Below are positions 1 through 64,000 of a stretch of DNA of 64,000 bases, piece after piece; the first letter of the stretch is position 1; every line of letters begins with the position of its first letter. The translations under genes were made by a program, and so were the position numbers. The notes beneath the pieces are model-generated. The model was not told the DNA's origin, did not search any database, and saw only the letters and a program-made list of their open reading frames with translations. Origin of the DNA: a bacterium (GTDB lineage: Bacteria; Oederibacteriota; CAKKQC01); NCBI GenBank assembly GCA_919901855.1, contig CAKKQC010000060.1:1-64000 (forward strand), read 5' to 3'.

Positions 1-102
1 ATGAACGACTGTTCACGTCCATCGCAATGACTTCCGTCAGTTTTTCAGCATCCTGTTAGGGGGGCCTGCGGGATAGGCAAGCCTCTGCTAGGATTAATTC
101 AT

Positions 103-1026
103 ATGCACAATTCGCGAAACCTGGCGGTATACGTGCTTGGGGTGTCAGTCATCGCGGCGATGCTCTCGCTGCAGGCCTGCGGCAAGAAGGCCCCGCCGAA
201 GGCCGAGAACGCTGCGCCGGCGACGGCGGCCAAGACCCCGACCGCGATCCCGAAAGCCCAGCCGGGAATCCAACTGCCCCGGTACACGGCCAAGGACGGT
301 GTCGAGATGGTCGAGATCCCGGCGGGGGAGTTCGAGATGGGCTCGAAGGCCGGCGAGCCGGACGAGAAACCCGTGCACACGGTCAAGCTGGCTGCGTTCC
401 GCCTCGACGTCCGTCCGGTCACGAACGCGCAGTTCGCCGCCTTCCTCAATGCGATCGGCGGGGACCGCGAGCTGAACGGGCACCTGCTGATCTGGACGTT
501 CGTCCGCGGCGTGCACCGGGTGGGCGGGCGCTGGGTACCCCAGAATGGCTGTGACCAGTACCCGGCCGTCGGCATGACCTGGTACGGCGCCACGGCGTAC
601 GCGAAGCACTACGGGAAGCGCCTCCCCACGGAGGCCGAGTGGGAGTACGCGTGCCGGGCGGGCACGACGGGCAAGTGGTGCTCGGGCGACGACGCAAGCG
701 GGCTGGGCGCCTACGCGTGGTACGACGCGACCGCGGGTCAGGACATGCACGCCGCGGGGGGCAAGGCCCCGAACGCCTGGGGTCTCTGCGACATGCACGG
801 CAACGTGTGGGAGTGGTGCGCGGACTGGTACGGCGAGGATTACTATTCCGTGAGCGCGAAGACCGATCCGAAGGGGCCGTCGACTGCCGGCTTCCGCGTC
901 CTGCGCGGCGGGTCGAGGCTCAACTCCGCGGAGCGGTGCCGCTCCGCCAACCGGGGCGCCTCGACGCCCGACGACAAGGACGGCACCATCGGGTTCCGTT
1001 GCGCCATGACGGTCAAGGGGAACTAG
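103..1026 (+). CDS. FGE-sulfatase-fold (SUMF1/EgtB/PvdO-like) lipoprotein
   Basis: A 307-residue protein with an N-terminal lipoprotein signal (lipobox LQAC at about residue 25) and a Pro/Ala-rich linker to about 65. The formylglycine-generating-enzyme fold follows: MVEIPAGEFEMGS, RPVTNAQFAAFL, KRLPTEAEWEYACRAG, DMHGNVWEWCADW, RVLRGGSRLNSAERCRSANR, GFRCA. The domain is clear, but the substrate is unknown. In true sulfatase activators two catalytic cysteines follow the GGS motif (positions 336 and 341 of human SUMF1). Here the segment has a single Cys that aligns with a later structural position, so formylglycine formation is unlikely. It probably acts as an envelope-anchored binding or regulatory domain. 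A -10-like TAGGAT (89-94) lies eight bases before the ATG. Nothing recognisable precedes it in 1-88. Confidence 0.9.
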   Translation: MHNSRNLAVYVLGVSVIAAMLSLQACGKKAPPKAENAAPATAAKTPTAIPKAQPGIQLPRYTAKDGVEMVEIPAGEFEMGSKAGEPDEKPVHTVKLAAFRLDVRPVTNAQFAAFLNAIGGDRELNGHLLIWTFVRGVHRVGGRWVPQNGCDQYPAVGMTWYGATAYAKHYGKRLPTEAEWEYACRAGTTGKWCSGDDASGLGAYAWYDATAGQDMHAAGGKAPNAWGLCDMHGNVWEWCADWYGEDYYSVSAKTDPKGPSTAGFRVLRGGSRLNSAERCRSANRGASTPDDKDGTIGFRCAMTVKGN

Positions 1027-1042
1027 CCGGACGAATCGGTAG

Positions 1043-1048
1043 TATACT
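1043..1048 (+). promoter_or_regulatory. Orphaned -10 box of the original tRNA-Ser promoter
   Basis: TATACT lies 33 bases before the truncated 5' tRNA-Ser copy at 1082. In the uninterrupted chromosome this would have driven tRNA-Ser. It now fires only into the tRNA fragment and the left end of the element. The intact tRNA has TATCAT at an almost identical distance. No good -35 box is visible. Confidence 0.5.
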
Positions 1049-1081
1049 GGCTTCGGCTCGCAGGACAGGCCTGATTTCCAT

Positions 1082-1122
1082 GGAGAGGTGGCCGAGTGGC
1101 TGAAGGCAGCTGCCTGCTAAGC
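1082..1122 (+). repeat. attL: 5' tRNA-Ser fragment (41-bp direct repeat)
   Basis: Identical to 9175-9215. It covers the acceptor 5' strand, D arm, anticodon loop and the first part of the 3' anticodon stem of tRNA-Ser. It then breaks into element sequence (GGACCCGCC), so no tRNA can fold here. In this model the 5' flank is the chromosomal one. Confidence 0.95.
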
Positions 1123-1259
1123 GGACCCGCCGACAGTTCAGAACCCCAAGCATCCCCGACAGATTCGCGAGAACCCTTGAAGAATCAACCGTCGGGGGAT
1201 TCTGCTGAGTCCGCCGAGCCGGGTCAGGTCCGGCCGATCCCGCCGATTCCGTCCGGAAA
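1123..1259 (+). other. Left end of element: open frame continuing the integrase frame
   Basis: There is no independent gene here. In the reading frame the integrase uses through the shared 41-bp core, this stretch is open for 46 codons and stops at TGA 1261-1263, inside the left GTGAGTCA repeat. After excision the two ends join, and the integrase would gain this Pro/Ser/Glu-rich tail in place of its present three-residue ending. Confidence 0.6.
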
Positions 1260-1279
1260 GTGAGTCAAATTGTGAGTCA
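1260..1279 (+). repeat. Left arm-type site: GTGAGTCA-N4-GTGAGTCA
   Basis: Two direct GTGAGTCA octamers are separated by AATT. The same pair recurs at 9103-9122 near the other end in the same orientation, and a single copy lies at 4453-4460. Paired octamers just inside both ends of a tyrosine-recombinase element are what arm-type integrase or accessory-protein sites look like. The assignment is inferred from position and repetition. Confidence 0.65.
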
Positions 1280-1296
1280 CCCCGTGGGACAGAAAG

Positions 1297-1770
1297 GTGG
1301 CACCGAAAGTGGCAACGACGAAGAAGACTGACGATGGGGCGACTGCGCCGGACACGACGCTGTACCACCCCGAGAAGTATCTCAGGTATGACCTCAAGGA
1401 GCCTGCGCTCGAGGAGATCGGGGTCACGGCGAAGCTGCCGGCTCGGCTCCTGAGGCCGCTGCCGGACCCGTTCACCCCTCTGATCGTCCAGGTGCAGAGG
1501 GCTCGGGCTGCGCTACAGCGGGCTGGGAGGGCCGCTCCGCCTGCGGTTGGCGCTCCTGCCCAACCCGCCACGCCTGCGGCCCGCTGGGGGCTCATGGGCG
1601 CGATCACGCGGCAACGGAGGGAGCTCGCCATGCGGAGGCTGCGCCCATCGTGGATGGGGAAGGCCCCCTGGGGTCCCCTGCGGTCGACGCGAGACTCCCG
1701 ACTGCTCGGGCGGGGGCGTGTTCGGACACTCTCTGTGCCTCCTGGCTCGCCGAAGCCTCGGGGGACCTGA
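1297..1770 (+). CDS. Possible hypothetical protein of the element
   Basis: An open frame of 157 codons from GTG, preceded by a purine-rich AGAAAG. The first 60 residues (acidic/aliphatic, e.g. LYHPEKYLRYDLKEP) look protein-like. The rest is rich in Arg, Pro and Gly, as expected of a chance frame in GC-rich DNA. No family is recognised. Its stop is three bases before the next possible start at 1774, which slightly favours a real gene pair. Only the 5' portion may be coding. Confidence 0.3.
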   Translation: MAPKVATTKKTDDGATAPDTTLYHPEKYLRYDLKEPALEEIGVTAKLPARLLRPLPDPFTPLIVQVQRARAALQRAGRAAPPAVGAPAQPATPAARWGLMGAITRQRRELAMRRLRPSWMGKAPWGPLRSTRDSRLLGRGRVRTLSVPPGSPKPRGT

Positions 1771-1773
1771 GGG

Positions 1774-2094
1774 GTGGGTGTCGGACGACCTCCCGCCGCA
1801 CCGTACCGGTACCTGCCGAGGACGGCGACGGAGGCGGAACGGGTTGAGCTTGAGGAATGCCAGCGCATTGGGCTCCATGAAGGTGAGCGGGCGTTCTGGA
1901 AGTGGGCAATCTTGCGCCATGGGCGAGGGATTGGAATCAGGGAGTTCGCTCGACTGTCCGGAATCCCGACAGGCACCGTGCTCTCCTGGGCGAGACGCTA
2001 CGAATGGGTGGAGACCTTCAACACGCTGGAGCCGCTGGCGCTGTACTTGGAGTCCGAGCGGGGACGCCCGAAGGGGCCGGTCGGCGCGGTGTAG
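1774..2094 (+). CDS. Small HTH-containing hypothetical protein
   Basis: A 106-residue frame from GTG, starting three bases after the preceding stop. Residues 50-80 read GIREFARLSGIPTGTVLSWARRYEW, a plausible helix-turn-helix: a helix, the turn SGIP, and a recognition helix with TVLSWARR. This resembles the N-terminal HTH of phage small-terminase or transposase-like proteins. The rest has no recognisable domain. DNA binding is inferred from that segment alone. It may be a regulator or packaging-like protein of the element. No large terminase accompanies it. Confidence 0.45.
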   Translation: MGVGRPPAAPYRYLPRTATEAERVELEECQRIGLHEGERAFWKWAILRHGRGIGIREFARLSGIPTGTVLSWARRYEWVETFNTLEPLALYLESERGRPKGPVGAV

Positions 2095-2309
2095 CCTCCT
2101 CCGGGACGGCAATCGGGGTTGCTGCATTCGGGGTGGCGTTGGGGCTCATTCATCGCCCGCGCGGGCCTGGCGGTCCCTCGCTTCAGCCAGGCGGGACAGG
2201 TGGCGAATGCGGGGCCAGGGGGCAGAACTACCAATCATCGTGGGGGTGAACACGCCTTCTCGCGTTGCGTGGCTGGGTCGGCTACCGGCTTTGGGGGGCG
2301 ACGAGTGCT
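2095..2309. other. Gene-free stretch between convergent element genes
   Basis: About 215 bases between the plus-strand HTH frame and the 3' end of the minus-strand HNH gene. I see no convincing gene, no long hairpin with a T tract and no tandem repeat. Confidence 0.5.
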
Positions 2310-3089
2310 CTATCTCCACCGGGATCGGAAGCCTCTGCGCTGATCGGCAGGGCGATACTTGATGCGATTGTGTCCGCCGCCCTTTTCCCTGTGGCAGATG
2401 TGGCACAGGGTTACGAGGTTGTCCATCGCGTTGTTGCCGCCTTGGTGCAACGCCAGCCTGTGGTGCGCATGAAGATTCCTCACACGGCGGACAAAGCCAT
2501 GCGGCCACCCGCACTGCTGGCATATTTCTCGATCCCGCTGCTTGGCAGCTTGGCTCCGGTCACTCCAGTCGGGCGGATAGCCGGGGTACGAAACGCAGAA
2601 GTGGTCCCATGAGGCGAGGACTTCTTGTGTGGCCGTGGCTGCGGCGGCATCCAGTACTTGGAGACGCTCTCTCTGCTGGTCGACTAGTCCAGACTCGATC
2701 TTCTTCCGTGCGTTGTCGACCATGTTGCCCAAGCATCCCGCGAGCCAGAGGGTGGCAAGGCCCGCTAGGCCTGATATGAGCATGGTGCCGATGGCGCTCT
2801 CGGTTTCCGCTCTCCGTGGCGAGTATGCGGCGACGCAACCGGCTATGCAGGCTACTCCTCCGAGGAGAAGACCCAGAGCTCCGAATGACTTCTGCAGAAA
2901 GGTGGCGATGGCCAGGAGTGGCGACGCTTTGACGAGCCTCTGGGTGTGGACCGAGATCTCCACGCGCAGGTTCTGTGCTCCGGTCAGTGCTTCCGTATGA
3001 CGATTCACGAGAGCGCGGTAGTAGGGATGCTGCGCGTACTGGGGGAGGGGGCCTTGCGGGGTCGTGGGCGTGCACGGCTCTTCACGCAT
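2310..3089 (-). CDS. Membrane-anchored HNH endonuclease
   Basis: A 259-residue protein. Residues 1-65 are a soluble N-terminal part. Two hydrophobic segments (about 69-88 and 100-122) are separated by a short positively charged loop. Residues 125-185 form a helical linker. An HNH nuclease module ends the protein: CQQC 190-193, HAHH 207-210, N224 and CHICH 229-233 followed by a distal His. This matches the four-Cys zinc-supported HNH pattern with the H-H-N catalytic core. HNH proteins cut double-stranded or nicked DNA; placing one at the membrane is unusual and suits a sensor or effector that acts on incoming DNA. It lies 20 bases after the zinc-ribbon gene and is probably co-transcribed with it. 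A defence role is inferred from architecture and location only. Confidence 0.85.
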   Translation of the reverse strand: MREEPCTPTTPQGPLPQYAQHPYYRALVNRHTEALTGAQNLRVEISVHTQRLVKASPLLAIATFLQKSFGALGLLLGGVACIAGCVAAYSPRRAETESAIGTMLISGLAGLATLWLAGCLGNMVDNARKKIESGLVDQQRERLQVLDAAAATATQEVLASWDHFCVSYPGYPPDWSDRSQAAKQRDREICQQCGWPHGFVRRVRNLHAHHRLALHQGGNNAMDNLVTLCHICHREKGGGHNRIKYRPADQRRGFRSRWR

Positions 3090-3109
3090 CCTATCGGTCT
3101 CGTATGGGA

Positions 3110-3331
3110 CTACGGGGTGCGCCTGACGACAGAGAAGAACATTCTGATGAGCAGAACGAGGACTCCGCGGCCACCCTCCTTGCCCTGGCCGACTTCGGCC
3201 TCGGTCTTCCTTTGGGCGATGTCCCTAGCTGAGAGGTAGGTCTTCGCCATTCTTCCTTCCGCGAAGTCATAGCCGCAGTCGCAGCGCTGTGCCGAGGATG
3301 GATTCTCGAGATTGCAGTTCGGGCATTCCAT
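3110..3331 (-). CDS. Small zinc-ribbon protein, probably membrane-associated
   Basis: A 73-residue protein. It opens with a zinc ribbon, CPNC at residues 3-6 and CDCGYDF at about 17-23, a pattern common at the N-terminus of small bacterial membrane proteins. After a charged middle part it ends in a hydrophobic stretch (VLVLLIRMFFSVV) that could insert in the membrane. TAGAAT lies eight bases before the ATG (3340-3345), so the mRNA may be leaderless. The HNH gene follows after 20 bases on the same strand, and the pair forms a natural two-gene unit. The specific function is unknown. Confidence 0.75.
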   Translation of the reverse strand: MECPNCNLENPSSAQRCDCGYDFAEGRMAKTYLSARDIAQRKTEAEVGQGKEGGRGVLVLLIRMFFSVVRRTP

Positions 3332-3498
3332 CTACAGGCATTCTACGCCTAGGCGGGTCTTTGGGTGGGCAGTTCCGGTGGGGGGGGGCGGACGGGATGG
3401 GCCGCGGCCGACCGCGCGCTCCCCGACCGAGCCGAGCGCCCGTGGTTACCGCGGCGACCGGGCGCCCTGACCCTTCCTGCGCCCGGGCGCCGACGGGA

Positions 3499-3516
3499 AC
3501 CGTAACCTGTTACGGT
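3499..3516. repeat. Inverted repeat ACCGTAAC-N2-GTTACGGT
   Basis: Perfect 8-bp arms around CT, followed directly by AACC so that GGTAACC is also formed. It shares the GTAAC/GTTAC core with the larger palindrome 42 bases downstream, which suggests related protein-binding sites. Confidence 0.75.
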
Positions 3517-3557
3517 AACCGCCTGGCGGCGAGCGAGGGCCTGAGGAAAGGTGCAGG

Positions 3558-3582
3558 TTCCGGTAATGGTCCATTACCGGAA
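3558..3582. repeat. 25-bp near-perfect palindrome
   Basis: Arms of 12 bases (TTCCGGTAATGG and its exact complement) surround a single T. This is the most extensive perfect dyad seen in the element. It is not followed by a T tract and lies in non-coding DNA, so a dimeric protein-binding site (operator, origin or partition type) is likelier than a terminator. Confidence 0.8.
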
Positions 3583-4049
3583 TCAGGCGAGGGCAGGGAC
3601 GGAGGCGCGGAGGCACGCGCAGGCGGGTTCCTGCGCGAGCGGAGCCCTGAACCGGCCGAAGGCGAGCCCGGCGAGCCGAGCGCCGGTTGAGGGCGCAGCG
3701 GTGCCGACCGCCGACGAGGTGCCCGGGGCGGGGGCCACGGGCACCGACCCTACCCGAGCCGGTGCGCCGGTGCGCGCCACTGGGATTCCCGCACGGCGCG
3801 CATGACGATGGCCTGAGCCGCCACGGGGCGCGAGGCTCCCGATCCTGCGCGCTCCCGGCAGCGCGGCCTGGCGGGCGGGGGGGGCTGGCTCCGGAGCGCT
3901 GGCATGAGCGGCGCGGGGCCGCTTCGGCCCGATGCGCCGCGAATGACGGCGCGACCTAGCGGAGGGCGCGAGCGGTGCGCATCGTTGCACCGCGAGTGCC
4001 CGACGCTGTGTGCGAGAAGGGGCCTGCCTGGGCCGTTGGCTCTCGCAAT

Positions 4050-4436
4050 CTAGGGCTTCTTCAACCTCCGGAGAATCTCTGCGTTCTGCTCGCGGATGGA
4101 CTCGAGATTGGCACTGTCTGCTTCTGCCCGGGCCTTCTCATCTTCCCTGTCGTCCTCTGCGCGGCCTTCCTTGATGAGCTCGAGCTGTTCCGCTGGTGTG
4201 AGGCGATCCCAGAACAGGCCGGAGGTGCGGCCCTCTTCGCGCATGCGTATGTGCTTGTCCCTGGCACATGCTTCCCTCTCGACGGGGTCCCAGATGAACC
4301 CGAAGAGACCGGGCGCGCACGGATCTTGGATGCTGGGCACGTTTCTGGACGAGTTGTCGCCCCCCGTCGTGGCACATCCTGAGGAGCCGATCACGAGCGC
4401 CACGAGCCCTGCCCGGGCGATCTGCCTATCTGTCAT
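4050..4436 (-). CDS. Small lipoprotein with C-terminal coiled coil
   Basis: A 128-residue protein. The N-terminus is a lipoprotein signal with lipobox IGSSGC at about residues 16-21. The middle has a WDPVERE...CARDKHIRMREEGRTSGLFWDRLTPAEQLELI segment, and the last 45 residues are Glu/Ala/Arg-rich and probably coiled-coil. AAGGAAGG before the ATG is a good ribosome-binding site. It is divergent from the XRE regulator and shares the palindrome at 4485-4504, so it is probably controlled by it. Lipoproteins expressed from integrated elements often alter the host surface (superinfection exclusion type). That role is inferred here. Confidence 0.75.
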   Translation of the reverse strand: MTDRQIARAGLVALVIGSSGCATTGGDNSSRNVPSIQDPCAPGLFGFIWDPVEREACARDKHIRMREEGRTSGLFWDRLTPAEQLELIKEGRAEDDREDEKARAEADSANLESIREQNAEILRRLKKP

Positions 4437-4484
4437 TGGCCTTCCTTCCGGCGTGAGTCAGCGTGCCGCGCCTTGCTCCGAGGA

Positions 4485-4504
4485 TACGCGGTCTTTACCG
4501 CGTA
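4485..4504. promoter_or_regulatory. Operator between lipoprotein and XRE genes
   Basis: Perfect inverted repeat TACGCGGT-N4-ACCGCGTA in the divergent intergenic region, 34 bases before the XRE start. Size and symmetry suit a dimeric XRE repressor. A GTGAGTCA octamer lies just to its left (4453-4460). Confidence 0.65.
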
Positions 4505-4537
4505 GGCAAGGCGGCGGTTCTCGTCAATCATGCACAT

Positions 4538-4750
4538 ATGCGGGAAGGCTCTTGGGAACGGGACCTCGGGCGATCCATCCGGCGGCGGCGGATGGCGAGG
4601 AAGCTGACGCTCCAGCAGGCGGCTGATGGGCTGGGCGTGTCGTTGCGCTGGTGGCAGGACTTGGAGAAGGGCTCGGCCATATCGGTCAGGACTCTGGTGC
4701 GGGTCGCTGCGTCTCTCAAGGTGCCGGCGTGGAGGCTTCTCAAGGGATAG
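4538..4750 (+). CDS. XRE-family transcriptional regulator
   Basis: A 70-residue single-domain repressor from ATG 4538: RRRRMARKLTLQQAADGLGVSLRWWQDLEKGSAISVRTLVRVAASLKVP is a classic five-helix XRE fold with recognition helix SLRWWQDLE. The frame is open further upstream, to 4463, but that would place coding sequence across the palindromic operator, so the internal Met is preferred. It probably represses itself and the divergent lipoprotein gene and may set the state of the element. It is convergent with the next gene, their 3' ends overlapping by 11 bases. Confidence 0.8.
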   Translation: MREGSWERDLGRSIRRRRMARKLTLQQAADGLGVSLRWWQDLEKGSAISVRTLVRVAASLKVPAWRLLKG

Positions 4751-5546
4751 CCTTCTCTGCCTTTGCTCTTCGGGCTGGTCGGCCAAAGATCCCCCTCAGA
4801 AGGTCGGCTTCCTCAAGGTAGGTCAGAATGGTCTTCGGCGCATAGCGTCCCCAGAGTCTTTCTCGATCCGCTGGGGGGATCGCCGCGAGGCCCCGCTCGA
4901 TGAACCTCCGACGATCGAAGATGTTGTCGCGATAGCGAGCGCGCCCTCTGTGCGCACGGCTCACTTCCCGGGACACGATCTTTCTAAACAACATCTGCAA
5001 TCTGGCGTACTTCTCCTGTGATTCTTCGAAGGCGGCACGACGCACTTCCGGAGACGCAATCCTACCGATCAAGGATTCATCCTGAGAGATCCGTGCCTCC
5101 GAAGCCTCGAAGTGGACTCGCCGCTCTTCCGGGGACATCACTCTCGAGGCTGCGTAGACTCCGGCATTTTGCACGCGCAAGTATGCGTAGCCTTCATCAT
5201 CGTCCAAGACCCTCTGCTTTCTGGCGTTCTCTGCACGAGTCGCGCGTTGCCGCGGGTCCGAGTGTGCTTCCCATTTCTTGAGCGTCCGGAGCTTCCCGCG
5301 TGCCCTTGGGGTTATCGGCATCTTCGAAAGGACCTCGTGCAGAACGGCCAGAGCCGTGACGTAGTCGATAGTCGACCTGAGACCTGTCGCGATCATGACC
5401 GCGCGAAGGACGGGCCACTTCCCGTAGTCTCTGCGCGCGCGGCCGAGGTGGCCCGAGACCGGTCGGCCGGGCCTTCCCCGAAATAATGCGCCTCCGTCCT
5501 TGTCCTGTGAGTGTTTATCGAGTGGCGAAGCTTGCGGTTCTTTCAT
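4740..5546 (-). CDS. Hypothetical protein with short internal repeats
   Basis: A 268-residue soluble, basic and Arg-rich protein that I do not recognise. It contains a repeated module of about 20 residues: RVMSPEERRVHFEASEARI followed about 23 residues later by RIASPEVRRAAFEESQEKY, and perhaps a third, decayed copy (KIVSREVSRAHRGRARY). Residues 225-260 (AIPPADRERLWGRYAPKTILTYLEEADLLRGIFG) form a helical C-terminal segment. Codons are visibly less GC-rich than those of chromosomal genes. The ATG lies inside the 5545-5568 inverted repeat, so transcription is probably controlled there. It could be cargo or a host-takeover protein. Confidence 0.65.
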   Translation of the reverse strand: MKEPQASPLDKHSQDKDGGALFRGRPGRPVSGHLGRARRDYGKWPVLRAVMIATGLRSTIDYVTALAVLHEVLSKMPITPRARGKLRTLKKWEAHSDPRQRATRAENARKQRVLDDDEGYAYLRVQNAGVYAASRVMSPEERRVHFEASEARISQDESLIGRIASPEVRRAAFEESQEKYARLQMLFRKIVSREVSRAHRGRARYRDNIFDRRRFIERGLAAIPPADRERLWGRYAPKTILTYLEEADLLRGIFGRPARRAKAEKAIP

Positions 5547-5568
5547 CGATTTCGGGCGTCAAATCGAT
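5545..5568. promoter_or_regulatory. Inverted repeat over a start codon (operator)
   Basis: ATCGATTT and its perfect complement AAATCGAT, eight bases apart. It overlaps the start codon of the minus-strand gene at 5546 and lies 54 bases before the RHH-like gene at 5622, so one dimer could control both directions. Ribbon-helix-helix proteins commonly bind such short dyads, which makes the neighbour's product a candidate. Confidence 0.6.
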
Positions 5569-5621
5569 AGTAGCAGAACATGGTCGCGGCGATGACGGTC
5601 GCGACCTGTAGGAGACGCGAC

Positions 5622-5801
5622 ATGGAAGAGCAGAGCAATGTGGGGCCTGTCCGGAGGACCCGCGCGGTGCGGGTGCCGGAGGGTGTTTGGAGGGCGATGC
5701 GGGTGGAAGCGGCCCGGCGGTGCATTCCGCTCTGGCAAGTGATTGGGGAGCGGCTGTGCAGGCGGAAGGAACGTGGCGGAGATAGCGGGGTGATGCGATG
5801 A
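5622..5801 (+). CDS. Small ribbon-helix-helix-like protein
   Basis: A 59-residue protein starting at ATG 5622, preceded by TAGGAGACGCGAC, a good ribosome-binding site. The short beta-like strand RTRAVRVPEGVWRAMRVEA and the following helices (CIPLWQVIGERLCRRK) resemble ribbon-helix-helix regulators. The fold assignment rests on this pattern only. The stop overlaps the next start by four bases (ATGA at 5798), opening a chain of overlapping genes that runs to the integrase. It may bind the palindrome at 5545-5568. Confidence 0.55.
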   Translation: MEEQSNVGPVRRTRAVRVPEGVWRAMRVEAARRCIPLWQVIGERLCRRKERGGDSGVMR

Positions 5802-6031
5802 GAAACGGGCGCCCCCTAAGTAGCGGGTTCCTAGGGCCACAATCGGACGCAGGATGCTGGCGGGTCGGGGAGGGGGCCTGCCCTGGATGCAGGTGCGCGG
5901 GCGCTTTGCGGTGTTGGGCTTCAAGGGATCTGCGCGGGATTCCATGCCGTGGCACGGAGGTGGCTGTGGCCCTTCTGGGCGAAGTGCTGGCCATGCCGAT
6001 GCGGTCGGGCGTGAGGCGGGTGAAGCCTTGA
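5798..6031 (+). CDS. Small Cys-containing hypothetical protein
   Basis: A 77-residue frame recognised mainly by gene geometry: its ATG overlaps the upstream stop (ATGA) and its own TGA overlaps the TTG start of the DUF3987-like gene (TTGA). Successive four-base overlaps on both sides argue that it is translated. It carries a Cys cluster (CWRVGEGACPGCRCAG) that could hold a metal. The residual doubt is that the downstream frame is also open back to 5854. The function is unknown. Confidence 0.45.
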   Translation: MRNGRPLSSGFLGPQSDAGCWRVGEGACPGCRCAGALRCWASRDLRGIPCRGTEVAVALLGEVLAMPMRSGVRRVKP

Positions 6032-7404
6032 CGCCCGAGGTCCTCAGGGCGGAAGCACTGGCCGTGCGGCGGGCGGGTCTCGGCTTGGGCGAGGCCCGGG
6101 CGGCGCTTCTCCTGCAGAATCATCGTGACGTGGAGCCCGTTGACGAAGCGGTCGTGCAGGCGACGGTGAGAGCTGCGTACGAGGAGCCGCCGCAAGCTCC
6201 TGCGTGTCTTTCCTTGGATGAGGCGGCGTTCCACGGAGTAGTCGGAAGGATCGTCCGCGCGATCAGCCCGACGACCGAGGCCTGCGACGCTGCCATCCTC
6301 TTCCAGGCGCTGGCGGCGGCGGGGAACGTCATGGGGCGCGGGACCTTCTACCAGGTGGAAGACTCGCCGCATCACCTGAATCTCTACGTCGTGCTCGTCG
6401 GCGCGACGGGGAAGGCGCGGAAAGGCACGGCCCTCAAGCGGGTGCTCCGTCTTGCTCGGCAGGCTGACGAAACGTGGGCGCTGGACCGCGTCCTGCCCGG
6501 GCTATCGAGTGGCGAGGGCCTCATCCATGCTGTCCGTGATCCGCGGGGAATGCCCGACGACAAGGATGGCGACGCGGGGGCGGCGGACAAGCGCCTTCTC
6601 GTGACTGAGGAGGAGATGGCTTCGGTTCTGCGTGTGGTGGGACGGCAGGGAAACATCCTCTCGCCGCTTCTGCGCCAGGCGTGGGACGGGGGGCGCCTCA
6701 ACACATTGACCAAGGGGAGCCCCGAGCGCGCCACCGACGCGCACATATCTGTCATCGGCCACATTACCCAGCAGGAGCTCCGCCGGGAGCTCCAACGGAC
6801 TGAGCAGGCCAATGGCTTCGCCAACCGTTTCCTCTGGGTGCTCGTTCAGCGGGCGCGGGTTCTTCCCGACGGCGGGGGACTCGCCGAGGAGAGCGCCAAT
6901 GAGCTGGCGGAAGAGCTTGCCGTGGCGATCCGGCGCGGGAGTGGTCTGGGCCGTCTGGTCTTCGACCAGGAAGCCGGGGATATCTGGCGGTCGGTCTACG
7001 GGGAACTATCCGACGGGAAACCCGGGCTCCTCGGCGCCCTCGTCGGGAGGGCGGAGGCTCAAGTGGTGCGGATTGCCACCCTCTACGCCGCGCTGGATGG
7101 TTCGGTCTGGATTCAGGTGCAGCATCTGCGTGCGGCGCTGGCGGTCTGGCGGTATGCGGAGGAGAGCGCTCGCCTGATCTTCGGGGGCTCCCTCGGCGAT
7201 CCGGCGGCCGACGAGACCCTTGAGGCGTTGACGGCACACCCGGAGGGCCTGACGCGGACCGCCATCAGCGAGATCTTCAGCCGTCATCTGTCAGCGACCG
7301 AGATTGAGCGTGCGCTGCAGGCGCTGTCTGCGGCGGGGAAGGCGAGGCGGCAATCCATCCCAACGGGTGGCAGGCCAGAGGAGCGGTGGTATGCGGTGCA
7401 GTAG
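6028..7404 (+). CDS. DUF3987-like primase/helicase-associated protein
   Basis: About 458 residues from TTG 6028. Residues 1-50 resemble the small helical domain found after primase domains. The core (about 70-330) has the family signatures GNVMGRG, LVGATGKARKGTALKRV (a degenerate P-loop region), GLSSGEGLI, EEEMASVLRVVGRQGN, LRQAWDGG, LTKGSP, HISVIGHIT and NGFANRFLW. Residues about 395-458 form a winged helix (GLTRTAISEIFSRHLS). Such proteins are common in integrative elements and phages next to replication genes. The exact biochemical role is not settled, and replication of the excised element is the likely job. The frame is open back to an ATG at 5854, but the TTGA overlap with the preceding gene favours 6028. 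Confidence 0.75.
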   Translation: MTPEVLRAEALAVRRAGLGLGEARAALLLQNHRDVEPVDEAVVQATVRAAYEEPPQAPACLSLDEAAFHGVVGRIVRAISPTTEACDAAILFQALAAAGNVMGRGTFYQVEDSPHHLNLYVVLVGATGKARKGTALKRVLRLARQADETWALDRVLPGLSSGEGLIHAVRDPRGMPDDKDGDAGAADKRLLVTEEEMASVLRVVGRQGNILSPLLRQAWDGGRLNTLTKGSPERATDAHISVIGHITQQELRRELQRTEQANGFANRFLWVLVQRARVLPDGGGLAEESANELAEELAVAIRRGSGLGRLVFDQEAGDIWRSVYGELSDGKPGLLGALVGRAEAQVVRIATLYAALDGSVWIQVQHLRAALAVWRYAEESARLIFGGSLGDPAADETLEALTAHPEGLTRTAISEIFSRHLSATEIERALQALSAAGKARRQSIPTGGRPEERWYAVQ

Positions 7405-7421
7405 CGATGGGGTGGGCTTCT

Positions 7422-7444
7422 TTCGCTTGGTTCGCTTCTTTCGC
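7422..7444 (+). repeat. Three 9-base-spaced TTCGC repeats
   Basis: TTCGC occurs at 7422, 7431 and 7440, and GCTTCTTTCGC is repeated exactly at 7416 and 7434. The cluster lies in the short gap between the DUF3987-like gene and the first HTH gene, just before a G-rich run. It could be a binding site for one of the small HTH proteins. Confidence 0.45.
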
Positions 7445-7547
7445 ATGCCATGCGTGGGGTGGGTGGGTGGGCGGCATTCCGACGGGTGGCTGGCGCTGTG
7501 CGAGGGCGAAACAAGCGAACATTGCGCGCGAAGGGCGGGCGCTGGAG

Positions 7548-7751
7548 GTGGCTGACGCGAGGCCGCTCCTGAAGCCGGCTGAGGTGGCCGCACGCCTGGC
7601 GGTCCCAATCCAGACGGTCTACGACTGGGCGGCGGCGGGACGGTTGGCGAGGGTCAAGTTGGGGCGAAACGTGAGATTCAGGCCGGAGGACGTCGAGGCG
7701 TTCATCGCGGGCAACCGGCAAGAGGCGCTTGACAAGGGCGGGGCGGTATGA
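7548..7751 (+). CDS. Excisionase-like helix-turn-helix protein 1
   Basis: A 67-residue MerR-like winged HTH of the excisionase type: LLKPAEVAARLAVPIQTVYDWAAAGRLARVKLGRNVRFRPEDVEAFIAG. The wing with the R-V-K-L-G-R-N-V-R-F pattern is characteristic. The frame is open upstream to 7386, but that part translates low-complexity Trp/Gly-rich residues over the TTCGC repeats, so GTG 7548 is chosen. It is probably a recombination directionality factor or repressor acting at the att region. Its stop overlaps the next ATG by four bases. Confidence 0.75.
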   Translation: MADARPLLKPAEVAARLAVPIQTVYDWAAAGRLARVKLGRNVRFRPEDVEAFIAGNRQEALDKGGAV

Positions 7752-7993
7752 GACAACACGAGACAGATATGGCTGACGAGCGGTACAGCGCGACGGAAGC
7801 GGCCCGGCGCCTTGGCATCGGCAGGGCGACGCTCTACCGCTGGATTGACCGGCGATGGATCACGAAGCCGGCCAAGGACTACAAGGGCGACCCTGTCTTC
7901 ACGGACGGCGACGTGGAGCGCATCCGCGCCTGGAAGGACCGGATCGTAAGGGAGAAAGCCGGGCGGGGGAAGGCGGGGCGCGATGCGGCATAG
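7748..7993 (+). CDS. Excisionase-like helix-turn-helix protein 2
   Basis: An 81-residue second MerR/excisionase-type protein: YSATEAARRLGIGRATLYRWIDRRWITKPAKDYKGDPVFTDGDVERIRAWKDR. The pattern is HTH, wing, then a helix with a basic tail. ATG 7748 overlaps the upstream stop, and the 3' end overlaps the integrase start by 11 bases, so the three are translationally coupled. Two different excisionase-like proteins in tandem before one integrase suggest that one acts in excision and the other in regulation; which is which cannot be read from sequence. Confidence 0.75.
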   Translation: MRQHETDMADERYSATEAARRLGIGRATLYRWIDRRWITKPAKDYKGDPVFTDGDVERIRAWKDRIVREKAGRGKAGRDAA

Positions 7994-9230
7994 GGTGTTC
8001 AGGCGGGGGAAGGTCTGGCACGCCCAGTACTCGGACCCCCGCACCGGTCGGACGGTCTGGCGGTCTCTTGGCGTGACGGAGAAGGGCCGGGCGAACGCGA
8101 TGCTCTCGAAGATCGTCACGGAGATTCGGGAGCACGGCTTCTTCGAGGACAAGCGTGAGGCTCAGGTGCGGTTCCGTGACTTCGCCGTGGACTATCTCGC
8201 TTGGGCGCACGCCAACAAGCGGTCTGCGAAGAACGACGAGATGTTCGTCCGCCGGTTCTGCTCGGAATGGGGGGACAAGTTGCTCACAGAGGTCACCCCG
8301 CACATGATCGAGCAGTACAAAGCCAAGCGGGTGCAGGAGCCGAAGCGCTGCGGCCGGGCCGGTGTGCTCGTCTCTCAGAACCACGTCAACCATGAGCTTT
8401 CCGTCCTGCGGGGGCTGTTCAACAAGGCGATTCAGTGGGGGAAGGCGCAGGTCAGTCCGATTCGGCACGTCAAGTTCTTCCGGGTCGATGACCGGCGCAT
8501 GGGGTATCTCGACCGGGGCCAGGTCCACGCCTTGCTCGCCGCCTGCGAGAATCGGCGGACACCGTACCTCCGCGCAATGGTTGTGATCGCGCTGGGGACG
8601 GGGCTTCGTCGGGGCGAGATCCTGAACCTGCGGTGGGAGGATGTCGACTACAAGGGCGGTGTGGTTCGGGTGCGGGAATCCAAGTCGGGGCGGAAGCGGG
8701 CCGTGCCGATGAACGAGGACGTTCTCGAAGCTCTCCGCTCCTGCGTGGCGCTTGAGCGGCTGGCGGGCGAGGTTCCACAGAGCGCCTTCGTCTTCTGCGA
8801 CCGGCAGGGCCAGCCGTACCGGGACGTCAAGAATGGATTCATCACCGCGAGGCGCAGGGCGGGACTGTCCTGGCTTCACTTCCACGACCTGCGGCACACG
8901 TTCGCCAGCCATCTCGTGAGTGCGGGGACGCCGCTGGAGGTCATCCGCGACCTGCTCGGGCACTCGTCCTACGCGATGACGCTTCGGTACGCGCACTTGG
9001 CACCGGACCGGAAGGTGGAAGCGGTCAACCGGCTCCCGGGGAGCTATCGGCCGGTGACCGAGGGAGCGGGGCGGGGGAATGGGGCCGGGAGCGCGACCCG
9101 AAGTGAGTCAAATAGTGAGTCACCTGCCTCGGGTGCTATCATTGAGCGAGCGGAAGTTGTTGGTATTCCTAAAGGGAGAGGTGGCCGAGTGGCTGAAGGC
9201 AGCTGCCTGCTAAGCAGTTGTTCGGGCTAA
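7983..9230 (+). CDS. int: Tyrosine recombinase (integrase)
   Basis: A 415-residue phage-type integrase. Residues 1-55 form an arm-binding-like N-terminus, 60-165 a core-binding SAM-like domain (ending VNHELSVLRGLFNKAIQWG), and about 180-350 the catalytic domain with GTGLRRGEIL (Arg I), SKSGRKR (Lys), HDLRHTFASHL (His-x-x-Arg), LLGHSS (His) and LRYAHL (nucleophilic Tyr). All catalytic residues are present, so it should be active. The last 60 residues lie beyond the catalytic fold, carry the right GTGAGTCA pair in their codons and run into tRNA-Ser, where the frame ends. In the excised circle the frame would stay open for 46 further codons instead. It is the last gene of the element operon. Confidence 0.95.
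   Translation: MRHRVFRRGKVWHAQYSDPRTGRTVWRSLGVTEKGRANAMLSKIVTEIREHGFFEDKREAQVRFRDFAVDYLAWAHANKRSAKNDEMFVRRFCSEWGDKLLTEVTPHMIEQYKAKRVQEPKRCGRAGVLVSQNHVNHELSVLRGLFNKAIQWGKAQVSPIRHVKFFRVDDRRMGYLDRGQVHALLAACENRRTPYLRAMVVIALGTGLRRGEILNLRWEDVDYKGGVVRVRESKSGRKRAVPMNEDVLEALRSCVALERLAGEVPQSAFVFCDRQGQPYRDVKNGFITARRRAGLSWLHFHDLRHTFASHLVSAGTPLEVIRDLLGHSSYAMTLRYAHLAPDRKVEAVNRLPGSYRPVTEGAGRGNGAGSATRSESNSESPASGAIIERAEVVGIPKGRGGRVAEGSCLLSSCSG
9103..9122 (+). repeat. Right arm-type site: GTGAGTCA-N4-GTGAGTCA
   Basis: Same octamer pair, spacing and orientation as 1260-1279, differing only in the spacer (AATA versus AATT). It lies 52 bases before the right att core and inside the 3' coding part of the integrase gene. 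Confidence 0.65.
9137..9142 (+). promoter_or_regulatory. Element-borne -10 box for tRNA-Ser
   Basis: TATCAT lies 32 bases before the intact tRNA, matching the 33 bases between TATACT and the truncated copy at the left end. The element thus appears to supply a substitute promoter. The -35 region is weak by eye, and readthrough from the integrase operon is also possible. Confidence 0.5.
9175..9215 (+). repeat. attR: 41-bp direct repeat within intact tRNA-Ser
   Basis: Identical to 1082-1122. It ends in the 3' anticodon stem. Strand exchange is expected in the anticodon loop, a known sub-location for tyrosine recombinases. Confidence 0.95.
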
Positions 9231-9265
9231 TACCTGGACCCAGGGTTCGAATCCCTGCCTCTCCG
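9175..9265 (+). tRNA. tRNA-Ser(GCT)
   Basis: The acceptor stem pairs GGAGAGG with CCTCTCC, with discriminator G. The anticodon arm GCTGC-CTGCTAA-GCAGT gives anticodon GCT (serine AGC/AGU codons). A long variable arm follows, typical of tRNA-Ser, then a T arm with GGTTCGAATCC. CCA is not encoded. It is a hybrid gene: the 5' half comes from the element and the 3' half from the chromosome. Seryl-tRNA synthetase lies just downstream on the opposite strand. Confidence 0.95.
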
Positions 9266-9280
9266 GTCTTCCCCTCACTA

Positions 9281-9303
9281 CCCTCTCCCCGAAGGGGAGA
9301 GGG
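9281..9303. repeat. Dispersed-repeat-type hairpin CCCTCTCCCC-GAA-GGGGAGAGGG
   Basis: Perfect 10-bp stem with a GAA loop, between the convergent tRNA-Ser and serS. It has no T tract on either side. From memory, this kind of word occurs scattered in intergenic regions of many GC-rich genomes. It may still help end both transcripts. Confidence 0.6.
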
Positions 9304-9305
9304 AA

Positions 9306-10592
9306 TCATTTGAGGATCGAGAGCCCGCCCATGTAGGGACGGATTGCGTCAGGAAGAACCACGCTACCGTCGGCCTGCTGGAAGTTCTCGAGCAGGGCCG
9401 CGAAGGTGCGGCCCACGGCGAGGCCGGAGCCGTTCAGGGTGTGGACGAGCTCGGCCTTGCCACCCGCCTCGCGGCGGAACCGGATCTGGGCGCGGCGGGC
9501 CTGGTAGTCGGAGCAGGTCGAGACCGAGGCGATCTCGCGATACTGCCGCTGGCCGGGCATCCAGACCTCGGGATCGTACGTCTTCATCGAGGCCTGGGAG
9601 ATGTCGGCCGTGCACAGGAGCATGAGCCGGTAAGGAAGCTCCAGCGCCTTGAGGACGGCCTCCGCGTGCCCGACCATCTCCTCGTGGGCCGCGATGGAGT
9701 CTTCGGGCCGCACGAACTGGAACATCTCGACCTTGTCGAACTGGTGGACCCGGAGCAGACCCCGCGTGTCCCGGCCCGCCGCTCCGGCCTCCCGGCGGAA
9801 GCTCGGGAGGTACCCCACGTACTTGACCGGCAGCCGCGCCCCGTCCAGGATCTCCTCCCGGTGGATGTTCGCGATGGGCACCTCGGCGGTCGGGTTGAGC
9901 CAGAGATCGTCGGGAGCGGGGATGTGGTACATCTCCTCCCGGAGATTGGGAAGCTGTCCCGTGCCCTCGAGGGACTCGGACCTGACCAGGATCGGCGGCG
10001 AGACTTCCGTGTACCCGTGCTTCGTCGTGTGCAGGTCGAGCATGAACTGGATCAGCGCGCGCTCGAGCCGGGCGCCCTGCCCGGTGAAGAGCGTGAACCG
10101 GGCGCCCGAGATCTTGATCGCGCGCTCGAAATCGACCAGCCCGAGCGACTCGCAGATGTCCCAGTGCGGCTTCGCGGTGAAGTCGAACTCCCGGGGCGTG
10201 CCCCACTTACGGACCTCGACGTTGTCGTCGCCGGACTTGCCGACGGGAGTCGTCTCGTGCGGCATGTTCGGGACGAGCATGACGAGCTCGTGATAGGCGG
10301 CCTCGGCGTCGGCCTGGACCTTCGCCGCTTCGACCATGGCGGCGTCCATGCCGCGCATCGAGTCCATGAGGGCCTTCCCCTCGGGGGAATCCGCCGTGCC
10401 CGCCTTCTTGAGCTTCCCGAACTCCTGCGCGCTCGTATTCCGCTTCGCCCGCAGTTCGTCGGCCCTGATCTGGGACACGCGCCGGGCGTCGTCGGCGGCC
10501 TTGAGGGCCCCGAACTCGACCTTCGCGTTCCGCTGGGTCAGCATCTCCCGGACCTTGTCCGGCGAGTCCTTCAGGAGCTTCGGGTCGATCAT
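9306..10592 (-). CDS. serS: Seryl-tRNA synthetase
   Basis: A 428-residue class II synthetase of normal length. Residues 1-100 form the antiparallel coiled-coil arm that grips the long variable arm of tRNA-Ser (MIDPKLLKDSPDKVREMLTQR onward). The catalytic core has motif 2 (SFRREAGAAGRDTRGLLRVHQFDKVE) and motif 3 (NGSGLAVGRTFAALLENFQ). It charges tRNA-Ser and makes seryl-tRNA for selenocysteine where present. It follows argC with a four-base overlap on the same strand and is convergent with the tRNA-Ser it serves. Confidence 0.97.
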   Translation of the reverse strand: MIDPKLLKDSPDKVREMLTQRNAKVEFGALKAADDARRVSQIRADELRAKRNTSAQEFGKLKKAGTADSPEGKALMDSMRGMDAAMVEAAKVQADAEAAYHELVMLVPNMPHETTPVGKSGDDNVEVRKWGTPREFDFTAKPHWDICESLGLVDFERAIKISGARFTLFTGQGARLERALIQFMLDLHTTKHGYTEVSPPILVRSESLEGTGQLPNLREEMYHIPAPDDLWLNPTAEVPIANIHREEILDGARLPVKYVGYLPSFRREAGAAGRDTRGLLRVHQFDKVEMFQFVRPEDSIAAHEEMVGHAEAVLKALELPYRLMLLCTADISQASMKTYDPEVWMPGQRQYREIASVSTCSDYQARRAQIRFRREAGGKAELVHTLNGSGLAVGRTFAALLENFQQADGSVVLPDAIRPYMGGLSILK

Positions 10593-11614
10593 GGCGCGCC
10601 CGCCACGGACAGCAGCCCCAGGGTCTCGGGGAAGCCGTGGACGAGGTTGAAGGCCTGGACGGCCTCGCCCGCGGCGCCCTTCCCGAGGTTGTCGATGGCC
10701 GAGACCACGATCGCATCCCGGCCCCGGACCGCGACCCCGATGTCGCAGTAGTTCGTGCCCCGGACGGATCGGGTATCGGGGAGGCCCTCGGCCAATACCC
10801 GCACGAACGGCGAGGTCCGGTACACGTCCGCGAAGACCGCCAGGACCTTCGCCCGGTCGACTTGCGGCTTGAGCCGGACGTACGCCGTGGTCAGGATGCC
10901 CCGGTTCATCGGAATAAGGTGAGGGGTGAAGATGAACTCGACCCGCCGGCCCGCCGCCTTGCCCAGCTCCTGCCCGATCTCGGGCGCGTGCCGGTGGGAG
11001 AAGACGCCGTAGGCCTTCACGTTCTCGTTCACCTCGCAGAACATGAGGTCGCCCCGGGCCTCCTTGCCCGCGCCGGTGACGCCGGACTTGGAGTCGAGGA
11101 TGACCGGCCCCGCGATGATCCGCTTCCGGAGCAGGGGGGTGACCGCGAGGAGCGCGCCGGTCGGGTAGCAGCCGGGGACCGCGACGAGCTTCGCGCCCCG
11201 GAGGGCCTTCCGGTAGAGCTCAGGAAGGCCGTAGACGGCCTTGGCGAGCAGGGAAGGCGTCCCGTGGTCGAACTCGTAGTGCTTCGGGTACAGTGCGGCA
11301 TCCTTGAGCCGGAATGCGGCAGAGAGGTCCAGGATTCTCGTCCCCCAATCGAGGAGCGTGGGCACCGCCTCGGCCGAGACCTTGTGGGGTAGGCCGAGGA
11401 ATGCGGTATCGCAGGCGCCGCCGCACTTGGCCGCATCGAATGCGTCGACAAGAACGGGGAGCCGCCCGAAGGCCCGCAGAGCCGCCCCCGGGTCGCCCTT
11501 GCCGCTGGAGGCGAGGTACGTGATCCGGGCGCCCGGATGCCGGAGAAGGAGCCTGAGGACCTCCTGTCCCGCATACCCGGTGACGCCGACGATGCCGACC
11601 CTGACCTGTTTCAT
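10589..11614 (-). CDS. argC: N-acetyl-gamma-glutamyl-phosphate reductase
   Basis: A 341-residue enzyme of arginine biosynthesis, reducing N-acetylglutamyl phosphate to the semialdehyde with NADPH. The nucleotide-binding start is KQVRVGIVGVTGYAGQEVLRLL, the catalytic cysteine is in VPGCYPTGALL, and HRHAPEIGQEL and PHLIPMNRGI are family motifs. The frame is open further upstream, but the ATG at 11614 gives the normal N-terminus and has TACAAT nine bases before it (11624-11629). It is followed by serS with a four-base overlap. No other arg gene is nearby. Confidence 0.96.
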   Translation of the reverse strand: MKQVRVGIVGVTGYAGQEVLRLLLRHPGARITYLASSGKGDPGAALRAFGRLPVLVDAFDAAKCGGACDTAFLGLPHKVSAEAVPTLLDWGTRILDLSAAFRLKDAALYPKHYEFDHGTPSLLAKAVYGLPELYRKALRGAKLVAVPGCYPTGALLAVTPLLRKRIIAGPVILDSKSGVTGAGKEARGDLMFCEVNENVKAYGVFSHRHAPEIGQELGKAAGRRVEFIFTPHLIPMNRGILTTAYVRLKPQVDRAKVLAVFADVYRTSPFVRVLAEGLPDTRSVRGTNYCDIGVAVRGRDAIVVSAIDNLGKGAAGEAVQAFNLVHGFPETLGLLSVAGAP

Positions 11615-11671
11615 GGAGAACCCATTGTACCGCGTGAACCTTCCGTCTCCCAGTTCGATTAGACTATTTCG

Positions 11672-12424
11672 ATGATCCGCATTGAGGGTCTGACGAAGAA
11701 GTACGGCGCGCTCACGGCCGTGGACGGGCTGTCCCTCCAGGTCAGGCGCGGCGAGGTGTACGGCTTTCTGGGACCCAACGGCGCGGGCAAGACCACGGCG
11801 ATCCGGATCATCACCGGTCTGCTGAAACCCACGGCGGGCACGATCGTCGTGGCCGGGCACGATATCGCGAAGGAACCCGAGGCGGCCAAGCGCTCGCTCG
11901 GCTACATCGCCGACGAACCGCGGCCGTACGACAAGCTGACGGGGCGGGAGTTCCTGCTCACGATCGGGGCCCTATACGGGCTCCCCGAGGCGAAGCGTAG
12001 GGCGCGCGCGGACGAGCTGATGGAGTTCTTCGGGCTCGAGGCGTGGGCCGACGAGCTGAGCGAGAGCTACTCCCACGGTATGCGGCAGAAGCTCATGATC
12101 GCCTCCGCCCTCCTGCACGAGCCCGAGGTCATCGTCGCCGACGAGCCGCTCGTCGGGCTGGACCCCGCGAGCGCGCGGAAGCTCCGGGAGCTGTTCCGGT
12201 CGCTGGCGACGCAGGGGAAGACCGTCCTGCTCGCGACCCACATCCTCGAGATCGCGGAACGGCTCTGCGACCGGGTCGGGATCATGGGGAAGGGGCGCCT
12301 GCTCGAGGAGGGATCGGTCGGTGAACTGCGCGACCGGCTGAAGCGCCCGGGCCAGAACCTGGAGGAGATCTTCCTGGAGTTGACCGGCGGCCCGGCCCCC
12401 GAACAACCGGAAGGCGCCCCCTGA
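11672..12424 (+). CDS. ABC transporter ATP-binding protein
   Basis: A 250-residue nucleotide-binding subunit of an exporter-type (CcmA/DrrA-like) ABC system: Walker A GPNGAGKTT, Q-loop region, a variant signature ESYSHGMRQKLMIASALL in place of LSGGQ, Walker B VIVADEPLVGLDP and switch His in LLATHILE. TAGACT (11660-11665) is exactly six bases before the ATG, so the message may be leaderless. The next gene, a large integral membrane protein, is the obvious partner. The substrate is unknown; lipids, drugs or antibiotics are usual for this class. Confidence 0.92.
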   Translation: MIRIEGLTKKYGALTAVDGLSLQVRRGEVYGFLGPNGAGKTTAIRIITGLLKPTAGTIVVAGHDIAKEPEAAKRSLGYIADEPRPYDKLTGREFLLTIGALYGLPEAKRRARADELMEFFGLEAWADELSESYSHGMRQKLMIASALLHEPEVIVADEPLVGLDPASARKLRELFRSLATQGKTVLLATHILEIAERLCDRVGIMGKGRLLEEGSVGELRDRLKRPGQNLEEIFLELTGGPAPEQPEGAP

Positions 12425-12435
12425 ACGCGCTCCGC

Positions 12436-14094
12436 GTGCTGGCCGGTATCCCGTTCCGGCGCGCGTGGAACGCCGTGCGCCGGCCGGGCGCCTGGCGCTG
12501 GGGGCGCATGGCGCTCCTGACGGTGGCCGCGTTCGTCATCCTCGGGCTCGTGTACGGCCTGCTCTACGTCGTCTTCCACTACTTTTCGCACCAGGCCGTG
12601 ATCGGCAGCCTGCTCATGTCCCGGATCTTCTCGATGGCGTTCATGACCTTCCTGCTGATGCTCGTCTACTCGAACGTCCTTGCCTCACTCTCGTCGCATT
12701 TCCTTTCCCACGACCTGCCCCTGCTCATGGCCCTGCCGGTTCGTCCGGTCTGGATCTTCCTGGCGAAGGCGGGAGAGGCGGTGGTGGGCAGCTCATGGAT
12801 GGTCGTGATCATGTGCATTCCTCTCTACGGCGCATTCGGCCGGATCCGTCACGCGCCGCTGTCGTTCATCCCTCTGGCGGCGATCGCTACGATCCCGTTC
12901 CTGCTCATTCCGGCCGCGCTGTCGATGGCCGCGACCTGCGGGCTCATGTTCATCCTGCCCGCGCGCAAGATGCGGGAGGCCATGCTCCTGTTCGGCATGC
13001 TCGCGTTCACGGCCGCCGTGGTCACGTTCCGCCTGCTCGAGCCCGAGAAGCTCGTCGATCCCAACAACGAGATGGCCGTCTTCGAGTACATGAAACTGCT
13101 AGCCGCGCCGTCGGCCCCGTGGCTGCCCAGCGCGTGGGCGGCCAACGCCGTGGTGGCGGGCGTCCACTACGACCAGGACCCCCTGCGGTACCTGGTCAAC
13201 ACGGGCCGGCTGTGGGGGCTGGCTGTCGTGTCCTGGATCGTGGCTATCGCGATCGCGGACCGGACCTACCGCCGGGCCTGGCAGCAGGCCCAGGAGTCCT
13301 TGGGAGTGCGCCGGGGCGTCCGGCTGGCCTCCCGGTGGCTCCCGCGAGGCGGAGGGGCCTACACGGCGGTCCTGCTCAAGGACCTCAAGGTCTTCGTGCG
13401 GGAACCCTCGCAGTGGGGCCAGATCCTGCTCCTGGCGTCGCTGGTGCTGATCTACGTCTTCAACCTCTCCCGGATTCCGCCCGACCTCACCCGGGGGCTG
13501 CGGAGCCTCCTGTTCTTCCTCAACCTCGGGTTCATCGGGCTGATCCTGACCGCCGTGGCGGCGCGGTTCCTGTTTCCGCTCGTGAGCCTGGAGGGAAAGT
13601 CGTTCGAACTCCTGCGGCTCGCGCCGGTGTCGATGGAACGGTACCTGTGGACCCGACTGGCGGCGGGGATCGCTCCGCTCGTGGTTCTCGGGCTCGCGCT
13701 CGTAGGGTTCTCGGCACCGATGCTGGGCACCGACCGGTTCATGACCGTCGTGGCGTCGTGCACGGTCGTGGGGATGACCGTGGCCATCGGGGCGCTGGCG
13801 CTCGGGTGCGGGGCGGGGTTCGCCCAGTTCCGGATCTCGAACCCGGAAGAGGTCATCACGAGCATCGGCGGGTTCGTCTTCATGGTGCTGTCCGTGCTCT
13901 ACATCAGCGCCGTGCTCTGGCTCGAATCCCAGCCGGTCCGGGTCTACTACCTCGCGGCGCTGTTCCGCCGCCCGTTCGAGGCGCGATGGCTGGCCGCGGG
14001 CGCGTTCACGCTGGCGGCCCTCGTGACGGCAGGCGCCGTCGTGGGCGCGATCCGGTACGGCGCCCGGTCGCTCGAACGCCGGGAACTGTCGTGA
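12436..14094 (+). CDS. ABC transporter membrane protein
   Basis: A 552-residue integral membrane protein with many hydrophobic segments arranged in two similar halves: about 30-280 (e.g. MALLTVAAFVILGLVYGLLYVVFHY) and about 310-550. It follows the ATPase by 11 bases and is the probable permease. The size suits a large ABC-2 half-dimer of the putative multidrug/lipid type. GTG 12436 is given as the start; an in-frame CTG at 12421 would overlap the upstream stop and add five residues. Its TGA overlaps the GTG of the URO-D gene, so the three genes form one operon. Confidence 0.85.
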   Translation: MLAGIPFRRAWNAVRRPGAWRWGRMALLTVAAFVILGLVYGLLYVVFHYFSHQAVIGSLLMSRIFSMAFMTFLLMLVYSNVLASLSSHFLSHDLPLLMALPVRPVWIFLAKAGEAVVGSSWMVVIMCIPLYGAFGRIRHAPLSFIPLAAIATIPFLLIPAALSMAATCGLMFILPARKMREAMLLFGMLAFTAAVVTFRLLEPEKLVDPNNEMAVFEYMKLLAAPSAPWLPSAWAANAVVAGVHYDQDPLRYLVNTGRLWGLAVVSWIVAIAIADRTYRRAWQQAQESLGVRRGVRLASRWLPRGGGAYTAVLLKDLKVFVREPSQWGQILLLASLVLIYVFNLSRIPPDLTRGLRSLLFFLNLGFIGLILTAVAARFLFPLVSLEGKSFELLRLAPVSMERYLWTRLAAGIAPLVVLGLALVGFSAPMLGTDRFMTVVASCTVVGMTVAIGALALGCGAGFAQFRISNPEEVITSIGGFVFMVLSVLYISAVLWLESQPVRVYYLAALFRRPFEARWLAAGAFTLAALVTAGAVVGAIRYGARSLERRELS

Positions 14095-15209
14095 CCGGCC
14101 GGGAGCGGATCATGGCTGCGATCCTTGGGCGACCCCACGACCGGATTCCCGTCACTACCGGGTACCTGTACGAGTGGGTCGACGACTGGAAGGCGGCCGA
14201 GCCGAGCTACCGGAGTCTCGTGGACTACTGCCGGCTCCATGCGGACGTCTTCCAGCCGTGGGCTCCGCGGGCGCTGAACGAGCGGCTGTTCATGACGTCC
14301 TCGGATCGGATGGCCGTCGAATGGAAGCGGTGGGAGGAGAAGGGAGAGAAGTTCCTGGAGGCGCGTGTGAAGGCGCCCGGCGGGGAGCTCCGGCAGGTGA
14401 GCAAGACGATTCCCGGAGTCGCGACCACCTGGACGGTCGAGCACTTCCTCAAAACCGACCGGGATGTCGAGACCTTCCTGAGCATCCCGTACGAGCCCGT
14501 GGCGTACGACGCCTCGGGGTGGACGGCGGAGCTGGCCAAAATCGGCGACCGTGGCGTGCTGATGCCCGGGCTGGCGGACCCCATGTGCCGGGCGGCCGAG
14601 CTGTTCGAGTTCGGGGAGTTCACGGTCCGGGCCGCGACCGAGCCGGAAACCTTCCGCCGGATCCTGGACTTCTTCGCCCGGGGCGTGGGGGACTATCTTC
14701 GCGCCGCACTGGAGTCCGGGGTGCAGGGCGTGTTCCGGGTGGTGGGGGCGGAATACGCCACGCCCCCGTATCTCAAGCCGGTCCAGTTCCGGGAGTATGT
14801 CCTGGACTACGACGCGCCGTTGATAGAGCGCATCCATCGCGCCGGGTCGCTGGCTCGCGTCCATTGCCACGGCCGGGTCCGTGATGTCCTCCCGATGATG
14901 GTCGAGATGGGCGCGGACCTCACCGACCCGGTCGAGCCGCCGCCGTCGGGTGACGTGACGCTGGACGAGGCTTACGAAATCACGGGCGGGCGGCTGGCCA
15001 TGTGCGGGAACATCGAGATCCGGGAGATCGAGACGATGTCGATCCCGGAACTGGACGCCAGGATCCGGGACGCCTGCGAGACCGGGAAGCGCCGGGGCCG
15101 GTTCCTGCTGGCGCCCAGCGCCGAGCCGATCACGATCCCGCTGACGCCGGACCTCGAAGCGCGCTACCGGGCGTATCTGGACTCCGGGCTGCGCTGGGGA
15201 AGTACCTGA
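14091..15209 (+). CDS. Uroporphyrinogen decarboxylase (URO-D) family protein
   Basis: A 372-residue TIM-barrel protein of the URO-D/MtaA-CmuA superfamily (COG0407). GTG 14091 overlaps the permease stop. Family features are the N-terminal GRERIMAAILGRPHDRIPV, the central GLADPMCRAAELF, VQGVFRVVGAEYATPPYLKP, HCHGRVRDVLPMMVEMGADLTDPVEPP and the C-terminal GNIEIREIETMS. The N-terminal Arg-rich substrate loop typical of HemE is not evident, so a corrinoid-linked methyltransferase-like or other non-heme role is more likely. The last 33 codons are closely copied at 16569-16673, beyond the inserted ATPase gene. Confidence 0.85.
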   Translation: MTGRERIMAAILGRPHDRIPVTTGYLYEWVDDWKAAEPSYRSLVDYCRLHADVFQPWAPRALNERLFMTSSDRMAVEWKRWEEKGEKFLEARVKAPGGELRQVSKTIPGVATTWTVEHFLKTDRDVETFLSIPYEPVAYDASGWTAELAKIGDRGVLMPGLADPMCRAAELFEFGEFTVRAATEPETFRRILDFFARGVGDYLRAALESGVQGVFRVVGAEYATPPYLKPVQFREYVLDYDAPLIERIHRAGSLARVHCHGRVRDVLPMMVEMGADLTDPVEPPPSGDVTLDEAYEITGGRLAMCGNIEIREIETMSIPELDARIRDACETGKRRGRFLLAPSAEPITIPLTPDLEARYRAYLDSGLRWGST

Positions 15210-15241
15210 GCCGGCGGCGCCGGGGGACGCCCTGAACAACA

Positions 15242-15285
15242 TGCAGATTGAAGATTGGACTTGCAATCTGCAAGAAGCCTAGAAT
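15242..15285 (+). promoter_or_regulatory. Operator/promoter of the AAA-DUF4143 gene
   Basis: A compact site of overlapping dyads: TGCAGATTG at 15242-15250 pairs with CAATCTGCA at 15264-15272; CTTGCA-ATC-TGCAAG (15260-15274) is itself a palindrome; and AGATTG occurs twice in direct orientation (15245, 15252). TAGAAT (15280-15285) follows, six bases before the ATG. The AT-rich words stand out from the neighbourhood and suggest the ATPase gene brought its own control region. Confidence 0.65.
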
Positions 15286-15291
15286 GGACCC

Positions 15292-16527
15292 ATGGCCTAC
15301 CAGCGGAGAACCCTGGAGACCGCGCTCAAGCGTGCGTTCAGGACGTTTCCTGCCGTCCTGCTTTCGGGGCCCCGGCAGTCGGGAAAGACGACCCTGCTGA
15401 AGCGGCTCTGCGGGCGCACGCATCACTACGTATCCCTGGAGGACCCAGATGTCCGGACTCAGGCGCTATCGGACCCCCGGGGCTTTCTCCAGCGTCACCC
15501 GGCGCCGGTCATCCTCGACGAGATCCAGTATGCGCCCGATCTTCTCCACTACGTCAAGAGCGCGATCGACGACGACCGGCGTCCGGCGCGCTGGCTCATC
15601 ACGGGCTCGCAGGGGCTTTCCGTGATGCACGGCGTCAGCCAGTCGCTGGCGGGACGGGTTGCGGTGCTGTCCCTGCTCCCGTTCTCGGTGAACGAGGCGC
15701 GCGGACGGGGAAACGCCGAGGGGCGGCTGTCGTTGACCAAGCTCCTGGATGCGCTGATGACGGGACGGGACCCCGTGGGGCCAACCTCCCGGCCGGGGCT
15801 GGGTGATTGGATACTGCGCGGCGGATATCCGGAGCCCCGGACGCGGTCCCGAGTGGACCTGCGCGCATGGTGCGCGGGCTATGTCCGGACGTATCTGGAG
15901 CGTGATGTCCGCGCGATCGTCAACGTCGGCAATCTCAGCGCGTTCGAGCGGTTCCTGAGGCTGTGCGCATCGCGCACGGCCCAGATCCTCAACCTGTCCG
16001 ATCTGGCGCGGCAAGTCGGAGTCTCCGTTCCCACCGCCGGGCAGTGGCTTTCGGTGCTCGAGGCCAGCCAGGAACTGTTCCTGTTGCGGCCATACTTCAA
16101 GAGCTTCGGGAAGCGCCTGGTCAAGGCGCCCAAACTGTACTTCATGGACACCGCGCTGGCGGCGTACCTCATCGGGCTGACCCGGGAGGAGACCGCGCTG
16201 GCGGAGCCGTTCGGGGGCGCATTGATGGAGACCGCGGTCGTGTCCGCGTGGCACAAGGCGTTCCTTCACCGCGGGGAGATTCCCGCGATGTACTACTGGC
16301 GGTCGAGCGACGGGATTGAAGTGGACCTGCTGATCGACCACGATGGGAAGCTCCATCCCATCGAGATCAAGCGGACGTCGACGCTCATGCCCGGCCACGC
16401 GGCGGGATTGCGGAAGTGGATGGCGTTGTCCGGCAATGGTGGCCGTGATGGGCTGATCTTCGCCGATATCGCGGAGGCCACGCATGTGGATCGCGGCATC
16501 CGTGGGGTTCCATGGAGCTGGATCTGA
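15292..16527 (+). CDS. AAA ATPase with C-terminal DUF4143 domain
   Basis: A 411-residue protein. The N-terminal AAA_14 module has Walker A LLSGPRQSGKTTLL and Walker B VILDEIQYAPDLL, followed by ITGSQGLSVMHGVSQSLAGRVAVLSLLPFS. An HTH-like central segment (LNLSDLARQVGVSVPTAGQWLSVLE) leads into DUF4143, with a nuclease-like core near the end (YYWRSSDGIEVDLLIDHDGKLHPIEIKRT: a D/E-V-D...E-I-K pattern). Such genes are widely and sporadically distributed in bacteria and archaea and behave as mobile single genes. Here it sits exactly at the URO-D/metallo-hydrolase junction, flanked by a duplicated URO-D 3' end, with its own operator and a leaderless-type -10. The cellular role is unknown. Confidence 0.9.
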   Translation: MAYQRRTLETALKRAFRTFPAVLLSGPRQSGKTTLLKRLCGRTHHYVSLEDPDVRTQALSDPRGFLQRHPAPVILDEIQYAPDLLHYVKSAIDDDRRPARWLITGSQGLSVMHGVSQSLAGRVAVLSLLPFSVNEARGRGNAEGRLSLTKLLDALMTGRDPVGPTSRPGLGDWILRGGYPEPRTRSRVDLRAWCAGYVRTYLERDVRAIVNVGNLSAFERFLRLCASRTAQILNLSDLARQVGVSVPTAGQWLSVLEASQELFLLRPYFKSFGKRLVKAPKLYFMDTALAAYLIGLTREETALAEPFGGALMETAVVSAWHKAFLHRGEIPAMYYWRSSDGIEVDLLIDHDGKLHPIEIKRTSTLMPGHAAGLRKWMALSGNGGRDGLIFADIAEATHVDRGIRGVPWSWI

Positions 16528-16568
16528 CCATGCCGGTTTCGGCTCTGCCTTCCAGCGCGTTCCCTTGT

Positions 16569-16673
16569 GTCCTCTTCGCCCCCAGCGCTGAGCCGATCAC
16601 GATCCCGCTGACGCCGGACCTCGAAGCGCGCTACCGGACCTACCTTGACGCGGGTCTTCGTTGGGGGCGTTGA
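16569..16673 (+). pseudogene. Remnant 3' end of a URO-D-family gene
   Basis: About 35 codons ending at TGA 16671 read LFAPSAEPITIPLTPDLEAR and onward, matching the C-terminus of the gene at 14091-15209. Bases 16590-16637 are identical to 15123-15170; the rest has diverged. Its TGA overlaps an in-frame TTG of the next gene (TTGA), which is how an intact upstream gene would be coupled. This is therefore probably the original end of the URO-D gene, cut off by arrival of the ATPase gene. No start is available. Confidence 0.8.
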
Positions 16674-17692
16674 GTCTGGATCTCCTGCTGGCGGTATTGT
16701 TCTCCGTCGTGCTCGCCGTGGACGCGCGCGCCGCGTCCGGCTACCGGGGGCCGAAGAGCGACCACTTCGACGGGAAACGGTTCACCGAGTACCGCGCGAT
16801 GAAGGCGGGCACGATCTTCAAGTGGATGTGGACCCGGAAGCCCGGACCGTGGAAGCCGTGGCGGGACGTGCCGCCGGGTCCGAAGCCGCCGTGCAAGGTG
16901 GGAGAGGGCGATCTCCGGGTCACGTTCGTCGGCCACGCGACTGTGCTCGTCCAGATGGACGGGCTCAACTTCCTGACCGATCCGGTCTGGTCCGATCGCG
17001 TCGGTCCGGCGAGCTGGCTGGGGCCGGGCCGCGTCCGGCCGCCGGGCATCCGGTTCGAGGAGCTGCCGCCGATCGACGTCGTCCTGCTGAGCCACAACCA
17101 CTACGACCATCTGGACCTGCCAACGCTCCGGCGGCTTCAGGTATCCAGCAATCCGCTGATCGTGACCGGGCTGGGGGTGGGCTCCTTCCTCAAGGCCAAG
17201 GGGTTCGGCCGGGTCGCGGAGCTCGACTGGTGGCAGAGCGTCACCTTGGCCACCGGGCGCAAGATCACGGCCGCCGAGGTCAGGCACTTTTCGGGCCGCC
17301 TGCCGTGGGACCAGAACCGGACGATCTGGGTCGGGTTCATGGTCGAGGGAAGCCGTGGGGGCGTCTACTTCGGCGGGGATACGGGGTACGGACCGCACTT
17401 CAAGGCGACCCGGGAGAAGCTCGGGAGCCCCCGGTTTGCGATCCTGCCGATCGGTGCCTACCTGCCCGCGTACATCATGGCGCCCGTGCACCTGAACCCG
17501 ATCGAGGCCGTCCAGGCCTTCCACGATCTTGGCGCGGCCCACGGTTGCCCGGTCCACTTCGGCACGTTCCGCGTTGCCGACGACGGCGAGGACGAGCCGG
17601 TCGAGCTCCTGGGCAAGGTGATCTCCGGCGATCCGGCGGTGGCCGGCCGATTCCGCGTAGTCGGCTTTGGCGAAGGCTGGGATGTGCCCTGA
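16670..17692 (+). CDS. NAPE-PLD-like metallo-beta-lactamase-fold hydrolase
   Basis: About 340 residues with an N-terminal signal peptide (LLLAVLFSVVLAVDARAA), so it is exported. The metallo-beta-lactamase core has LRVTFVGHATVLVQMDGLNFLTDPVWSDRVGP, metal motif LLSHNHYDHLD, a substrate region FSGRLPWDQNRTIWVGF, GGDTGYGPHF and PVHLNPIEAVQAFHDLGA. This is the N-acylphosphatidylethanolamine phospholipase D/UlaG-like group; a phospholipid or lactone substrate is plausible. TTG 16670 overlaps the stop of the URO-D remnant; TTG 16661 is an alternative. Confidence 0.88.
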   Translation: MSLDLLLAVLFSVVLAVDARAASGYRGPKSDHFDGKRFTEYRAMKAGTIFKWMWTRKPGPWKPWRDVPPGPKPPCKVGEGDLRVTFVGHATVLVQMDGLNFLTDPVWSDRVGPASWLGPGRVRPPGIRFEELPPIDVVLLSHNHYDHLDLPTLRRLQVSSNPLIVTGLGVGSFLKAKGFGRVAELDWWQSVTLATGRKITAAEVRHFSGRLPWDQNRTIWVGFMVEGSRGGVYFGGDTGYGPHFKATREKLGSPRFAILPIGAYLPAYIMAPVHLNPIEAVQAFHDLGAAHGCPVHFGTFRVADDGEDEPVELLGKVISGDPAVAGRFRVVGFGEGWDVP

Positions 17693-17776
17693 CAGCCTTG
17701 AAGGAGTAGTGGATGCGATCGTGATCGCGCGTTGGATCGGCGCGCCTGCTATCGTACGAATGAGCAGGATGCCAAC

Positions 17777-18016
17777 ATGACTGCTGTGACGATATGTCAG
17801 GCAAGGGCGAGATTCTCCGACCTGGTCGAGCAGGTCGCGAACACGCATGAACCGATCCGGATCGTATGTGGACGGCGAACTGCCGTTTTGCTGTCTTCCG
17901 AGGACTGGAATGCAATCCAGGAGACGCTCTATCTCTTGTCAGTTCCAGGGATGCGGGAGTCCATCCGGAAGGGGATTCGGACGCCTTTGGCCGAGTGTCG
18001 AAGGCGCTGGGTTTAG
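17777..18016 (+). CDS. YefM/Phd-family antitoxin with altered C-terminus
   Basis: A 79-residue protein. VTICQARARFSDLVEQVANTHEPIRI is the YefM/Phd DNA-binding half, and GRRTAVLLSSEDWNAIQETLYLLSVPGMRESIRKG is the conserved dimer and toxin-binding part. As I know the family, it ends ...TPLEEC-S-K-x-L-D-W-stop; here it reads TPLAEC and then RRRWV. A one-base shift at about 17998 restores SKAL, in the frame of the next gene. The cognate YoeB/Txe-type toxin gene is absent. A GCAGGA ribosome site precedes ATG 17777. GC content is visibly lower than in neighbouring genes. Confidence 0.85.
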   Translation: MTAVTICQARARFSDLVEQVANTHEPIRIVCGRRTAVLLSSEDWNAIQETLYLLSVPGMRESIRKGIRTPLAECRRRWV

Positions 18017-18498
18017 AGGTGGCATTCCCGATCAGCTATCGGGGTGAGCTTCGGTTCATCTGTGACGATGACGAAGTGACCGCGGCAAAGGTCGCGGAGG
18101 GACTTGTGGCGTGGCTCAAGGAACGCGGTGGTACCTGGATCCGGTGCGCAGGTCACGAGGTGAGGTTCCGAGGCGGGTTCCTATCCAGGCCGAGGTGGAT
18201 GAGTGTGATTCGCAACGTCTCTCACGGTGTGATCGTGGTTCGGCGGGACCTTGAGGCCGTGTCTATCGAGTACCGGATCTTCATGTACGACGAGCCGGTC
18301 ATATGTGTCGTGGCAATGGTGTTCTGGAACGCGGTGGCGATATCGAACCATTTGCTCACCTTCGAGATGGAAGTAATGATGATCATCCTCTGCCTCCTTG
18401 TGCTTGCCATGGGATATGCATTCGGGGTGGGCTTCTTCCCTGGGCGCATGCGGAATGCCGTGGCTCGGGTGATTCAGCGGGCGGCAGTGAAAGGGTGA
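17995..18498 (+). CDS. Membrane protein of unknown family overlapping an antitoxin gene
   Basis: About 167 residues from GTG 17995, overlapping the antitoxin 3' end by 22 bases. Residues 1-90 are soluble (ELRFICDDDEVTAAKVAEGLVAWLKERGGTWIRC...), followed by a basic segment VIRNVSHGVIVVRRDL and two hydrophobic spans (about PVICVVAMVFWNAVAISNHLL and MMIILCLLVLAMGYAFGVGFF), then a basic tail. I do not recognise the family. Its first residues (SKALGLEV) look like the run-on end of the antitoxin in another frame. Either it uses the GTG inside the antitoxin tail, or the two were once one frame. It occupies the position of the missing toxin. Confidence 0.6.
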   Translation: MSKALGLEVAFPISYRGELRFICDDDEVTAAKVAEGLVAWLKERGGTWIRCAGHEVRFRGGFLSRPRWMSVIRNVSHGVIVVRRDLEAVSIEYRIFMYDEPVICVVAMVFWNAVAISNHLLTFEMEVMMIILCLLVLAMGYAFGVGFFPGRMRNAVARVIQRAAVKG

Positions 18499-18510
18499 CG
18501 GGGCGGGGAG

Positions 18511-19188
18511 TCAATCCGCCGCGGGGCAGTTCTTCCTGCGCTGACACACGATCGAGACAAAGTCCTCCGGCGGTTCCGCGCGGAGGGAGAGCTGGCCGGT
18601 GGGCACGGTGTCGACATGCAGGGCCAGCGCGTGGAGCATGAGCCGGGGGACCCCGCCGACGGGGAGGGGCTCCCCGTAGAGGGGATCGCCCAGGATCGGG
18701 TGCCCGATCGCGTAGAGGTGGACCCGGATCTGGTGCCGCTTGCCCGTCTCGGGGGTGACCTCGAGTAGCGTGTCGTTTCCGACGCGCTCGAGGACCCGGA
18801 AGGACGTGATCGCGGGGCGGCCGCCGCGCACGACGCCAACCCGGCTCGACCCGAACTGCTTGAGCGGCCGGTTGACCGTCCGGTCGGCGAGGACCGCCCC
18901 CTGCACGAGCGCGAGATAGCGTTTCGCGACCTGCCGCTTCTCGAAGGCGATGTTGAGCGCCCGATGCGCCTCGGCGTCCTTGGCGAAGAGGACGAGGCCG
19001 GAAGAGTCCGCGTCGATGCGGTGGACGACGAAGACAGGCGTTCCCACGTGGGCGTCCGCCTGGGCCTTGAGCGTGGGGCCTTGGGGCAGACCCCGGCCGG
19101 GGATCACGAGCTGGCCGGACGGCTTGGCGACGGCGAGGACGCGGTCGTTCTCGAAGACGACGGACGGCGGCGTCGGTTCCGGGCTCAC
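18511..19188 (-). CDS. RluA-family RNA pseudouridine synthase
   Basis: About 225 residues from GTG 19188, which overlaps the glmS stop. Motifs: VLAVAKPSGQLVIPG, catalytic HRIDADSSGLVLFAK (Asp in R-I/L-D), AKRYLALVQG, ETGKRHQIRVHLYAIGHPILGDPLYG and LMLHALAL. It isomerises uridine in rRNA or tRNA; the target cannot be told from sequence. There is no separate S4 domain. An ATG further upstream (19236) would overlap glmS by 52 bases and is less likely. Confidence 0.93.
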   Translation of the reverse strand: MSPEPTPPSVVFENDRVLAVAKPSGQLVIPGRGLPQGPTLKAQADAHVGTPVFVVHRIDADSSGLVLFAKDAEAHRALNIAFEKRQVAKRYLALVQGAVLADRTVNRPLKQFGSSRVGVVRGGRPAITSFRVLERVGNDTLLEVTPETGKRHQIRVHLYAIGHPILGDPLYGEPLPVGGVPRLMLHALALHVDTVPTGQLSLRAEPPEDFVSIVCQRRKNCPAAD

Positions 19189-21023
19189 TCCACCGTGACT
19201 GACTTCGCCAGATTCCGCGGTTTGTCGATGTCGCACCCGCGGGCGCGCGCGCAGTAGTAGGCGAGGAGCTGGAGTGGCACGACGCAGAGGATGGGGCTGA
19301 ACTCCTCCGGGGTCTCGGGGACGTAGATGACGTCCTCGGAAATCCCGGCGATGTCCGCGTCACCCCGCGTGGCGACGCAGATGATCCGGCCCGCCCGGGC
19401 GCCCACCTCGCGGATATTCGAGGTCATCTTCTCGTAGGTCTCCCCCCGGGGGGCAATGCACAGGATCGGCATCTCCTTGTGGATCAGGGCGATCGGACCG
19501 TGCTTCATCTCGCCCGCCGCGAACCCCTCCGCGTGCGTGTACGTGATCTCCTTGTTCTTGAGGGCGCCTTCGAGGGCGGTCGGGAAGTTGAACTTCCGGC
19601 CGAGGTAGAGCCAGCTCGGGGCCTGCGCGTACTTCGTGGCGAGGGCCTTGATATGCGCCTGGTCCTTGAGGATCTCATCCACTTTGTCGGGGATGCCCTC
19701 GAGCTGGCGGATCATGTCGGCGGCTTTCTCGTCCGGAATCGACCCCGTGAGCTTTCCGTAGTAGATCGTGAACAGGCAGAAGGCGGTGAGCTGGGCCGTG
19801 TACGCCTTGGTCGAGGCGACGCCGATCTCGGGACCGGCGTTCGTGTAGATGACTCCGTGGGACTCGCGCGCAATCGAGGAGCCCACGACGTTGCAGATCG
19901 AGATTACCTTGCAGCCTTTGGCCTTGGCGGCGCGGACGGATGCCAGGGTGTCGGCGGTTTCCCCGGACTGGGTGACCGTGAAGATGACCGTGTCCTTGTC
20001 CATCTTGGGGGAGCGGTACCGAAACTCGGAGGCCAGGTCGACCTCGACGGGCAGGTTCGTGAAGTGCTCGAGCAGGTACTTGCCGACGTAGCCCGCGTGA
20101 AACGCGGTCCCGCAGGAGACTATGAACATCTTCTTGAGGCTCTTGAGCTCCTCGACGGAGAGGTTCATGTCCTTGAGCTGGATGCTCTTCTTGTCGGCCG
20201 AGATCCGGCCCATGAGCGTCTCGCGGATCACGCGGGGCTGTTCGTGGATCTCCTTGAGCATGAACTTCTCGAATCCGCCCTTCTCGGCCGCGTCCACGCT
20301 CCACTCGATCCTGGACACCGGGTGTTCCCGTGGTACCCCGTTGAGGTCCGTGACCTTCCACGCCGTCGGGGTCAGCTCGATGACTTCGCCGTCGTTGAGG
20401 TAGACGATGTTCCGGGTCCTGGACAGGATTGCGGGCACGTCGCTGGCGACGTAGTTCTCGCCGCTCCCCAGTCCGACGATGAGCGGGGAACCCAACCGGG
20501 CCGCGACCAGGACTCCGGGCTCCTGGCGGCGCAGGAGCCCCAGGGCATAGGCGCCCTTGGCCTTCGGCAGCGCCCGCCGCGCGGCCTCGACGAGGGACGG
20601 GGCGCCCTGCGTGAACTCCTCCTCGAGGAGGTGCGCGACGACCTCGGTGTCCGTCTCCGACTTGAAGACGTGGCCGCGTGCTTCGAGCTGGTTCTTGAGC
20701 TCCTGGTAGTTCTCGATAATGCCGTTGTGCACGACCGCGATGTCGCCCCGGCAGTCGCAGTGCGGGTGACTGTTCTTCTCGGACGGGGCGCCATGCGTGG
20801 CCCACCGGGTATGGCCGATCCCGACGGAGCCCTCAATCGGCTCCAGCTTCAGGGATTCGACGAGCTGGGCGAGTCTTCCGGCGCGCCGCCGGACCTTGAG
20901 GACGCCGTCCTCGATGACGGCGATGCCGGCCGAGTCGTATCCGCGGTATTCGAGCCGGGCGAGACCGTCGAGAATGACGGGTGTAGCCTTACCCGTTCCC
21001 ACATACCCGACGATTCCACACAT
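19185..21023 (-). CDS. glmS: Glutamine-fructose-6-phosphate aminotransferase
   Basis: A 612-residue protein of full length. The N-terminal glutaminase starts at the nucleophilic cysteine (MCGIVGYVG) with GIGHTRWATHGAPSEKNSHPH. Two SIS domains follow, with TQSGETADTLASVRAAK and ALEGALKNKEITYTHAEGFAAGEMKHGPIALI, and the conserved C-terminus PRNLAKSVTVE. It makes glucosamine 6-phosphate for peptidoglycan and lipopolysaccharide. TAGGAT lies about ten bases before the ATG. No glmS ribozyme-like leader fits in the 55 bases to the next gene. Confidence 0.97.
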   Translation of the reverse strand: MCGIVGYVGTGKATPVILDGLARLEYRGYDSAGIAVIEDGVLKVRRRAGRLAQLVESLKLEPIEGSVGIGHTRWATHGAPSEKNSHPHCDCRGDIAVVHNGIIENYQELKNQLEARGHVFKSETDTEVVAHLLEEEFTQGAPSLVEAARRALPKAKGAYALGLLRRQEPGVLVAARLGSPLIVGLGSGENYVASDVPAILSRTRNIVYLNDGEVIELTPTAWKVTDLNGVPREHPVSRIEWSVDAAEKGGFEKFMLKEIHEQPRVIRETLMGRISADKKSIQLKDMNLSVEELKSLKKMFIVSCGTAFHAGYVGKYLLEHFTNLPVEVDLASEFRYRSPKMDKDTVIFTVTQSGETADTLASVRAAKAKGCKVISICNVVGSSIARESHGVIYTNAGPEIGVASTKAYTAQLTAFCLFTIYYGKLTGSIPDEKAADMIRQLEGIPDKVDEILKDQAHIKALATKYAQAPSWLYLGRKFNFPTALEGALKNKEITYTHAEGFAAGEMKHGPIALIHKEMPILCIAPRGETYEKMTSNIREVGARAGRIICVATRGDADIAGISEDVIYVPETPEEFSPILCVVPLQLLAYYCARARGCDIDKPRNLAKSVTVE

Positions 21024-21078
21024 CGTGGTGCTTATCCTAGCAGGAAGATACCGGAGCGGCGCCGGGCGCGCCCGCTGG

Positions 21079-21312
21079 TCAGGAGGCGGCGGCGGGGCGG
21101 GTCAGGATCCGGGCGGGGACGCGCGGCACCTTGCCGCGCTTGATGCAGCTCGCGCAGACGAGGACGCTCTTGACGCGGCCCTTGAGCATGACGCGGGCGC
21201 GGTGGAGGTTGGGCTTGGCGTACCGCACGAAGTTGTTCTTCGCGTGGCTCACCAGGTGCCGCTCCATCCGGCCCTTGCCGCAAATCTCGCAGTGCCTGCC
21301 GCGTCCTTTCAT
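21079..21312 (-). CDS. rpmB: 50S ribosomal protein L28, zinc-binding (C+) form
   Basis: A 77-residue protein: GRHCEICGKGRMERHLVSHAKN, RYAKPNLHRARVMLKGRVKSVLVCASCIKRGKV. The cysteine pairs C8/C11 and C53/C56 mark the zinc-binding version. The frame and length are typical. TAGACT (21321-21326 on the minus strand) lies eight bases before the ATG. It stands alone, without rpmG or rpmE beside it. Confidence 0.96.
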   Translation of the reverse strand: MKGRGRHCEICGKGRMERHLVSHAKNNFVRYAKPNLHRARVMLKGRVKSVLVCASCIKRGKVPRVPARILTRPAAAS

Positions 21313-21346
21313 GGCTGATCAGTCTAGCAGGCGGGGGGCCCGGGGT

Positions 21347-22522
21347 TCAAGAGGGGGCCACGACCTCCGAGGTGCCGTCGGCGGCCTCGACATCGTGGAA
21401 CGGGGGGGTGGTGCCGAACCGGTGCTGGTAGACGCGGGAGACCTCGCGCTTGGCGAGGTCCACGGCCGGGGTCTCGACCAGCGCGATCGCGCACCCCCCG
21501 AACCCGCCCCCCATCATCCGGGCCCCGAGCACCCCGGGGGTCCGCTGGGCGGTGCCGACGAGGAGGTCGAGCTCCGGGCAGCTCACCTCGTACAGGGTCT
21601 TCAGGCTCTCGTGCGAGGCGTTCAGGAGGGCGCCCACGCCCTTGAGGTTGCCGGCCCGGAGCGCGGCGACGGCGGCCTTGACGCGCGCGCACTCGCGGAC
21701 GACATGCTCGGCCCGCTTCGCGACCACGGGGGGGAGGAGCGGAAGCGCCTTCGCGAGGTCCGCTTCCTCGAGGTCGCGCAGGGCCTTGACCTGCGGGAAC
21801 CGGGCCTTCAGCGCTTTGACCGCTTCCGCGCACTGCTCCCGGCGCTTGTTGTACTCGCCGGAGACGAGCTTGCGCTTGACCATCGAGTCGATGACCAGGA
21901 GCCGGTGCGTCGCGAGGGGCAGGGGCACGGGCTGGCACTGGAGCGTGCGGCAGTCGAGGAAGAGGGCGTGCCCCTGCTTCCCGAACACGGACGCGTACTG
22001 GTCCATGATGCCGCAGTTGACGCCCACGAACGCGTTCTCGGCCCGCTGGCAGATCTTGACCACCGAAAGCTTGTCGAGCGTGTAGGGGAAGAGGGACATC
22101 GCGCCCCAGGCGACCGCGCATTCGAGCGCGGCCGACGAGCTCATGCCGCCCCCCATGGGCACGTCGCTCTCGATGTAGAGGTTGAGTCCCTCGAGCTTCC
22201 AGCCCCGGTTCTGGAGCGTGTGCAGGACCGCCTTGGGGTAGTTCGCCCACCCGTGATCCTTCTCGTTCCGCATCGTCTTGAGGTCGAACTCGATCTTCTC
22301 GTCCACCGTGGCCGAAAAGACCACCACCTTGGAGTCGAGGCGCCGTTGGGCCGCGACCCAGACCGCGCGGTTGACGGCGGCGGGGAGCACGAACCCCTCG
22401 TTGTAGTCCACGTGCTCCCCGATGACGTTGATGCGGCCGGGGGAGCGGGTCAGCGCGATCTTGCGGTTCTGGTCCCCGAAGGTGCGGACGAAGGCCTGGC
22501 GGAGCGACTGGGCCGTGAGCAC
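21347..22522 (-). CDS. galK: Galactokinase
   Basis: A 391-residue GHMP kinase that phosphorylates galactose at C1 in the Leloir pathway. Family motifs: GRINVIGEHVDYNEGFVLPAAVN (galactokinase signature), the phosphate loop MGGGMSSSAALECAVAWG, NCGIMDQYAS and GGGFGGCAIALVE. GTG is the start. No galT or galE is adjacent; the upstream gene on this strand is the TPR protein, 30 bases away. Confidence 0.95.
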   Translation of the reverse strand: MLTAQSLRQAFVRTFGDQNRKIALTRSPGRINVIGEHVDYNEGFVLPAAVNRAVWVAAQRRLDSKVVVFSATVDEKIEFDLKTMRNEKDHGWANYPKAVLHTLQNRGWKLEGLNLYIESDVPMGGGMSSSAALECAVAWGAMSLFPYTLDKLSVVKICQRAENAFVGVNCGIMDQYASVFGKQGHALFLDCRTLQCQPVPLPLATHRLLVIDSMVKRKLVSGEYNKRREQCAEAVKALKARFPQVKALRDLEEADLAKALPLLPPVVAKRAEHVVRECARVKAAVAALRAGNLKGVGALLNASHESLKTLYEVSCPELDLLVGTAQRTPGVLGARMMGGGFGGCAIALVETPAVDLAKREVSRVYQHRFGTTPPFHDVEAADGTSEVVAPS

Positions 22523-22552
22523 GGCGAGGCTCCCGGTCTTCCGGCGCCGCCC

Positions 22553-24661
22553 TCAGGCGGCTCCCTTGGAGGCCTTGAGCTTCTGGTTCACGCGTTCGAG
22601 CGAGCGACGGATCTCGGTGTTCTCGGGGTCGAGGGCCAGCGCCTCTTCCCACGCCCGCTTCGCTCCGGCCAGGTCGTTCTGCATGTAGGCGAAGATGCCC
22701 TTCTTGTTCAGGGACTTGACCTGCTCGGCGGAGACGACGGCCTTGGCCTCGCCCTTGGCGACCTTCTTGTACCCTTCCGCCGCTTCCTTGTCGTTCGGGA
22801 CGAGGGCCAGGATCGCCTCGAACTTCTGGCGGGCCAGGTCCTTGTTGCCGGCGGTCTGGGCGGCCTGCGCCTCGTTCTTGAGGCGCGCGACCGTGTCCTC
22901 GATCCGCTTGTTCACGGTCTGGCGGAGGAGGCCGATCGTCTTGTCGTCCGGCTGGGCCTCCAGCGCGGCCTCGACCTCCCGCCGGGCTTCCTTGAGCCGG
23001 TCCCGCTTGAGGTAGTCGCGAATCCGGCCGGCGACGGCCTTGGCGCCAGAGGACTGGGCGGTCTGGATCTGGGCCTTGAGTTTGCGGCTGGCCGCGTCCG
23101 TGGGGGAGGCGGCGAGCGCCTCGTTGACCCGCATCAGCGCGGTGGCGTAGTTCCTGGCGCGGAACGCCGCCGCCGCGTCGGCGCGCAGCGCTTCGACCCG
23201 CTTGGCTCCCGTGACCTTCTTCAGGCGGCCCGGCGCCTCGGCATTCTGGGGATCGAGCGCGAGCACGGCATTCCATTCCGTGGTGGCCGTCAGGAGATCG
23301 CCGGCCTTGAACGCCGCGTCGCCGCGCTTGAGGTGGTCGTCCCGCAGTTCGGCGAGCCGGACGCGGGCCTGCTCGATGAACTTCGGGGCGTCGGGCTGGC
23401 GGGGGTTGAGCTTCAGGACCTGTTCCCAGAAGTTGATGGCTTCCAGGACACGGTCCGCCGTGAAGGCTTCGCTGGCCTTCTTGAGGAGCTCCTCCTGCCA
23501 GTCGTCGAAGATCTTCTGCACCATGTTGGCGGCCGCGGGGTCGTCCTTGTTCAGGCTCTTGGCCATCTCCGCCTGCTGAAGCGCGTCCTCGTAGGCGCCC
23601 TTGCGGTGGAGGGCCAGCGCGAGGTTGTACCGGGCATCGGGCTGGTTCGGGTCGATCTCGAGCGACCGCTTGTAGGACGCGATCATGTCCTCGAACTTCT
23701 CGAGCAGGAACTGGGTGAACCCGAGCTGGAACCACGCGCGGTAGTCGTCCTTGTACTTCGCATCCCTGCCCGTCGCGCGCTTGAAGTCGGCTTCGGCGAT
23801 CTTCAGGTGCTCGAGGCCCGAGGCCTTCTTGTCCGCCTCCTTGGCGGTCACGAGCGCGTGTCCGAGTTCGAAGTGCGCGAGGGCCGCGGCGATCACGGCG
23901 TCCTCGTGCGACCGGTCCGCGGCCACCGCCTCGTCGTAGAGCCGGGCGGCTTCGGCGAGCTGCTTTTTCGCCTTGAGGGTGTCCCCCTGGGCGACGAGGA
24001 CCAGCGAGAGGTTCCGGCTGGCCTCCTTCGACTCCTTCGGGAATTCCTGGATGACCTGGCGGAAGTACCCGGCTGCCTCTTCGTACTTGCGGGTTTCCAT
24101 GGCCATCGCTCCGAGGTAGGTGAGGGCCTGGGGCGCCTGTTCGCGCGCCTTTGGGTTCCCGGTGGTGGCCTTGAGGTACGCCTCGAAGGCCTCGCGCGCA
24201 TCGCTGAACTTCCGGTTCAGGTAGTAGCCCTGCCCGCGTCCGAAGAGGCACATGGGATCGGTGGGCGTGTTCTTGATCCCCTTCTCGAACCAGTCGACGG
24301 CGTCACCGTACTTCTTCAGCATGATCGAGATGTTTCCGAGGACCTGGAAGCAGGACAGGTCGATCTGCTCGTGGGCCTCCTTGTCCTTCTTCCCGGCCTT
24401 GAGCGCCTGCTGGAACGCCGCCGCCGCCTTCTCGAGCATGGCGACCTGGGTGGGCGATCCCGGCTGGTCCTCCGAGGCGCGGCTGTAGTACTCCAGCCCG
24501 AGGTTGAAGTGGTTACGCGGCTCGTTGGGGTCCGCCTTGACCGCGTCCAGCCGGAGCTGGAGGGTGCGGTCCGGCGGCGCATCGGCGGCGCGCCCGGCGG
24601 GCGCCAGCGCGACGAGCGCGCACGCGAGAACCATCGACGAAACGATCCGGACCGGCTCCAT
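22553..24661 (-). CDS. Exported tetratricopeptide-repeat protein
   Basis: A 702-residue protein with an N-terminal signal peptide (VSSMVLACALVALAPAGRAADA). Its body is almost wholly TPR-like helical repeats, e.g. PNEPRNHFNLGLEYYSRA, PNQPDARYNLALALHRKGAYEDAL, PRQPDAPKFIEQARVRLAEL and PNDKEAAEGYKKVAKG. It probably acts in the periplasm as a protein-binding scaffold; partners are unknown. The start is set by an excellent promoter directly upstream (TTGACA-18-TACCAT, then eight bases to ATG), so longer frames are rejected. Confidence 0.88.
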   Translation of the reverse strand: MEPVRIVSSMVLACALVALAPAGRAADAPPDRTLQLRLDAVKADPNEPRNHFNLGLEYYSRASEDQPGSPTQVAMLEKAAAAFQQALKAGKKDKEAHEQIDLSCFQVLGNISIMLKKYGDAVDWFEKGIKNTPTDPMCLFGRGQGYYLNRKFSDAREAFEAYLKATTGNPKAREQAPQALTYLGAMAMETRKYEEAAGYFRQVIQEFPKESKEASRNLSLVLVAQGDTLKAKKQLAEAARLYDEAVAADRSHEDAVIAAALAHFELGHALVTAKEADKKASGLEHLKIAEADFKRATGRDAKYKDDYRAWFQLGFTQFLLEKFEDMIASYKRSLEIDPNQPDARYNLALALHRKGAYEDALQQAEMAKSLNKDDPAAANMVQKIFDDWQEELLKKASEAFTADRVLEAINFWEQVLKLNPRQPDAPKFIEQARVRLAELRDDHLKRGDAAFKAGDLLTATTEWNAVLALDPQNAEAPGRLKKVTGAKRVEALRADAAAAFRARNYATALMRVNEALAASPTDAASRKLKAQIQTAQSSGAKAVAGRIRDYLKRDRLKEARREVEAALEAQPDDKTIGLLRQTVNKRIEDTVARLKNEAQAAQTAGNKDLARQKFEAILALVPNDKEAAEGYKKVAKGEAKAVVSAEQVKSLNKKGIFAYMQNDLAGAKRAWEEALALDPENTEIRRSLERVNQKLKASKGAA

Positions 24662-24669
24662 CCCGGTCA

Positions 24670-24699
24670 ATGGTACCCGCCGGGGCTCGGGTCTGTCAA
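24670..24699 (-). promoter_or_regulatory. Sigma-70-type promoter of the TPR gene
   Basis: On the minus strand: TTGACA (24694-24699), an 18-base spacer, TACCAT (24670-24675), then eight bases to the ATG at 24661. A second TTGACA on the plus strand (24704-24709) faces the other way toward tyrA, so the region is a divergent promoter pair. Confidence 0.75.
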
Positions 24700-24753
24700 C
24701 GATTTGACACTCGCGCGTCCGGGCAGGGAAGATACTCGCGGAATCACGCGGCC

Positions 24754-25611
24754 TTGAAGAATCCTCGCCACCCACGAATTGCGGTCCTCGGCCTCGGTCT
24801 TATCGGAGGCTCCCTGGCGCTCGCCTTGCGCCGGCGCGGTATCCGGGTCACGGGCGTCGATCCCGATCCCCGCGCGCGGGCCATAGCGCGCCGGCGCGGC
24901 GCGGTCGTCGCGGCGACGTCCTCCCTGCGCGAGGGCGTCCGGGAGGCCGGGATCGTCGTCCTGGCCGTGCCGATCCAGGCTCTCGCGCGGTGCCTTCGGG
25001 GAATAGCGGCGTGGGCGCCCCGGTCCGCGGTCATCACGGATGTCGCGAGCGTGAAGGGCCCCGTGGTCGGGCTGGCGCGGCGCCATCTGCCTTGTCCCGG
25101 GCGGTTCGTGGGCGGCCATCCGATGGCGGGCCGGGAGACCTCGGGGCTGGCGCACGCGCGGGCCGACCTCTTCCGGGAACGCGTCTGCGTCCTGACGCCC
25201 GTCGCCGGCACGAGCGGTTCTGCACTGCGCGCCGTCCGCCGGCTCTGGGCGGCGGCAGGCGCCCGGGTGATCGAGCTGAGTCCCCGGCGGCACGACGCGG
25301 CGGTGGCGCGCGCCAGCCACCTGCCGCACCTCATGGCCTATGCGCTGGCGCCCGTGCTCGCCGGCCGGGACAGCGGTCGGATCGTTTCCGGCAGCTTCCT
25401 CGACGCGACCCGCGTCGCCGCGAGCGATCCCGCGCTCTGGGAGGGGATCCTCCTGAGCAACCGCCGGGAGGTCCTGGGTGCGGTACGGGAACAGGCGGCG
25501 CGGGAGGCCCGGCTGCTGCGACTCCTGCGTGAGAACCGGCCGGGTCCGCTGCGGAGAGCGCTCGCGGACGCCGCCCAGCTTCGCCGGCGCGTGGCTCGGA
25601 CGCGCCAGTGA
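24754..25611 (+). CDS. tyrA: Prephenate dehydrogenase
   Basis: About 285 residues from TTG 24754. It opens with an NAD(P)-binding Rossmann motif IAVLGLGLIGGSLALALRRRGI, then TDVASVKGPV, the substrate motif GGHPMAGRETSGLAHA (catalytic His) and RASHLPHLMAYAL. It converts prephenate to 4-hydroxyphenylpyruvate in tyrosine biosynthesis. There is no ACT or chorismate mutase domain. The frame is open to 24670, but that part lies over the divergent promoter, so the TTG is preferred. Its stop overlaps the aroA start. Confidence 0.92.
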   Translation: MKNPRHPRIAVLGLGLIGGSLALALRRRGIRVTGVDPDPRARAIARRRGAVVAATSSLREGVREAGIVVLAVPIQALARCLRGIAAWAPRSAVITDVASVKGPVVGLARRHLPCPGRFVGGHPMAGRETSGLAHARADLFRERVCVLTPVAGTSGSALRAVRRLWAAAGARVIELSPRRHDAAVARASHLPHLMAYALAPVLAGRDSGRIVSGSFLDATRVAASDPALWEGILLSNRREVLGAVREQAAREARLLRLLRENRPGPLRRALADAAQLRRRVARTRQ

Positions 25612-26939
25612 GTATCGTCGCGGCCGGGGAGGCCTGGCGGGTCCGGCGCGCTTCCGGGCTCAAGGGGTTCTGGACCCCGCCCGGGGACAAGTCCGTGTCC
25701 CACCGCGCCCTCATGTTCGGGGCGCTCTCGAACGGCACGACGAAGGTGGACGGATTCCTGCCGGCCGGGGACTGTCTCTCGACCGCGAACGTGCTTGGTC
25801 GGCTCGGGGTGACGATCCGGTTCCTGAACGAAGCCCGGACCTCGCTCGAGATCGAAGGCCTGGGTCTGCGGGGCCTAAAGGCGCCGGCGGAGCCGGCGCC
25901 CCTTGACTGCGGTAACTCGGGCACGACGATGCGGCTCATGGCGGGCATCCTGGCGGCGCATCCCTTCCGGTCCGCGCTCTCCGGCGACGCCTCGCTGACT
26001 CGCCGGCCCATGAAGCGCATCGTGGAGCCCCTGCGGCTGATGGGCGCGTCCATCTCGGCCCGCGGGGAGGGCGACACGCCGCCTATCGAGATCGAGGGCG
26101 CCGAGCTCAAGGGGATCGCGATCGAGCTGCCGGTGGCCAGCGCGCAGGTGAAGTCCGCGCTCCTGCTGGCGGGTCTTCAGGCGGCGGGCACCACGCGGGT
26201 CAAGGAGCCCTCCTCGAGCCGCGACCACACGGAACGCCAGCTGCGCCGCCTCGGCGCCGCGTACCGCGTGGACGAGGGCGGCTGGCACGCGGTGGACGGC
26301 GGCGTGGTCCTGTCCGCGCAGCCGTGGCAGGTGCCGGGGGATTTCTCCACCGCCTCCTTCTTCCTCGCGGCGGCCGCGATCTGTTCCCGATCGGACCTCA
26401 CGATCACGGGGGTCGGCGTGAATCCGGGACGGATCGGACTGCTCGAGGTCCTCACGAAGATGGGCGCGCGGATCGCGGTCACGAACCAGCGCGAGGTCTC
26501 GGGGGAGCCGGTCGCGGACCTCGTGATCAAGGGCGGCGCTCCGCTCAAGGGAATCCGGGTGGCCGGCGACATGATCCCGAGAATCCACGACGAGGTGCCG
26601 GTGCTCGCGGTCGTGGCGTGTTGTGCGGACGGGGTCACGATCATCCGGGACGCGGGCGAGCTTCGGGTGAAGGAGACGGACCGGATCGCTGCCGTGGCGA
26701 GCGAGCTCACGAAGCTCGGAGCCAAGGTCGGCGTCCTGGCCGATGGCCTCGCGATCGAGGGGTCGGCGACGCTCAAGGGGGCGGAGGTGACTAGCCACGG
26801 CGACCACCGGATGGCAATGGCGCTGGCGGTCGCGGGACTGGTGGCGGCGGGCGAGACGCAGGTCACCGACACCGCCTGCGTCGCGACGTCGTATCCGGGC
26901 TTTGCGACGGACCTCGCGTCGCTGGCGGGGGAGGGCTGA
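25608..26939 (+). CDS. aroA: 3-phosphoshikimate 1-carboxyvinyltransferase (EPSP synthase)
   Basis: A 443-residue protein with the two-lobed fold. Signature residues are PPGDKSVSHRALMFGALS, LDCGNSGTTMRLMAG, SGDASLTRRPMKRI, LPVASAQVKSALLLAGL, GDFSTASFF, DEVPVLAVVA, RVKETDRIAAVASEL and HGDHRMAMALAVAGL. It condenses shikimate 3-phosphate with phosphoenolpyruvate. GTG 25608 overlaps the tyrA stop and cmk follows one base after its stop; tyrA-aroA-cmk is a common bacterial gene order. Confidence 0.97.
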   Translation: MSIVAAGEAWRVRRASGLKGFWTPPGDKSVSHRALMFGALSNGTTKVDGFLPAGDCLSTANVLGRLGVTIRFLNEARTSLEIEGLGLRGLKAPAEPAPLDCGNSGTTMRLMAGILAAHPFRSALSGDASLTRRPMKRIVEPLRLMGASISARGEGDTPPIEIEGAELKGIAIELPVASAQVKSALLLAGLQAAGTTRVKEPSSSRDHTERQLRRLGAAYRVDEGGWHAVDGGVVLSAQPWQVPGDFSTASFFLAAAAICSRSDLTITGVGVNPGRIGLLEVLTKMGARIAVTNQREVSGEPVADLVIKGGAPLKGIRVAGDMIPRIHDEVPVLAVVACCADGVTIIRDAGELRVKETDRIAAVASELTKLGAKVGVLADGLAIEGSATLKGAEVTSHGDHRMAMALAVAGLVAAGETQVTDTACVATSYPGFATDLASLAGEG

Positions 26940-26940
26940 C

Positions 26941-27714
26941 GTGGCCGGACGCGTGCCGCTCATCATCACCGTGGACGGGCCGGCGGCATCGGGCAAGAGT
27001 ACCGCCGCCAAGAATCTCGCCGCCGCGCTCGGGATTCCGTACGTGACGACCGGGGGTCTTTACCGGGCGGTGGCCTGGATCGCGGACCGGAAGGGGCTCT
27101 CGTTGGACGACGCCCGGGTGCTGGCGGCGATCGCCCGGAACCTCCGGATCGAGTTCCGGGTCGCCGGGTTCGGAGGGGCTCTCTCGATCCACCTCGACGG
27201 CCGGGAGGTAACCCGTGAACTCGGGCACCCCCGGATTTCGCACCTGACCTCGGCCAAGGTCGCCTTCCTGCGGCCGGTCCGGGACGCCGTGAACGCCCGG
27301 ACGAGGCGGATGGCTGAAGGGGGGCGGCTGGTGGCCGAGGGCCGGGACTGCGGTTCCGTGGTCTTCCCGGCGGCGCCCTACAAGTTCTTTTTGACCGCGT
27401 CCGTGGCCGAGCGGGCCCGGCGGCGGCGGATCGACCTGGCCAGGTTGGGCCTGCGGCCCGCCCTGGAGTCGATCCGGCGGGACCTCGTCAGGCGGGACCA
27501 TAGGGACGCGACGCGGGGGTACGGGGCGATGGTCACTGCGGCGGACGCCTGGGTGATCGACAACACGGGCTGGGAGCAGCCGGACACGGTGGCGGCGATC
27601 ATCCGGCGGCTTGACGTCCGGGGTTTGAAACCGGGACGGCGGTCGGGTAGAATGCTCCCCGGTGTGATTCGGCGCGCCCTGAAGCTCGGTCTGAGCGCGC
27701 CCTGCCACTCATAA
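26941..27714 (+). CDS. cmk: Cytidylate kinase
   Basis: A 257-residue enzyme that phosphorylates CMP/dCMP. P-loop: ITVDGPAASGKSTAAKNLAAALG; then YVTTGGLYRAVAW, VAEGRDCGSVVFPAAPYKFFLTASVAERARRR and the lid and C-terminal region ending VIDNTGWEQPDTVAAII. In most relatives the acid residue after RD is in GRDIGTVVFP; here it is GRDCGSVVFP. The last 30 residues (RGLKPGRRSGRMLPG...) exceed the usual length and span the rpsA promoter. GTG 26941 is chosen because the P-loop then falls at its usual distance. Confidence 0.93.
   Translation: MAGRVPLIITVDGPAASGKSTAAKNLAAALGIPYVTTGGLYRAVAWIADRKGLSLDDARVLAAIARNLRIEFRVAGFGGALSIHLDGREVTRELGHPRISHLTSAKVAFLRPVRDAVNARTRRMAEGGRLVAEGRDCGSVVFPAAPYKFFLTASVAERARRRRIDLARLGLRPALESIRRDLVRRDHRDATRGYGAMVTAADAWVIDNTGWEQPDTVAAIIRRLDVRGLKPGRRSGRMLPGVIRRALKLGLSAPCHS
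27625..27653 (+). promoter_or_regulatory. Promoter of rpsA
   Basis: TTGAAA (27625-27630), a 17-base spacer, TAGAAT (27648-27653). It lies in the 3' end of cmk, 63 bases before the rpsA ATG. It gives S1 its own supply in addition to readthrough from tyrA-aroA-cmk. The roughly 55-base leader could allow S1 autoregulation, but no structure is obvious. Confidence 0.7.
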
Positions 27715-27716
27715 GT

Positions 27717-29378
27717 ATGGATTCCGGAGAAACCAACATTCACGACTCGCCCGGCACCGTCGCCGGTCCTGCAGAACCCGCCGAAGCGGGCGGCTTCGAG
27801 GAACAGTTCCTCGGGGGCCTCCGCGAAGTCGAAGAAGGCGAGCTGTTGAAAGGCCATGTCGTCGCGATCGGCGAGGCCGAGGTCGTCGTCGACATCGGCT
27901 ACAAGTCCGAAGGCGTCATCCCCCGCGCCGAGTTCACGGACCCCCTGGGCAAGATCACGGTCAAGCCCGGCGACGAGATCTACGTCTATCTCGAGCGCAA
28001 GGAAGGCTTCGACGGGGAAGTCCGGATCTCCTTCGCGAAAGCCGAGCGCATGCGGACCTGGGAGAAGGTGCTCGAGGCGTTCGAGAAGCAGACGCCGATC
28101 GACGCGACCCTTCTCCGGCGCGTGAAGGGCGGGCTGATGGCGGACCTCGGCGGCGTCGAGGCTTTCCTCCCCGGCTCGCAGGTCGCGCTCAAGAGCGTGG
28201 CGAACCTCGACCAGTTCATCGGGAAGACCTATCCCGTCCAGGTCCTCAAGCTGAACAAGCGGCGCTCGAACGTGGTCGTGTCGCGCCGGACCCTCCTCGA
28301 GACCCAGACCGCGAAGATGCGCGAGGAGCTCATGACCACGATCCAGCCCGGGGACCGGCGCAAGGGCGTCGTGAAGACTCTCACGGCGTACGGCGCGTTC
28401 GTGGACCTCGGCGGCGTGGACGGCCTCCTGCACATCACGGACATGAGCTGGGGCCGGCTCGCGCATCCCTCCCAGATCCTGAAGGCGGAGCAGGAGATCG
28501 AGGTCGTGATCCTCGCCGTGGATCGCGAGAAGGGCAAGGTCTCGCTGGGCCTGAAGCAGAAGAACCCCGATCCGTGGACGGTCGTGGAGCAGAATTACCA
28601 GGCGGGCCAGGTGTACTCGGGGACGGTTACGTCGCTCGCCGAGTACGGCGCCTTTGTCCAGCTCGAGGAGGGCGTCGAGGGCCTCGTACACGTCTCCGAG
28701 CTCGCGTGGGGCCACAAGATCAAGTCCGCCTCCGAGGTCGTCCAGCCGGGCCAGTCGGTGAAGATCAAGCTCCTGAGCCTCGACCCCAAGGCCAAGCGCG
28801 TTTCGCTCTCGCTGCGGCAGGCCGAGTCCGACCCGTGGAGCCTGGTCGCCGACCGCTATCCCGTGGGGGCGCGTGTCCAGGGCCTCGTGCGCGGACTCGC
28901 GGACTTCGGGGCCTTCGTCGAGGTCGAGGAGGGCGTCGAGGGTCTCGTGCACATCTCGGACCTGGCATGGTCCCGGAAGGTCAAGCACCCGTCGTCCCTG
29001 CTCAAGAAGGGCGACAAGGTGGATGTGGTCGTGCTCGGCTCCGACAAGGCGGCGCGCCGCCTCTCGCTGGGCATGAAGCAGCTCCAGGCGGACCCGTGGA
29101 ACCTGGTGCAGACGACCTACCGCGTCGGCCAGGAGGTCAAGGCGACGATCACGAACGTCACGAGCTTCGGCGCGTTCGCCGCGCTGGACGACGTCATCGA
29201 GGGACTGATCCCGCTGGCGCACCTGTCCGCCAAGACCTTCAAGAAGCCGGAGGAGGTCGTGCAGCCGGGCCAGGAGGTCATGGTCAAGGTGACCAAGATC
29301 CAGCCGCAGGCGCACAAGATCGCCCTCTCCATCCGGCTGGCCAGCCAGGATTCCCTGCCCGCCCCTGCGGCGGAATGA
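27717..29378 (+). CDS. rpsA: 30S ribosomal protein S1
   Basis: A 553-residue protein with six S1 (OB-fold) repeats, at about residues 41-107, 125-190, 213-281, 299-366, 385-453 and 471-540. Repeats 3-6 carry the canonical G-x-V-x-x-x-x-x-Y/F-G-A-F-V pattern (GVVKTLTAYGAFVDLGGVDG, LVRGLADFGAFVEVEEGVEG). This is the classic full-length form that binds mRNA on the 30S subunit. In an organism with many apparently leaderless messages, its role in initiation would be of interest. Confidence 0.97.
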   Translation: MDSGETNIHDSPGTVAGPAEPAEAGGFEEQFLGGLREVEEGELLKGHVVAIGEAEVVVDIGYKSEGVIPRAEFTDPLGKITVKPGDEIYVYLERKEGFDGEVRISFAKAERMRTWEKVLEAFEKQTPIDATLLRRVKGGLMADLGGVEAFLPGSQVALKSVANLDQFIGKTYPVQVLKLNKRRSNVVVSRRTLLETQTAKMREELMTTIQPGDRRKGVVKTLTAYGAFVDLGGVDGLLHITDMSWGRLAHPSQILKAEQEIEVVILAVDREKGKVSLGLKQKNPDPWTVVEQNYQAGQVYSGTVTSLAEYGAFVQLEEGVEGLVHVSELAWGHKIKSASEVVQPGQSVKIKLLSLDPKAKRVSLSLRQAESDPWSLVADRYPVGARVQGLVRGLADFGAFVEVEEGVEGLVHISDLAWSRKVKHPSSLLKKGDKVDVVVLGSDKAARRLSLGMKQLQADPWNLVQTTYRVGQEVKATITNVTSFGAFAALDDVIEGLIPLAHLSAKTFKKPEEVVQPGQEVMVKVTKIQPQAHKIALSIRLASQDSLPAPAAE

Positions 29379-29413
29379 CCGGCCGGGCGGTTCCGCCGGA
29401 ACGGACCTGACCC

Positions 29414-30442
29414 ATGGCTCCCACTTTCATCGCGTTCGCCTCCGCCCTCGTGCTGGCTCTCGCCCTCACGCCCCTCGCCCGCCGGATCGCCTTCCGCACC
29501 GGCGTCATTGACCGGCCTGATCGCGGGCTGAAGCGCCACCGGGCTCCCGTGCCGTACCTGGGAGGCGTCGCGATCTTCCTCGCGGTGATCGTGACGGTGG
29601 TGGCCGTGAAGCTGGCGGACGGGGAGGGGCCGCTCGCGCTCCGCATCCGGGGCGTCGTCGGCCTCCTGGCGGGGGCGGGCATCGTCTTCCTCCTCGGGCT
29701 CTGGGACGACGTATCGCCGCTTCGCCCCAAGGTCAAGCTCGCGATCCAGGCCGTCGCCGCCCTCGTGCCCATCTCGCTCGGCGTCCACATCAAGTTCGTC
29801 GATAATCCCTGGGTAGCCATGCCCCTGACGCTCGTGTGGATGGTCGGGATCACGAACGCGTTCAACCTCCTCGACATCATGGACGGGCTGGCGGCCGGCG
29901 TCGCGTGTGTGGCCTCCCTGTGGTTCTGGGTCATCTCGGCCCAGCACGGCCGGTTCAACGACGCCCTCACCGCCGCCGCGCTCGCGGGCGCGACCCTGGG
30001 TTTCCTGAACTACAACCGCGCTCCGGCCCGGATCTTCATGGGGGATGCGGGCGCGCTCTTCCTCGGGTTTCTCCTTTCCGCGGTCGCCATCGGGCAGGGC
30101 TACTCGATGAACACGAACCTCGGCGTGATCGCGCCGCTCCTCGTCCTCGGGGTTCCGATCTTCGAGACCCTGTTCGTCATGGCCGTGCGGCGCCAGCAGG
30201 GCAAGCCCGTGATGATGGGGTCGCCCGACCACGTGCCCCTGCGGCTCGTGAAGATCGGTTACACGCGCGAGCGCGCGGTCGTGGTGCTGTGGGTGGTCGG
30301 CGCGCTCCTCGGCGCGCTCGCGTGGTTCGTAGTGCAGGCGAACTGGGAGCGCGCGCTGCTGGTCTCGGGCGTCGTCGTGATGGCCGCCATGTCCGCGGCC
30401 GTACGTCTCGCGTCGGTGCGGATGGAGGAGACCCGGCGGTGA
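29414..30442 (+). CDS. WecA-like polyprenyl-phosphate sugar-1-phosphate transferase
   Basis: A 342-residue integral membrane protein with about ten hydrophobic segments. Family motifs: LKRHRAPVPYLGGVAIFL, GLWDDVSPLRPKVKL (DD metal motif), NAFNLLDIMDGLAAGV, NYNRAPARIFMGDAGALFLGF and the cytoplasmic loop GSPDHVPLRLVKIGYTRERA. It loads the first sugar phosphate on undecaprenyl phosphate and starts a surface glycan. It heads the glycan gene block and is followed by the FAD protein with a four-base overlap. Confidence 0.93.
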   Translation: MAPTFIAFASALVLALALTPLARRIAFRTGVIDRPDRGLKRHRAPVPYLGGVAIFLAVIVTVVAVKLADGEGPLALRIRGVVGLLAGAGIVFLLGLWDDVSPLRPKVKLAIQAVAALVPISLGVHIKFVDNPWVAMPLTLVWMVGITNAFNLLDIMDGLAAGVACVASLWFWVISAQHGRFNDALTAAALAGATLGFLNYNRAPARIFMGDAGALFLGFLLSAVAIGQGYSMNTNLGVIAPLLVLGVPIFETLFVMAVRRQQGKPVMMGSPDHVPLRLVKIGYTRERAVVVLWVVGALLGALAWFVVQANWERALLVSGVVVMAAMSAAVRLASVRMEETRR

Positions 30443-31770
30443 CGGTCCTCGTCGCCGGCGCCGGGCTCGCGGGGCTCTCGGCGGCGCTTTCCCTCGGGCG
30501 CCGGGCGCGCGTGTTCGAGCGCGAGGCGCGCGTCGGAGGGACCTGCCGGACCGAGATCGCGGGCCGGTTCACCGTGGACCACGCGGGGCACTACCTGCAT
30601 TTCCGGGACGCCGAAATCAGGCGCCTCGTGCACCGGATGCTGGGCCGGAATCTCATGAGCGCGCCCCGGGATTCGTGGGTGCACCTGAAGGGACTCGACA
30701 CGCCCTACCCGTTCCAGGCGAACACGTTCGGCCACGATGCGAAGCTCATCCGCGAGTGCGTCATGGGCTACGCGCGCGCGCGCGACGCCGCGCGGCCGGG
30801 GAAGCCGGGCGAGACCTACGAGGACTGGATCCGGCGGACGTGGGGGCCGGGGTTCCTGCGGCACTTCATGAAGCCGTTCAACGAGAAGCAGTTCCATATC
30901 CGGCTGGCCCAGCTCCTGCCCCTGCAGGGCGGCCGGTTCCTGCCGAAGCCCGATCCCCACGAGATCGTGCGCGGAGCGCTCGCCCGGCGGCACATCAGCT
31001 CCGGGTACAACGCGATGCTCGAGCATCCGCGGCACGGCGGGATCGAGGTCCTGCCGCTCGCGTTCGCGCGCGCCCTCGCCCGGTCGGTCAAGACCGGCTC
31101 TCCGCTGCGGCGCATCCATTGGCGTTCGCGCGTGGCCGAGTTCGCGGGGGCCGGGCCCCAGCCGTACGGCGTCCTGGTCTCCAGCCTGCCGCTGCCCGAG
31201 CTCCTGGGACGGCTCGACCCCCTCCCGCCGGCGATGGCTCGGGCCCGTTCGAGCCTTCGCTCGGTGGGCGTCCTCTGCCTGCACTACCTCGTCCGGGGGC
31301 CGCACGAGCGCACGAAGCACTGGATCTACGTTCCGGAACGGAGGTTCTCGTTCTTCCGCGTCGGGTTCCCGGCCAACATCAACCACGCCGACGCCCCGCC
31401 GGGGGCCGGGATCATCTCCGCGGAGATGTCCTACGCCTCCGGCCGCCGGCCGGGGATCGGGGCGGCGCTCGCGCGCGCGCGCCTGGGCCTGCGCGACCTG
31501 GGCGTGCTGGGCCGCGGATGCCGGATCGTGCGCGAGATCGCGGTGGACATCCCCTGCGGCTATGTCGTCTTCGACCGCGCGTATCCGCAGGCGCGCGGGG
31601 CGGCCCTGCGCTGGCTGGCGGCCCGGAACATCCTCTCGATCGGACGCTACGGGAGCTGGGTCTACGGGGGGATGGAGGACGCCATGCGCGAGGGCCTGGA
31701 CACCGGCCGGCTGGTCGCCGCTTACGGCGAGCGCGCGGGGGCGCGGTTCCGGGTGGAGGACCTGCGATGA
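30439..31770 (+). CDS. FAD-dependent oxidoreductase, amine-oxidase/UDP-galactopyranose-mutase-like
   Basis: A 443-residue protein starting at GTG 30439 within the upstream stop. A dinucleotide-binding start VLVAGAGLAGLSAALSLGRRARVFEREARVGGTCRTE is followed by HAGHYLHFRD, YPFQANTFG, YEDWIRRTWGPGFLRHFMKPFNEKQF and VSSLPLPELLGRLDPLPP. This type is found in polysaccharide clusters and resembles UDP-galactopyranose mutase and protoporphyrinogen-oxidase-like proteins. The exact reaction is uncertain; a redox or mutase step on a nucleotide sugar is likely. It ends overlapping the epimerase start. Confidence 0.88.
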   Translation: MTVLVAGAGLAGLSAALSLGRRARVFEREARVGGTCRTEIAGRFTVDHAGHYLHFRDAEIRRLVHRMLGRNLMSAPRDSWVHLKGLDTPYPFQANTFGHDAKLIRECVMGYARARDAARPGKPGETYEDWIRRTWGPGFLRHFMKPFNEKQFHIRLAQLLPLQGGRFLPKPDPHEIVRGALARRHISSGYNAMLEHPRHGGIEVLPLAFARALARSVKTGSPLRRIHWRSRVAEFAGAGPQPYGVLVSSLPLPELLGRLDPLPPAMARARSSLRSVGVLCLHYLVRGPHERTKHWIYVPERRFSFFRVGFPANINHADAPPGAGIISAEMSYASGRRPGIGAALARARLGLRDLGVLGRGCRIVREIAVDIPCGYVVFDRAYPQARGAALRWLAARNILSIGRYGSWVYGGMEDAMREGLDTGRLVAAYGERAGARFRVEDLR

Positions 31771-32711
31771 AGGTGCTCGTGACGGGTGTCGCCGGATTCA
31801 TCGGATCGACACTGGCCGAGCGCCTGCTCGACGCGGGCCACGAGGTGGTCGGCATCGACTGCTTCACCCCGTACTACTCCCGCGCCCTCAAGGAAGCCAA
31901 CATGTCCGGTTTCATCGAGAGCCCGCGGTTCCAGTTCCACGAGGCCGATCTGCGGTCCGCGGAGATCGCGCCGCTCCTCAACGGTATCGAGGTGGTCGTC
32001 CACCTCGCGGGCCAGCCCGGGGTGCGCGGAAGTTTCGGTCCGGATTTCGCGCTCTACGCCGAGCACAACATCCTGGCCACGCACCGCCTCCTCGAGGCGT
32101 CGCGGATGGTCCGCCTCTTTGTCTTCGCGTCCTCGGCGTCAGTGTACGGATCGGTTCCGGTGCCCATGCGCGAGGACGGCCCGGTGCGGCCGGTTTCGCC
32201 GTACGGGGTGACGAAGCTGGCAGCCGAGCAGCTCTGCCTCCAGTACGCGGCCCAGGGACTCGTGCCGGCGATGGCGTTCCGCTTCTTCTCCGTCTACGGC
32301 CCCAGGCAGCGCCCGGACATGGCGTTCCCCCGGCTGATCCGGACCGTCCTCGACCGCGATGAGTTCACGATTCTGGGCACGGGCGACCAGCAGAGGGATT
32401 TCACCTACGTGGGCGACGTCGTGGACGCGCTCGTGGCCGCGCTCGCGAAGGGGAAGGGGGGCCTCCTCCTCAACCTCGGCGGCGGCCACAAGGTCAGCCT
32501 CAACCACACGATCGCCATCGTCGAGCGGCTGGCTGGGCTGAAGGCGAAGATCGCACGCTTGCCGGCGGCCGCGGGAGACATGGAGGTGACCGAAGCCGAT
32601 GCCACGCGCCTCAGGGCCGAGCTCGGTTTTGCGCCCAAGACGTCCATCGAGGACGGACTGGCCAACGAGGTCGAGTGGGTCCGCGCCAACCTCAAGCTCC
32701 TGCGGTCCTGA
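31767..32711 (+). CDS. NAD-dependent nucleotide-sugar epimerase
   Basis: A 314-residue extended short-chain dehydrogenase: MKVLVTGVAGFIGSTLAERLL, HLAGQPGVRGSFG, catalytic Ser in FASSASVYGS, and Tyr-x3-Lys in SPYGVTKLAAEQ. The motifs VRGSFGPDFALYAEHN and RFFSVYGPRQRPDMAF are typical of UDP-glucuronate/UDP-glucose 4-epimerases. It probably supplies an activated sugar for the glycan block. ATG 31767 overlaps the preceding stop (ATGA). Confidence 0.93.
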   Translation: MKVLVTGVAGFIGSTLAERLLDAGHEVVGIDCFTPYYSRALKEANMSGFIESPRFQFHEADLRSAEIAPLLNGIEVVVHLAGQPGVRGSFGPDFALYAEHNILATHRLLEASRMVRLFVFASSASVYGSVPVPMREDGPVRPVSPYGVTKLAAEQLCLQYAAQGLVPAMAFRFFSVYGPRQRPDMAFPRLIRTVLDRDEFTILGTGDQQRDFTYVGDVVDALVAALAKGKGGLLLNLGGGHKVSLNHTIAIVERLAGLKAKIARLPAAAGDMEVTEADATRLRAELGFAPKTSIEDGLANEVEWVRANLKLLRS

Positions 32712-32719
32712 ACGCGCGA

Positions 32720-33901
32720 ATGGCCGGCCGGCGGCTCAACATCGAGCACCTGATCACGAAGCTCGAGCTGGGGGGCGCGCAGCAGAACACGCTCTACTGC
32801 GTGGCGCACCACGATCGGCGGAAGTACCGGGTAAGCCTGGCGGCGGGATGCGGAGGAGTGCTCGACGCCGAAGCGCGCCGGATCCCGGACGCGCGGGTCC
32901 ACTGGTTCCCGTCCCTGCACCGCGAGATCCGGCCCGCGGACGACCTGGCTTTCGTGCTCAGGTACCGGGATCACCTGCATAGGGAGGACGTGGATATCCT
33001 TCACACGCACTCGTCGAAGGCGGGAATCCTCGGCCGGATCGCCGCGGGTTGGGCGGGCGTTCCCGTCGTGATCCACACCGTTCATGGCTGGGGATTCAAC
33101 GACTTCCAGCGGGCGCCCGTGCGCGCGCTGTACGTCGGGCTGGAGCGGCTCGTGGCACCGCGGACGGACCTGCTGATCGCCGTGAGCCGGGAGAACGTGG
33201 ACCGGGGACTCAAAGCCGGAATCGGCCGCCGGAACCAGTACCGCGTGATCCGGAGCGGGATCGAGCCGGGGGAGTTCGCCCGGGCGAAGCGGGGTCGGAT
33301 CGCGGTTCGCCGCACCCTCGGCATTCCGCCCTCGGCGAACCTGGTGATCACGGTGGGCAACTTCAAGCCCCAGAAGGCGCCGCTGGACTTCGTCCGGGCC
33401 GCGGCTGTCGTCGCCCGCGCCGTGCCGGACGCATGGTTCCTCATGTGCGGCGACGGGGAGCTCAAGGCGGCCGCCCGGGAACTGGGCAACAAGCTGGGAA
33501 TCGGGGATCGTCTCGTGATCCCGGGCTGGCGGCGCGACATCCCGGATCTCCTGCACGCGTCCGACGTCTTCGCGCTCTCGTCCCTCTTCGAGGGGCTCCC
33601 GCGGTCGGTTCTGCAGGCCGCGGTCGCCGGCCTTCCCGTGGTCGCGACCGCCGTGAACGGGACGCCCGAAGCCGTCCGGGACGGCGTTACGGGCTGGCTC
33701 GTTCCGGCGCAGCGGCCGGATGCGATGGCGGCGCGGCTCGTGGGGCTCCTGCGGTCTCCGGCGCGGGCGCGCCGGATGGGCCGCGCCGGCGCCAAGCTCA
33801 TCGGCAGCGAGTTCTCGATCCGGACCATGCTCAAACAGATCGAACATGCCTACGCCGACCTCGCGGAGCGCAAGCATTTGGGGACATCCTTCGGAGTATA
33901 A
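32720..33901 (+). CDS. Glycosyltransferase family 4
   Basis: A 393-residue GT-B glycosyltransferase. N-terminal acceptor domain: NIEHLITKLELGGAQQNTLYCVAHHD, ILHTHSSKAGILGRIAAGWAGVPVVIHTVHGWGF. C-terminal nucleotide-sugar domain: VGNFKPQKAPLDFVRAAAVVARAVPDAWFLMCGDGELKAAA, DVFALSSLFEGLPRSVLQAAVAGLPVVATAVNGTPEAV. The EGLPRSVLQA motif occupies the E-x7-E-like donor site. It extends the lipid-linked glycan on the cytoplasmic side. ATG 32720 is nine bases after the epimerase stop. The mazE -10 box overlaps its stop codon. Confidence 0.93.
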   Translation: MAGRRLNIEHLITKLELGGAQQNTLYCVAHHDRRKYRVSLAAGCGGVLDAEARRIPDARVHWFPSLHREIRPADDLAFVLRYRDHLHREDVDILHTHSSKAGILGRIAAGWAGVPVVIHTVHGWGFNDFQRAPVRALYVGLERLVAPRTDLLIAVSRENVDRGLKAGIGRRNQYRVIRSGIEPGEFARAKRGRIAVRRTLGIPPSANLVITVGNFKPQKAPLDFVRAAAVVARAVPDAWFLMCGDGELKAAARELGNKLGIGDRLVIPGWRRDIPDLLHASDVFALSSLFEGLPRSVLQAAVAGLPVVATAVNGTPEAVRDGVTGWLVPAQRPDAMAARLVGLLRSPARARRMGRAGAKLIGSEFSIRTMLKQIEHAYADLAERKHLGTSFGV

Positions 33902-33902
33902 T
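33897..33902 (+). promoter_or_regulatory. TATAAT -10 box of the MazEF-type pair
   Basis: Perfect TATAAT overlapping the TAA stop of the glycosyltransferase, exactly six bases before the antitoxin ATG. Transcription would start at or next to the A of the ATG, giving a leaderless message. No clear -35 box is seen (TTGGGG is too close). Confidence 0.7.
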
Positions 33903-33908
33903 TCGGGC

Positions 33909-34118
33909 ATGAGCCCTGAAGAGGTCCGCGTCGAGGAGCTGATCACCAGGATCCGGGCCCTGCCCGCCGAGCGTCGCGAGGCGGTGGAACGGTTCGTCAT
34001 CGGTCTCACTGAAGCCGCCGATGACCGTGACGCCGTGCGAGGCATGGGACGGCTGGCGGAATCGGCGTTCGCGCGTATATGGGACAATCCGGCCGATGCC
34101 GCCTACGATCGAGTTTGA
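33909..34118 (+). CDS. Antitoxin of MazF/PemK-type module
   Basis: A 69-residue acidic helical protein: EEVRVEELITRIRALPAERREAVERFVIGL, and a C-terminal toxin-binding tail LAESAFARIWDNPADAAYDRV. The W-D-N-P-x-D-A-x-Y-D tail is a hallmark of small antitoxins paired with MazF-like toxins. There is no AbrB or RHH domain, so DNA binding is not evident. Its 3' end overlaps the toxin gene by 23 bases. Confidence 0.85.
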   Translation: MSPEEVRVEELITRIRALPAERREAVERFVIGLTEAADDRDAVRGMGRLAESAFARIWDNPADAAYDRV

Positions 34119-34443
34119 GTTCGGCGACATCGTTCTGGTCCCCTTTCCCTTCACGGACCAGCGGAGCTCGAAGCGCCGTCCCGCGGCCGTTGTCAGCACA
34201 TCGCGGTACAACCAGGGAAGTCCCGGCGTCATCCTGATGGCTGTCACGAGTCAGCCGGGAACGGGCGGCTTGGGTGCGCCAATCAGCGGATGGCAGGAAG
34301 CCGGCCTTGTTGCCCCATCAACGCTGAAGCCCGTGATTGCGACCGTCGAAAGGACGCTGGTCATCAGGAAGCTCGGAAGACTTCCCGAAGCGGATCGCAC
34401 CTCATTGTCCGGTCTGCTCTCGAATATCCTGGGCTCCTCGTAA
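34096..34443 (+). CDS. MazF/PemK-family mRNA endoribonuclease toxin
   Basis: A 115-residue protein: FEFGDIVLVPFPFTDQRSSKRRPAAVVSTSRYNQ, the conserved MazF/PemK SH3-like barrel start, then VILMAVTSQ, STLKPVIATVERTLVIRKLGRL (conserved Lys/Thr region) and LSGLLSNILG. Family members cut mRNA at short sequences. ATG 34096 lies within the antitoxin gene, ensuring coupling. The pair lies inside a glycan block, between a glycosyltransferase and the O-antigen-ligase-like gene, and is probably a later insertion. Confidence 0.92.
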   Translation: MPPTIEFEFGDIVLVPFPFTDQRSSKRRPAAVVSTSRYNQGSPGVILMAVTSQPGTGGLGAPISGWQEAGLVAPSTLKPVIATVERTLVIRKLGRLPEADRTSLSGLLSNILGSS

Positions 34444-34454
34444 CATCACGGCTC

Positions 34455-36218
34455 ATGCGGGTGACTGATCGTGCGGGTTGGGGGTACGTCGCCCTTTTTT
34501 TAGCCGCGTATCTCTGGCCGCAGGCGGGGGCGGGGGAATGGGCGGTGAAGAGCCGGGTCTTCGCCGCTGTCCTGGCGGGACTCGGCGGCTATGCAGTTCT
34601 GCGCGGACGAGCGAGCCGTGGGCTGGCGTGGCCGTGGCTCGGGCTGGCTGGCTGGCTCGCGGCCACGGTCCTGTGGTCGCTGGACGGACCGCGATCGATC
34701 GTGCAGGTTCTCGCGATCGCGGGTGCCGCCGCGATCGTGCTCTTCCGGTGGCCGGTCGTGTCCGCGCGGATGGCCGCGCGGGCCACGCTCGGCCTTGCGG
34801 TGGCCGACTCGCTGTTGGCGTTAATGCAGCGGGCTGCGCTTCCCCCGGGGACGGGTCTGCGCGTGGCAGGAAGCTTCGTGAACGCGAATCATCACGCCGC
34901 GCTCGCCTGCGCGGGCGTGGGGGTGGCGGCGGCATGGGTGGTGACTATGCGGGGACGGGCGAGGTGGTGGGCCGTAGCCGCTCTCGTGCTCCTGGTGGGT
35001 GATGTCCTGACGGGCGGATCCCGGGCAGGTCTGCTCGCGCTCGCAGTGATCGTGGTCCTCGCCCGCCGGTGGCGACCGCGCGGGTTCCGTTGGGCTGGTT
35101 GGGCGGTCGTGTTCGTGGCGATCATCGTGGCGGTCGCGAGCCCCAACGGGGCGGTGCGACGCCTTGCGGCACAGGCTAAGGGCGGGGAGCCCAGGGCGTT
35201 CGCGCGGGCCGGGATGTGGGACGCCTCCTTGAGAATGATCAGGCACTCTCCGATGGGCGGGATCGGGCCGGGCGGCTTCGTCGAAGCGTGGCCGGGATTC
35301 CGGGCGCGGGAGTTCGCCATGTTCGTGACCGACTACGCGCACAGCGAGATCATGCAGGTGGCAGTCGAGCTTGGGCTCATCGGGCTGGGGCTCGCGATCT
35401 GGGGGTTCGCGTGCTGGTGGCGGATCGCGTCGCGGTTCAGCATGGCCGATCCCGACCGGTACGCGGCGGGGGCGGCGCTCGCGGCTTTCGCGATATTCGC
35501 GCTGGTGGATTTCCCGCTCCACGTTCCCGTGCTCGCCTTGCTGGTCGTCTTCCTGGCCTCGTCGCTGGCGATGTCCCGGAAAGCCATTCCCACCCCGTCC
35601 GCGGTGCCTGCCCGGCCTGTGGCGATGGCGGCGGCCACCGTCGGGCTCGTCGCGGTCTGGCTCGCCTGCGGGGCGTCGGCGGATCTCGCGTATCTCGACG
35701 GCGCCCGCCGGGTCGCGGGGGGCGATCTGGCGGGAGCCCGGGCCCGGTTTGACCTCGCGCTGGCAGCCGAGCCGGCGCACCCGCTTGCGCTCGAGGCCGA
35801 GGCGGAACTCGACCTCACGGGGCCGCTGACGCCCGGCCGCCTCGACCGCGTGCGCCGGCTGCGGCCCGTCTGGGTGGCGCCCCTCTCCACGGCCTTCGAC
35901 CGCTCCCTCGCGCTGGGGGATTCCGCGGGCGCGCGCCGGGCGCGGGCGGAGACGGTCGCGGTCGATCCGTGGGGACTGACGGGTGAGCTCATGGATGTCA
36001 CGCTGGCTATGAAGGCGGGGAGTCTCGAGTTCGCCGCCCGGCGGATCGCCGAGATCGCGACCCGGTGGCCGGGGGTCTTCGACGTGGAACTGCTGCGGGC
36101 GGACGTCGCCACGGCGAGGGGACGTCCGGCCGAGGCGCGCGGTATCCTACGGGAGATGGATCGAAGGTTCCCGGGATCGGCCGCCGTCCGCGACCGGCTG
36201 GCGAAGGTGGCGCGATGA
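34455..36218 (+). CDS. O-antigen ligase/polymerase-like protein with C-terminal repeat domain
   Basis: A 587-residue protein from ATG 34455. Residues 1-420 are highly hydrophobic with about ten or more membrane spans and contain the Wzy_C/O-antigen ligase region: VNANHHAALACAGV, SPMGGIGPGGFVEAWPGFRAREFAMFVTDYAHSEIMQVAVELGLIG. Residues 430-587 are soluble and helical with a TPR-like character (GDLAGARARFDLALAAEPAHPLALEAEAEL). It polymerises or ligates surface glycan in the periplasm. It is the last gene of the glycan block and its stop overlaps the peptidase start. Confidence 0.88.
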   Translation: MRVTDRAGWGYVALFLAAYLWPQAGAGEWAVKSRVFAAVLAGLGGYAVLRGRASRGLAWPWLGLAGWLAATVLWSLDGPRSIVQVLAIAGAAAIVLFRWPVVSARMAARATLGLAVADSLLALMQRAALPPGTGLRVAGSFVNANHHAALACAGVGVAAAWVVTMRGRARWWAVAALVLLVGDVLTGGSRAGLLALAVIVVLARRWRPRGFRWAGWAVVFVAIIVAVASPNGAVRRLAAQAKGGEPRAFARAGMWDASLRMIRHSPMGGIGPGGFVEAWPGFRAREFAMFVTDYAHSEIMQVAVELGLIGLGLAIWGFACWWRIASRFSMADPDRYAAGAALAAFAIFALVDFPLHVPVLALLVVFLASSLAMSRKAIPTPSAVPARPVAMAAATVGLVAVWLACGASADLAYLDGARRVAGGDLAGARARFDLALAAEPAHPLALEAEAELDLTGPLTPGRLDRVRRLRPVWVAPLSTAFDRSLALGDSAGARRARAETVAVDPWGLTGELMDVTLAMKAGSLEFAARRIAEIATRWPGVFDVELLRADVATARGRPAEARGILREMDRRFPGSAAVRDRLAKVAR

Positions 36219-37297
36219 ACGCCGCACTGCGCCGGCTTCGCGATCTGCGAAAGGGCCTCGCCGCGGGGCGGGAGTCCGCGCTGCTCGCCACTAACCCGAT
36301 CTCCGTCGGTTATCTCGCCGGGGCCCGGGACGCGGCCTGGGCCCTCGTGACGCCCAACCGGGCCATCCTTTGCTCTTCGCCGCTCGGCTACGAGGCGGCC
36401 CGGCGGAGCGTGCGTGCCCCCTGGACCGTCCTGGTTCCCGGGGCCGGCCGGCTCAAGCCGCTGCTGTCGCGACTGGGTATCCATCGCGTCGGGTTCGAGG
36501 CCGACGCCGTGACGCACGCGGCGGCGGTCCGGCTGCGGTCGTCGATCGGGGACTCGGCCATGCTCGTCCCGCTTTCCGGACTCGTCGAGGCCTGCCGGGA
36601 GGTCAAGGACGCCGGTGAGCTGGACGCGATCCGCCGCGCGGGCGCGATCGCCGCGGCCGCGGGCGCGCAGTTGCCCTGGATCCTGCGCGAGGGGATGACG
36701 GAAGCGCAGGCGGCGGCGGCCCTCGACGTCCGGATGCGCGAGCTCGGGGCCGCCGGTCCGTCTTTCGAGACGATCCTGCTCTTCGGCTGGCGGTCGGCCC
36801 TCCCGCACGGCGTGCCCGGACCGCGTCGGCTTGCTCCGGGAGACTTCGTTCTCGCGGACTTCGGCGCGCTCGTCGATGGGTACGCCAGCGACTGCACGCG
36901 CACGTGGGTGTGGCGCCGGGCGACGGCCCGCCAGCGGCGGACCTACGGCGCGGTGGCGCGCGCGTACCGGGCCGGCCGTGCCGCGGTCCGGCCGGGCATT
37001 GCGACGGGGAAGGTGGACGACGCCGCCCGGCGCGCGCTGGGCCCTCTCCGCTCCCGGTTCATCCACGGCCTCGGCCACGGGGTCGGGCTGGAAATCCACG
37101 AGCGCCCGAGGCTGGCGCGGGGGGAGAAGACCATACTTCGGCCCGGGATGGTCGTCACCGTCGAGCCGGGTGTCTACTTCGGGCGCTGGGGCGGCATCCG
37201 GCTCGAGGACACCGTGATCGTGACGGCGCGGGGCGCGGAGAGCATCACTGGCGCGCCCGCGGCCGACCTGCCCGTCATCGGTTCCGGCTTGCCCTGA
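36215..37297 (+). CDS. M24-family aminopeptidase (Xaa-Pro type)
   Basis: A 360-residue protein with an N-terminal creatinase-like domain (LATNPISVGYLAGARDAAWALV) and a C-terminal pita-bread fold. Metal ligands are visible: D and D in DFGALVDGYASDCTRT, H in HGLGHGVGLEIHERP, E in VTVEPGVYF and E in RLEDTVIV. It removes N-terminal residues next to proline. ATG 36215 overlaps the previous stop. Confidence 0.93.
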   Translation: MNAALRRLRDLRKGLAAGRESALLATNPISVGYLAGARDAAWALVTPNRAILCSSPLGYEAARRSVRAPWTVLVPGAGRLKPLLSRLGIHRVGFEADAVTHAAAVRLRSSIGDSAMLVPLSGLVEACREVKDAGELDAIRRAGAIAAAAGAQLPWILREGMTEAQAAAALDVRMRELGAAGPSFETILLFGWRSALPHGVPGPRRLAPGDFVLADFGALVDGYASDCTRTWVWRRATARQRRTYGAVARAYRAGRAAVRPGIATGKVDDAARRALGPLRSRFIHGLGHGVGLEIHERPRLARGEKTILRPGMVVTVEPGVYFGRWGGIRLEDTVIVTARGAESITGAPAADLPVIGSGLP

Positions 37298-37327
37298 GCG
37301 ACCGAGCGAAGCGAGGGAGTCGAAGGG
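37292..37327 (+). repeat. Dispersed short repeat with dyad ends
   Basis: A purine-rich word containing GAGCGACCGAGCGAAGCGAG, bounded by CCCT...CGAC and GTCG...AGGG that can pair. It begins in the stop codon of the peptidase gene and ends directly at the -10 box TATGAT (37328-37333) of the next gene. From memory, words of this type are scattered intergenically in many GC-rich genomes. Only one copy was noticed in this window. Confidence 0.5.
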
Positions 37328-37339
37328 TATGATGCGCTG

Positions 37340-38206
37340 ATGGCGATGACCTCGGTCGGACGGATTCTCGACTCGCAGGGGTTCCTGCTCGCCCCGGGCG
37401 TCTATGACGCCCTCTCCGCGAAGGTCGCACGCCGCGCGGGGTTCGAGGCGCTCTTCATCTCCGGCTACAGCGTCGCCGCGAGCCAACTCGGGGAGCCCGA
37501 CATCGGCCTCCTGACCCAGACCGAGATCATCGAGGCCGCGCGCCGGGTCTGCCGGGTCGTGGACTGTCCCGTCATCGTGGACGCGGACACCGGATACGGC
37601 GGCACGCTGAATGTCATCCGGACGGTAAAGGAACTCATCGCGGCGGGGGCGAAGGGCTGCTTCCTCGAGGACCAGGTCTGGCCTAAGCGGTGCGGCCACA
37701 TGAAGGGCAAGAAGGTGGTTCCCCTCGAGGAACATGTCCAGAGGCTGAAGGCCGCCATCCACGCGCGGGGGGACGCCGACTTCTTCGTCGTCGGACGGAC
37801 CGACGCCCGGGAGGCGACCGGCAGCCTCGACGAGGCGATCCGCCGGGCGAAGGCGTTCAAGGCGGCCGGCGCGGACGCCGTGTTCGTCGAGGCGCCGCAG
37901 TCGCTGGACGAGCTCAAGGCGATCTCGGCGCAGGTCCAGCCCCCGTTCGTCGCGAACATGCTCGAGGGCGGCGTCACCCCGATCCTGGACCGCGGGGAGC
38001 TCCGCGCGCTCGGGTTCAAGATCGCCGTGTTCCCGCTCACGGGGCTGTTCGCGGCGGCCCGGGCCCAGACCGAGGTCTTCCGGCACCTGCGCGAAACCGG
38101 CACCACCCGCGACGTCCTCGACCGCCTCCTGACTTTCCACGACTTCCACGAGATCGTGGACCTCGAGGGGCATTACGCGCTCGACAAACGGTTCAGCGTC
38201 GGATAA
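37340..38206 (+). CDS. Isocitrate lyase/PEP mutase-family enzyme
   Basis: A 288-residue TIM-barrel lyase: SGYSVAASQLGEPDIGLLT, VIVDADTGYGG (Mg-binding Asp), CFLEDQVWPKRCGHMKGKKVVP with the catalytic Cys in K-R-C-G-H, RTDAREATGSLDEAIRRAKAF and ANMLEGGVTPIL. It may act as methylisocitrate lyase, oxaloacetate decarboxylase or a related carboxy-lyase; the K-R-C-G-H motif favours lyase over PEP mutase. TATGAT is exactly six bases before the ATG, suggesting a leaderless message. Confidence 0.9.
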   Translation: MAMTSVGRILDSQGFLLAPGVYDALSAKVARRAGFEALFISGYSVAASQLGEPDIGLLTQTEIIEAARRVCRVVDCPVIVDADTGYGGTLNVIRTVKELIAAGAKGCFLEDQVWPKRCGHMKGKKVVPLEEHVQRLKAAIHARGDADFFVVGRTDAREATGSLDEAIRRAKAFKAAGADAVFVEAPQSLDELKAISAQVQPPFVANMLEGGVTPILDRGELRALGFKIAVFPLTGLFAAARAQTEVFRHLRETGTTRDVLDRLLTFHDFHEIVDLEGHYALDKRFSVG

Positions 38207-38219
38207 AATGCACCGCATC

Positions 38220-38951
38220 ATGCGACACGGCTTCATCCTTGCCGCCCTCGCGGTGGCCGTGGCGGCCGGCCTCCCCAGTGCGGCGCCGGCCGACGCCATC
38301 GATGACGCCCTCGAGATGCTGAACCAGCGCCACATCGCCTTCACGGTGGGGGAGTTCATCGACTGCGTGGAGCGCAACGACTTCGAGAACGTGCAGATAT
38401 TTCTCCGCGCGGGCATGGACCCGAACACGCCGAAGAACGGCGTTCCCATGCTCATCGAGATCTCGATGCGGGGCTACACGGACACGGTGAAGGCGCTGCT
38501 CGAGGGGGGCGCGGCGACGAACGTCAGGAACGACCGGGGCTGGACCCCCCTCCACATGGCCGTCTTTTTCAGCCACATCGACGTGACCCAGGTCCTCCTC
38601 GAGCGCCGTGCCGACGTTTCGGCCCGGACCGAGTTCGGGATGACCCCCCTGCACTACGCGACCCAGGAGCGCAACGTCGAGATGGTCGAACTCCTGCTCA
38701 AGCACGGGGCCTCGGCGAGCGTCAAGTCGAAGAGCGGGGTGACGCCGCTCTCGATCGCGGCCGACCTCAACGAGAAGCCCATCGTCAAGGTCTACACGGC
38801 CCACGGTTTCGGGGCGAGGATGAAGGCGATTCGCGAGGAACGGGCCGCGGAAGAGGCGGCGGTGAAGAAGGAGATCAAGCGGAAGGCCGCCGCGCGGGAC
38901 GCGGCGTTCACGGAACGGATGAAGAACGCGACCGGCCAGGGGCCCCAGTAG
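38220..38951 (+). CDS. Exported ankyrin-repeat protein
   Basis: About 243 residues with a signal peptide (RHGFILAALAVAVAAGLPSAAPADA), so periplasmic. About four ankyrin repeats follow: MDPNTPKNGVPMLIEISMRGYTDTVKALLEGG, ATNVRNDRGWTPLHMAVFFSHIDVTQVLLERR, ADVSARTEFGMTPLHYATQERNVEMVELLLKHG, ASVKSKSGVTPLSIA. It ends in a highly charged helical tail rich in Lys, Glu and Ala. The partner is unknown. The frame has an ATG at 38208, but that codon overlaps a -10-like TAAAAT (38204-38209), so ATG 38220 is preferred; it also gives a better signal peptide. Confidence 0.88.
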   Translation: MRHGFILAALAVAVAAGLPSAAPADAIDDALEMLNQRHIAFTVGEFIDCVERNDFENVQIFLRAGMDPNTPKNGVPMLIEISMRGYTDTVKALLEGGAATNVRNDRGWTPLHMAVFFSHIDVTQVLLERRADVSARTEFGMTPLHYATQERNVEMVELLLKHGASASVKSKSGVTPLSIAADLNEKPIVKVYTAHGFGARMKAIREERAAEEAAVKKEIKRKAAARDAAFTERMKNATGQGPQ

Positions 38952-38962
38952 CAGCACCCGCC

Positions 38963-38991
38963 TTACGTTCCCGCCGAAACGGCGGTAGAAT
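38963..38991 (+). promoter_or_regulatory. Promoter of tRNA-Phe
   Basis: TTACGT (38963-38968), a 17-base spacer and TAGAAT (38986-38991), 14 bases before the mature tRNA. The -35 box is a weak match. Confidence 0.55.
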
Positions 38992-39005
38992 CATCAGGTA
39001 TTCGC

Positions 39006-39078
39006 GCCAAGGTAGCTCAGTTGGTAGAGCACCGGTCTGAAAAACCGGGTGTCGCCAGTTCGACTCTGGCCCTTGGCA
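39006..39078 (+). tRNA. tRNA-Phe(GAA)
   Basis: Acceptor stem GCCAAGG/CCTTGGC with discriminator A. D arm with AGCTCAGTTGGTAGAGC. Anticodon arm CCGGT-CTGAAAA-ACCGG, anticodon GAA. T arm with AGTTCGACTCT. 73 bases, CCA not encoded. Confidence 0.97.
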
Positions 39079-39130
39079 CGCCATTGTTCGCGATGATCGT
39101 GGGATCCGGCGTCAAGTCAGGAGGACTGCA

Positions 39131-39964
39131 ATGGCCTTGAACGGGCGCCTTGCCGCCGCTTCGCCGCCCGCCTGGTTCTCGAAGCCGCCCGAGCGGGCCG
39201 TCCGCAGGCATCCGGGCGTCGTCCGCGTCCTGACGTGGAACGTTCACAAGGGCATCGGAGGTCTCGACCGGCGCTACCGCCCCTGGCGCGTGACCGAGGT
39301 AATCAGGTTCCACAATCCCGACATCGTTCTGCTCCAGGAGGTGGCCGAGAGCATCCCCCGGTTCCGGCACGACCGCCAGACGGGCTCGTGGGCCGGGGTC
39401 CTGGGGTATCCCTACCTCGTGTTCTCGCCCAATGTCCGCCTGGAGGAGGGCAGGTGGGGCAACGCCATCCTCTCGCGTTATCCCATCCTGCGAACCGTGC
39501 ATCTTGACCTCTCGTTCCCGATGAAGAAGCGCCGTGGCGCGGTCATCGCGGACATCTCGGTTTTGGCGGGGAGGAAGCGGGTCCATCTCCACGCGGTCAA
39601 CGTCCACCTCGGGCTGTCGGGCGTCGAGCGGCGGTGGCAGATCAGGCGGCTGTTGTCATCCGCCCCGCTGGCCGAGCTCAAGGCGGCGAGCCGCATCGTG
39701 ATCGCCGGGGACATGAACGACTGGACCGGCGTGCTGGCCGGCCGCAGAAGTCCGCTCCGCAAGGCGGGCTTCGCGTCGGCCTGGGGTCGCCACCACGGGT
39801 CGGCGCGCAGTTTCCCCGCCTGGTACCCGGTGGTCGCCCTGGACCGCGTCTTCCTGCGCGGTCCCGTCGCCTGCCGGCACGCGTACTGCTCCAGTCATTC
39901 GCTCGCCCGCCGCGCCTCCGACCACCTCCCGATCGTCGTGGACCTGGCGATGGGGGGCCGCTGA
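39131..39964 (+). CDS. Endonuclease/exonuclease/phosphatase-family protein
   Basis: A 277-residue Mg-dependent phosphodiesterase fold: VLTWNVHKGIGGLDRRYRPWRVTEVI, IVLLQEV (metal Glu), GNAILSRYPI, VHLHAVNVHLGLSG, VIAGDMNDWTG (catalytic D-x-N) and ASDHLPIVVDL (D-H). The set is complete. A perfect AGGAGG six bases before the ATG shows that Shine-Dalgarno initiation also occurs here. Coupling to a phospholipase-D-type gene is frequent for this subgroup and suggests a role in phospholipid or envelope metabolism. Confidence 0.92.
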   Translation: MALNGRLAAASPPAWFSKPPERAVRRHPGVVRVLTWNVHKGIGGLDRRYRPWRVTEVIRFHNPDIVLLQEVAESIPRFRHDRQTGSWAGVLGYPYLVFSPNVRLEEGRWGNAILSRYPILRTVHLDLSFPMKKRRGAVIADISVLAGRKRVHLHAVNVHLGLSGVERRWQIRRLLSSAPLAELKAASRIVIAGDMNDWTGVLAGRRSPLRKAGFASAWGRHHGSARSFPAWYPVVALDRVFLRGPVACRHAYCSSHSLARRASDHLPIVVDLAMGGR

Positions 39965-41103
39965 CCCTCCTCGAGCGGGCGCGACGGCGGCGGGCGTTCT
40001 TCCGCCCTCCGGTCGTCGGCGGGAATTCGTTCGCGGTCCTGGCCGGTGGTCCCGCGTGGTACGCGGCCCTGCGATCCGGCATCCGCGGGGCCCGGCGCGA
40101 GATCCTTCTCGAGTCGTTCATCTGGGACGACGACGCCACCGGACGGTCGTTTCTGGCTGATGCCGCGCGGGCCGCGCGACGGGGCGTCAGTGTGCACGTC
40201 ATCGTCGACGCCCTGGGCAGCTTCCGCATGGGACCCGGGTCCTGGCGGCCGCTGCTGGAGGCCGGCGGCCACGTCGGGATCTTCAACCCGTTCCGGTGGA
40301 CGCTCCGGCTGAACCGCCTGCTGCGGCGGAATCACCGCAAGATCGCCGTGTTCGACGGCGCCGCCGCCTGCATCGGGGGATTCGGATACGGCGACCGATG
40401 GGCGGGCAATCCGCCGGCCGGGTGGTGGGACGTGGGGGCGAGGATGGAGGGTCCGGTAGTGGCGCAGTTCAGGGAGGTATTCGCGCGCGACTGGCGTCAC
40501 TGCGCGAAAGTTCCCCTGCGCCCATTCCCCGGTGTTTCCTTCGCCCGCCCTCGCGGACGGGAGGATCTTCGCGTGCTGCCGTCGGCGCTCGGCCGGCGCC
40601 TGCCGTTTCGTTTCATGCGCCGCGCCATCAGTCGCGCGCGGACGCGCGCCTACATCTGCACCACGTATTTCATCCCGAGTCCGCTGCTGCGGTACGCCCT
40701 GCGGCGGGCCGCCCGCCGGGGCGTCGACGTCCGACTGCTCCTCCCGACACCCCGCCGGGAGCACTTCGTCTTCAGGTTCGCCGGCCGGCGACACTACGGG
40801 TCCCTGCTGGCCGCGGGAGTCCGGATCTTCGAGTATCAGCCCTCGTTCCTGCACGCGAAGTACGCGCTGGCCGACCGGGATTGGGCCCTCATCGGTTCAT
40901 CCAACCTCGACACGCTGAGCGGTCTCGTCAACCTCGAGGCCGACCTGGAAGCCCGGTCGAGGGGGGCGGTGCGCGCGCTCACGGACCGGTTCCTGCGGGA
41001 TGCGCGTGCCGCGAGAGAGATCACGATAGGCCGCTGGTCGGGCCGCCCCCTCTGGACCAGGATCCTCGAGCGGCTGTTCGGGTACTTCGATCCGTGGCTG
41101 TAG
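39961..41103 (+). CDS. Phospholipase D/cardiolipin synthase-like protein
   Basis: About 380 residues with two HKD half-sites: NHRKIAVFDGAAACIGGFGYGD (about residues 122-143) and FLHAKYALADRDWALIGSSNLD (about 298-319). Both H-x-K-x4-D sets are intact. EILLESFIWDDDATGR and the C-terminal YFDPWL also fit the cardiolipin synthase group; there are no N-terminal membrane spans. It probably joins or exchanges phosphatidyl groups. No ATG or GTG lies near the expected start; CTG 39961, overlapping the previous TGA, is the best candidate by position. Confidence 0.88.
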   Translation: MTLLERARRRRAFFRPPVVGGNSFAVLAGGPAWYAALRSGIRGARREILLESFIWDDDATGRSFLADAARAARRGVSVHVIVDALGSFRMGPGSWRPLLEAGGHVGIFNPFRWTLRLNRLLRRNHRKIAVFDGAAACIGGFGYGDRWAGNPPAGWWDVGARMEGPVVAQFREVFARDWRHCAKVPLRPFPGVSFARPRGREDLRVLPSALGRRLPFRFMRRAISRARTRAYICTTYFIPSPLLRYALRRAARRGVDVRLLLPTPRREHFVFRFAGRRHYGSLLAAGVRIFEYQPSFLHAKYALADRDWALIGSSNLDTLSGLVNLEADLEARSRGAVRALTDRFLRDARAAREITIGRWSGRPLWTRILERLFGYFDPWL

Positions 41104-41110
41104 CCGGCGA

Positions 41111-42259
41111 TCAGACGTAGCTGATTCCGGGATTCGCGAGGGGGATCGGGAACCCGGCGCGCAGGACCCGGCCGAGGGCGCCATCGGCGCGGACGCCCGG
41201 TGGCCGGTCGCGGGTCGGCTCGCCGAAGATCAACCGGGTCATCACCTCGCGCGGGACCGCGACCCTGGAGGCCCCGAGCGCGAGGAAAGGCTTGAAGTTG
41301 AACTCGCCGCCCTCGAGCCGCCGCCCGGCCGGCCCGGCGCGTTTCGCGAGGACCGGGCGCAGCCGGCGGATCAGCCGTTCGAGGTTCAGGATGGCGATGG
41401 CGTCGTATACGGGCACGTGACGTTCACCGAGGTGACGGCCCGAGAGCAGGGCGAGGCTCTCGCGCTCGTGCGGCGAGACGGTCAGCTCGACCCGCCGCTT
41501 GCCCCACGCGAGGCACGCGGCGTGCAGGGCCGCCAGGAGGTCCGTCCGCGACCCCGCGTGCTCGACGACTACGAGGCGGCCCGATTGTGGTCCACCGGCC
41601 TTGCGCGTGACCCCGGCGACGAAGTACGCGGTGACGCGCCCGCCGGCTTCCGCGACGAAGAACCTGGCGGGGGAGAGCACGGCCCAGCCGGCGCGGAACA
41701 CGCGGCGGAAGTCCGCGACCGGGCGGAGGATCCGCACCGGCTCGCGGGCGTGGAGCGCGGCGATGGCCGCCAGGTCGCGGGGTCCCGCGGGGCGGAAGGA
41801 GACGTCGGGATGGGCGAATAGCCCGAGCGCGGCGGGGGTGAGGACGAAGTGAAGACGGCGGCCGACGGGCACCGCCCCGATCCGGCGGTAGAGCCCCCGG
41901 TCCCCGGAAATGAAGTAGAGGTCGAGGCCCTCCCGGTCGTGCCGGGAACGCAGAACCTCGATGATCCTCGATGCGAGTCCCGCGCCGCGGTAGGCGGGAT
42001 CGGTCGCGACCGCGCTCATGAGCCCCAGCGGGATCCTGACCCCGTCGACCGCCAGGGCGCGCTTGCTGACCCCCACGTGCGAGACGACCTTGCCGTTCTC
42101 GACCGTGACCCAGAGGTTCCGGCGGTTCTCGGAGCTGAGATGCCACGGATACAGGGATTCCATCCCGCGTTCGCCGGGGGAGCCGATAAAGGTGCGGTTC
42201 ACGAGCTTGAGGAGGCTCCGGTACTCGTTGGGCCTGACCGGCCGGGGGCCCTCGATCAT
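41111..42259 (-). CDS. GNAT acetyltransferase with Eis-like C-terminal region
   Basis: About 382 residues. The N-terminal GNAT domain has LWVTVENGKVVSHVGVSKRAL and the acetyl-CoA loop GLMSAVATDPAYRGAGLASRIIEVL, then DLYFISGDRGLYRRIGAVPVG. A second GNAT-like half and a terminal domain follow, the overall plan of Eis-type N-acetyltransferases. The substrate is unknown. Met at 42259 (MIEGPRPVRPNEYRSL) gives the usual start; an in-frame ATG at 42292 adds 11 residues. It is convergent with the phospholipase gene. Confidence 0.85.
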   Translation of the reverse strand: MIEGPRPVRPNEYRSLLKLVNRTFIGSPGERGMESLYPWHLSSENRRNLWVTVENGKVVSHVGVSKRALAVDGVRIPLGLMSAVATDPAYRGAGLASRIIEVLRSRHDREGLDLYFISGDRGLYRRIGAVPVGRRLHFVLTPAALGLFAHPDVSFRPAGPRDLAAIAALHAREPVRILRPVADFRRVFRAGWAVLSPARFFVAEAGGRVTAYFVAGVTRKAGGPQSGRLVVVEHAGSRTDLLAALHAACLAWGKRRVELTVSPHERESLALLSGRHLGERHVPVYDAIAILNLERLIRRLRPVLAKRAGPAGRRLEGGEFNFKPFLALGASRVAVPREVMTRLIFGEPTRDRPPGVRADGALGRVLRAGFPIPLANPGISYV

Positions 42260-42333
42260 GGGTGGCTTTCGCTCATCCCCGTATCCTCTCATTACCTCAC
42301 GTCCCGGTCCAGCTATGAGATGATCGGGGCCGG

Positions 42334-43443
42334 ATGGGCGAGACGAACGGGGTCCTGATCGGCACTTACACCGGCGGCGAGGCCGGGCCGGCCGGCGTGT
42401 CGCGGGGGCTCTACATCGCGGACTGGGACGGCGAGGCCGGCGTGCTGGGCGCGCCCCGGCTGTTGGCGGAGCTCAAGCACCCGAGCTTCGTGGCCTTGCA
42501 CCCCTCCCGGCCCATCGTGTACGCCGTCAGCGAGACCGGGCAGTTCGAAGGGTTCGAATCCGGGGCGGTCGCCGCGGTGCGGCTGGGCGGCGGCAAGGCC
42601 GTGGTCGGGCCGTGGCGCCGGTCGGGAGGGACCGGGCCCTGCCACGTCGCCGTTGACCCGCAGGGCGAGTACCTCGTCGTTTCCAACTACAGCTCGGGCT
42701 CGGCGGCCGTCTACCCGCTGGAGAACGGACTCCCGGCGGAGGAAGGGACGGCCCTGCGATTCGAGGGCCACGGCCCGGACCCCAAGCGGCAGGAGGGCCC
42801 GCACGCGCACTCGGCCACGTTCGATCCCTCGGGGAACCGGTTCTACGTCATGGACCTGGGGACCGACCTCGTACGGGGATTCGCGCTCGACCGCGCCGCG
42901 AAGACGGCCCGCCCCCTCGACCCGCGGAGCACGGCCATCGAGCCGGGCAGCGGGCCCCGGCACATGACGTTTCATCCTTCGGGTCGCTGGGCCTACCTGA
43001 TCAACGAGATGGGAAACACCGTGACCGCGTTCGAGTGGGAGCGGGTCAGCGGCAAGCTGGAGCCGTTCCAGACCGTGACCACGCTTCCCGCCGGCCGGCC
43101 GGCCACCGCGAAGCCGAGCTGGACGGCGGACATCCACGTCTCGCCCGACGGGCTCTTCCTGTACGGGTCCAACCGAGGCGACGACAGCCTCGCCGTCTGG
43201 TCGGTCTCGAAGGACGGCACGCTCACGCTCGTCGAGATTGTGCCGTGCGGGGGAGGCCATCCGCGGAACTTCACGCTCTCGCCGGACGGCCGCTGGCTGT
43301 TGTGCGCGAACATGCACTCGCATAACATCGTCGTCTTCCGCCGCGATTCCGCCACCGGCCGTCTGACGCGCGGCTCCGAGACCGCCGCCACCTCCCCGAC
43401 CTGTCTGGTATTCCTTCCGGCAGGACTCCGGGAGACACGCTAG
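42334..43443 (+). CDS. 6-phosphogluconolactonase-like beta-propeller lactonase
   Basis: A 369-residue protein of the YbhE/Pgl seven-blade family: GTYTGGEAGPAGVSRGLYIADWD, HPSFVALHPSRPIVYAVSETG, VDPQGEYLVVSNYSSGSAAVYPL, HAHSATFDPSGNRFYVMDLGTD, GSGPRHMTFHPSGRWAYLINEMGNTVTAFEW, ADIHVSPDGLFLYGSNRGDDSLAVW, GGHPRNFTLSPDGRWLLCANMHSHNIVVF. It probably hydrolyses 6-phosphogluconolactone, though the family also includes muconate-type lactonases. Its TAG stop is part of a TAGAAT box before tRNA-Gly. Confidence 0.92.
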   Translation: MGETNGVLIGTYTGGEAGPAGVSRGLYIADWDGEAGVLGAPRLLAELKHPSFVALHPSRPIVYAVSETGQFEGFESGAVAAVRLGGGKAVVGPWRRSGGTGPCHVAVDPQGEYLVVSNYSSGSAAVYPLENGLPAEEGTALRFEGHGPDPKRQEGPHAHSATFDPSGNRFYVMDLGTDLVRGFALDRAAKTARPLDPRSTAIEPGSGPRHMTFHPSGRWAYLINEMGNTVTAFEWERVSGKLEPFQTVTTLPAGRPATAKPSWTADIHVSPDGLFLYGSNRGDDSLAVWSVSKDGTLTLVEIVPCGGGHPRNFTLSPDGRWLLCANMHSHNIVVFRRDSATGRLTRGSETAATSPTCLVFLPAGLRETR

Positions 43444-43468
43444 AATCGTGGAATGGTCCTCATGAAAC

Positions 43469-43539
43469 GCGGGAGTAGTTCAATGGTAGAACGGCAGCCT
43501 TCCAAGCTGCTCACGCCGGTTCGATTCCGGTCTCCCGCT
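43469..43539 (+). tRNA. tRNA-Gly(TCC)
   Basis: Acceptor stem GCGGGAG/CTCCCGC with discriminator T. D arm with AGTTCAATGGTAGAAC. Anticodon arm GCAGC-CTTCCAA-GCTGC, anticodon TCC. T arm GGTTCGATTCC. TAGAAT lies at 43441-43446. CCA is not encoded. Confidence 0.96.
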
Positions 43540-43547
43540 GGGCTTCG

Positions 43548-44957
43548 TTGAACGTATCCTTCTTCGGCGCTGACCGGCAGGTCACGGGGTCTAGGTACCT
43601 CGTCGAGGCCGGGGGTGCGCGGGTCTTCGTCGACTGCGGCATGTTCCAGGAGCGCGACTATATGGGGCGCAACTGGGAATCGTTCCCCTGCGATCCACAC
43701 GACCTCAGCGCGGTGCTTCTCACCCACGCCCACCTCGACCACTGCGGCCTCCTCCCCAAGCTCGTGAAGGAGGGGTTCAACGGCAAGATCTACGCCACGG
43801 CGCCGACCGCCGAGATCGCCCAGATCGTGCTCGAGGACTCGGGGTTCATCCAGGAGGAAGACGCGAAGCACAAGCGGTTCCGCCACCAGCGCGAGGGGCG
43901 GCAGGGCCGGTTCCCCGAGCAGCCGCTGTACACCGCGTCCGACGCCAAGGACGTGGCGCGGCACTGGGCGACGGTCAAGCTGGGGGACACCGTGCAGTTG
44001 GCGGGGGGGATGACCGCCCGGTTCATCGTGGTCGGGCATATCTTCGGGGCGGCGTCGGTCCTGATCGAAGGCCCGGCCAAGGGCGGGAAGACGAGCGTGC
44101 TGTTTTCCGGCGACATCGGCCGGTGGGACCGTCCGCTGATCGAGGATCCCGGCACCCCGCCGGCCGCGGACTACGTGATCACGGAGGCGACGTACGGGAA
44201 CAAGCTGCACGAGGACCCGGCCGGGATCGAGGACCGGCTCGCCAAAATCCTGACCGAAACGATCCAGGCGAAGGGCAATCTCGTGATCCCGAGCTTCGCC
44301 GTGGAGCGCGCGCACGAACTGCTTCACTTCCTGAACAGCCTCCTGATGCAGAAGAAGATCGCGCCGTGTCCGATCTACCTCGACAGCCCGATGGCGATCA
44401 GCGTCACGAACGTGTTCAAGCGGCACGCGGAGTCGCTCGATCTCGACACCCGGCGCCTGATCGGGGCCGGCCACTCGCCGTTCTCGTTCCCCGGTTTGAA
44501 GACGACCCGGAAGCCTGAGGAGTCGAAGGAGATCAACAACATGCTCGGGGTCGTCATCATCGCGGGGGCGGGGATGTGCAACGGCGGGCGGATCAAGCAC
44601 CATCTCCAGTACAACCTGCCGCGGGCGGATTCCACGATCCTGTTCGTCGGCTACCAGGTCGAGGGCACGCTGGGCCGGACCCTTCTGAACGGCGTCAAGG
44701 AGATCCGGCTGTTCGGTGAGAAGATCCCCGTCCGGGCGCGGGTGGCCCAGATCGAGGGCTTCTCGGGCCACGCGGATCGCGACGAGCTGCTCCGCTGGAT
44801 CACGTCCATGCCGAAGCCCCCGAAGAAGGTCTTCGTCTGCCACGCTGAATCCAACGTCGCCGACGAATACGCCAAGACCCTGGAACAGAAGACGGGCTGG
44901 CCGGTCTCCGTGCCGTCCTACTCCAACAGCGTCGAGCTGGAGGGAAGCGGCGGCTAG
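43548..44957 (+). CDS. Beta-CASP metallo-beta-lactamase ribonuclease
   Basis: A 469-residue protein of the CPSF73/YSH1-like group. Metallo-beta-lactamase motifs: SFFGADRQVTGSRYLVE, LLTHAHLDHCGLLPKL, SGDIGRWDRPLIEDP. Beta-CASP part: LVIPSFAVERAHELLHFL, ICPIYLDSPMA-like segment, GMCNGGRIKHHL, and motif C in GFSGHADRDELLRW. These enzymes process or degrade RNA in bacteria and archaea. The TTG start is nine bases after tRNA-Gly, so tRNA 3' processing and this mRNA may be linked. It is convergent with the RraA-like gene, with a four-base overlap. Confidence 0.92.
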   Translation: MNVSFFGADRQVTGSRYLVEAGGARVFVDCGMFQERDYMGRNWESFPCDPHDLSAVLLTHAHLDHCGLLPKLVKEGFNGKIYATAPTAEIAQIVLEDSGFIQEEDAKHKRFRHQREGRQGRFPEQPLYTASDAKDVARHWATVKLGDTVQLAGGMTARFIVVGHIFGAASVLIEGPAKGGKTSVLFSGDIGRWDRPLIEDPGTPPAADYVITEATYGNKLHEDPAGIEDRLAKILTETIQAKGNLVIPSFAVERAHELLHFLNSLLMQKKIAPCPIYLDSPMAISVTNVFKRHAESLDLDTRRLIGAGHSPFSFPGLKTTRKPEESKEINNMLGVVIIAGAGMCNGGRIKHHLQYNLPRADSTILFVGYQVEGTLGRTLLNGVKEIRLFGEKIPVRARVAQIEGFSGHADRDELLRWITSMPKPPKKVFVCHAESNVADEYAKTLEQKTGWPVSVPSYSNSVELEGSGG

Positions 44958-45658
44958 ACGGTCTCGTCCAGGGGCTTGCCGAGATCCTGGTAGAGTTTGC
45001 GGCGGGTCGCCTTGTCCCGCGTGTGCTCCTCGCCACCCCACTTTGCCACGTCCTTGGCCAGGGCGCGCGGCACCACGATGACGCCGTCGCCGTCGGCGAC
45101 CACGACGTCGCCCGGATGGACGGTCACGCCACCCACGGACACTGGCACGTCCTTGGTGTCGTACTGGAGCCGGGCCTGGACCATCTTCTGCGAGATGAAC
45201 GGGCTCCAGAACGGGATCTTCTGGAGGATGAGTTCGTCCGTATCCCGGACCCCGCCGCTGGATACGTAGCCGACCGCCCCGGACTTGAACCCGGCCATCG
45301 AGTTGTTCGAGCCCATGAGCCCCGCATCCACGCCGGACTGGTCGATGACGATGAAGTCGCCGGGCTGGATGTCGTCCATCCACGGGTAGGGGTTGATCTT
45401 GCCGTAGTACTCGCCCGACCATGCCCAGTATTGCTCCGGGGTCATGTTGGGTACCGTTCCCGTGAAGGGCACGTGCCGGGCCGTCTTGGCGATGCCGCAC
45501 GCGCGCGTGCGCCAGAGCGGCCGGATCGCGGGGGACATGGACCCGGTCCAGTGGTGCATCATCGTGTCCAGCCCGTCCCGGACGTCGGCCACCCGGAGGT
45601 CCCGGTAGAGGGCAAGGAGTTCCTGGCGTTCCGCGTTGGAGAGAGGGGAGGTACTCAT
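44954..45658 (-). CDS. RraA-like/dimethylmenaquinone-methyltransferase-like protein
   Basis: A 234-residue protein of the RraA/HMG-aldolase-like fold: LRVADVRDGLDTMMHHW, DDIQPGDFIVIDQSG, GLMGSNNSMAGFKSGAVGYVSSGGVRDTDEL (active-site G-x-R-D), VHPGDVVVADGDGVIVVPRALA. Such proteins include aldolases for pyruvate-type aldols as well as RNase E inhibitors. The presence of R-D and a C-terminal acid favours the aldolase type. The start is fixed by a promoter on the minus strand: TTGACG, an 18-base spacer, TACCCT, six bases, ATG. Confidence 0.88.
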   Translation of the reverse strand: MSTSPLSNAERQELLALYRDLRVADVRDGLDTMMHHWTGSMSPAIRPLWRTRACGIAKTARHVPFTGTVPNMTPEQYWAWSGEYYGKINPYPWMDDIQPGDFIVIDQSGVDAGLMGSNNSMAGFKSGAVGYVSSGGVRDTDELILQKIPFWSPFISQKMVQARLQYDTKDVPVSVGGVTVHPGDVVVADGDGVIVVPRALAKDVAKWGGEEHTRDKATRRKLYQDLGKPLDETV

Positions 45659-45717
45659 GGGCAGAGGGTACGCGGAGGCGGGCGGGCACGTCAAGGAATG
45701 GGCGGTACAATAGAAGC

Positions 45718-45882
45718 ATGAACCAGGGATGGGCTCTGAAACAGGCTCCAGAAGGCCTTTTCCAGGGCCTCCGGGGCCTCCAGACGGTCGTTCGGGGTGG
45801 GCTTGGCAGGATACGCGTTCCAGGGCCTGGAGGGGCTGAAAAGGCCGTTTTTCAGGGGGGAGCCCCCGGGATGTGGACGTGA
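45718..45882 (+). CDS. Possible leaderless 54-residue small ORF
   Basis: ATG 45718 lies exactly six bases after TACAAT (45706-45711), the same geometry seen at several real genes here. The frame is 54 codons, rich in Gly and Gln with Leu-Gln-Gly repeats (GLFQGLRGLQ), and its TGA lies inside the first codons of the glycosyltransferase gene (GTG 45873), a ten-base overlap. It could be a leader peptide or small protein coupled to the downstream gene. Composition is low in complexity, so chance is possible. No family is recognised. Confidence 0.4.
   Translation: MNQGWALKQAPEGLFQGLRGLQTVVRGGLGRIRVPGPGGAEKAVFQGGAPGMWT
45754..45846. repeat. Imperfect long inverted repeat before the GT4 gene
   Basis: GGCCTTTTC (45754-45762) is complementary to GAAAAGGCC (45838-45846). 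Inside, CCTCCAG and CTGGAGG words can also pair. The RNA could form a large imperfect hairpin just before the GTG of the glycosyltransferase. It lies inside the small ORF. Confidence 0.5.
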
Positions 45883-47003
45883 GAGTCGCCTTTGACGTCC
45901 GGATCATGCAGGGCCGGCCCCGGGGGATGGGCGTCTACGCCCGGAACCTGTTGCGGGCCATCGCCCGCCGCGCCGACCGCCCCGCGATCACGCTCATCGC
46001 CGACTCGTTCCTGCCCGATCCCGAGGGCCTGCCCCTGGACGCCTTCGGGATCCGCCGGGTCCGCGGGTTCGGCGGGCTGATCGCGTGGGAGCAGGTCCAC
46101 CTGCCGCGGGCGGCGCGGGAGTTCGACCTCCTGCACTGCCCGGCGAACGGTTCGCCCTTGAGGTGCCGGGTCCCCGTGATCGTCACGATCCACGACGCGA
46201 TCTTCGTGCGCCGGTTCAGCGAGATCTCGGCCGTGCCGTATCCGCGGCAGTACGCGGGCCATCTCTACCGGACGCGCGTGTACCCGGCGGCCCTACAGCG
46301 GGCGGCCGCGGTCATCACGGTTTCCGAGACGTCCCGGCAGGACGTCATCGGCCTGCTCCGGGTGCCGGGCGAGCGCGTGACCGTGACCCCCGAGGCCGTC
46401 TCCGAGACGTTCCGCGACGCGGACCCGACGTGGGAGTCCGATCTCCGGGGGAAGTTCGGCATCCCGGGCCCGTACCTGCTCGCGATGGGCGCCTACGAGA
46501 AGCGCAAGAACATCCCGCTCCTGTTCGAGGTCTTCGAGCACCTCAAGATCGGGGTGACGAGCCCGCCGATGCTGATTCTCGCCGGCACGGAGAACATCAA
46601 GGCGACCCGGTACCGGCAGGACGTCGCCGCGCGCGGCATCGAGCACCTGGTCCGGTTCCTGCCCTACGTCTCGGAGCGCGACCTCAAGGGGCTGCACACC
46701 TCGGCCGTCGCGTTCCTGATGCCCTCGCGCAAGGAGGGGTTCGGCCTGCCCCTGCTGGAGGCCATGAGCGTCGGCACGCCCGTCATCGCGTCGGCCATCG
46801 GGGCCCATCGCGAGGTCGCGGGCGACGCCGCCCTCGTGCTCGACCCGGACGATCCCGAGGTCTGGGTCGAGGCGATCCGGCGGGTGTCGACGGACGCCCC
46901 GTACCGGAAGCGGCTCAGCGAGCTCAGCATCGCCCAGGCGGCGCGGTTCAGTTGGGACCGGACCGCCGACCTGACGCTCGGCGTCTACCGCAAGTTCGGT
47001 TGA
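45873..47003 (+). CDS. Glycosyltransferase family 4
   Basis: A 376-residue GT-B enzyme: FDVRIMQGRPRGMGVYARNLLRAIAR, FDLLHCPANGSPLRCRVPVIVTIHDAIF, AAVITVSETSRQDVIGLL, LLAMGAYEKRKNIPLLFEVFE, RFLPYVSERDLKGLHTSAVAFLMPSRKEGFGLPLLEAMSVGTPVIAS. The E-G-F-G-L-P-L-L-E donor motif is complete. The resemblance is to WbaZ/mannosyltransferase-type proteins; the sugar is not known. It stands apart from the main glycan block. Its 3' end overlaps the convergent MFS/spermidine-synthase gene by 19 bases. Confidence 0.92.
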   Translation: MDVRVAFDVRIMQGRPRGMGVYARNLLRAIARRADRPAITLIADSFLPDPEGLPLDAFGIRRVRGFGGLIAWEQVHLPRAAREFDLLHCPANGSPLRCRVPVIVTIHDAIFVRRFSEISAVPYPRQYAGHLYRTRVYPAALQRAAAVITVSETSRQDVIGLLRVPGERVTVTPEAVSETFRDADPTWESDLRGKFGIPGPYLLAMGAYEKRKNIPLLFEVFEHLKIGVTSPPMLILAGTENIKATRYRQDVAARGIEHLVRFLPYVSERDLKGLHTSAVAFLMPSRKEGFGLPLLEAMSVGTPVIASAIGAHREVAGDAALVLDPDDPEVWVEAIRRVSTDAPYRKRLSELSIAQAARFSWDRTADLTLGVYRKFG

Positions 47004-49414
47004 TTTCCCGCCGCCCGCTCCTCGACCGCGGCCCGCGCGGTCCGGCCCTGGGCGCGCGCGGCGGCCCCGATCTCGCGCCGATCCCGGCCTGACGCGCCCG
47101 CGAGCGGAACGGGCTCGGTCACGGGGAAGGTGTCGAACGCGTTCCGGTTCGCCTTCAGGATAACGACCGAGTCCGGGACGAGGGGGGTCGTGAACTCGAG
47201 GGTCGGGCGGTCGTCCGTGCAAAGCGTTCCCGGGCCCGCGAACGCGCGCGCGTCCACGCTCCCGAACAGGAATAGATTCGCCAGCTCGGCGGGGGAGGCG
47301 ATCCCGATCCGGTTGAGGTCCAGCCCTTCGGCCGGTGTCGTGAGGACGCGCTTCCAGCGATACCAGTCGCCGGTCTGCGCGCTCTCGCCGGCGATGACGA
47401 AGATGTCGCAACCGACCCGGTTGATCCACACTGAGAGCTCGGGGAAGACCGACGCCACGGTGCGGATCACGGTGCGCAGGTCGTCGAGGCCGGCTCCGTA
47501 ATAGTGCATCCAGAGGCAGAGGAGTCCGCCGGCGGCCAGCCGGGACCGCACCAGCCGGAAGTATTCGACCGTGAAGAGGTTGACGGTGCCCGCAACGTAG
47601 AGGTTGGACGGCTCGGAGATGATCACGTCGTAGCTATCGGGGGTCATGCGCAGGAAATGCCGCCCGTCGTCGAGCACGAGCCGGAACCGCGGATCGTCGA
47701 GCGGACGGTTGTTGAAGGTGTCGAAGCACCGCGCGGCTTCCACAACTCCGGGATCGATCTCGGCGCAGGTGACCGCGGCCCCGAGCCGCAGCGCCACCCC
47801 CGCCGTGATCCCGGCCCCCAGCCCGACGATCAGGACGCGGGCGCGGCCGGGGTGCAGGAGCAGGGGCAGGGCGCCATTGAGGACCATGGTCGTGGCGTCC
47901 ACGATGTCGTTGGAAGAGTCCGGCTTCCCGTTGACGACGAGGCTCAGGCGTCCCCCGGAGTCGCGGACCGCGACATGTCCCAGGAGACCGTCGTGTTCGT
48001 ACCGGATTACCTCCGTGGTGGCACCATCCGCAATCGGGGATACGCCCGCACGCGCCACGAACCGGGACGGCCGGTAGTGGCCGCCGACGTTGAGCATCGC
48101 GGGGTCGGAAGGCGGAAGGAAGAGGGGAAGGACGGCGGACAGTGCGAGCACGGCAACCGCGTACCGGCGGCCGGGGAACGCGACGGCAATCGCCGCTGTC
48201 GCCGCCAGGAAAGACGCTCCGCCTAGGATGGCGAGCGTCATGTCCAGTCCGAGTCCCGGCAGGAGAAGGAATCCGGCGATCGGAGCTCCGATCACGGCAC
48301 CGGCGGTGTTGGCGGCGAACAGCCTGCCGGCGGCGCCGGGGTCCTCGTCGGCCCGGGCCGCGACCGCGAGCGCGGGGAGCGCGATCCCGAATCCGGCGGC
48401 GACGGGCAGCATGGCGCCGAAGACGAGGCAGAACTCGAGCGCCTTGGCGCCCGCGAACGGGAGCCCGGCCCGCCACAGGGCGTACGGAAGGTGGGAGAGA
48501 TCGCCCCAGAAGGGACGGGTGAGGGCGAAGGCCCAGGGGAGGACGAGCGCGGCCGCGCACGCGATCAGCGCTCGCGTCCGGGACCGCGCCGGCCACCGGC
48601 TGATCGCCCAGGCCCCGGCGCCCATCCCGCCGAGATAAGCGGCCAGCGTGAGCGAGAGCCCATAGACGGACCCGCCCGTGACGGTGAGAACGACGAGGTG
48701 GACGAGCGAGATCTCGAAGGCGAGCGAGAGGGCGCCGGCGGAGAACGCGAGGAGGGCGGGGAAGGCCGTTCCGGCGGACGAGGGGTCGACGGAAGCGGGA
48801 TGCGGGGTCGGCACCGGGGGTGCGGCAAACCTGCGGGAGAGCGCGATCGCGGCGACCGCGACGAGGGCCTCGACCGCACCCGCGGTCCTCGCCGTCCACG
48901 CGAGCCCGAACGCGGGGACGAGCACGAATCCCGCGGTCAGGGGCCCCACCGCGGCTCCGATGGTGTTGGCGGCATAGAGCCGGGCGAGACCGCCCGGTGA
49001 CGCGGGGTACGCCGCGAGCATGACGGGAAGCGTGCCGCCCATGAGGATCGTCGGGGGCAACAGCACGGACGCGCACGCGGCGGCCCGGAGCACGGGGGAG
49101 GAGGAGACGATCCCGAGGAATCCTGCCACGGGGGAGTCCGACGCGAGCAGCCAGGGCGATAGCAGCGCGAATCCGGCCAGCCCCGCCGTCATCCCGCCAT
49201 AGAGAAAGAGGGCTCTTCCGGGCTCGCGGCGCGCCGCAGGCCGGCCAAAGATCCGGTAGCCGATGGCAAGTCCCGCCATGAACGTCGCCGTCACGGTCGC
49301 GTTGGCGGCTTCGAACGTCCCCAATGTCAGTCCGAGCCAGCGGGTCCAGATGACCTGGTACGTGAGCGCGCACCAGCCGGAAAGGGAGAAGAGGGCAAGG
49401 ATCGCGGCATTCAC
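46985..49414 (-). CDS. Fused MFS-like membrane protein/spermidine-synthase-like methyltransferase fold
   Basis: An 809-residue fusion. Residues 1-440 form a hydrophobic block of about 12-14 spans in two halves (AILALFSLSGWCALTYQVIWTRWLG; ALLAFSAGALSLAFEISLVHLVV). Residues about 520-740 carry a spermidine-synthase fold: VLIVGLGAGITAGVALRLGA, CAEIDPGVVEAARCFD, RLVLDDGRHFLRM, YDVIISEPSN. This membrane-SpeE fusion is known in many bacteria, but its substrate is not established. GTG 49414 (VNAAILALFS) is chosen as the first codon before the first membrane span. It is last in the minus-strand operon. Confidence 0.9.
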   Translation of the reverse strand: MNAAILALFSLSGWCALTYQVIWTRWLGLTLGTFEAANATVTATFMAGLAIGYRIFGRPAARREPGRALFLYGGMTAGLAGFALLSPWLLASDSPVAGFLGIVSSSPVLRAAACASVLLPPTILMGGTLPVMLAAYPASPGGLARLYAANTIGAAVGPLTAGFVLVPAFGLAWTARTAGAVEALVAVAAIALSRRFAAPPVPTPHPASVDPSSAGTAFPALLAFSAGALSLAFEISLVHLVVLTVTGGSVYGLSLTLAAYLGGMGAGAWAISRWPARSRTRALIACAAALVLPWAFALTRPFWGDLSHLPYALWRAGLPFAGAKALEFCLVFGAMLPVAAGFGIALPALAVAARADEDPGAAGRLFAANTAGAVIGAPIAGFLLLPGLGLDMTLAILGGASFLAATAAIAVAFPGRRYAVAVLALSAVLPLFLPPSDPAMLNVGGHYRPSRFVARAGVSPIADGATTEVIRYEHDGLLGHVAVRDSGGRLSLVVNGKPDSSNDIVDATTMVLNGALPLLLHPGRARVLIVGLGAGITAGVALRLGAAVTCAEIDPGVVEAARCFDTFNNRPLDDPRFRLVLDDGRHFLRMTPDSYDVIISEPSNLYVAGTVNLFTVEYFRLVRSRLAAGGLLCLWMHYYGAGLDDLRTVIRTVASVFPELSVWINRVGCDIFVIAGESAQTGDWYRWKRVLTTPAEGLDLNRIGIASPAELANLFLFGSVDARAFAGPGTLCTDDRPTLEFTTPLVPDSVVILKANRNAFDTFPVTEPVPLAGASGRDRREIGAAARAQGRTARAAVEERAAGNQPNLR

Positions 49415-49443
49415 GGTGCGGGCTTGGGGGTTGCCGGAGCGGC

Positions 49444-50238
49444 TCAGGGGGCGATCAGCTTCAGGAGTTGAGGGTGCAGGTCGGCGTTGGCGGCGAGGAT
49501 GCCCGGGGCCGAGAGCGTCCAGGGCTTTCCGGCGTCGTCGGTCACGAGTCCGCCGGCCACCTCGACGAGCAGGGAACCCGCCGCCATGTCCCAGGGCGAG
49601 AGGCGCGGCTCCCAGTAGCCGTCGAACCGGCCGCAGGCGACGTAGGCGAGGTCCAGGATCGCGGACCCGGACTTGCGGGTGGTCATGACCGCCTGTGAGA
49701 CCCGACCGAATCCGGCGAGCCAGGCGGGCAGGTCGTCGCGGCACTTGGCCGGGAGCCCGCTCACGACGTACGCTTTCCCGATGTCGGCCACGGTCGAGAC
49801 CGAGACGGGAGCGCCGTTGAGCCAGACGCCCTCGTCGCGCTTGCAGGTGAAGAGCTCGCCGTGGATCGGGTCGAAGACGGCCGCGATCTCGGGGCGCCCG
49901 CCGGCGAAGTAGGCGATCCCGACGCACCAGCGCGGGTAGCGGTGGATCAGGTTGTTCGTGCCGTCGATCGGGTCCATGACCCAGAACTCGTCCGCGGTGG
50001 GAATGGCGCCCGGGGTTTCCTCGCTAAGGATCGCGTCCCCCGAAAACTCCTTCAGGATCCGGTCCATGAGCATCTTCTCCGCGCCCTTGTCGAGCCGCGT
50101 GACGAAGTCCCGGGGGCCCTTCTCACTGATCTCTCCCGCCCGGAGGTCCGGAAGTTCCTTCAGGACCCAGTTCCCGGTTTCGCGGGCCGCCTCGGAGGCG
50201 ACGCGCAGGGCCTTGCTCATCTTCGCGTGCCAATCCAT
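49444..50238 (-). CDS. Inositol monophosphatase-family phosphatase
   Basis: A 264-residue Mg-dependent phosphatase: metal and catalytic motifs ILSEETPG, WVMDPIDGTNNLIHRYP and LSPWDMAAGSLLVEVAGG are all present. It acts on inositol phosphates, fructose 1,6-bisphosphate or PAP; a role beside an aldolase in the same operon could be sugar bisphosphate metabolism. TATCAT lies seven bases before the ATG (50246-50251, minus strand), giving it a separate leaderless-type promoter in the end of the ABC gene. Confidence 0.93.
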   Translation of the reverse strand: MDWHAKMSKALRVASEAARETGNWVLKELPDLRAGEISEKGPRDFVTRLDKGAEKMLMDRILKEFSGDAILSEETPGAIPTADEFWVMDPIDGTNNLIHRYPRWCVGIAYFAGGRPEIAAVFDPIHGELFTCKRDEGVWLNGAPVSVSTVADIGKAYVVSGLPAKCRDDLPAWLAGFGRVSQAVMTTRKSGSAILDLAYVACGRFDGYWEPRLSPWDMAAGSLLVEVAGGLVTDDAGKPWTLSAPGILAANADLHPQLLKLIAP

Positions 50239-50239
50239 C

Positions 50240-52266
<2,027 letters not shown>

Positions 52267-52270
<4 letters not shown>

Positions 52271-53373
52271 CGGGTCTTGAGCCGCGGGTCGAGCGCGTCG
52301 CGGAGCGCGTCGCCGAAGAGGTTCACGGGAAGGACGAGGCCGAGCATGAACGTGAACGCCGCCGCGAGGTTCCACCACACGGCCGGGTCGCGCGTGAGCT
52401 CCTGCCGGGCGGCGTTGATCATGTGGCCCCAGCTCCCGGTGGCGGGGTCCACGCCGATGCCGAGGTACGAGAGGATCGCCTCGGTGAGTACGAGATCCGA
52501 GAATCGCAGGACGAACGAGATCAGGACGATATGCATGACGTTGGGGAGCAGGTGACGCGCCAGGATCGTGAGATCGCTCGACCCGAGCGCGCGGGCGGCG
52601 GTCACGTAGTCGAGCTCCCGGAGCTTGAGCGCCTCCCCGCGCAGGAGCCGGCACAGGCCCGTCCAGCTCGTGATCCCGAGGATGATGCAGAGCTGGGGAA
52701 GGCCGCGCCCGAAGATGAGGATGAACGCCGCGATCAGGAGGACGTCCGGGATCGAGGAGAGCGTCGTGTACGTGTACTGGATGGCGTCGTCGATCCGCTT
52801 GCCGTAGTAGCCGGCGGAGAGGCCGAAGACGATCGCGAGCGGGAGCACGATCAGGGTCGCGAGCCCGCCGATCAGGAGGGCGGTGCGCGTGCCCTTGAGC
52901 GCCATGAAGAAGACGTCGTTGCCCACCCGGTCGGTGCCGAGGAGGTGGCGCCGGGGCCAGGCGAGCCGCGGATAGTCGCGGCCGCGCGAGCCGTCGGCGC
53001 GCACGACGGCCTCCCGGGTGAACTGGACGGCGGAGAGCGGCGCCGAGTACGTCTTCTCGGTTCTCGTGCGGAGCGGGGTGCAGAGCCGGTCCAGGACCGA
53101 CAGCGGCCGGGTCTCCAGGATCGGGCGGCCCGCGGGATCCGAGAGGGGCTTGCCCCCCGCGTCGAGCGCGCGGTCGCGCCAGGCTACGCAGTCGAGGAGT
53201 CCGACCGTGACGTAGAGCGCGATGACCGCGAGCGACGCCATCGCGATGCGGTTGGACGTGAGCTGGCGCCAGGCGCTACGCCAATCCTCGCGGGTCGAAG
53301 CGATCCGCAACAACCAGGAGGCTCCGGCGACGGCGGCCAGGACCGCGAGGTTCTGCCAGACGGGCGCGATCAC
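52267..53373 (-). CDS. Peptide ABC transporter permease (DppC type)
   Basis: A 368-residue inner-membrane permease. It opens with an extra hydrophobic segment ([16 protein letters not shown]), then [26 protein letters not shown] large extracytoplasmic region of about 100 residues follows, then the BPD_transp core: [57 protein letters not shown] (EAA loop), [22 protein letters not shown] 53373 overlaps the DppB stop. The enlarged periplasmic insert is of the YejE/microcin-C-type permease kind. Confidence 0.9.
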
Positions 53374-54350
53374 GAGAGCCTCACGCGGGGGTCGGCGATC
53401 GTGTAGCTCACGTCGGTCAGGATCAGCCCGAGGACGTAGAGCACGGACCCGAGATAGACCTCGGCCCGCACGATGGCGAAGTCCTGGGCCTGGATCGCGT
53501 CGATGAGGAAGCTCCCGAGCCCGGGGATGGCGAAGAAGGTCTCGAGCAGCAGGCTCCCCATGAACAGGAACGGGATCTCGGTCACGACGCCGGTCAGGAC
53601 CGGGATCAGGGCGTTGCGCAGGACGTGCCGGAACAGCACCCGGGCTTCGCTCGCACCCTTGGCGCGCGCGGTCCGCACGTAGTCCTTGCCCATCTCCTCC
53701 AGGAACACCGTCCGGTAGAACCGGATGTCCCCGCCGGCGCCCCGGACGATGCCGATGAGGACCGGGAGCCAGAGGAACTTGAGGGCATGGAGCCCGGTGT
53801 CGTAGCCCGAGATCGGGGCGAGGTGCAGGACGCGGGAGACGATCCACTGGCCGCCGACGATGTAGAAGAGCGCCGAGACGGACATGGCGACCACGCAAAC
53901 GATGACCGCCCCGGTGTCGAGGTAGGTCCCGCGCGCCCAGGCCACCAGCAGGGCGCCGGACATGTAGAGGAGGAGCGAGAGGATCATCATCGGGACCGTG
54001 ATCGTCAGGCTCGGCCACATGCGCTCGCGGATCTGGCCTCCGATCGAGACGTTGTTCCGGTCGGACGTGCCGAAGTCGAGCCAGAGGAGGGTCAGGGACT
54101 TGCGGAAGAAGACGGTTTCCACGAGCCGGCCGGCCCCTTTCGCATTTGGGTTCACGAACAGGGGGACGTCGTAGCCGCGGTCGGCGAGCCAGGCCTGGAC
54201 TTGCGCGGGCGTCACGTTCTTCTCCCCGAGGATGCGGCGGGCCATCCGCTCCGGGGGATTCACGACGAAGAAGAGGGCGAACGTGATCGCGTTAACGCCG
54301 ATAAGAATCGGCACCGCGTAGAGGAGGCGGCGGACGATGTACGAGGTCAT
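53370..54350 (-). CDS. Peptide ABC transporter permease (DppB type)
   Basis: A 326-residue permease: MTSYIVRRLLYAVPILIGVNAITFALFFVV, a periplasmic region with VNPPERMARRILG, then FGTSDRNNVSIGGQIRERMWPSLTITVPMM and the EAA loop EMGKDYVRTARAKGASEARVLFRHVLRNALIPVLTGV. It pairs with the DppC-type protein. Its ATG overlaps the substrate-binding protein stop by four bases. Confidence 0.93.
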   Translation of the reverse strand: MTSYIVRRLLYAVPILIGVNAITFALFFVVNPPERMARRILGEKNVTPAQVQAWLADRGYDVPLFVNPNAKGAGRLVETVFFRKSLTLLWLDFGTSDRNNVSIGGQIRERMWPSLTITVPMMILSLLLYMSGALLVAWARGTYLDTGAVIVCVVAMSVSALFYIVGGQWIVSRVLHLAPISGYDTGLHALKFLWLPVLIGIVRGAGGDIRFYRTVFLEEMGKDYVRTARAKGASEARVLFRHVLRNALIPVLTGVVTEIPFLFMGSLLLETFFAIPGLGSFLIDAIQAQDFAIVRAEVYLGSVLYVLGLILTDVSYTIADPRVRLS

Positions 54351-56515
54351 CCGACGCGCTCCAGCCGGCGCCGTACCGCGAGGACCGCGGGGAACGCGAG
54401 CGCGACCAGGATGAGCGCCCCGGCGACGAGCGGCCAGACGACCGGACGGTTCCAGGCGGTTCGCGACTGTTCCCGGAGCGAAGGATCAAGCCGGTAGTAC
54501 GTCACCGGTCCGTTCAGAACCGAGTGCGGCTTCGTGTTCCGCAGCCACGCGTGGTAGAGCCCGAGGCTCATGGGGTGGTAGCCCCAGGCGAGGGGCGCGT
54601 CGCGCTGCGAGATCGCGAGCGCCTTCCGGATCAGGGCGCCCCGTTCCGGCGAGTTCTCCGTCGTCTCGAGCTGCTCGAACACCCGGTTGAACTCCGCGCT
54701 GTCGTAGTTGCTGTGATTCTCGCCCGCGTGGAGCTTCTGGCCGTTCGGCCCGTAGAGCAGGAACAGGAAGTTCTCGGGGTCCGGGTAGTCCGCGTACCAG
54801 CCCCAGGAGAGCATCTGGAAGTTGCCCTGGTGCACCTTCTCCTGGAACCGGTTGTAGTCCGTCGTCTCGCTCACGAGCCGGACGCCGATCGCGTCGAACT
54901 TCTGCCCGAGCCACCGGAGGATCGCGACCTGCTCCGCCGAGTTCCACGCGTTCGCGAACCGGATCTCGAGCTGTCTGCCGTTGCGGTCCCGGCCGCCCGG
55001 CCATCCCGCCTCGGCGAGCAGGCGCCGGGCGTCGTCGAGGCTCCGCCGCCGGGGCGCCCTTGTCTTCGCGTCCCAGTCGTAGACGTGCCGGTTGACTCCG
55101 GCGGCCGAGCCGTCGAACCCGAAAAGGCCGGGCGGGAGCATGCCCTGCGCGGGGAGGCCCAGCCCGTTCAGGAAGATCTGGATCTCCTCCTCGATGTTGA
55201 TCGCGATCGAGATCGCGTACCGGAGTTTGCGACGCTGCTCCGAGTAGCCGCCGACGACGTCGTCGAGCATGTTGAAGGCGAAGTACCTGATCCCGAGTTC
55301 GGCCTCGCTCTCCAGCCGGTAGCGGCGGGCGGCCGCGGATTTCGACAGGGACAGCTCGCCCGTGTCGGAGAAGTTCACGACCTGGTCGAAGGACTCCGAA
55401 GGCACGCCCGAGGCGTCGTACCAGCCCTGCTGGAACTTGATCCAGCGCGGGATCACCTCGCGTTCGAGCTTGAGCACGATCGCGTCGATGAACGGCAGCG
55501 GCGCCCCCGCGTCGACGAGCAGTCCCGCCTCCCGGTCCCCGGGCGCGCCCTCGGCCGGGTACTTCGCACCGTGGTAGTTCTCGTTGCGCACGAGGACGAT
55601 CTCGCGGTTCGGGTTGAAGACCTTGAACCGGTACGGGCCGGTGCCGACGGGGAACCGGTCGAGCGTGATGTTGCGCTGGCGCAGCGGTCCCTGGCCGTAC
55701 CACCGGAGGGCCTCCGGCGGGATGGGCGAGAAGAAGGGCATGGCGAGCCAGTACAGGATCTGGGGATAGCGGCCGTGGATCGTGATCCGGAATGTGTGCC
55801 GGTCGACCACGCGCGCCCCCGGGAGCGGGTGCGCCCCATAGTCGAGCACGATCGGGTGCGCGCGCTCGTCCGCCTCGGGGTTGTAGAAGGCGCCTCCCTC
55901 CTTCCTGCGCCGGGCGCGTTCGGCGCCGAGATCCTTGCGGAGGGCCGCGGCGTAGGCCTCCAGCCCGACGATGTACTTCGCCATCGTCGGCAGGATGGGG
56001 CAGTTCGGGCTGAGCGTGGGGTCGGCGAGCCGTTGGATCGCCGTGACGTAGTCGGCGGCCACGAGTTCGCGGGTGTCCTGGCCGGGGAGCGAGGTGAGAT
56101 CGGTCAGCCCGTCGAGCGAGACCGCGGGCGGGAGGGGGAGCGGCTTCCCCCCGGCGTCATGGCCGAAGCACGGGTGCGGCTGGTACCGGATGCCGGGCCG
56201 GATCCGGACATCGTAGGTCGTGAACGCCCCGCGCGTGACCGCCCGCGGAACCGCCGCCGCGGTGAAGGGGATGAGTTCGTACGGACGCTTGAGGTAGTGG
56301 TACCCCAGCGGCGGTTCGTAGACGAGCCCGAGCAGGACGTACGCGTCGTACGTGTACGCCACGGAGGGGTCGAGGGTCTTGGGCGGCTCGCTGAACGTCG
56401 AGTAGTAGACGTTCTTCCCGGCGTCCGCGGCGCGGTACGGGTCGTTCGGCAGGCATCCGGCCGCGCACGCGAGAAGCGCGGCCGCCGCCGCCAGGCGGGC
56501 GGCGGCCGGCGTCAC
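54347..56515 (-). CDS. ABC transporter substrate-binding lipoprotein (family 5)
   Basis: A 722-residue periplasmic protein anchored as a lipoprotein (AAAALLACAAGC). SBP_bac_5 motifs: YYSTFSEPPKTLDPSVAYTYDAYVLLGLVYEPPLGY, FPVGTGPYRFKVFNPNREIVLVRNENYHG, EIQIFLNGLGLPAQGMLPPGLFGFDG, DYPDPENFLFLLYGPNG. It is about 150-200 residues longer than DppA and ends in a hydrophobic span (NRPVVWPLVAGALILVALAFPAVL), so both termini may be tethered. GTG 56515 follows the aldolase stop by one base. It captures peptides or similar solutes for the transporter. Confidence 0.9.
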   Translation of the reverse strand: MTPAAARLAAAAALLACAAGCLPNDPYRAADAGKNVYYSTFSEPPKTLDPSVAYTYDAYVLLGLVYEPPLGYHYLKRPYELIPFTAAAVPRAVTRGAFTTYDVRIRPGIRYQPHPCFGHDAGGKPLPLPPAVSLDGLTDLTSLPGQDTRELVAADYVTAIQRLADPTLSPNCPILPTMAKYIVGLEAYAAALRKDLGAERARRRKEGGAFYNPEADERAHPIVLDYGAHPLPGARVVDRHTFRITIHGRYPQILYWLAMPFFSPIPPEALRWYGQGPLRQRNITLDRFPVGTGPYRFKVFNPNREIVLVRNENYHGAKYPAEGAPGDREAGLLVDAGAPLPFIDAIVLKLEREVIPRWIKFQQGWYDASGVPSESFDQVVNFSDTGELSLSKSAAARRYRLESEAELGIRYFAFNMLDDVVGGYSEQRRKLRYAISIAINIEEEIQIFLNGLGLPAQGMLPPGLFGFDGSAAGVNRHVYDWDAKTRAPRRRSLDDARRLLAEAGWPGGRDRNGRQLEIRFANAWNSAEQVAILRWLGQKFDAIGVRLVSETTDYNRFQEKVHQGNFQMLSWGWYADYPDPENFLFLLYGPNGQKLHAGENHSNYDSAEFNRVFEQLETTENSPERGALIRKALAISQRDAPLAWGYHPMSLGLYHAWLRNTKPHSVLNGPVTYYRLDPSLREQSRTAWNRPVVWPLVAGALILVALAFPAVLAVRRRLERVG

Positions 56516-56516
56516 G

Positions 56517-57941
56517 TCAGTCGTCGCCTTCGAAGTGCTCCGCTCCGCCGGCCTTGGCCGCCGCGGGCGCGGGCAGGGACACGTCGGGCAGGGGCACGAA
56601 CGGCTTGATGGCCGGGCCGGTCCCGCCGACATTGAGCTTCCGGAACAGGAGTTCGACCTTCTCGGTGAGCGTGGCGATGATCGCGTCCTTGGCGGCCTGC
56701 GGCATGCCCCACAGCTTGGCCTTGAACGGTCCGATCGCCTTCTTCCGCGCCTTGTAGAGGAACTGGCTGTCGGATTCGCCCTCCTTGCGCTCGTTCGCGG
56801 CGTTTACCTTCAGCCACTCGTAAATCTCGTTCTTGAGAGCCGCGGGGAACTGCGGGTGCTCGTACATGATGTTCTGGAACTCGGTCGCGAGGTGGATTTC
56901 GCAGGTCCCCGTCTGCGGGAACCGGTCGAAGAGCTCGGTGGGCAGGGTCGAGGCGCCGTGCTGGACCGCGCCGCCCATCCCGAACTTCGCGCGGGATTCC
57001 GCGGACAGCTTCTCCAGCGTGTCGAAGTCCACCTTGACCTTCGCGAGCGTGCCGTCCGGCAGGACGACCCCGCCGTGCGACGTGCCCGTCTGGACGGAGA
57101 GCTTCGAGAGCCCGGCCTGGCCCGGCTTGAGGCCCTTGTTGTACCCGTTCATGAACGCCTCGAGCTCCTCGACCGTCGAGTTCTTGCTCCCGACCTCGCC
57201 GATCTCGCCGCCGAGGGACACGGTCACGCCCTTGGGCTGGTGGGCCCGGACGAAGTCCGAGATCTCGATGGCCTTCCCGTAGTTCAGCGCCTGCTGCTCG
57301 TCCAGCGTGCCCTTCGCGAGGTCCACGAGCGTCGAGCTGTCGATGTCGATGTTGTAGAACCCGGCATCGATCGACTGCACGCACATCTTCTTCAGGCCCT
57401 CGATCTCGGCCTTGGCGTCCTTGGCGAACGCCTTCGCGTTGATCTGGAAGTGGTCCCCCTGGATGAACACGGGGAACGGGTAGTCCTCGCGCAGGGCCGC
57501 GGCCAGGATCGAGGAGGCGTACTCCATCGGCGGCTGAGCCGTGTACCCCATCTCGGAGCGCGCGATCTCGCAGATGAGCGCGCCGGCCTGGTGCTTCTTC
57601 GCCACGCGGAAGATCGCGCGGGCATAGTCGTACGCCATCTGCCGGATGTTGATGGCCGGCACGGTGAAGTTCGTCGGGAGCGCGCCCTTGCCCTTCGCCA
57701 TGTAGACGTCGTGGATCGACGCCGGGCCGTTCCCCGCCTGCTTCGCGAGCACGCGGATGAGCCACGCGCCCGTGGCGCGGGTCTCGGCATCCGGGCTGAA
57801 CGCCACGGTCCACGCGAGCGTGTCCGCCGCCTCGCCCCGGATGAGGGACCAGTTGAGCACCTTGACGTCGTTGCCCGAGATCGTGAGGGCGGACGCCGTC
57901 GCCTTCTTCAGTTCATCGACGCTTTTCGCTGTGATGGCCAT
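56517..57941 (-). CDS. Class II fructose-bisphosphate aldolase-like protein
   Basis: A 474-residue protein, longer than the usual 290-360 residues. Aldolase features: VPAINIRQMAYDYARAIF, FPVFIQGDHFQINAKAF (zinc His region), GFYNIDIDSSTLVD, VSLGGEIGEVGSKNSTVEEL, QTGTSHGGVVLPDGTLAKVKVDF, GAVQHGASTLPTELFDRFP. The first 80 residues and the last 130 extend beyond the normal barrel. It probably cleaves fructose or tagatose bisphosphate. TATCAT lies nine bases before the ATG. It is first in the operon and divergent from mutS. Confidence 0.85.
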   Translation of the reverse strand: MAITAKSVDELKKATASALTISGNDVKVLNWSLIRGEAADTLAWTVAFSPDAETRATGAWLIRVLAKQAGNGPASIHDVYMAKGKGALPTNFTVPAINIRQMAYDYARAIFRVAKKHQAGALICEIARSEMGYTAQPPMEYASSILAAALREDYPFPVFIQGDHFQINAKAFAKDAKAEIEGLKKMCVQSIDAGFYNIDIDSSTLVDLAKGTLDEQQALNYGKAIEISDFVRAHQPKGVTVSLGGEIGEVGSKNSTVEELEAFMNGYNKGLKPGQAGLSKLSVQTGTSHGGVVLPDGTLAKVKVDFDTLEKLSAESRAKFGMGGAVQHGASTLPTELFDRFPQTGTCEIHLATEFQNIMYEHPQFPAALKNEIYEWLKVNAANERKEGESDSQFLYKARKKAIGPFKAKLWGMPQAAKDAIIATLTEKVELLFRKLNVGGTGPAIKPFVPLPDVSLPAPAAAKAGGAEHFEGDD

Positions 57942-57991
57942 AGTGGCGCGATGATATCACGGCGTCCCGCTTTGGTACAATGTCGGCCCAG

Positions 57992-60589
57992 GTGAGCGCT
58001 GTGGCGGCCCCGACCCCGAACCCCATGATGCGGCAGTATCACGAGCTGAAGGCCCGCTATCAGGACTGCCTCCTCTTCTTCCGGCTCGGGGACTTCTACG
58101 AGATGTTCTACGAGGACGCCGAGCGGGCCTCGAAGCTCCTGGGCCTCACGCTGACCGCCCGCGACGGGGGCGGGGACACGAAGGCCCCCATGTGCGGCGT
58201 GCCCCACCACGCGGTGACCCAGTACGTGGGCAAGCTCCTCAAGATGGGGGAGAAGGTCGCGCTCTGCGAGCAGATGGAGGACCCGAAGTCGGTCAAGGGC
58301 CTGGTCCGGCGCGACGTCGTGCGGGTACTCACGCCCGGCACCCTCGTCGAGAGCGACCTCCTCGACGCCAAGGCGAACAACTGGCTCGCGGCCGTCGCCG
58401 GCACCCCCGCGAACTGGGGCCTCGCGATCGTGGACCTCTCGACGGGAGAGTTTCGGGGAACCTCGCGCGAGGGAGCCACCGCGGGCGGCGAGCTGCGCGA
58501 CGAGCTGGCGCGCATCCGGCCTGCCGAGATCCTGGGCGACGCGGACGTGCTGGCCGGGCTCGGCGCCGCGGGCGTCTCCGTGACCCCGCTGGAGAGGATC
58601 GCGCCGCGCGAGGCCCGCCGCGCGCTGCTCGAGCACTTCCACGCGGTGAGCCTCGGGGCGTACGGATGCGAGGACCGGCCCGCGCTCCAGGCCGCGGCCG
58701 CGGGCCTCCTCGCGTACCTCGCTCGCACTCACCACGCCGGGCTCGAACACCTGGCGACGTTCACGACCTACGAGCCGGGCGCGTGCCTGCGGCTCGACCC
58801 CTTCACCCTCGAGGCGCTCGAGGTCGTGGACCCCCAGCGGGAAGGGTCGCCGACCCTTCTTTCCGTCCTGGACCGGACCCGGTCCGCGATGGGCGGCCGG
58901 ACCCTGCGCCAGTGGCTCCTGCGCCCGCTGAACCAGGCGGGCGAGATCCTGAACCGGCTGGACGCGGTGGGCTGGCTGGTTGACCGGCCCGAGGAACGCG
59001 ACGCGTGGCGTGAATTCCTCGGGGACTGCGCCGACCTCGAGCGGATCGCGGCCCGGGTGGGCAGCGGGTCGGCGTCGCCCAAAGACCTCGCCGGGATGCG
59101 GACGACGCTCGGCCTCGTGGCGCGAGTGCGGGCCTCGGTCGAGGCGGCGAAGTCCGGGGGCCTCCTCGCGGAGGAGGCGGCCGCGCTGGACGCCCTGCCC
59201 GAACTCGCCGCGCACCTGGCCGCGGCCATCGTGGATGAGCCCCCGTTTCTCGTCTCGGACGGCGGCGTAATCCGGGAGGGGTTCAACGCGGAGGTGGACG
59301 AGCTGCGGAACCTCGCCAAACACGGCAAGGACATCCTGCTCGGGATCCAGGCGCGCGAGCGGCAGGCCACGGGCATCGAGACGCTCCGGATCGCGTACAA
59401 CTCCGTCTTCGGCTACACGATCGAGATTCCGCGGAGCAAGGCCGCGCTCGCGCCCGCGTCCTGGGACCGGCGCCAGACGCTCTCGAACGTGGAGCGGTTC
59501 GTGACCCCCGAACTCAAGGAGCTCGAGGGGAGGATCCTGGGGGCGGAGGACCGGCTCGGCAAACTCGAGGCCCGGCTCTTTTCCGGGGTGCGGGACCGGG
59601 CGGCGCACGACCTGCCCGCGCTGCTGGCCACCGGCCGTGCGCTCGGGCGGCTCGACGCGCTCGCCTCGCTCGCGGACGCGGCGGCGCGCCACGGGTATGT
59701 CCGGCCTTCGATCGACCCCGCGGGGGCCATCGAGATCACGGAGGGGCGCCACCCGGTGCTGGAGCGCAACCTGCCCACGTTCGTGAGCAACGACGTCAAG
59801 CTCGTGCCGTGGCAGGAACAGGTCATGCTGGTCACGGGGCCGAACATGGCGGGGAAGTCCACGTACCTGCGCCAGGTCGCGATGCTGACCCTGATGGCGC
59901 ACGCCGGGAGCTTCGTGCCTGCGAAGGAGGCCAGGATCGCGGTCGTGGACGGCATCTTCTGCCGGATCGGGGCGTCCGACCGGCTCGCGAAGGGGATGAG
60001 CACGTTCATGGTCGAGATGACCGAGGTCGCGCACATCCTCAACCACGCCACCGAGCGCAGCCTCCTCATCTTCGACGAGGTGGGGCGCGGGACGAGCACG
60101 TACGACGGCATCGCGATCGCGTGGGCCCTCGTCGAACACCTCGCCCGCCACCTCGGGGCGAAGACGCTCTTCGCCACGCACTACTACGAGCTCACGGCGC
60201 TCACGGAGGAGTTCCCGTCGGTCAGGAACCTCAACGTCCTCGTCCGCGAGTGGCGGGGTGAGCTCGTGTTCCTCTACAAGATCGTGCCCGGCCGCGCGGA
60301 TCGGTCGTACGGAGTGCAGGTCGCGCGGCTGGCCGGACTCCCGGCGCCGCTCATCGCCCGGGCGCGGGAACTCCTCGGCGAGCTCGAACGGAAGGGGCAG
60401 GTGGCGCCGGAGGCGGACGGCGGCGGCCAGTTGCCGCTCTTCGGCCCCCTGCCCGACTCCGTGCGCCAGCGCCTGGAGGAGATCGACGTCGAGCGGCTGA
60501 CCCCGCTCGAGGCGTTCGCGCTGCTCCAGGAGCTCAAGGAGCAGTTGCAGGGCGGCCGGCCGTCCGGCGGCGGGTTCACCGAGGCATGA
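57992..60589 (+). CDS. mutS: DNA mismatch repair protein MutS
   Basis: About 865 residues. Mismatch-reading motif FFRLGDFYEMFYEDA (F-x-E) near the N-terminus; connector and lever domains; clamp; then the ATPase with VTGPNMAGKSTYLRQ (Walker A), DRLAKGMSTFMVEMTEVAHIL, LLIFDEVGRGTSTYDGIAIAWA (Walker B), TLFATHYYELTAL and the C-terminal helices. An ATG at 57980 is in frame but lies inside a TACAAT -10-like box (57976-57981), so GTG 57992 is preferred; ATG 58024 is a further option. Its stop overlaps the ruvC start. Confidence 0.96.
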   Translation: MSAVAAPTPNPMMRQYHELKARYQDCLLFFRLGDFYEMFYEDAERASKLLGLTLTARDGGGDTKAPMCGVPHHAVTQYVGKLLKMGEKVALCEQMEDPKSVKGLVRRDVVRVLTPGTLVESDLLDAKANNWLAAVAGTPANWGLAIVDLSTGEFRGTSREGATAGGELRDELARIRPAEILGDADVLAGLGAAGVSVTPLERIAPREARRALLEHFHAVSLGAYGCEDRPALQAAAAGLLAYLARTHHAGLEHLATFTTYEPGACLRLDPFTLEALEVVDPQREGSPTLLSVLDRTRSAMGGRTLRQWLLRPLNQAGEILNRLDAVGWLVDRPEERDAWREFLGDCADLERIAARVGSGSASPKDLAGMRTTLGLVARVRASVEAAKSGGLLAEEAAALDALPELAAHLAAAIVDEPPFLVSDGGVIREGFNAEVDELRNLAKHGKDILLGIQARERQATGIETLRIAYNSVFGYTIEIPRSKAALAPASWDRRQTLSNVERFVTPELKELEGRILGAEDRLGKLEARLFSGVRDRAAHDLPALLATGRALGRLDALASLADAAARHGYVRPSIDPAGAIEITEGRHPVLERNLPTFVSNDVKLVPWQEQVMLVTGPNMAGKSTYLRQVAMLTLMAHAGSFVPAKEARIAVVDGIFCRIGASDRLAKGMSTFMVEMTEVAHILNHATERSLLIFDEVGRGTSTYDGIAIAWALVEHLARHLGAKTLFATHYYELTALTEEFPSVRNLNVLVREWRGELVFLYKIVPGRADRSYGVQVARLAGLPAPLIARARELLGELERKGQVAPEADGGGQLPLFGPLPDSVRQRLEEIDVERLTPLEAFALLQELKEQLQGGRPSGGGFTEA

Positions 60590-61098
60590 AGGCCCGCGCT
60601 GGCCGGGTGGTCCTGGGCATAGACCCCGGGATCGCGTCCACGGGCATCGGCGTGGTCCTCGATCGCGATCGGACCTACCGGGCGCTTCACTTCGAGCTGA
60701 TCCGGACCAAGGTCGGGACGCCGTTCCCGGACCGGCTCGCGATCCTGCACCGCCGCGTCGCCGGGCTCGTGCGCGAGCACCGGCCGGACTCGATGGCGAT
60801 GGAGCGGCTCTTCTTCTCGAACAACGCGAAGACCGCGATCGCGGTGGGGCAGGCGCAGGGCGCGATCCTGCTCGCGTTCGCCGGGACCGGAATCCCCATT
60901 TCCGAGTACACGCCGGTGCAGGTGAAACAGGCCGTGACCGGCGACGGACGGGCGGAGAAGCCGGCGGTGGGGGACATGATCCGGCGGCTGCTCGGCCTCG
61001 CGGAGGTGCCCAAGCCCGACGACGTGGCGGACGCGCTCGCGGTGGCGTACTGTCATCTCGTCTCGACCCGCCCCGGCATGGACGGCCGCCGTGGTTGA
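60586..61098 (+). CDS. ruvC: Holliday junction endonuclease RuvC
   Basis: A 170-residue resolvase: GIDPGIASTGIGVV (first Asp), AMERLFFSNNAKTAIAVGQAQG (Glu), EYTPVQVKQAVTGDGRAEK, and DDVADALAVAYCH (two Asp). All four acidic residues are present. It overlaps mutS by four bases and ruvA by eight. mutS beside ruvCAB makes a repair and recombination operon. Confidence 0.96.
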   Translation: MKARAGRVVLGIDPGIASTGIGVVLDRDRTYRALHFELIRTKVGTPFPDRLAILHRRVAGLVREHRPDSMAMERLFFSNNAKTAIAVGQAQGAILLAFAGTGIPISEYTPVQVKQAVTGDGRAEKPAVGDMIRRLLGLAEVPKPDDVADALAVAYCHLVSTRPGMDGRRG

Positions 61099-61639
61099 GT
61101 TCCTGCGCGGTCGCATCGTCGGCACGGGGGCCGGCTGGATCGTGTTCGACACGGGCGGCGTCGGCCTCCGCGTGCGCGTCCACGAGCCCGCCCGGTTCCG
61201 CCGGCTCGCGGGGCGCGAGATCCGGCTGCCCGTGTGGCTCGAGGTATCCCCGCGACGCCTCGAGCTCTTCGGGTTCCTCGACGACACCGAGCGGGAGCGG
61301 TTCGAGGTCCTCATCGTTATCCCCGGGATCGGGCCCGTGACCGCCCTCAAACTCCTGCCGGCGTGGGACACGCTTGCGAATCCTTCGCAAGCACGAGTTC
61401 CCGAGATTCCGGGGGTGGGTCCGGCCAAGACCGCGCGCATCGCGAAATGGCTCGCACGCCGGGCGGGCGTCAGGCCCGCCGTGGCGGCGAAAGGCGAGGC
61501 GGAGCTCGTGAAGGCGCTGCGCGCCCTTGGTCTTCCCGCGGCGGAGGCGAAGGAGCGGGCAGTGCAGGCGGTGGCGAAGGCCCCTGCGGGCACGCTCGAG
61601 GAATGGGTGCGGCTCGCGACCTCGCGGAGCGGCCGCTAG
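61091..61639 (+). CDS. ruvA: Holliday junction helicase subunit RuvA
   Basis: A 182-residue protein in three domains: an OB fold (VEFLRGRIVGTGAGWIVFDTGGVGLRVRV), two helix-hairpin-helix segments (LIVIPGIGPVTALKLL; VPEIPGVGPAKTARIAKWL) and a C-terminal RuvB-binding helix domain (LVKALRALGLPAAEAKERAVQAV). It binds the four-way junction. GTG is the start. Its TAG overlaps the ruvB GTG by one base. Confidence 0.95.
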   Translation: MVEFLRGRIVGTGAGWIVFDTGGVGLRVRVHEPARFRRLAGREIRLPVWLEVSPRRLELFGFLDDTERERFEVLIVIPGIGPVTALKLLPAWDTLANPSQARVPEIPGVGPAKTARIAKWLARRAGVRPAVAAKGEAELVKALRALGLPAAEAKERAVQAVAKAPAGTLEEWVRLATSRSGR

Positions 61640-62670
61640 TGCCGCGCCGGAAGCCCGCGCCGGCGCCGGCGGCCTCGCTCGAGACGCTCCGGGCCGAAAA
61701 GGACGCGCCGTTCGAGAACGCCCTGCGCCCCCGCGTGCTCAGGGAATACATCGGCCAGGCCCGCGTGAAGAAGGTGCTGGCGACGGCGATCCGTGCCGCG
61801 CGCGGCCGCAAGGAGCCGCTCGACCACGTGCTCCTCCACGGCGGCCCCGGCCTCGGCAAGACCACGCTCGCCATGATCCTCGCCCGCGAACTCGATGTGC
61901 GCCTGCACGTGACGAGCGGCGCCGCGCTGGACCGGGGCGCCGACGTGCTGGCCCAGCTCAACGACCTCCAGCCCCGCGAGGTCCTCTTCGTCGACGAGGT
62001 CCACCGGCTCAAGAAGCCGGTCGAGGAGCTTCTTTACCCGGCGCTCGAGGATTTCCGGGTCGACATCGCGGTAGGCAAGGGGGCGTCCGCCCGGGTCCTG
62101 CGGCTGCCGGTCGAGCCCTTCACGATGGTCGGAGCGACGACGCGGCTGGGCGTGCTCTCGGCGCCCCTCCGGAACCGATTCGGACTCGTCCTGCGGCTCG
62201 AGCCTTACGAGCCCGCGGACCTTAGGGCGATCGTGCTGGCGTCGGCGGGCCGGCTGGGCGTGGAGCTCGACGCGGCGGCGGCGGACGAGCTGGCGGGACG
62301 CGCGCGCGGCACCCCGCGCATCGCGAACCACCTGCTCAAGCGCTCCAGAGACTGGGCGCAGGCGCACGGGGACAAGAGGATCACGGCCGACGACGTCCGC
62401 GGCGCGCTCGCGGATCTCGGCATCGACGCGGACGGGTTGGACGAGATGGACCGCCGCCTCCTGGACCTGCTCGTGAACCGGTACGGCGGAGGCCCCGTGG
62501 GACTCCGAACGCTTTCGATCGCCGCCGGCGAGGAGCCCGAGACCGTGGAGGAATTCTACGAGCCCTGGCTGATCCAGGCGGGCTTCCTCATGCGCACGTC
62601 GCAGGGCCGCCGGGCCACGCCCATCGCGCAGAACCGGTTCGGCACGACCCGGACGGGGGGTCACGCTTGA
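61639..62670 (+). CDS. ruvB: Holliday junction branch migration ATPase RuvB
   Basis: A 343-residue AAA+ motor: LREYIGQARVKKVL, HVLLHGGPGLGKTTLA (Walker A), VLFVDEVHRLKKPVEELLYPALEDF (Walker B, with DEVH in place of DEIH), GATTRLGVLSAPLRNRFGLVLRLEPY (sensor 1/arginine finger region), the lid and a C-terminal winged helix (LVNRYGGGPVGLRTLSIAAGEEPETVEEFYEPWLIQAGFL). GTG 61639 gives the proper N-terminus; the longer upstream frame is a shadow of ruvA. Confidence 0.96.
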   Translation: MPRRKPAPAPAASLETLRAEKDAPFENALRPRVLREYIGQARVKKVLATAIRAARGRKEPLDHVLLHGGPGLGKTTLAMILARELDVRLHVTSGAALDRGADVLAQLNDLQPREVLFVDEVHRLKKPVEELLYPALEDFRVDIAVGKGASARVLRLPVEPFTMVGATTRLGVLSAPLRNRFGLVLRLEPYEPADLRAIVLASAGRLGVELDAAAADELAGRARGTPRIANHLLKRSRDWAQAHGDKRITADDVRGALADLGIDADGLDEMDRRLLDLLVNRYGGGPVGLRTLSIAAGEEPETVEEFYEPWLIQAGFLMRTSQGRRATPIAQNRFGTTRTGGHA

Positions 62671-62710
62671 TTCCCCGGGGTCCGGAACGGTAGAACAACA
62701 GACGTACCCG

Positions 62711-64000
62711 ATGGAGGATTCCCAGCTCGACGCAATTCTTCGCGAGGCCGTGAGCCGCAAGGCCTCGGACATCCACGTCAAGACGGGCGTGCCGGCCTAC
62801 GTCCGCATCCACGGTTCTCTCTCGCGTTACGACGACACGGTCATGACGCGCGAGGCCGTCGACCAGATGGTGCTTCAGCTCCTGGACGGCGACGCCGAGG
62901 GGCGGATGAAGACGAGGGGCGAGATCGACATCGCCCACACGATCGCGGGCGTCGCCCGGTTCAGGTGCAATATCTTCCGCCAGCGCGGCTCGCTCGAAAT
63001 CATCATGCGCGTCGTGCCGTATCGCATTCCGACGCTGGAGGAGCTTGGCCTGCCGCCGGCTCTCAAGCACATCGCGCTCGAGGCGCGCGGACTCGTCCTC
63101 GTCACGGGGATCACGGGGTCGGGCAAGTCGACGACCGTCGCGTCCATGGTCCAGCACCTGAACGAGAGCCTGCCCGTGCACGTGGTCACGATCGAGGACC
63201 CGATCGAGTTCGTCTACCGCGACGACAAGGCGTCGATCAGCCAGCGCGAGGTCGGGATCGACACGGAGAGCTTCCACAGCGCCCTCAGGTTCGTCCTCCG
63301 CCAGGACCCGGATGTCATCGTACTGGGCGAGATGCGGGACCGCGAGACCGCCTCGACCGCGATCACGGCGGCCGAGACCGGACACCTCGTCTTTTCGACC
63401 CTGCACACGGCGGACGCCGTCCAAACCATCGACCGCGTGATCGACCTCTTTCCGCCCGAGCAGCAGGACCAGATGCGGCACCAGATGTCCGTGGTCATGA
63501 AGGGTACGATCTCGATGCGGCTCCTGCCCCGGATAGACGGCAAGGGCCTGGCGCCGGCCGTCGAGGTCATGATCAACACGCCCGCGATCAAGGCGCTCAT
63601 CGAGGAGAACAAGCTCTCCGAGATCCGGAGCCACATCGCGGAGGGGGCGTCGCAGTACGGCATGCAGACCTTCGACCAGTCGATCCTCGCCCTCTACAAG
63701 TCCGGCGTCATCACGAAGGAGGTCGCGCTCGATGAGGCGACGAGCCCCGCGGAGCTGGAGCTGGCGATGCGCGGGATCACCTCGGGCACGGCCAGCGCGT
63801 CCTCGTTCATCAAACGGGGCGAGGACAACTACTACCAGCAGAAGTCCAAGGACTTCTACGCGCGGGCGCGCCGGCTCTTCTCCCAGGACCTGGTCGAGGA
63901 CGCCCTGCGCGAGGTCCGGCGCGCGCTCGTGGACTGGCCGGACTATCCGGACGCCAAGGCCCTCCTCGGGGAGATCGAGGAACGGATGAAGCGCACGAAG
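62711..64000 (+). CDS. pilT: Type IV pilus retraction ATPase PilT with C-terminal extension (partial)
   Basis: 430 codons from ATG 62711 with no stop before the window edge. LDAILREAVSRKASDIHVKTGVPAYVRIHG is the N-terminal PAS-like domain; then VLVTGITGSGKSTTVASMV (Walker A), Asp box near VVTIEDPIEF, VIVLGEMRDRETASTAITAAETGHLVFSTLHTADA (Walker B and His box) and the retraction-type C-terminus LIEENKLSEIRSHIAEGASQYGMQTFDQSI. Normal PilT ends about 20 residues after this; here at least 70 more follow, starting SGTASASSFIKRGEDNYYQQK and continuing as TPR-like helices. Whether it ends beyond 64000 is unknown. Confidence 0.93.
   Translation, partial: MEDSQLDAILREAVSRKASDIHVKTGVPAYVRIHGSLSRYDDTVMTREAVDQMVLQLLDGDAEGRMKTRGEIDIAHTIAGVARFRCNIFRQRGSLEIIMRVVPYRIPTLEELGLPPALKHIALEARGLVLVTGITGSGKSTTVASMVQHLNESLPVHVVTIEDPIEFVYRDDKASISQREVGIDTESFHSALRFVLRQDPDVIVLGEMRDRETASTAITAAETGHLVFSTLHTADAVQTIDRVIDLFPPEQQDQMRHQMSVVMKGTISMRLLPRIDGKGLAPAVEVMINTPAIKALIEENKLSEIRSHIAEGASQYGMQTFDQSILALYKSGVITKEVALDEATSPAELELAMRGITSGTASASSFIKRGEDNYYQQKSKDFYARARRLFSQDLVEDALREVRRALVDWPDYPDAKALLGEIEERMKRTK

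Follow-up and report, generated by a model that had tools for sequence, protein, structure and literature searches.

Does the integrase of a small integrative element register, through its own C-terminus, whether the element is inserted or excised? The question is raised by an element of ~8 kb, which occupies positions 1123 to 9174 of the 64,000-nucleotide stretch of bacterial DNA analyzed here (the window) and whose insertion point is the 5' half of a tRNA-Ser(GCT) gene. The element is bounded by a 41-bp direct repeat (GGAGAGGTGGCCGAGTGGCTGAAGGCAGCTGCCTGCTAAGC) at 1082-1122 and 9175-9215, the two copies being 100% identical with 0 mismatches. As expected of an integrative element at a tRNA site, the intact tRNA gene is present at one end and the identical tRNA fragment at the other, in the same orientation. 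The gene adjoining the targeted tRNA-Ser (9306-10592), recognized from its protein sequence, presumably encodes a seryl-tRNA synthetase. The positions of the features discussed are compiled in Table 1. In addition, the element encodes an HNH endonuclease (2310-3089). No gene for a phage structural protein stood out among the element proteins searched, so the element may be a satellite or a small integrative element.

Table 1. Features of the element and its attachment sites, in window coordinates
Feature	Positions	Strand	Remarks
Left att core copy, 41 bp	1082-1122	+	Displaced 5' fragment of the original tRNA-Ser
Open tail, 46 codons plus stop, predicted to follow int in the circle	1123-1263	+	Corresponds to the spacer between core and P' arm
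Candidate P'-arm pair GTGAGTCA, 12-bp pitch	1260-1279	+	Contains the tail stop TGA (1261-1263); frame differs from that of the P-arm copy
Primase/helicase-like protein of the element	5854-7404	+	PHROG matches weak; no match in Pfam search
Second HTH_17 protein, excisionase-like	7386-7751	+	
Small HTH protein (excisionase/MerR-like)	7748-7993	+	Overlaps the int start by 11 bp
Tyrosine integrase gene (int), integrated-state reading, 415 aa	7983-9230	+	Phage_integrase domain at residues 176-341
Candidate P-arm pair GTGAGTCA, 12-bp pitch	9103-9122	+	Within the int coding sequence, translated as SESNSES; 52 nt separate its end from the tRNA
Right att core copy, 41 bp	9175-9215	+	5' part (first 41 nt) of the intact tRNA-Ser
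Intact tRNA-Ser(GCT), restored by the element	9175-9265	+	Contains the end of the int frame (9228-9230)

The integrase belongs to the tyrosine recombinase (phage integrase) family. PF00589 matched residues 176-341 (E 5.6e-41), the conserved R, H-x-x-R and Tyr were present, and R209, H301, R304, H327 and Y336 were invariant across 32 aligned sequences. The integrated form was modeled with AlphaFold, using 31 relatives. Confidence was high up to about residue 355, and residues 361 to 415 were disordered; conservation in the alignment likewise stopped at about residue 360. Both alternative tails begin at residue 412, ~55 residues past the folded domain, and would extend as disordered segments past an already complete catalytic domain.

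The first-pass annotation had proposed that the int frame passes through the 41-bp core and that the encoded C-terminus hence differs between the integrated and the excised state. At the level of sequence this proved correct, and phage Mx8 provides a precedent (PMC6070905). In the integrated state, the frame reads S-C-S-G-stop after the core and ends at 9228-9230, so that the "five codons" counted earlier comprise four residues and the stop. Joining the ends in silico extended the frame by exactly 46 sense codons (GPADSSEPQASPTDSREPLKNQPSGDSAESAEPGQVRPIPPIPSGK), the number that had been claimed, followed by the TGA at 1261-1263. The predicted lengths are 457 aa for the circle form versus 415 aa for the integrated form, and the tail gained in the circle is Pro/Ser/Glu-rich and hydrophilic, ending in ...IPSGK. 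It had been considered that the crossover point might exclude the shared frame; because all 41 of the 41 core bp are identical, the crossover position cannot alter the predicted frame. Thus, as in Mx8, the attP core lies inside the int frame, which stays open beyond the core in the predicted circle. Of the three reading frames across the core, two are closed by TGA and TAA, so crossing of the core is approximately a one-in-three event.

The openness of the tail was that expected by chance. When the 300 bp after the core were subjected to 5,000 dinucleotide-preserving shuffles, 31% of the shuffles were open for at least 46 codons (P = 0.31), and the same was true for 46 to 61% of start points chosen arbitrarily within the element or the window. 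Moreover, the tail was devoid of a GC3 coding signature. Its GC content by codon position was 0.67/0.63/0.61, versus 0.66/0.44/0.86 in the int body, and its GC3-GC2 difference fell within the lowest 2% of 46-codon stretches in the element's genes and the lowest 6% of those in host genes. This measure replaced a codon-usage log-likelihood test, which was dropped as uninformative: relative to a background of matched composition, it gave a negative score even for the catalytic domain. Weak GC3 alone is no proof of non-coding sequence, since GC3 was also weak (lowest 9%) in int residues 352-397, the 46 residues that the element encodes immediately ahead of the core.

Close relatives of the integrase (>55% identity) were found neither in IMG/VR (searched with the single protein) nor in GTDB contigs, the class (2 genomes) or the phylum (45 genomes). 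The best matches in GTDB contigs showed 38 to 48% identity. Distant relatives (33 to 53% identity) were numerous and were notably present in 36 of 384 genomes in the phylum of genome G049 (locus L010; Candidatus Omnitrophota). For 10 relatives both element ends were located and the circle was rebuilt; the repeats measured 23 to 84 bp and mostly comprised tRNA nucleotides 1 to ~41. In all 10, the integrase C-terminus was the same in the integrated and the circular state, because the stop precedes or falls inside the core. Carrying the int reading phase on through the P' side of these junctions led to a stop within 5 to 32 codons in every case (10/10), which contradicts the expectation that the tail is conserved in related elements. 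It should be considered that the relatives' sequences are AT-richer than the window, and stops in their spacers are likelier. Judged from these sequences, an open tail is peculiar to the window's element among the testable elements. The suggestion that the tail acts as a built-in sensor of integration state is left unsupported by the state-invariant C-termini of all rebuilt relatives, the chance-level openness and the missing GC3 signature.

Including the window, int was located directly upstream of and co-directional with a tRNA gene in 37 loci, which together cover Leu, Arg, Lys, Thr, Pro, Met, Phe, Ala, Val, Gln, Cys and Ser isotypes. In 32 of them the int stop was positioned between -40 and +30 nt relative to the tRNA 5' end. 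The frame stopped before the tRNA in 25 loci and entered it in 12 (window included), where it mostly ended within the first 41 nt; in several loci (L130, L131, L135, L149 and L153) the stop was the tRNA's own TAG near position 8 to 10. Only in the window, L006 and L129 did the frame run past tRNA position 41. The frames of L006 and L099/L129 read through the whole tRNA, and by their sequence these C-termini may be state-dependent as well; the left ends of these elements were not found (the L006 contig begins inside int, and no copy was present in the 7.9 kb that precede int in L129). In the phylum of G049, loci L097-L126 and L127-L165 represent a frequent integrase group that is co-directional with, and directly upstream of, tRNAs of many isotypes. 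Given this position, each insertion replaces the tRNA 5' half together with its upstream region.

Some further observations concern the sequences ahead of the tRNA. On the native side, a -10-like TATACT is present at 1043-1048, 34 nt ahead of the displaced tRNA fragment, and an extended -10-like TGCTATCAT (9137-9142) inside the int coding sequence ends 33 nt ahead of the restored tRNA. With these motifs, the element may provide a substitute promoter for the tRNA at a matching distance. In a family-wide promoter test, the best -10-like hexamers in int 3' ends exceeded their own shuffles in only 20 of the 37 loci. In several loci (e.g., L128, L134 and L146), the tRNA is immediately preceded by an inverted repeat of the TAACTC...GAGTTA type. 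The window's own genome contains a second, partial integrase (L002:1-520) at the edge of contig C68; it is 53% identical, its stop lies 22 nt ahead of a tRNA-Leu, and it probably belongs to another element of the same kind.

The extent of the tail coincides with the layout of the attachment site. The GTGAGTCA pair has only two occurrences in the 4.68-Mb genome, even if 2 mismatches are allowed, and these are at the element's two ends; the pattern was absent from the viral contigs searched. Tandem pairs of 7- to 8-bp words with an 11- to 12-bp pitch were detected in all 11 rebuilt attP sites (the window and 10 relatives). In these 11 sites the P-side pair was inside the int open reading frame, 52 to 78 nt ahead of the tRNA, and the P'-side pair was 107 to 137 nt beyond the core or tRNA position 41. 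The pair score was above every shuffle in 10 of the 11 sites, while that of L140 merely equaled the null maximum; L127 showed a weaker match. The words were TGGACAC in L135, L141, L142, L145 and L150, TTATCACA in L156 and L158, and TTGGCACC in L133. These paired repeats look like arm-type integrase sites, and the GTGAGTCA pairs flank the core on both sides, as would be expected for a heterobivalent (lambda-type) integrase. Because the P-arm pair lies inside the int coding sequence, the relatives' conserved C-terminal peptide DT[F/I]WT, and its counterpart SESNSES in the window, is the translation of putative DNA-binding sites. Since the P and P' copies of the window are in different frames, it is the DNA, rather than the peptide, that is preserved. 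The spacer between core and P' arm corresponds exactly to the 46-codon tail, and the tail's stop is the TGA within the P' repeat. No report of paired arm sites within int coding sequences across this integrase group was found in the literature searched.

We consider it about 80% probable that the tail is a side-effect of an attP packed into the int 3' end and not a sensor. The attP layout and the arithmetic of the frame were directly observed, as was the conservation of this layout among relatives. The element encodes a tRNA-targeting tyrosine integrase that carries attP in the 3' end of its own gene, arranged as putative P-arm sites in the last coding stretch, the core (tRNA nt 1 to 41), a spacer of ~135 bp and putative P'-arm sites. 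Most relatives have a stop ahead of or within the core, so that their protein has the same end in either state. Without such a stop, the frame of the window's element would drift into the tRNA when integrated, adding 4 residues, and into the P' spacer in the circular state, adding 46 residues until the TGA of the arm repeat is reached. Most likely, both tails have little or no regulatory role.

An alternative is that the tail swap is a functional switch, i.e., that the circle and the integrated form differ in recombination activity, specificity or stability. The predicted C-terminus does differ between the states, the window's tail is Pro/Ser/Glu-rich and hydrophilic, and Mx8, whose attP is part of int and whose integrase is reported to change in specificity when integration replaces the int 3' end, illustrates that extra C-terminal residues can matter (PMC6070905). 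However, we regard a switch as improbable, as an open tail was conserved in 0 of the 10 rebuilt relatives, its openness matches chance, and it bears no coding signature. BLASTP gave no meaningful match between the Mx8 and the window integrases (E 0.22), and function can thus not be transferred by homology.

State dependence could also arise at the level of mRNA, since maturation of tRNA 5' ends by RNase P and rescue by tmRNA are established biology. A cut by RNase P at 9175 of an int-tRNA read-through transcript would then yield a non-stop int mRNA, cleared by trans-translation, while in the circle, which has no whole tRNA, the message would keep a stop supplied by the integrase's own arm-binding site; int has indeed no stop ahead of the tRNA 5' end and enters the tRNA in 12 of 37 loci, but the stop before the tRNA in the other 25 argues that such an effect is not a family design, and we judge it very unlikely.

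Taking the tail as a by-product of attP packing keeps a sequence prediction that holds, that of a C-terminus differing by state, apart from a function that is appealing but weakly founded. A more general design also emerges, in which a tRNA-targeting integrase group keeps half of its attachment site in its own gene end. Functions deduced from the conserved C-termini of such integrases could therefore mislead.

The anatomy of the element is that of the tRNA islands described with Islander, in which an intact tRNA marks one end and a 5' fragment the opposite end, with a crossover in the anticodon region; there, 159 of 3,919 islands had a 5' tDNA fragment, and the Mx8 and SSV integrases were named as extending across attP (PMC4383910). 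In the archaeal SSV-type "suicidal" integrases, the recombination site lies inside the integrase gene, which is split and disrupted (PMC8371274), whereas the window's element encodes the whole catalytic protein in both states. In mycobacteriophages BPs and Brujita and in prophages of M. abscessus, attP is inside a coding gene and integration alters the C-terminus of the product (PMC9934374). In this integration-dependent immunity the altered gene is a repressor whose circle form carries an ssrA-like degradation tag, whereas in the window it is the integrase; an ssrA-like C-terminal tag (ending in AA), looked for in the predicted circle form, was not found. The closest likeness is to Myxococcus phage Mx8, where attP is also inside the int coding sequence and integration makes a new int 3' end with altered specificity (PMC6070905). 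Its sequence record further contains a repeat pair, TGTGACAGCGG, spaced at an 11-bp pitch within the 3' part of the int coding sequence. In both systems, a gene for an HTH protein (uoi in Mx8) overlaps the int start. In work by Tojo in 1996, Mx8 reportedly swaps 112 aa for 13 aa, and the C-terminal region is said to be needed for activity; in the window's element the predicted swap is 46 aa for 4 aa, and nothing in this analysis points to a need for its tail. Functional use of the altered C-terminus in the window's element is unlikely. An integrase that reads across attP and thereby acquires an altered C-terminus is a known principle, of which this element is at most a further, accidental-looking member.
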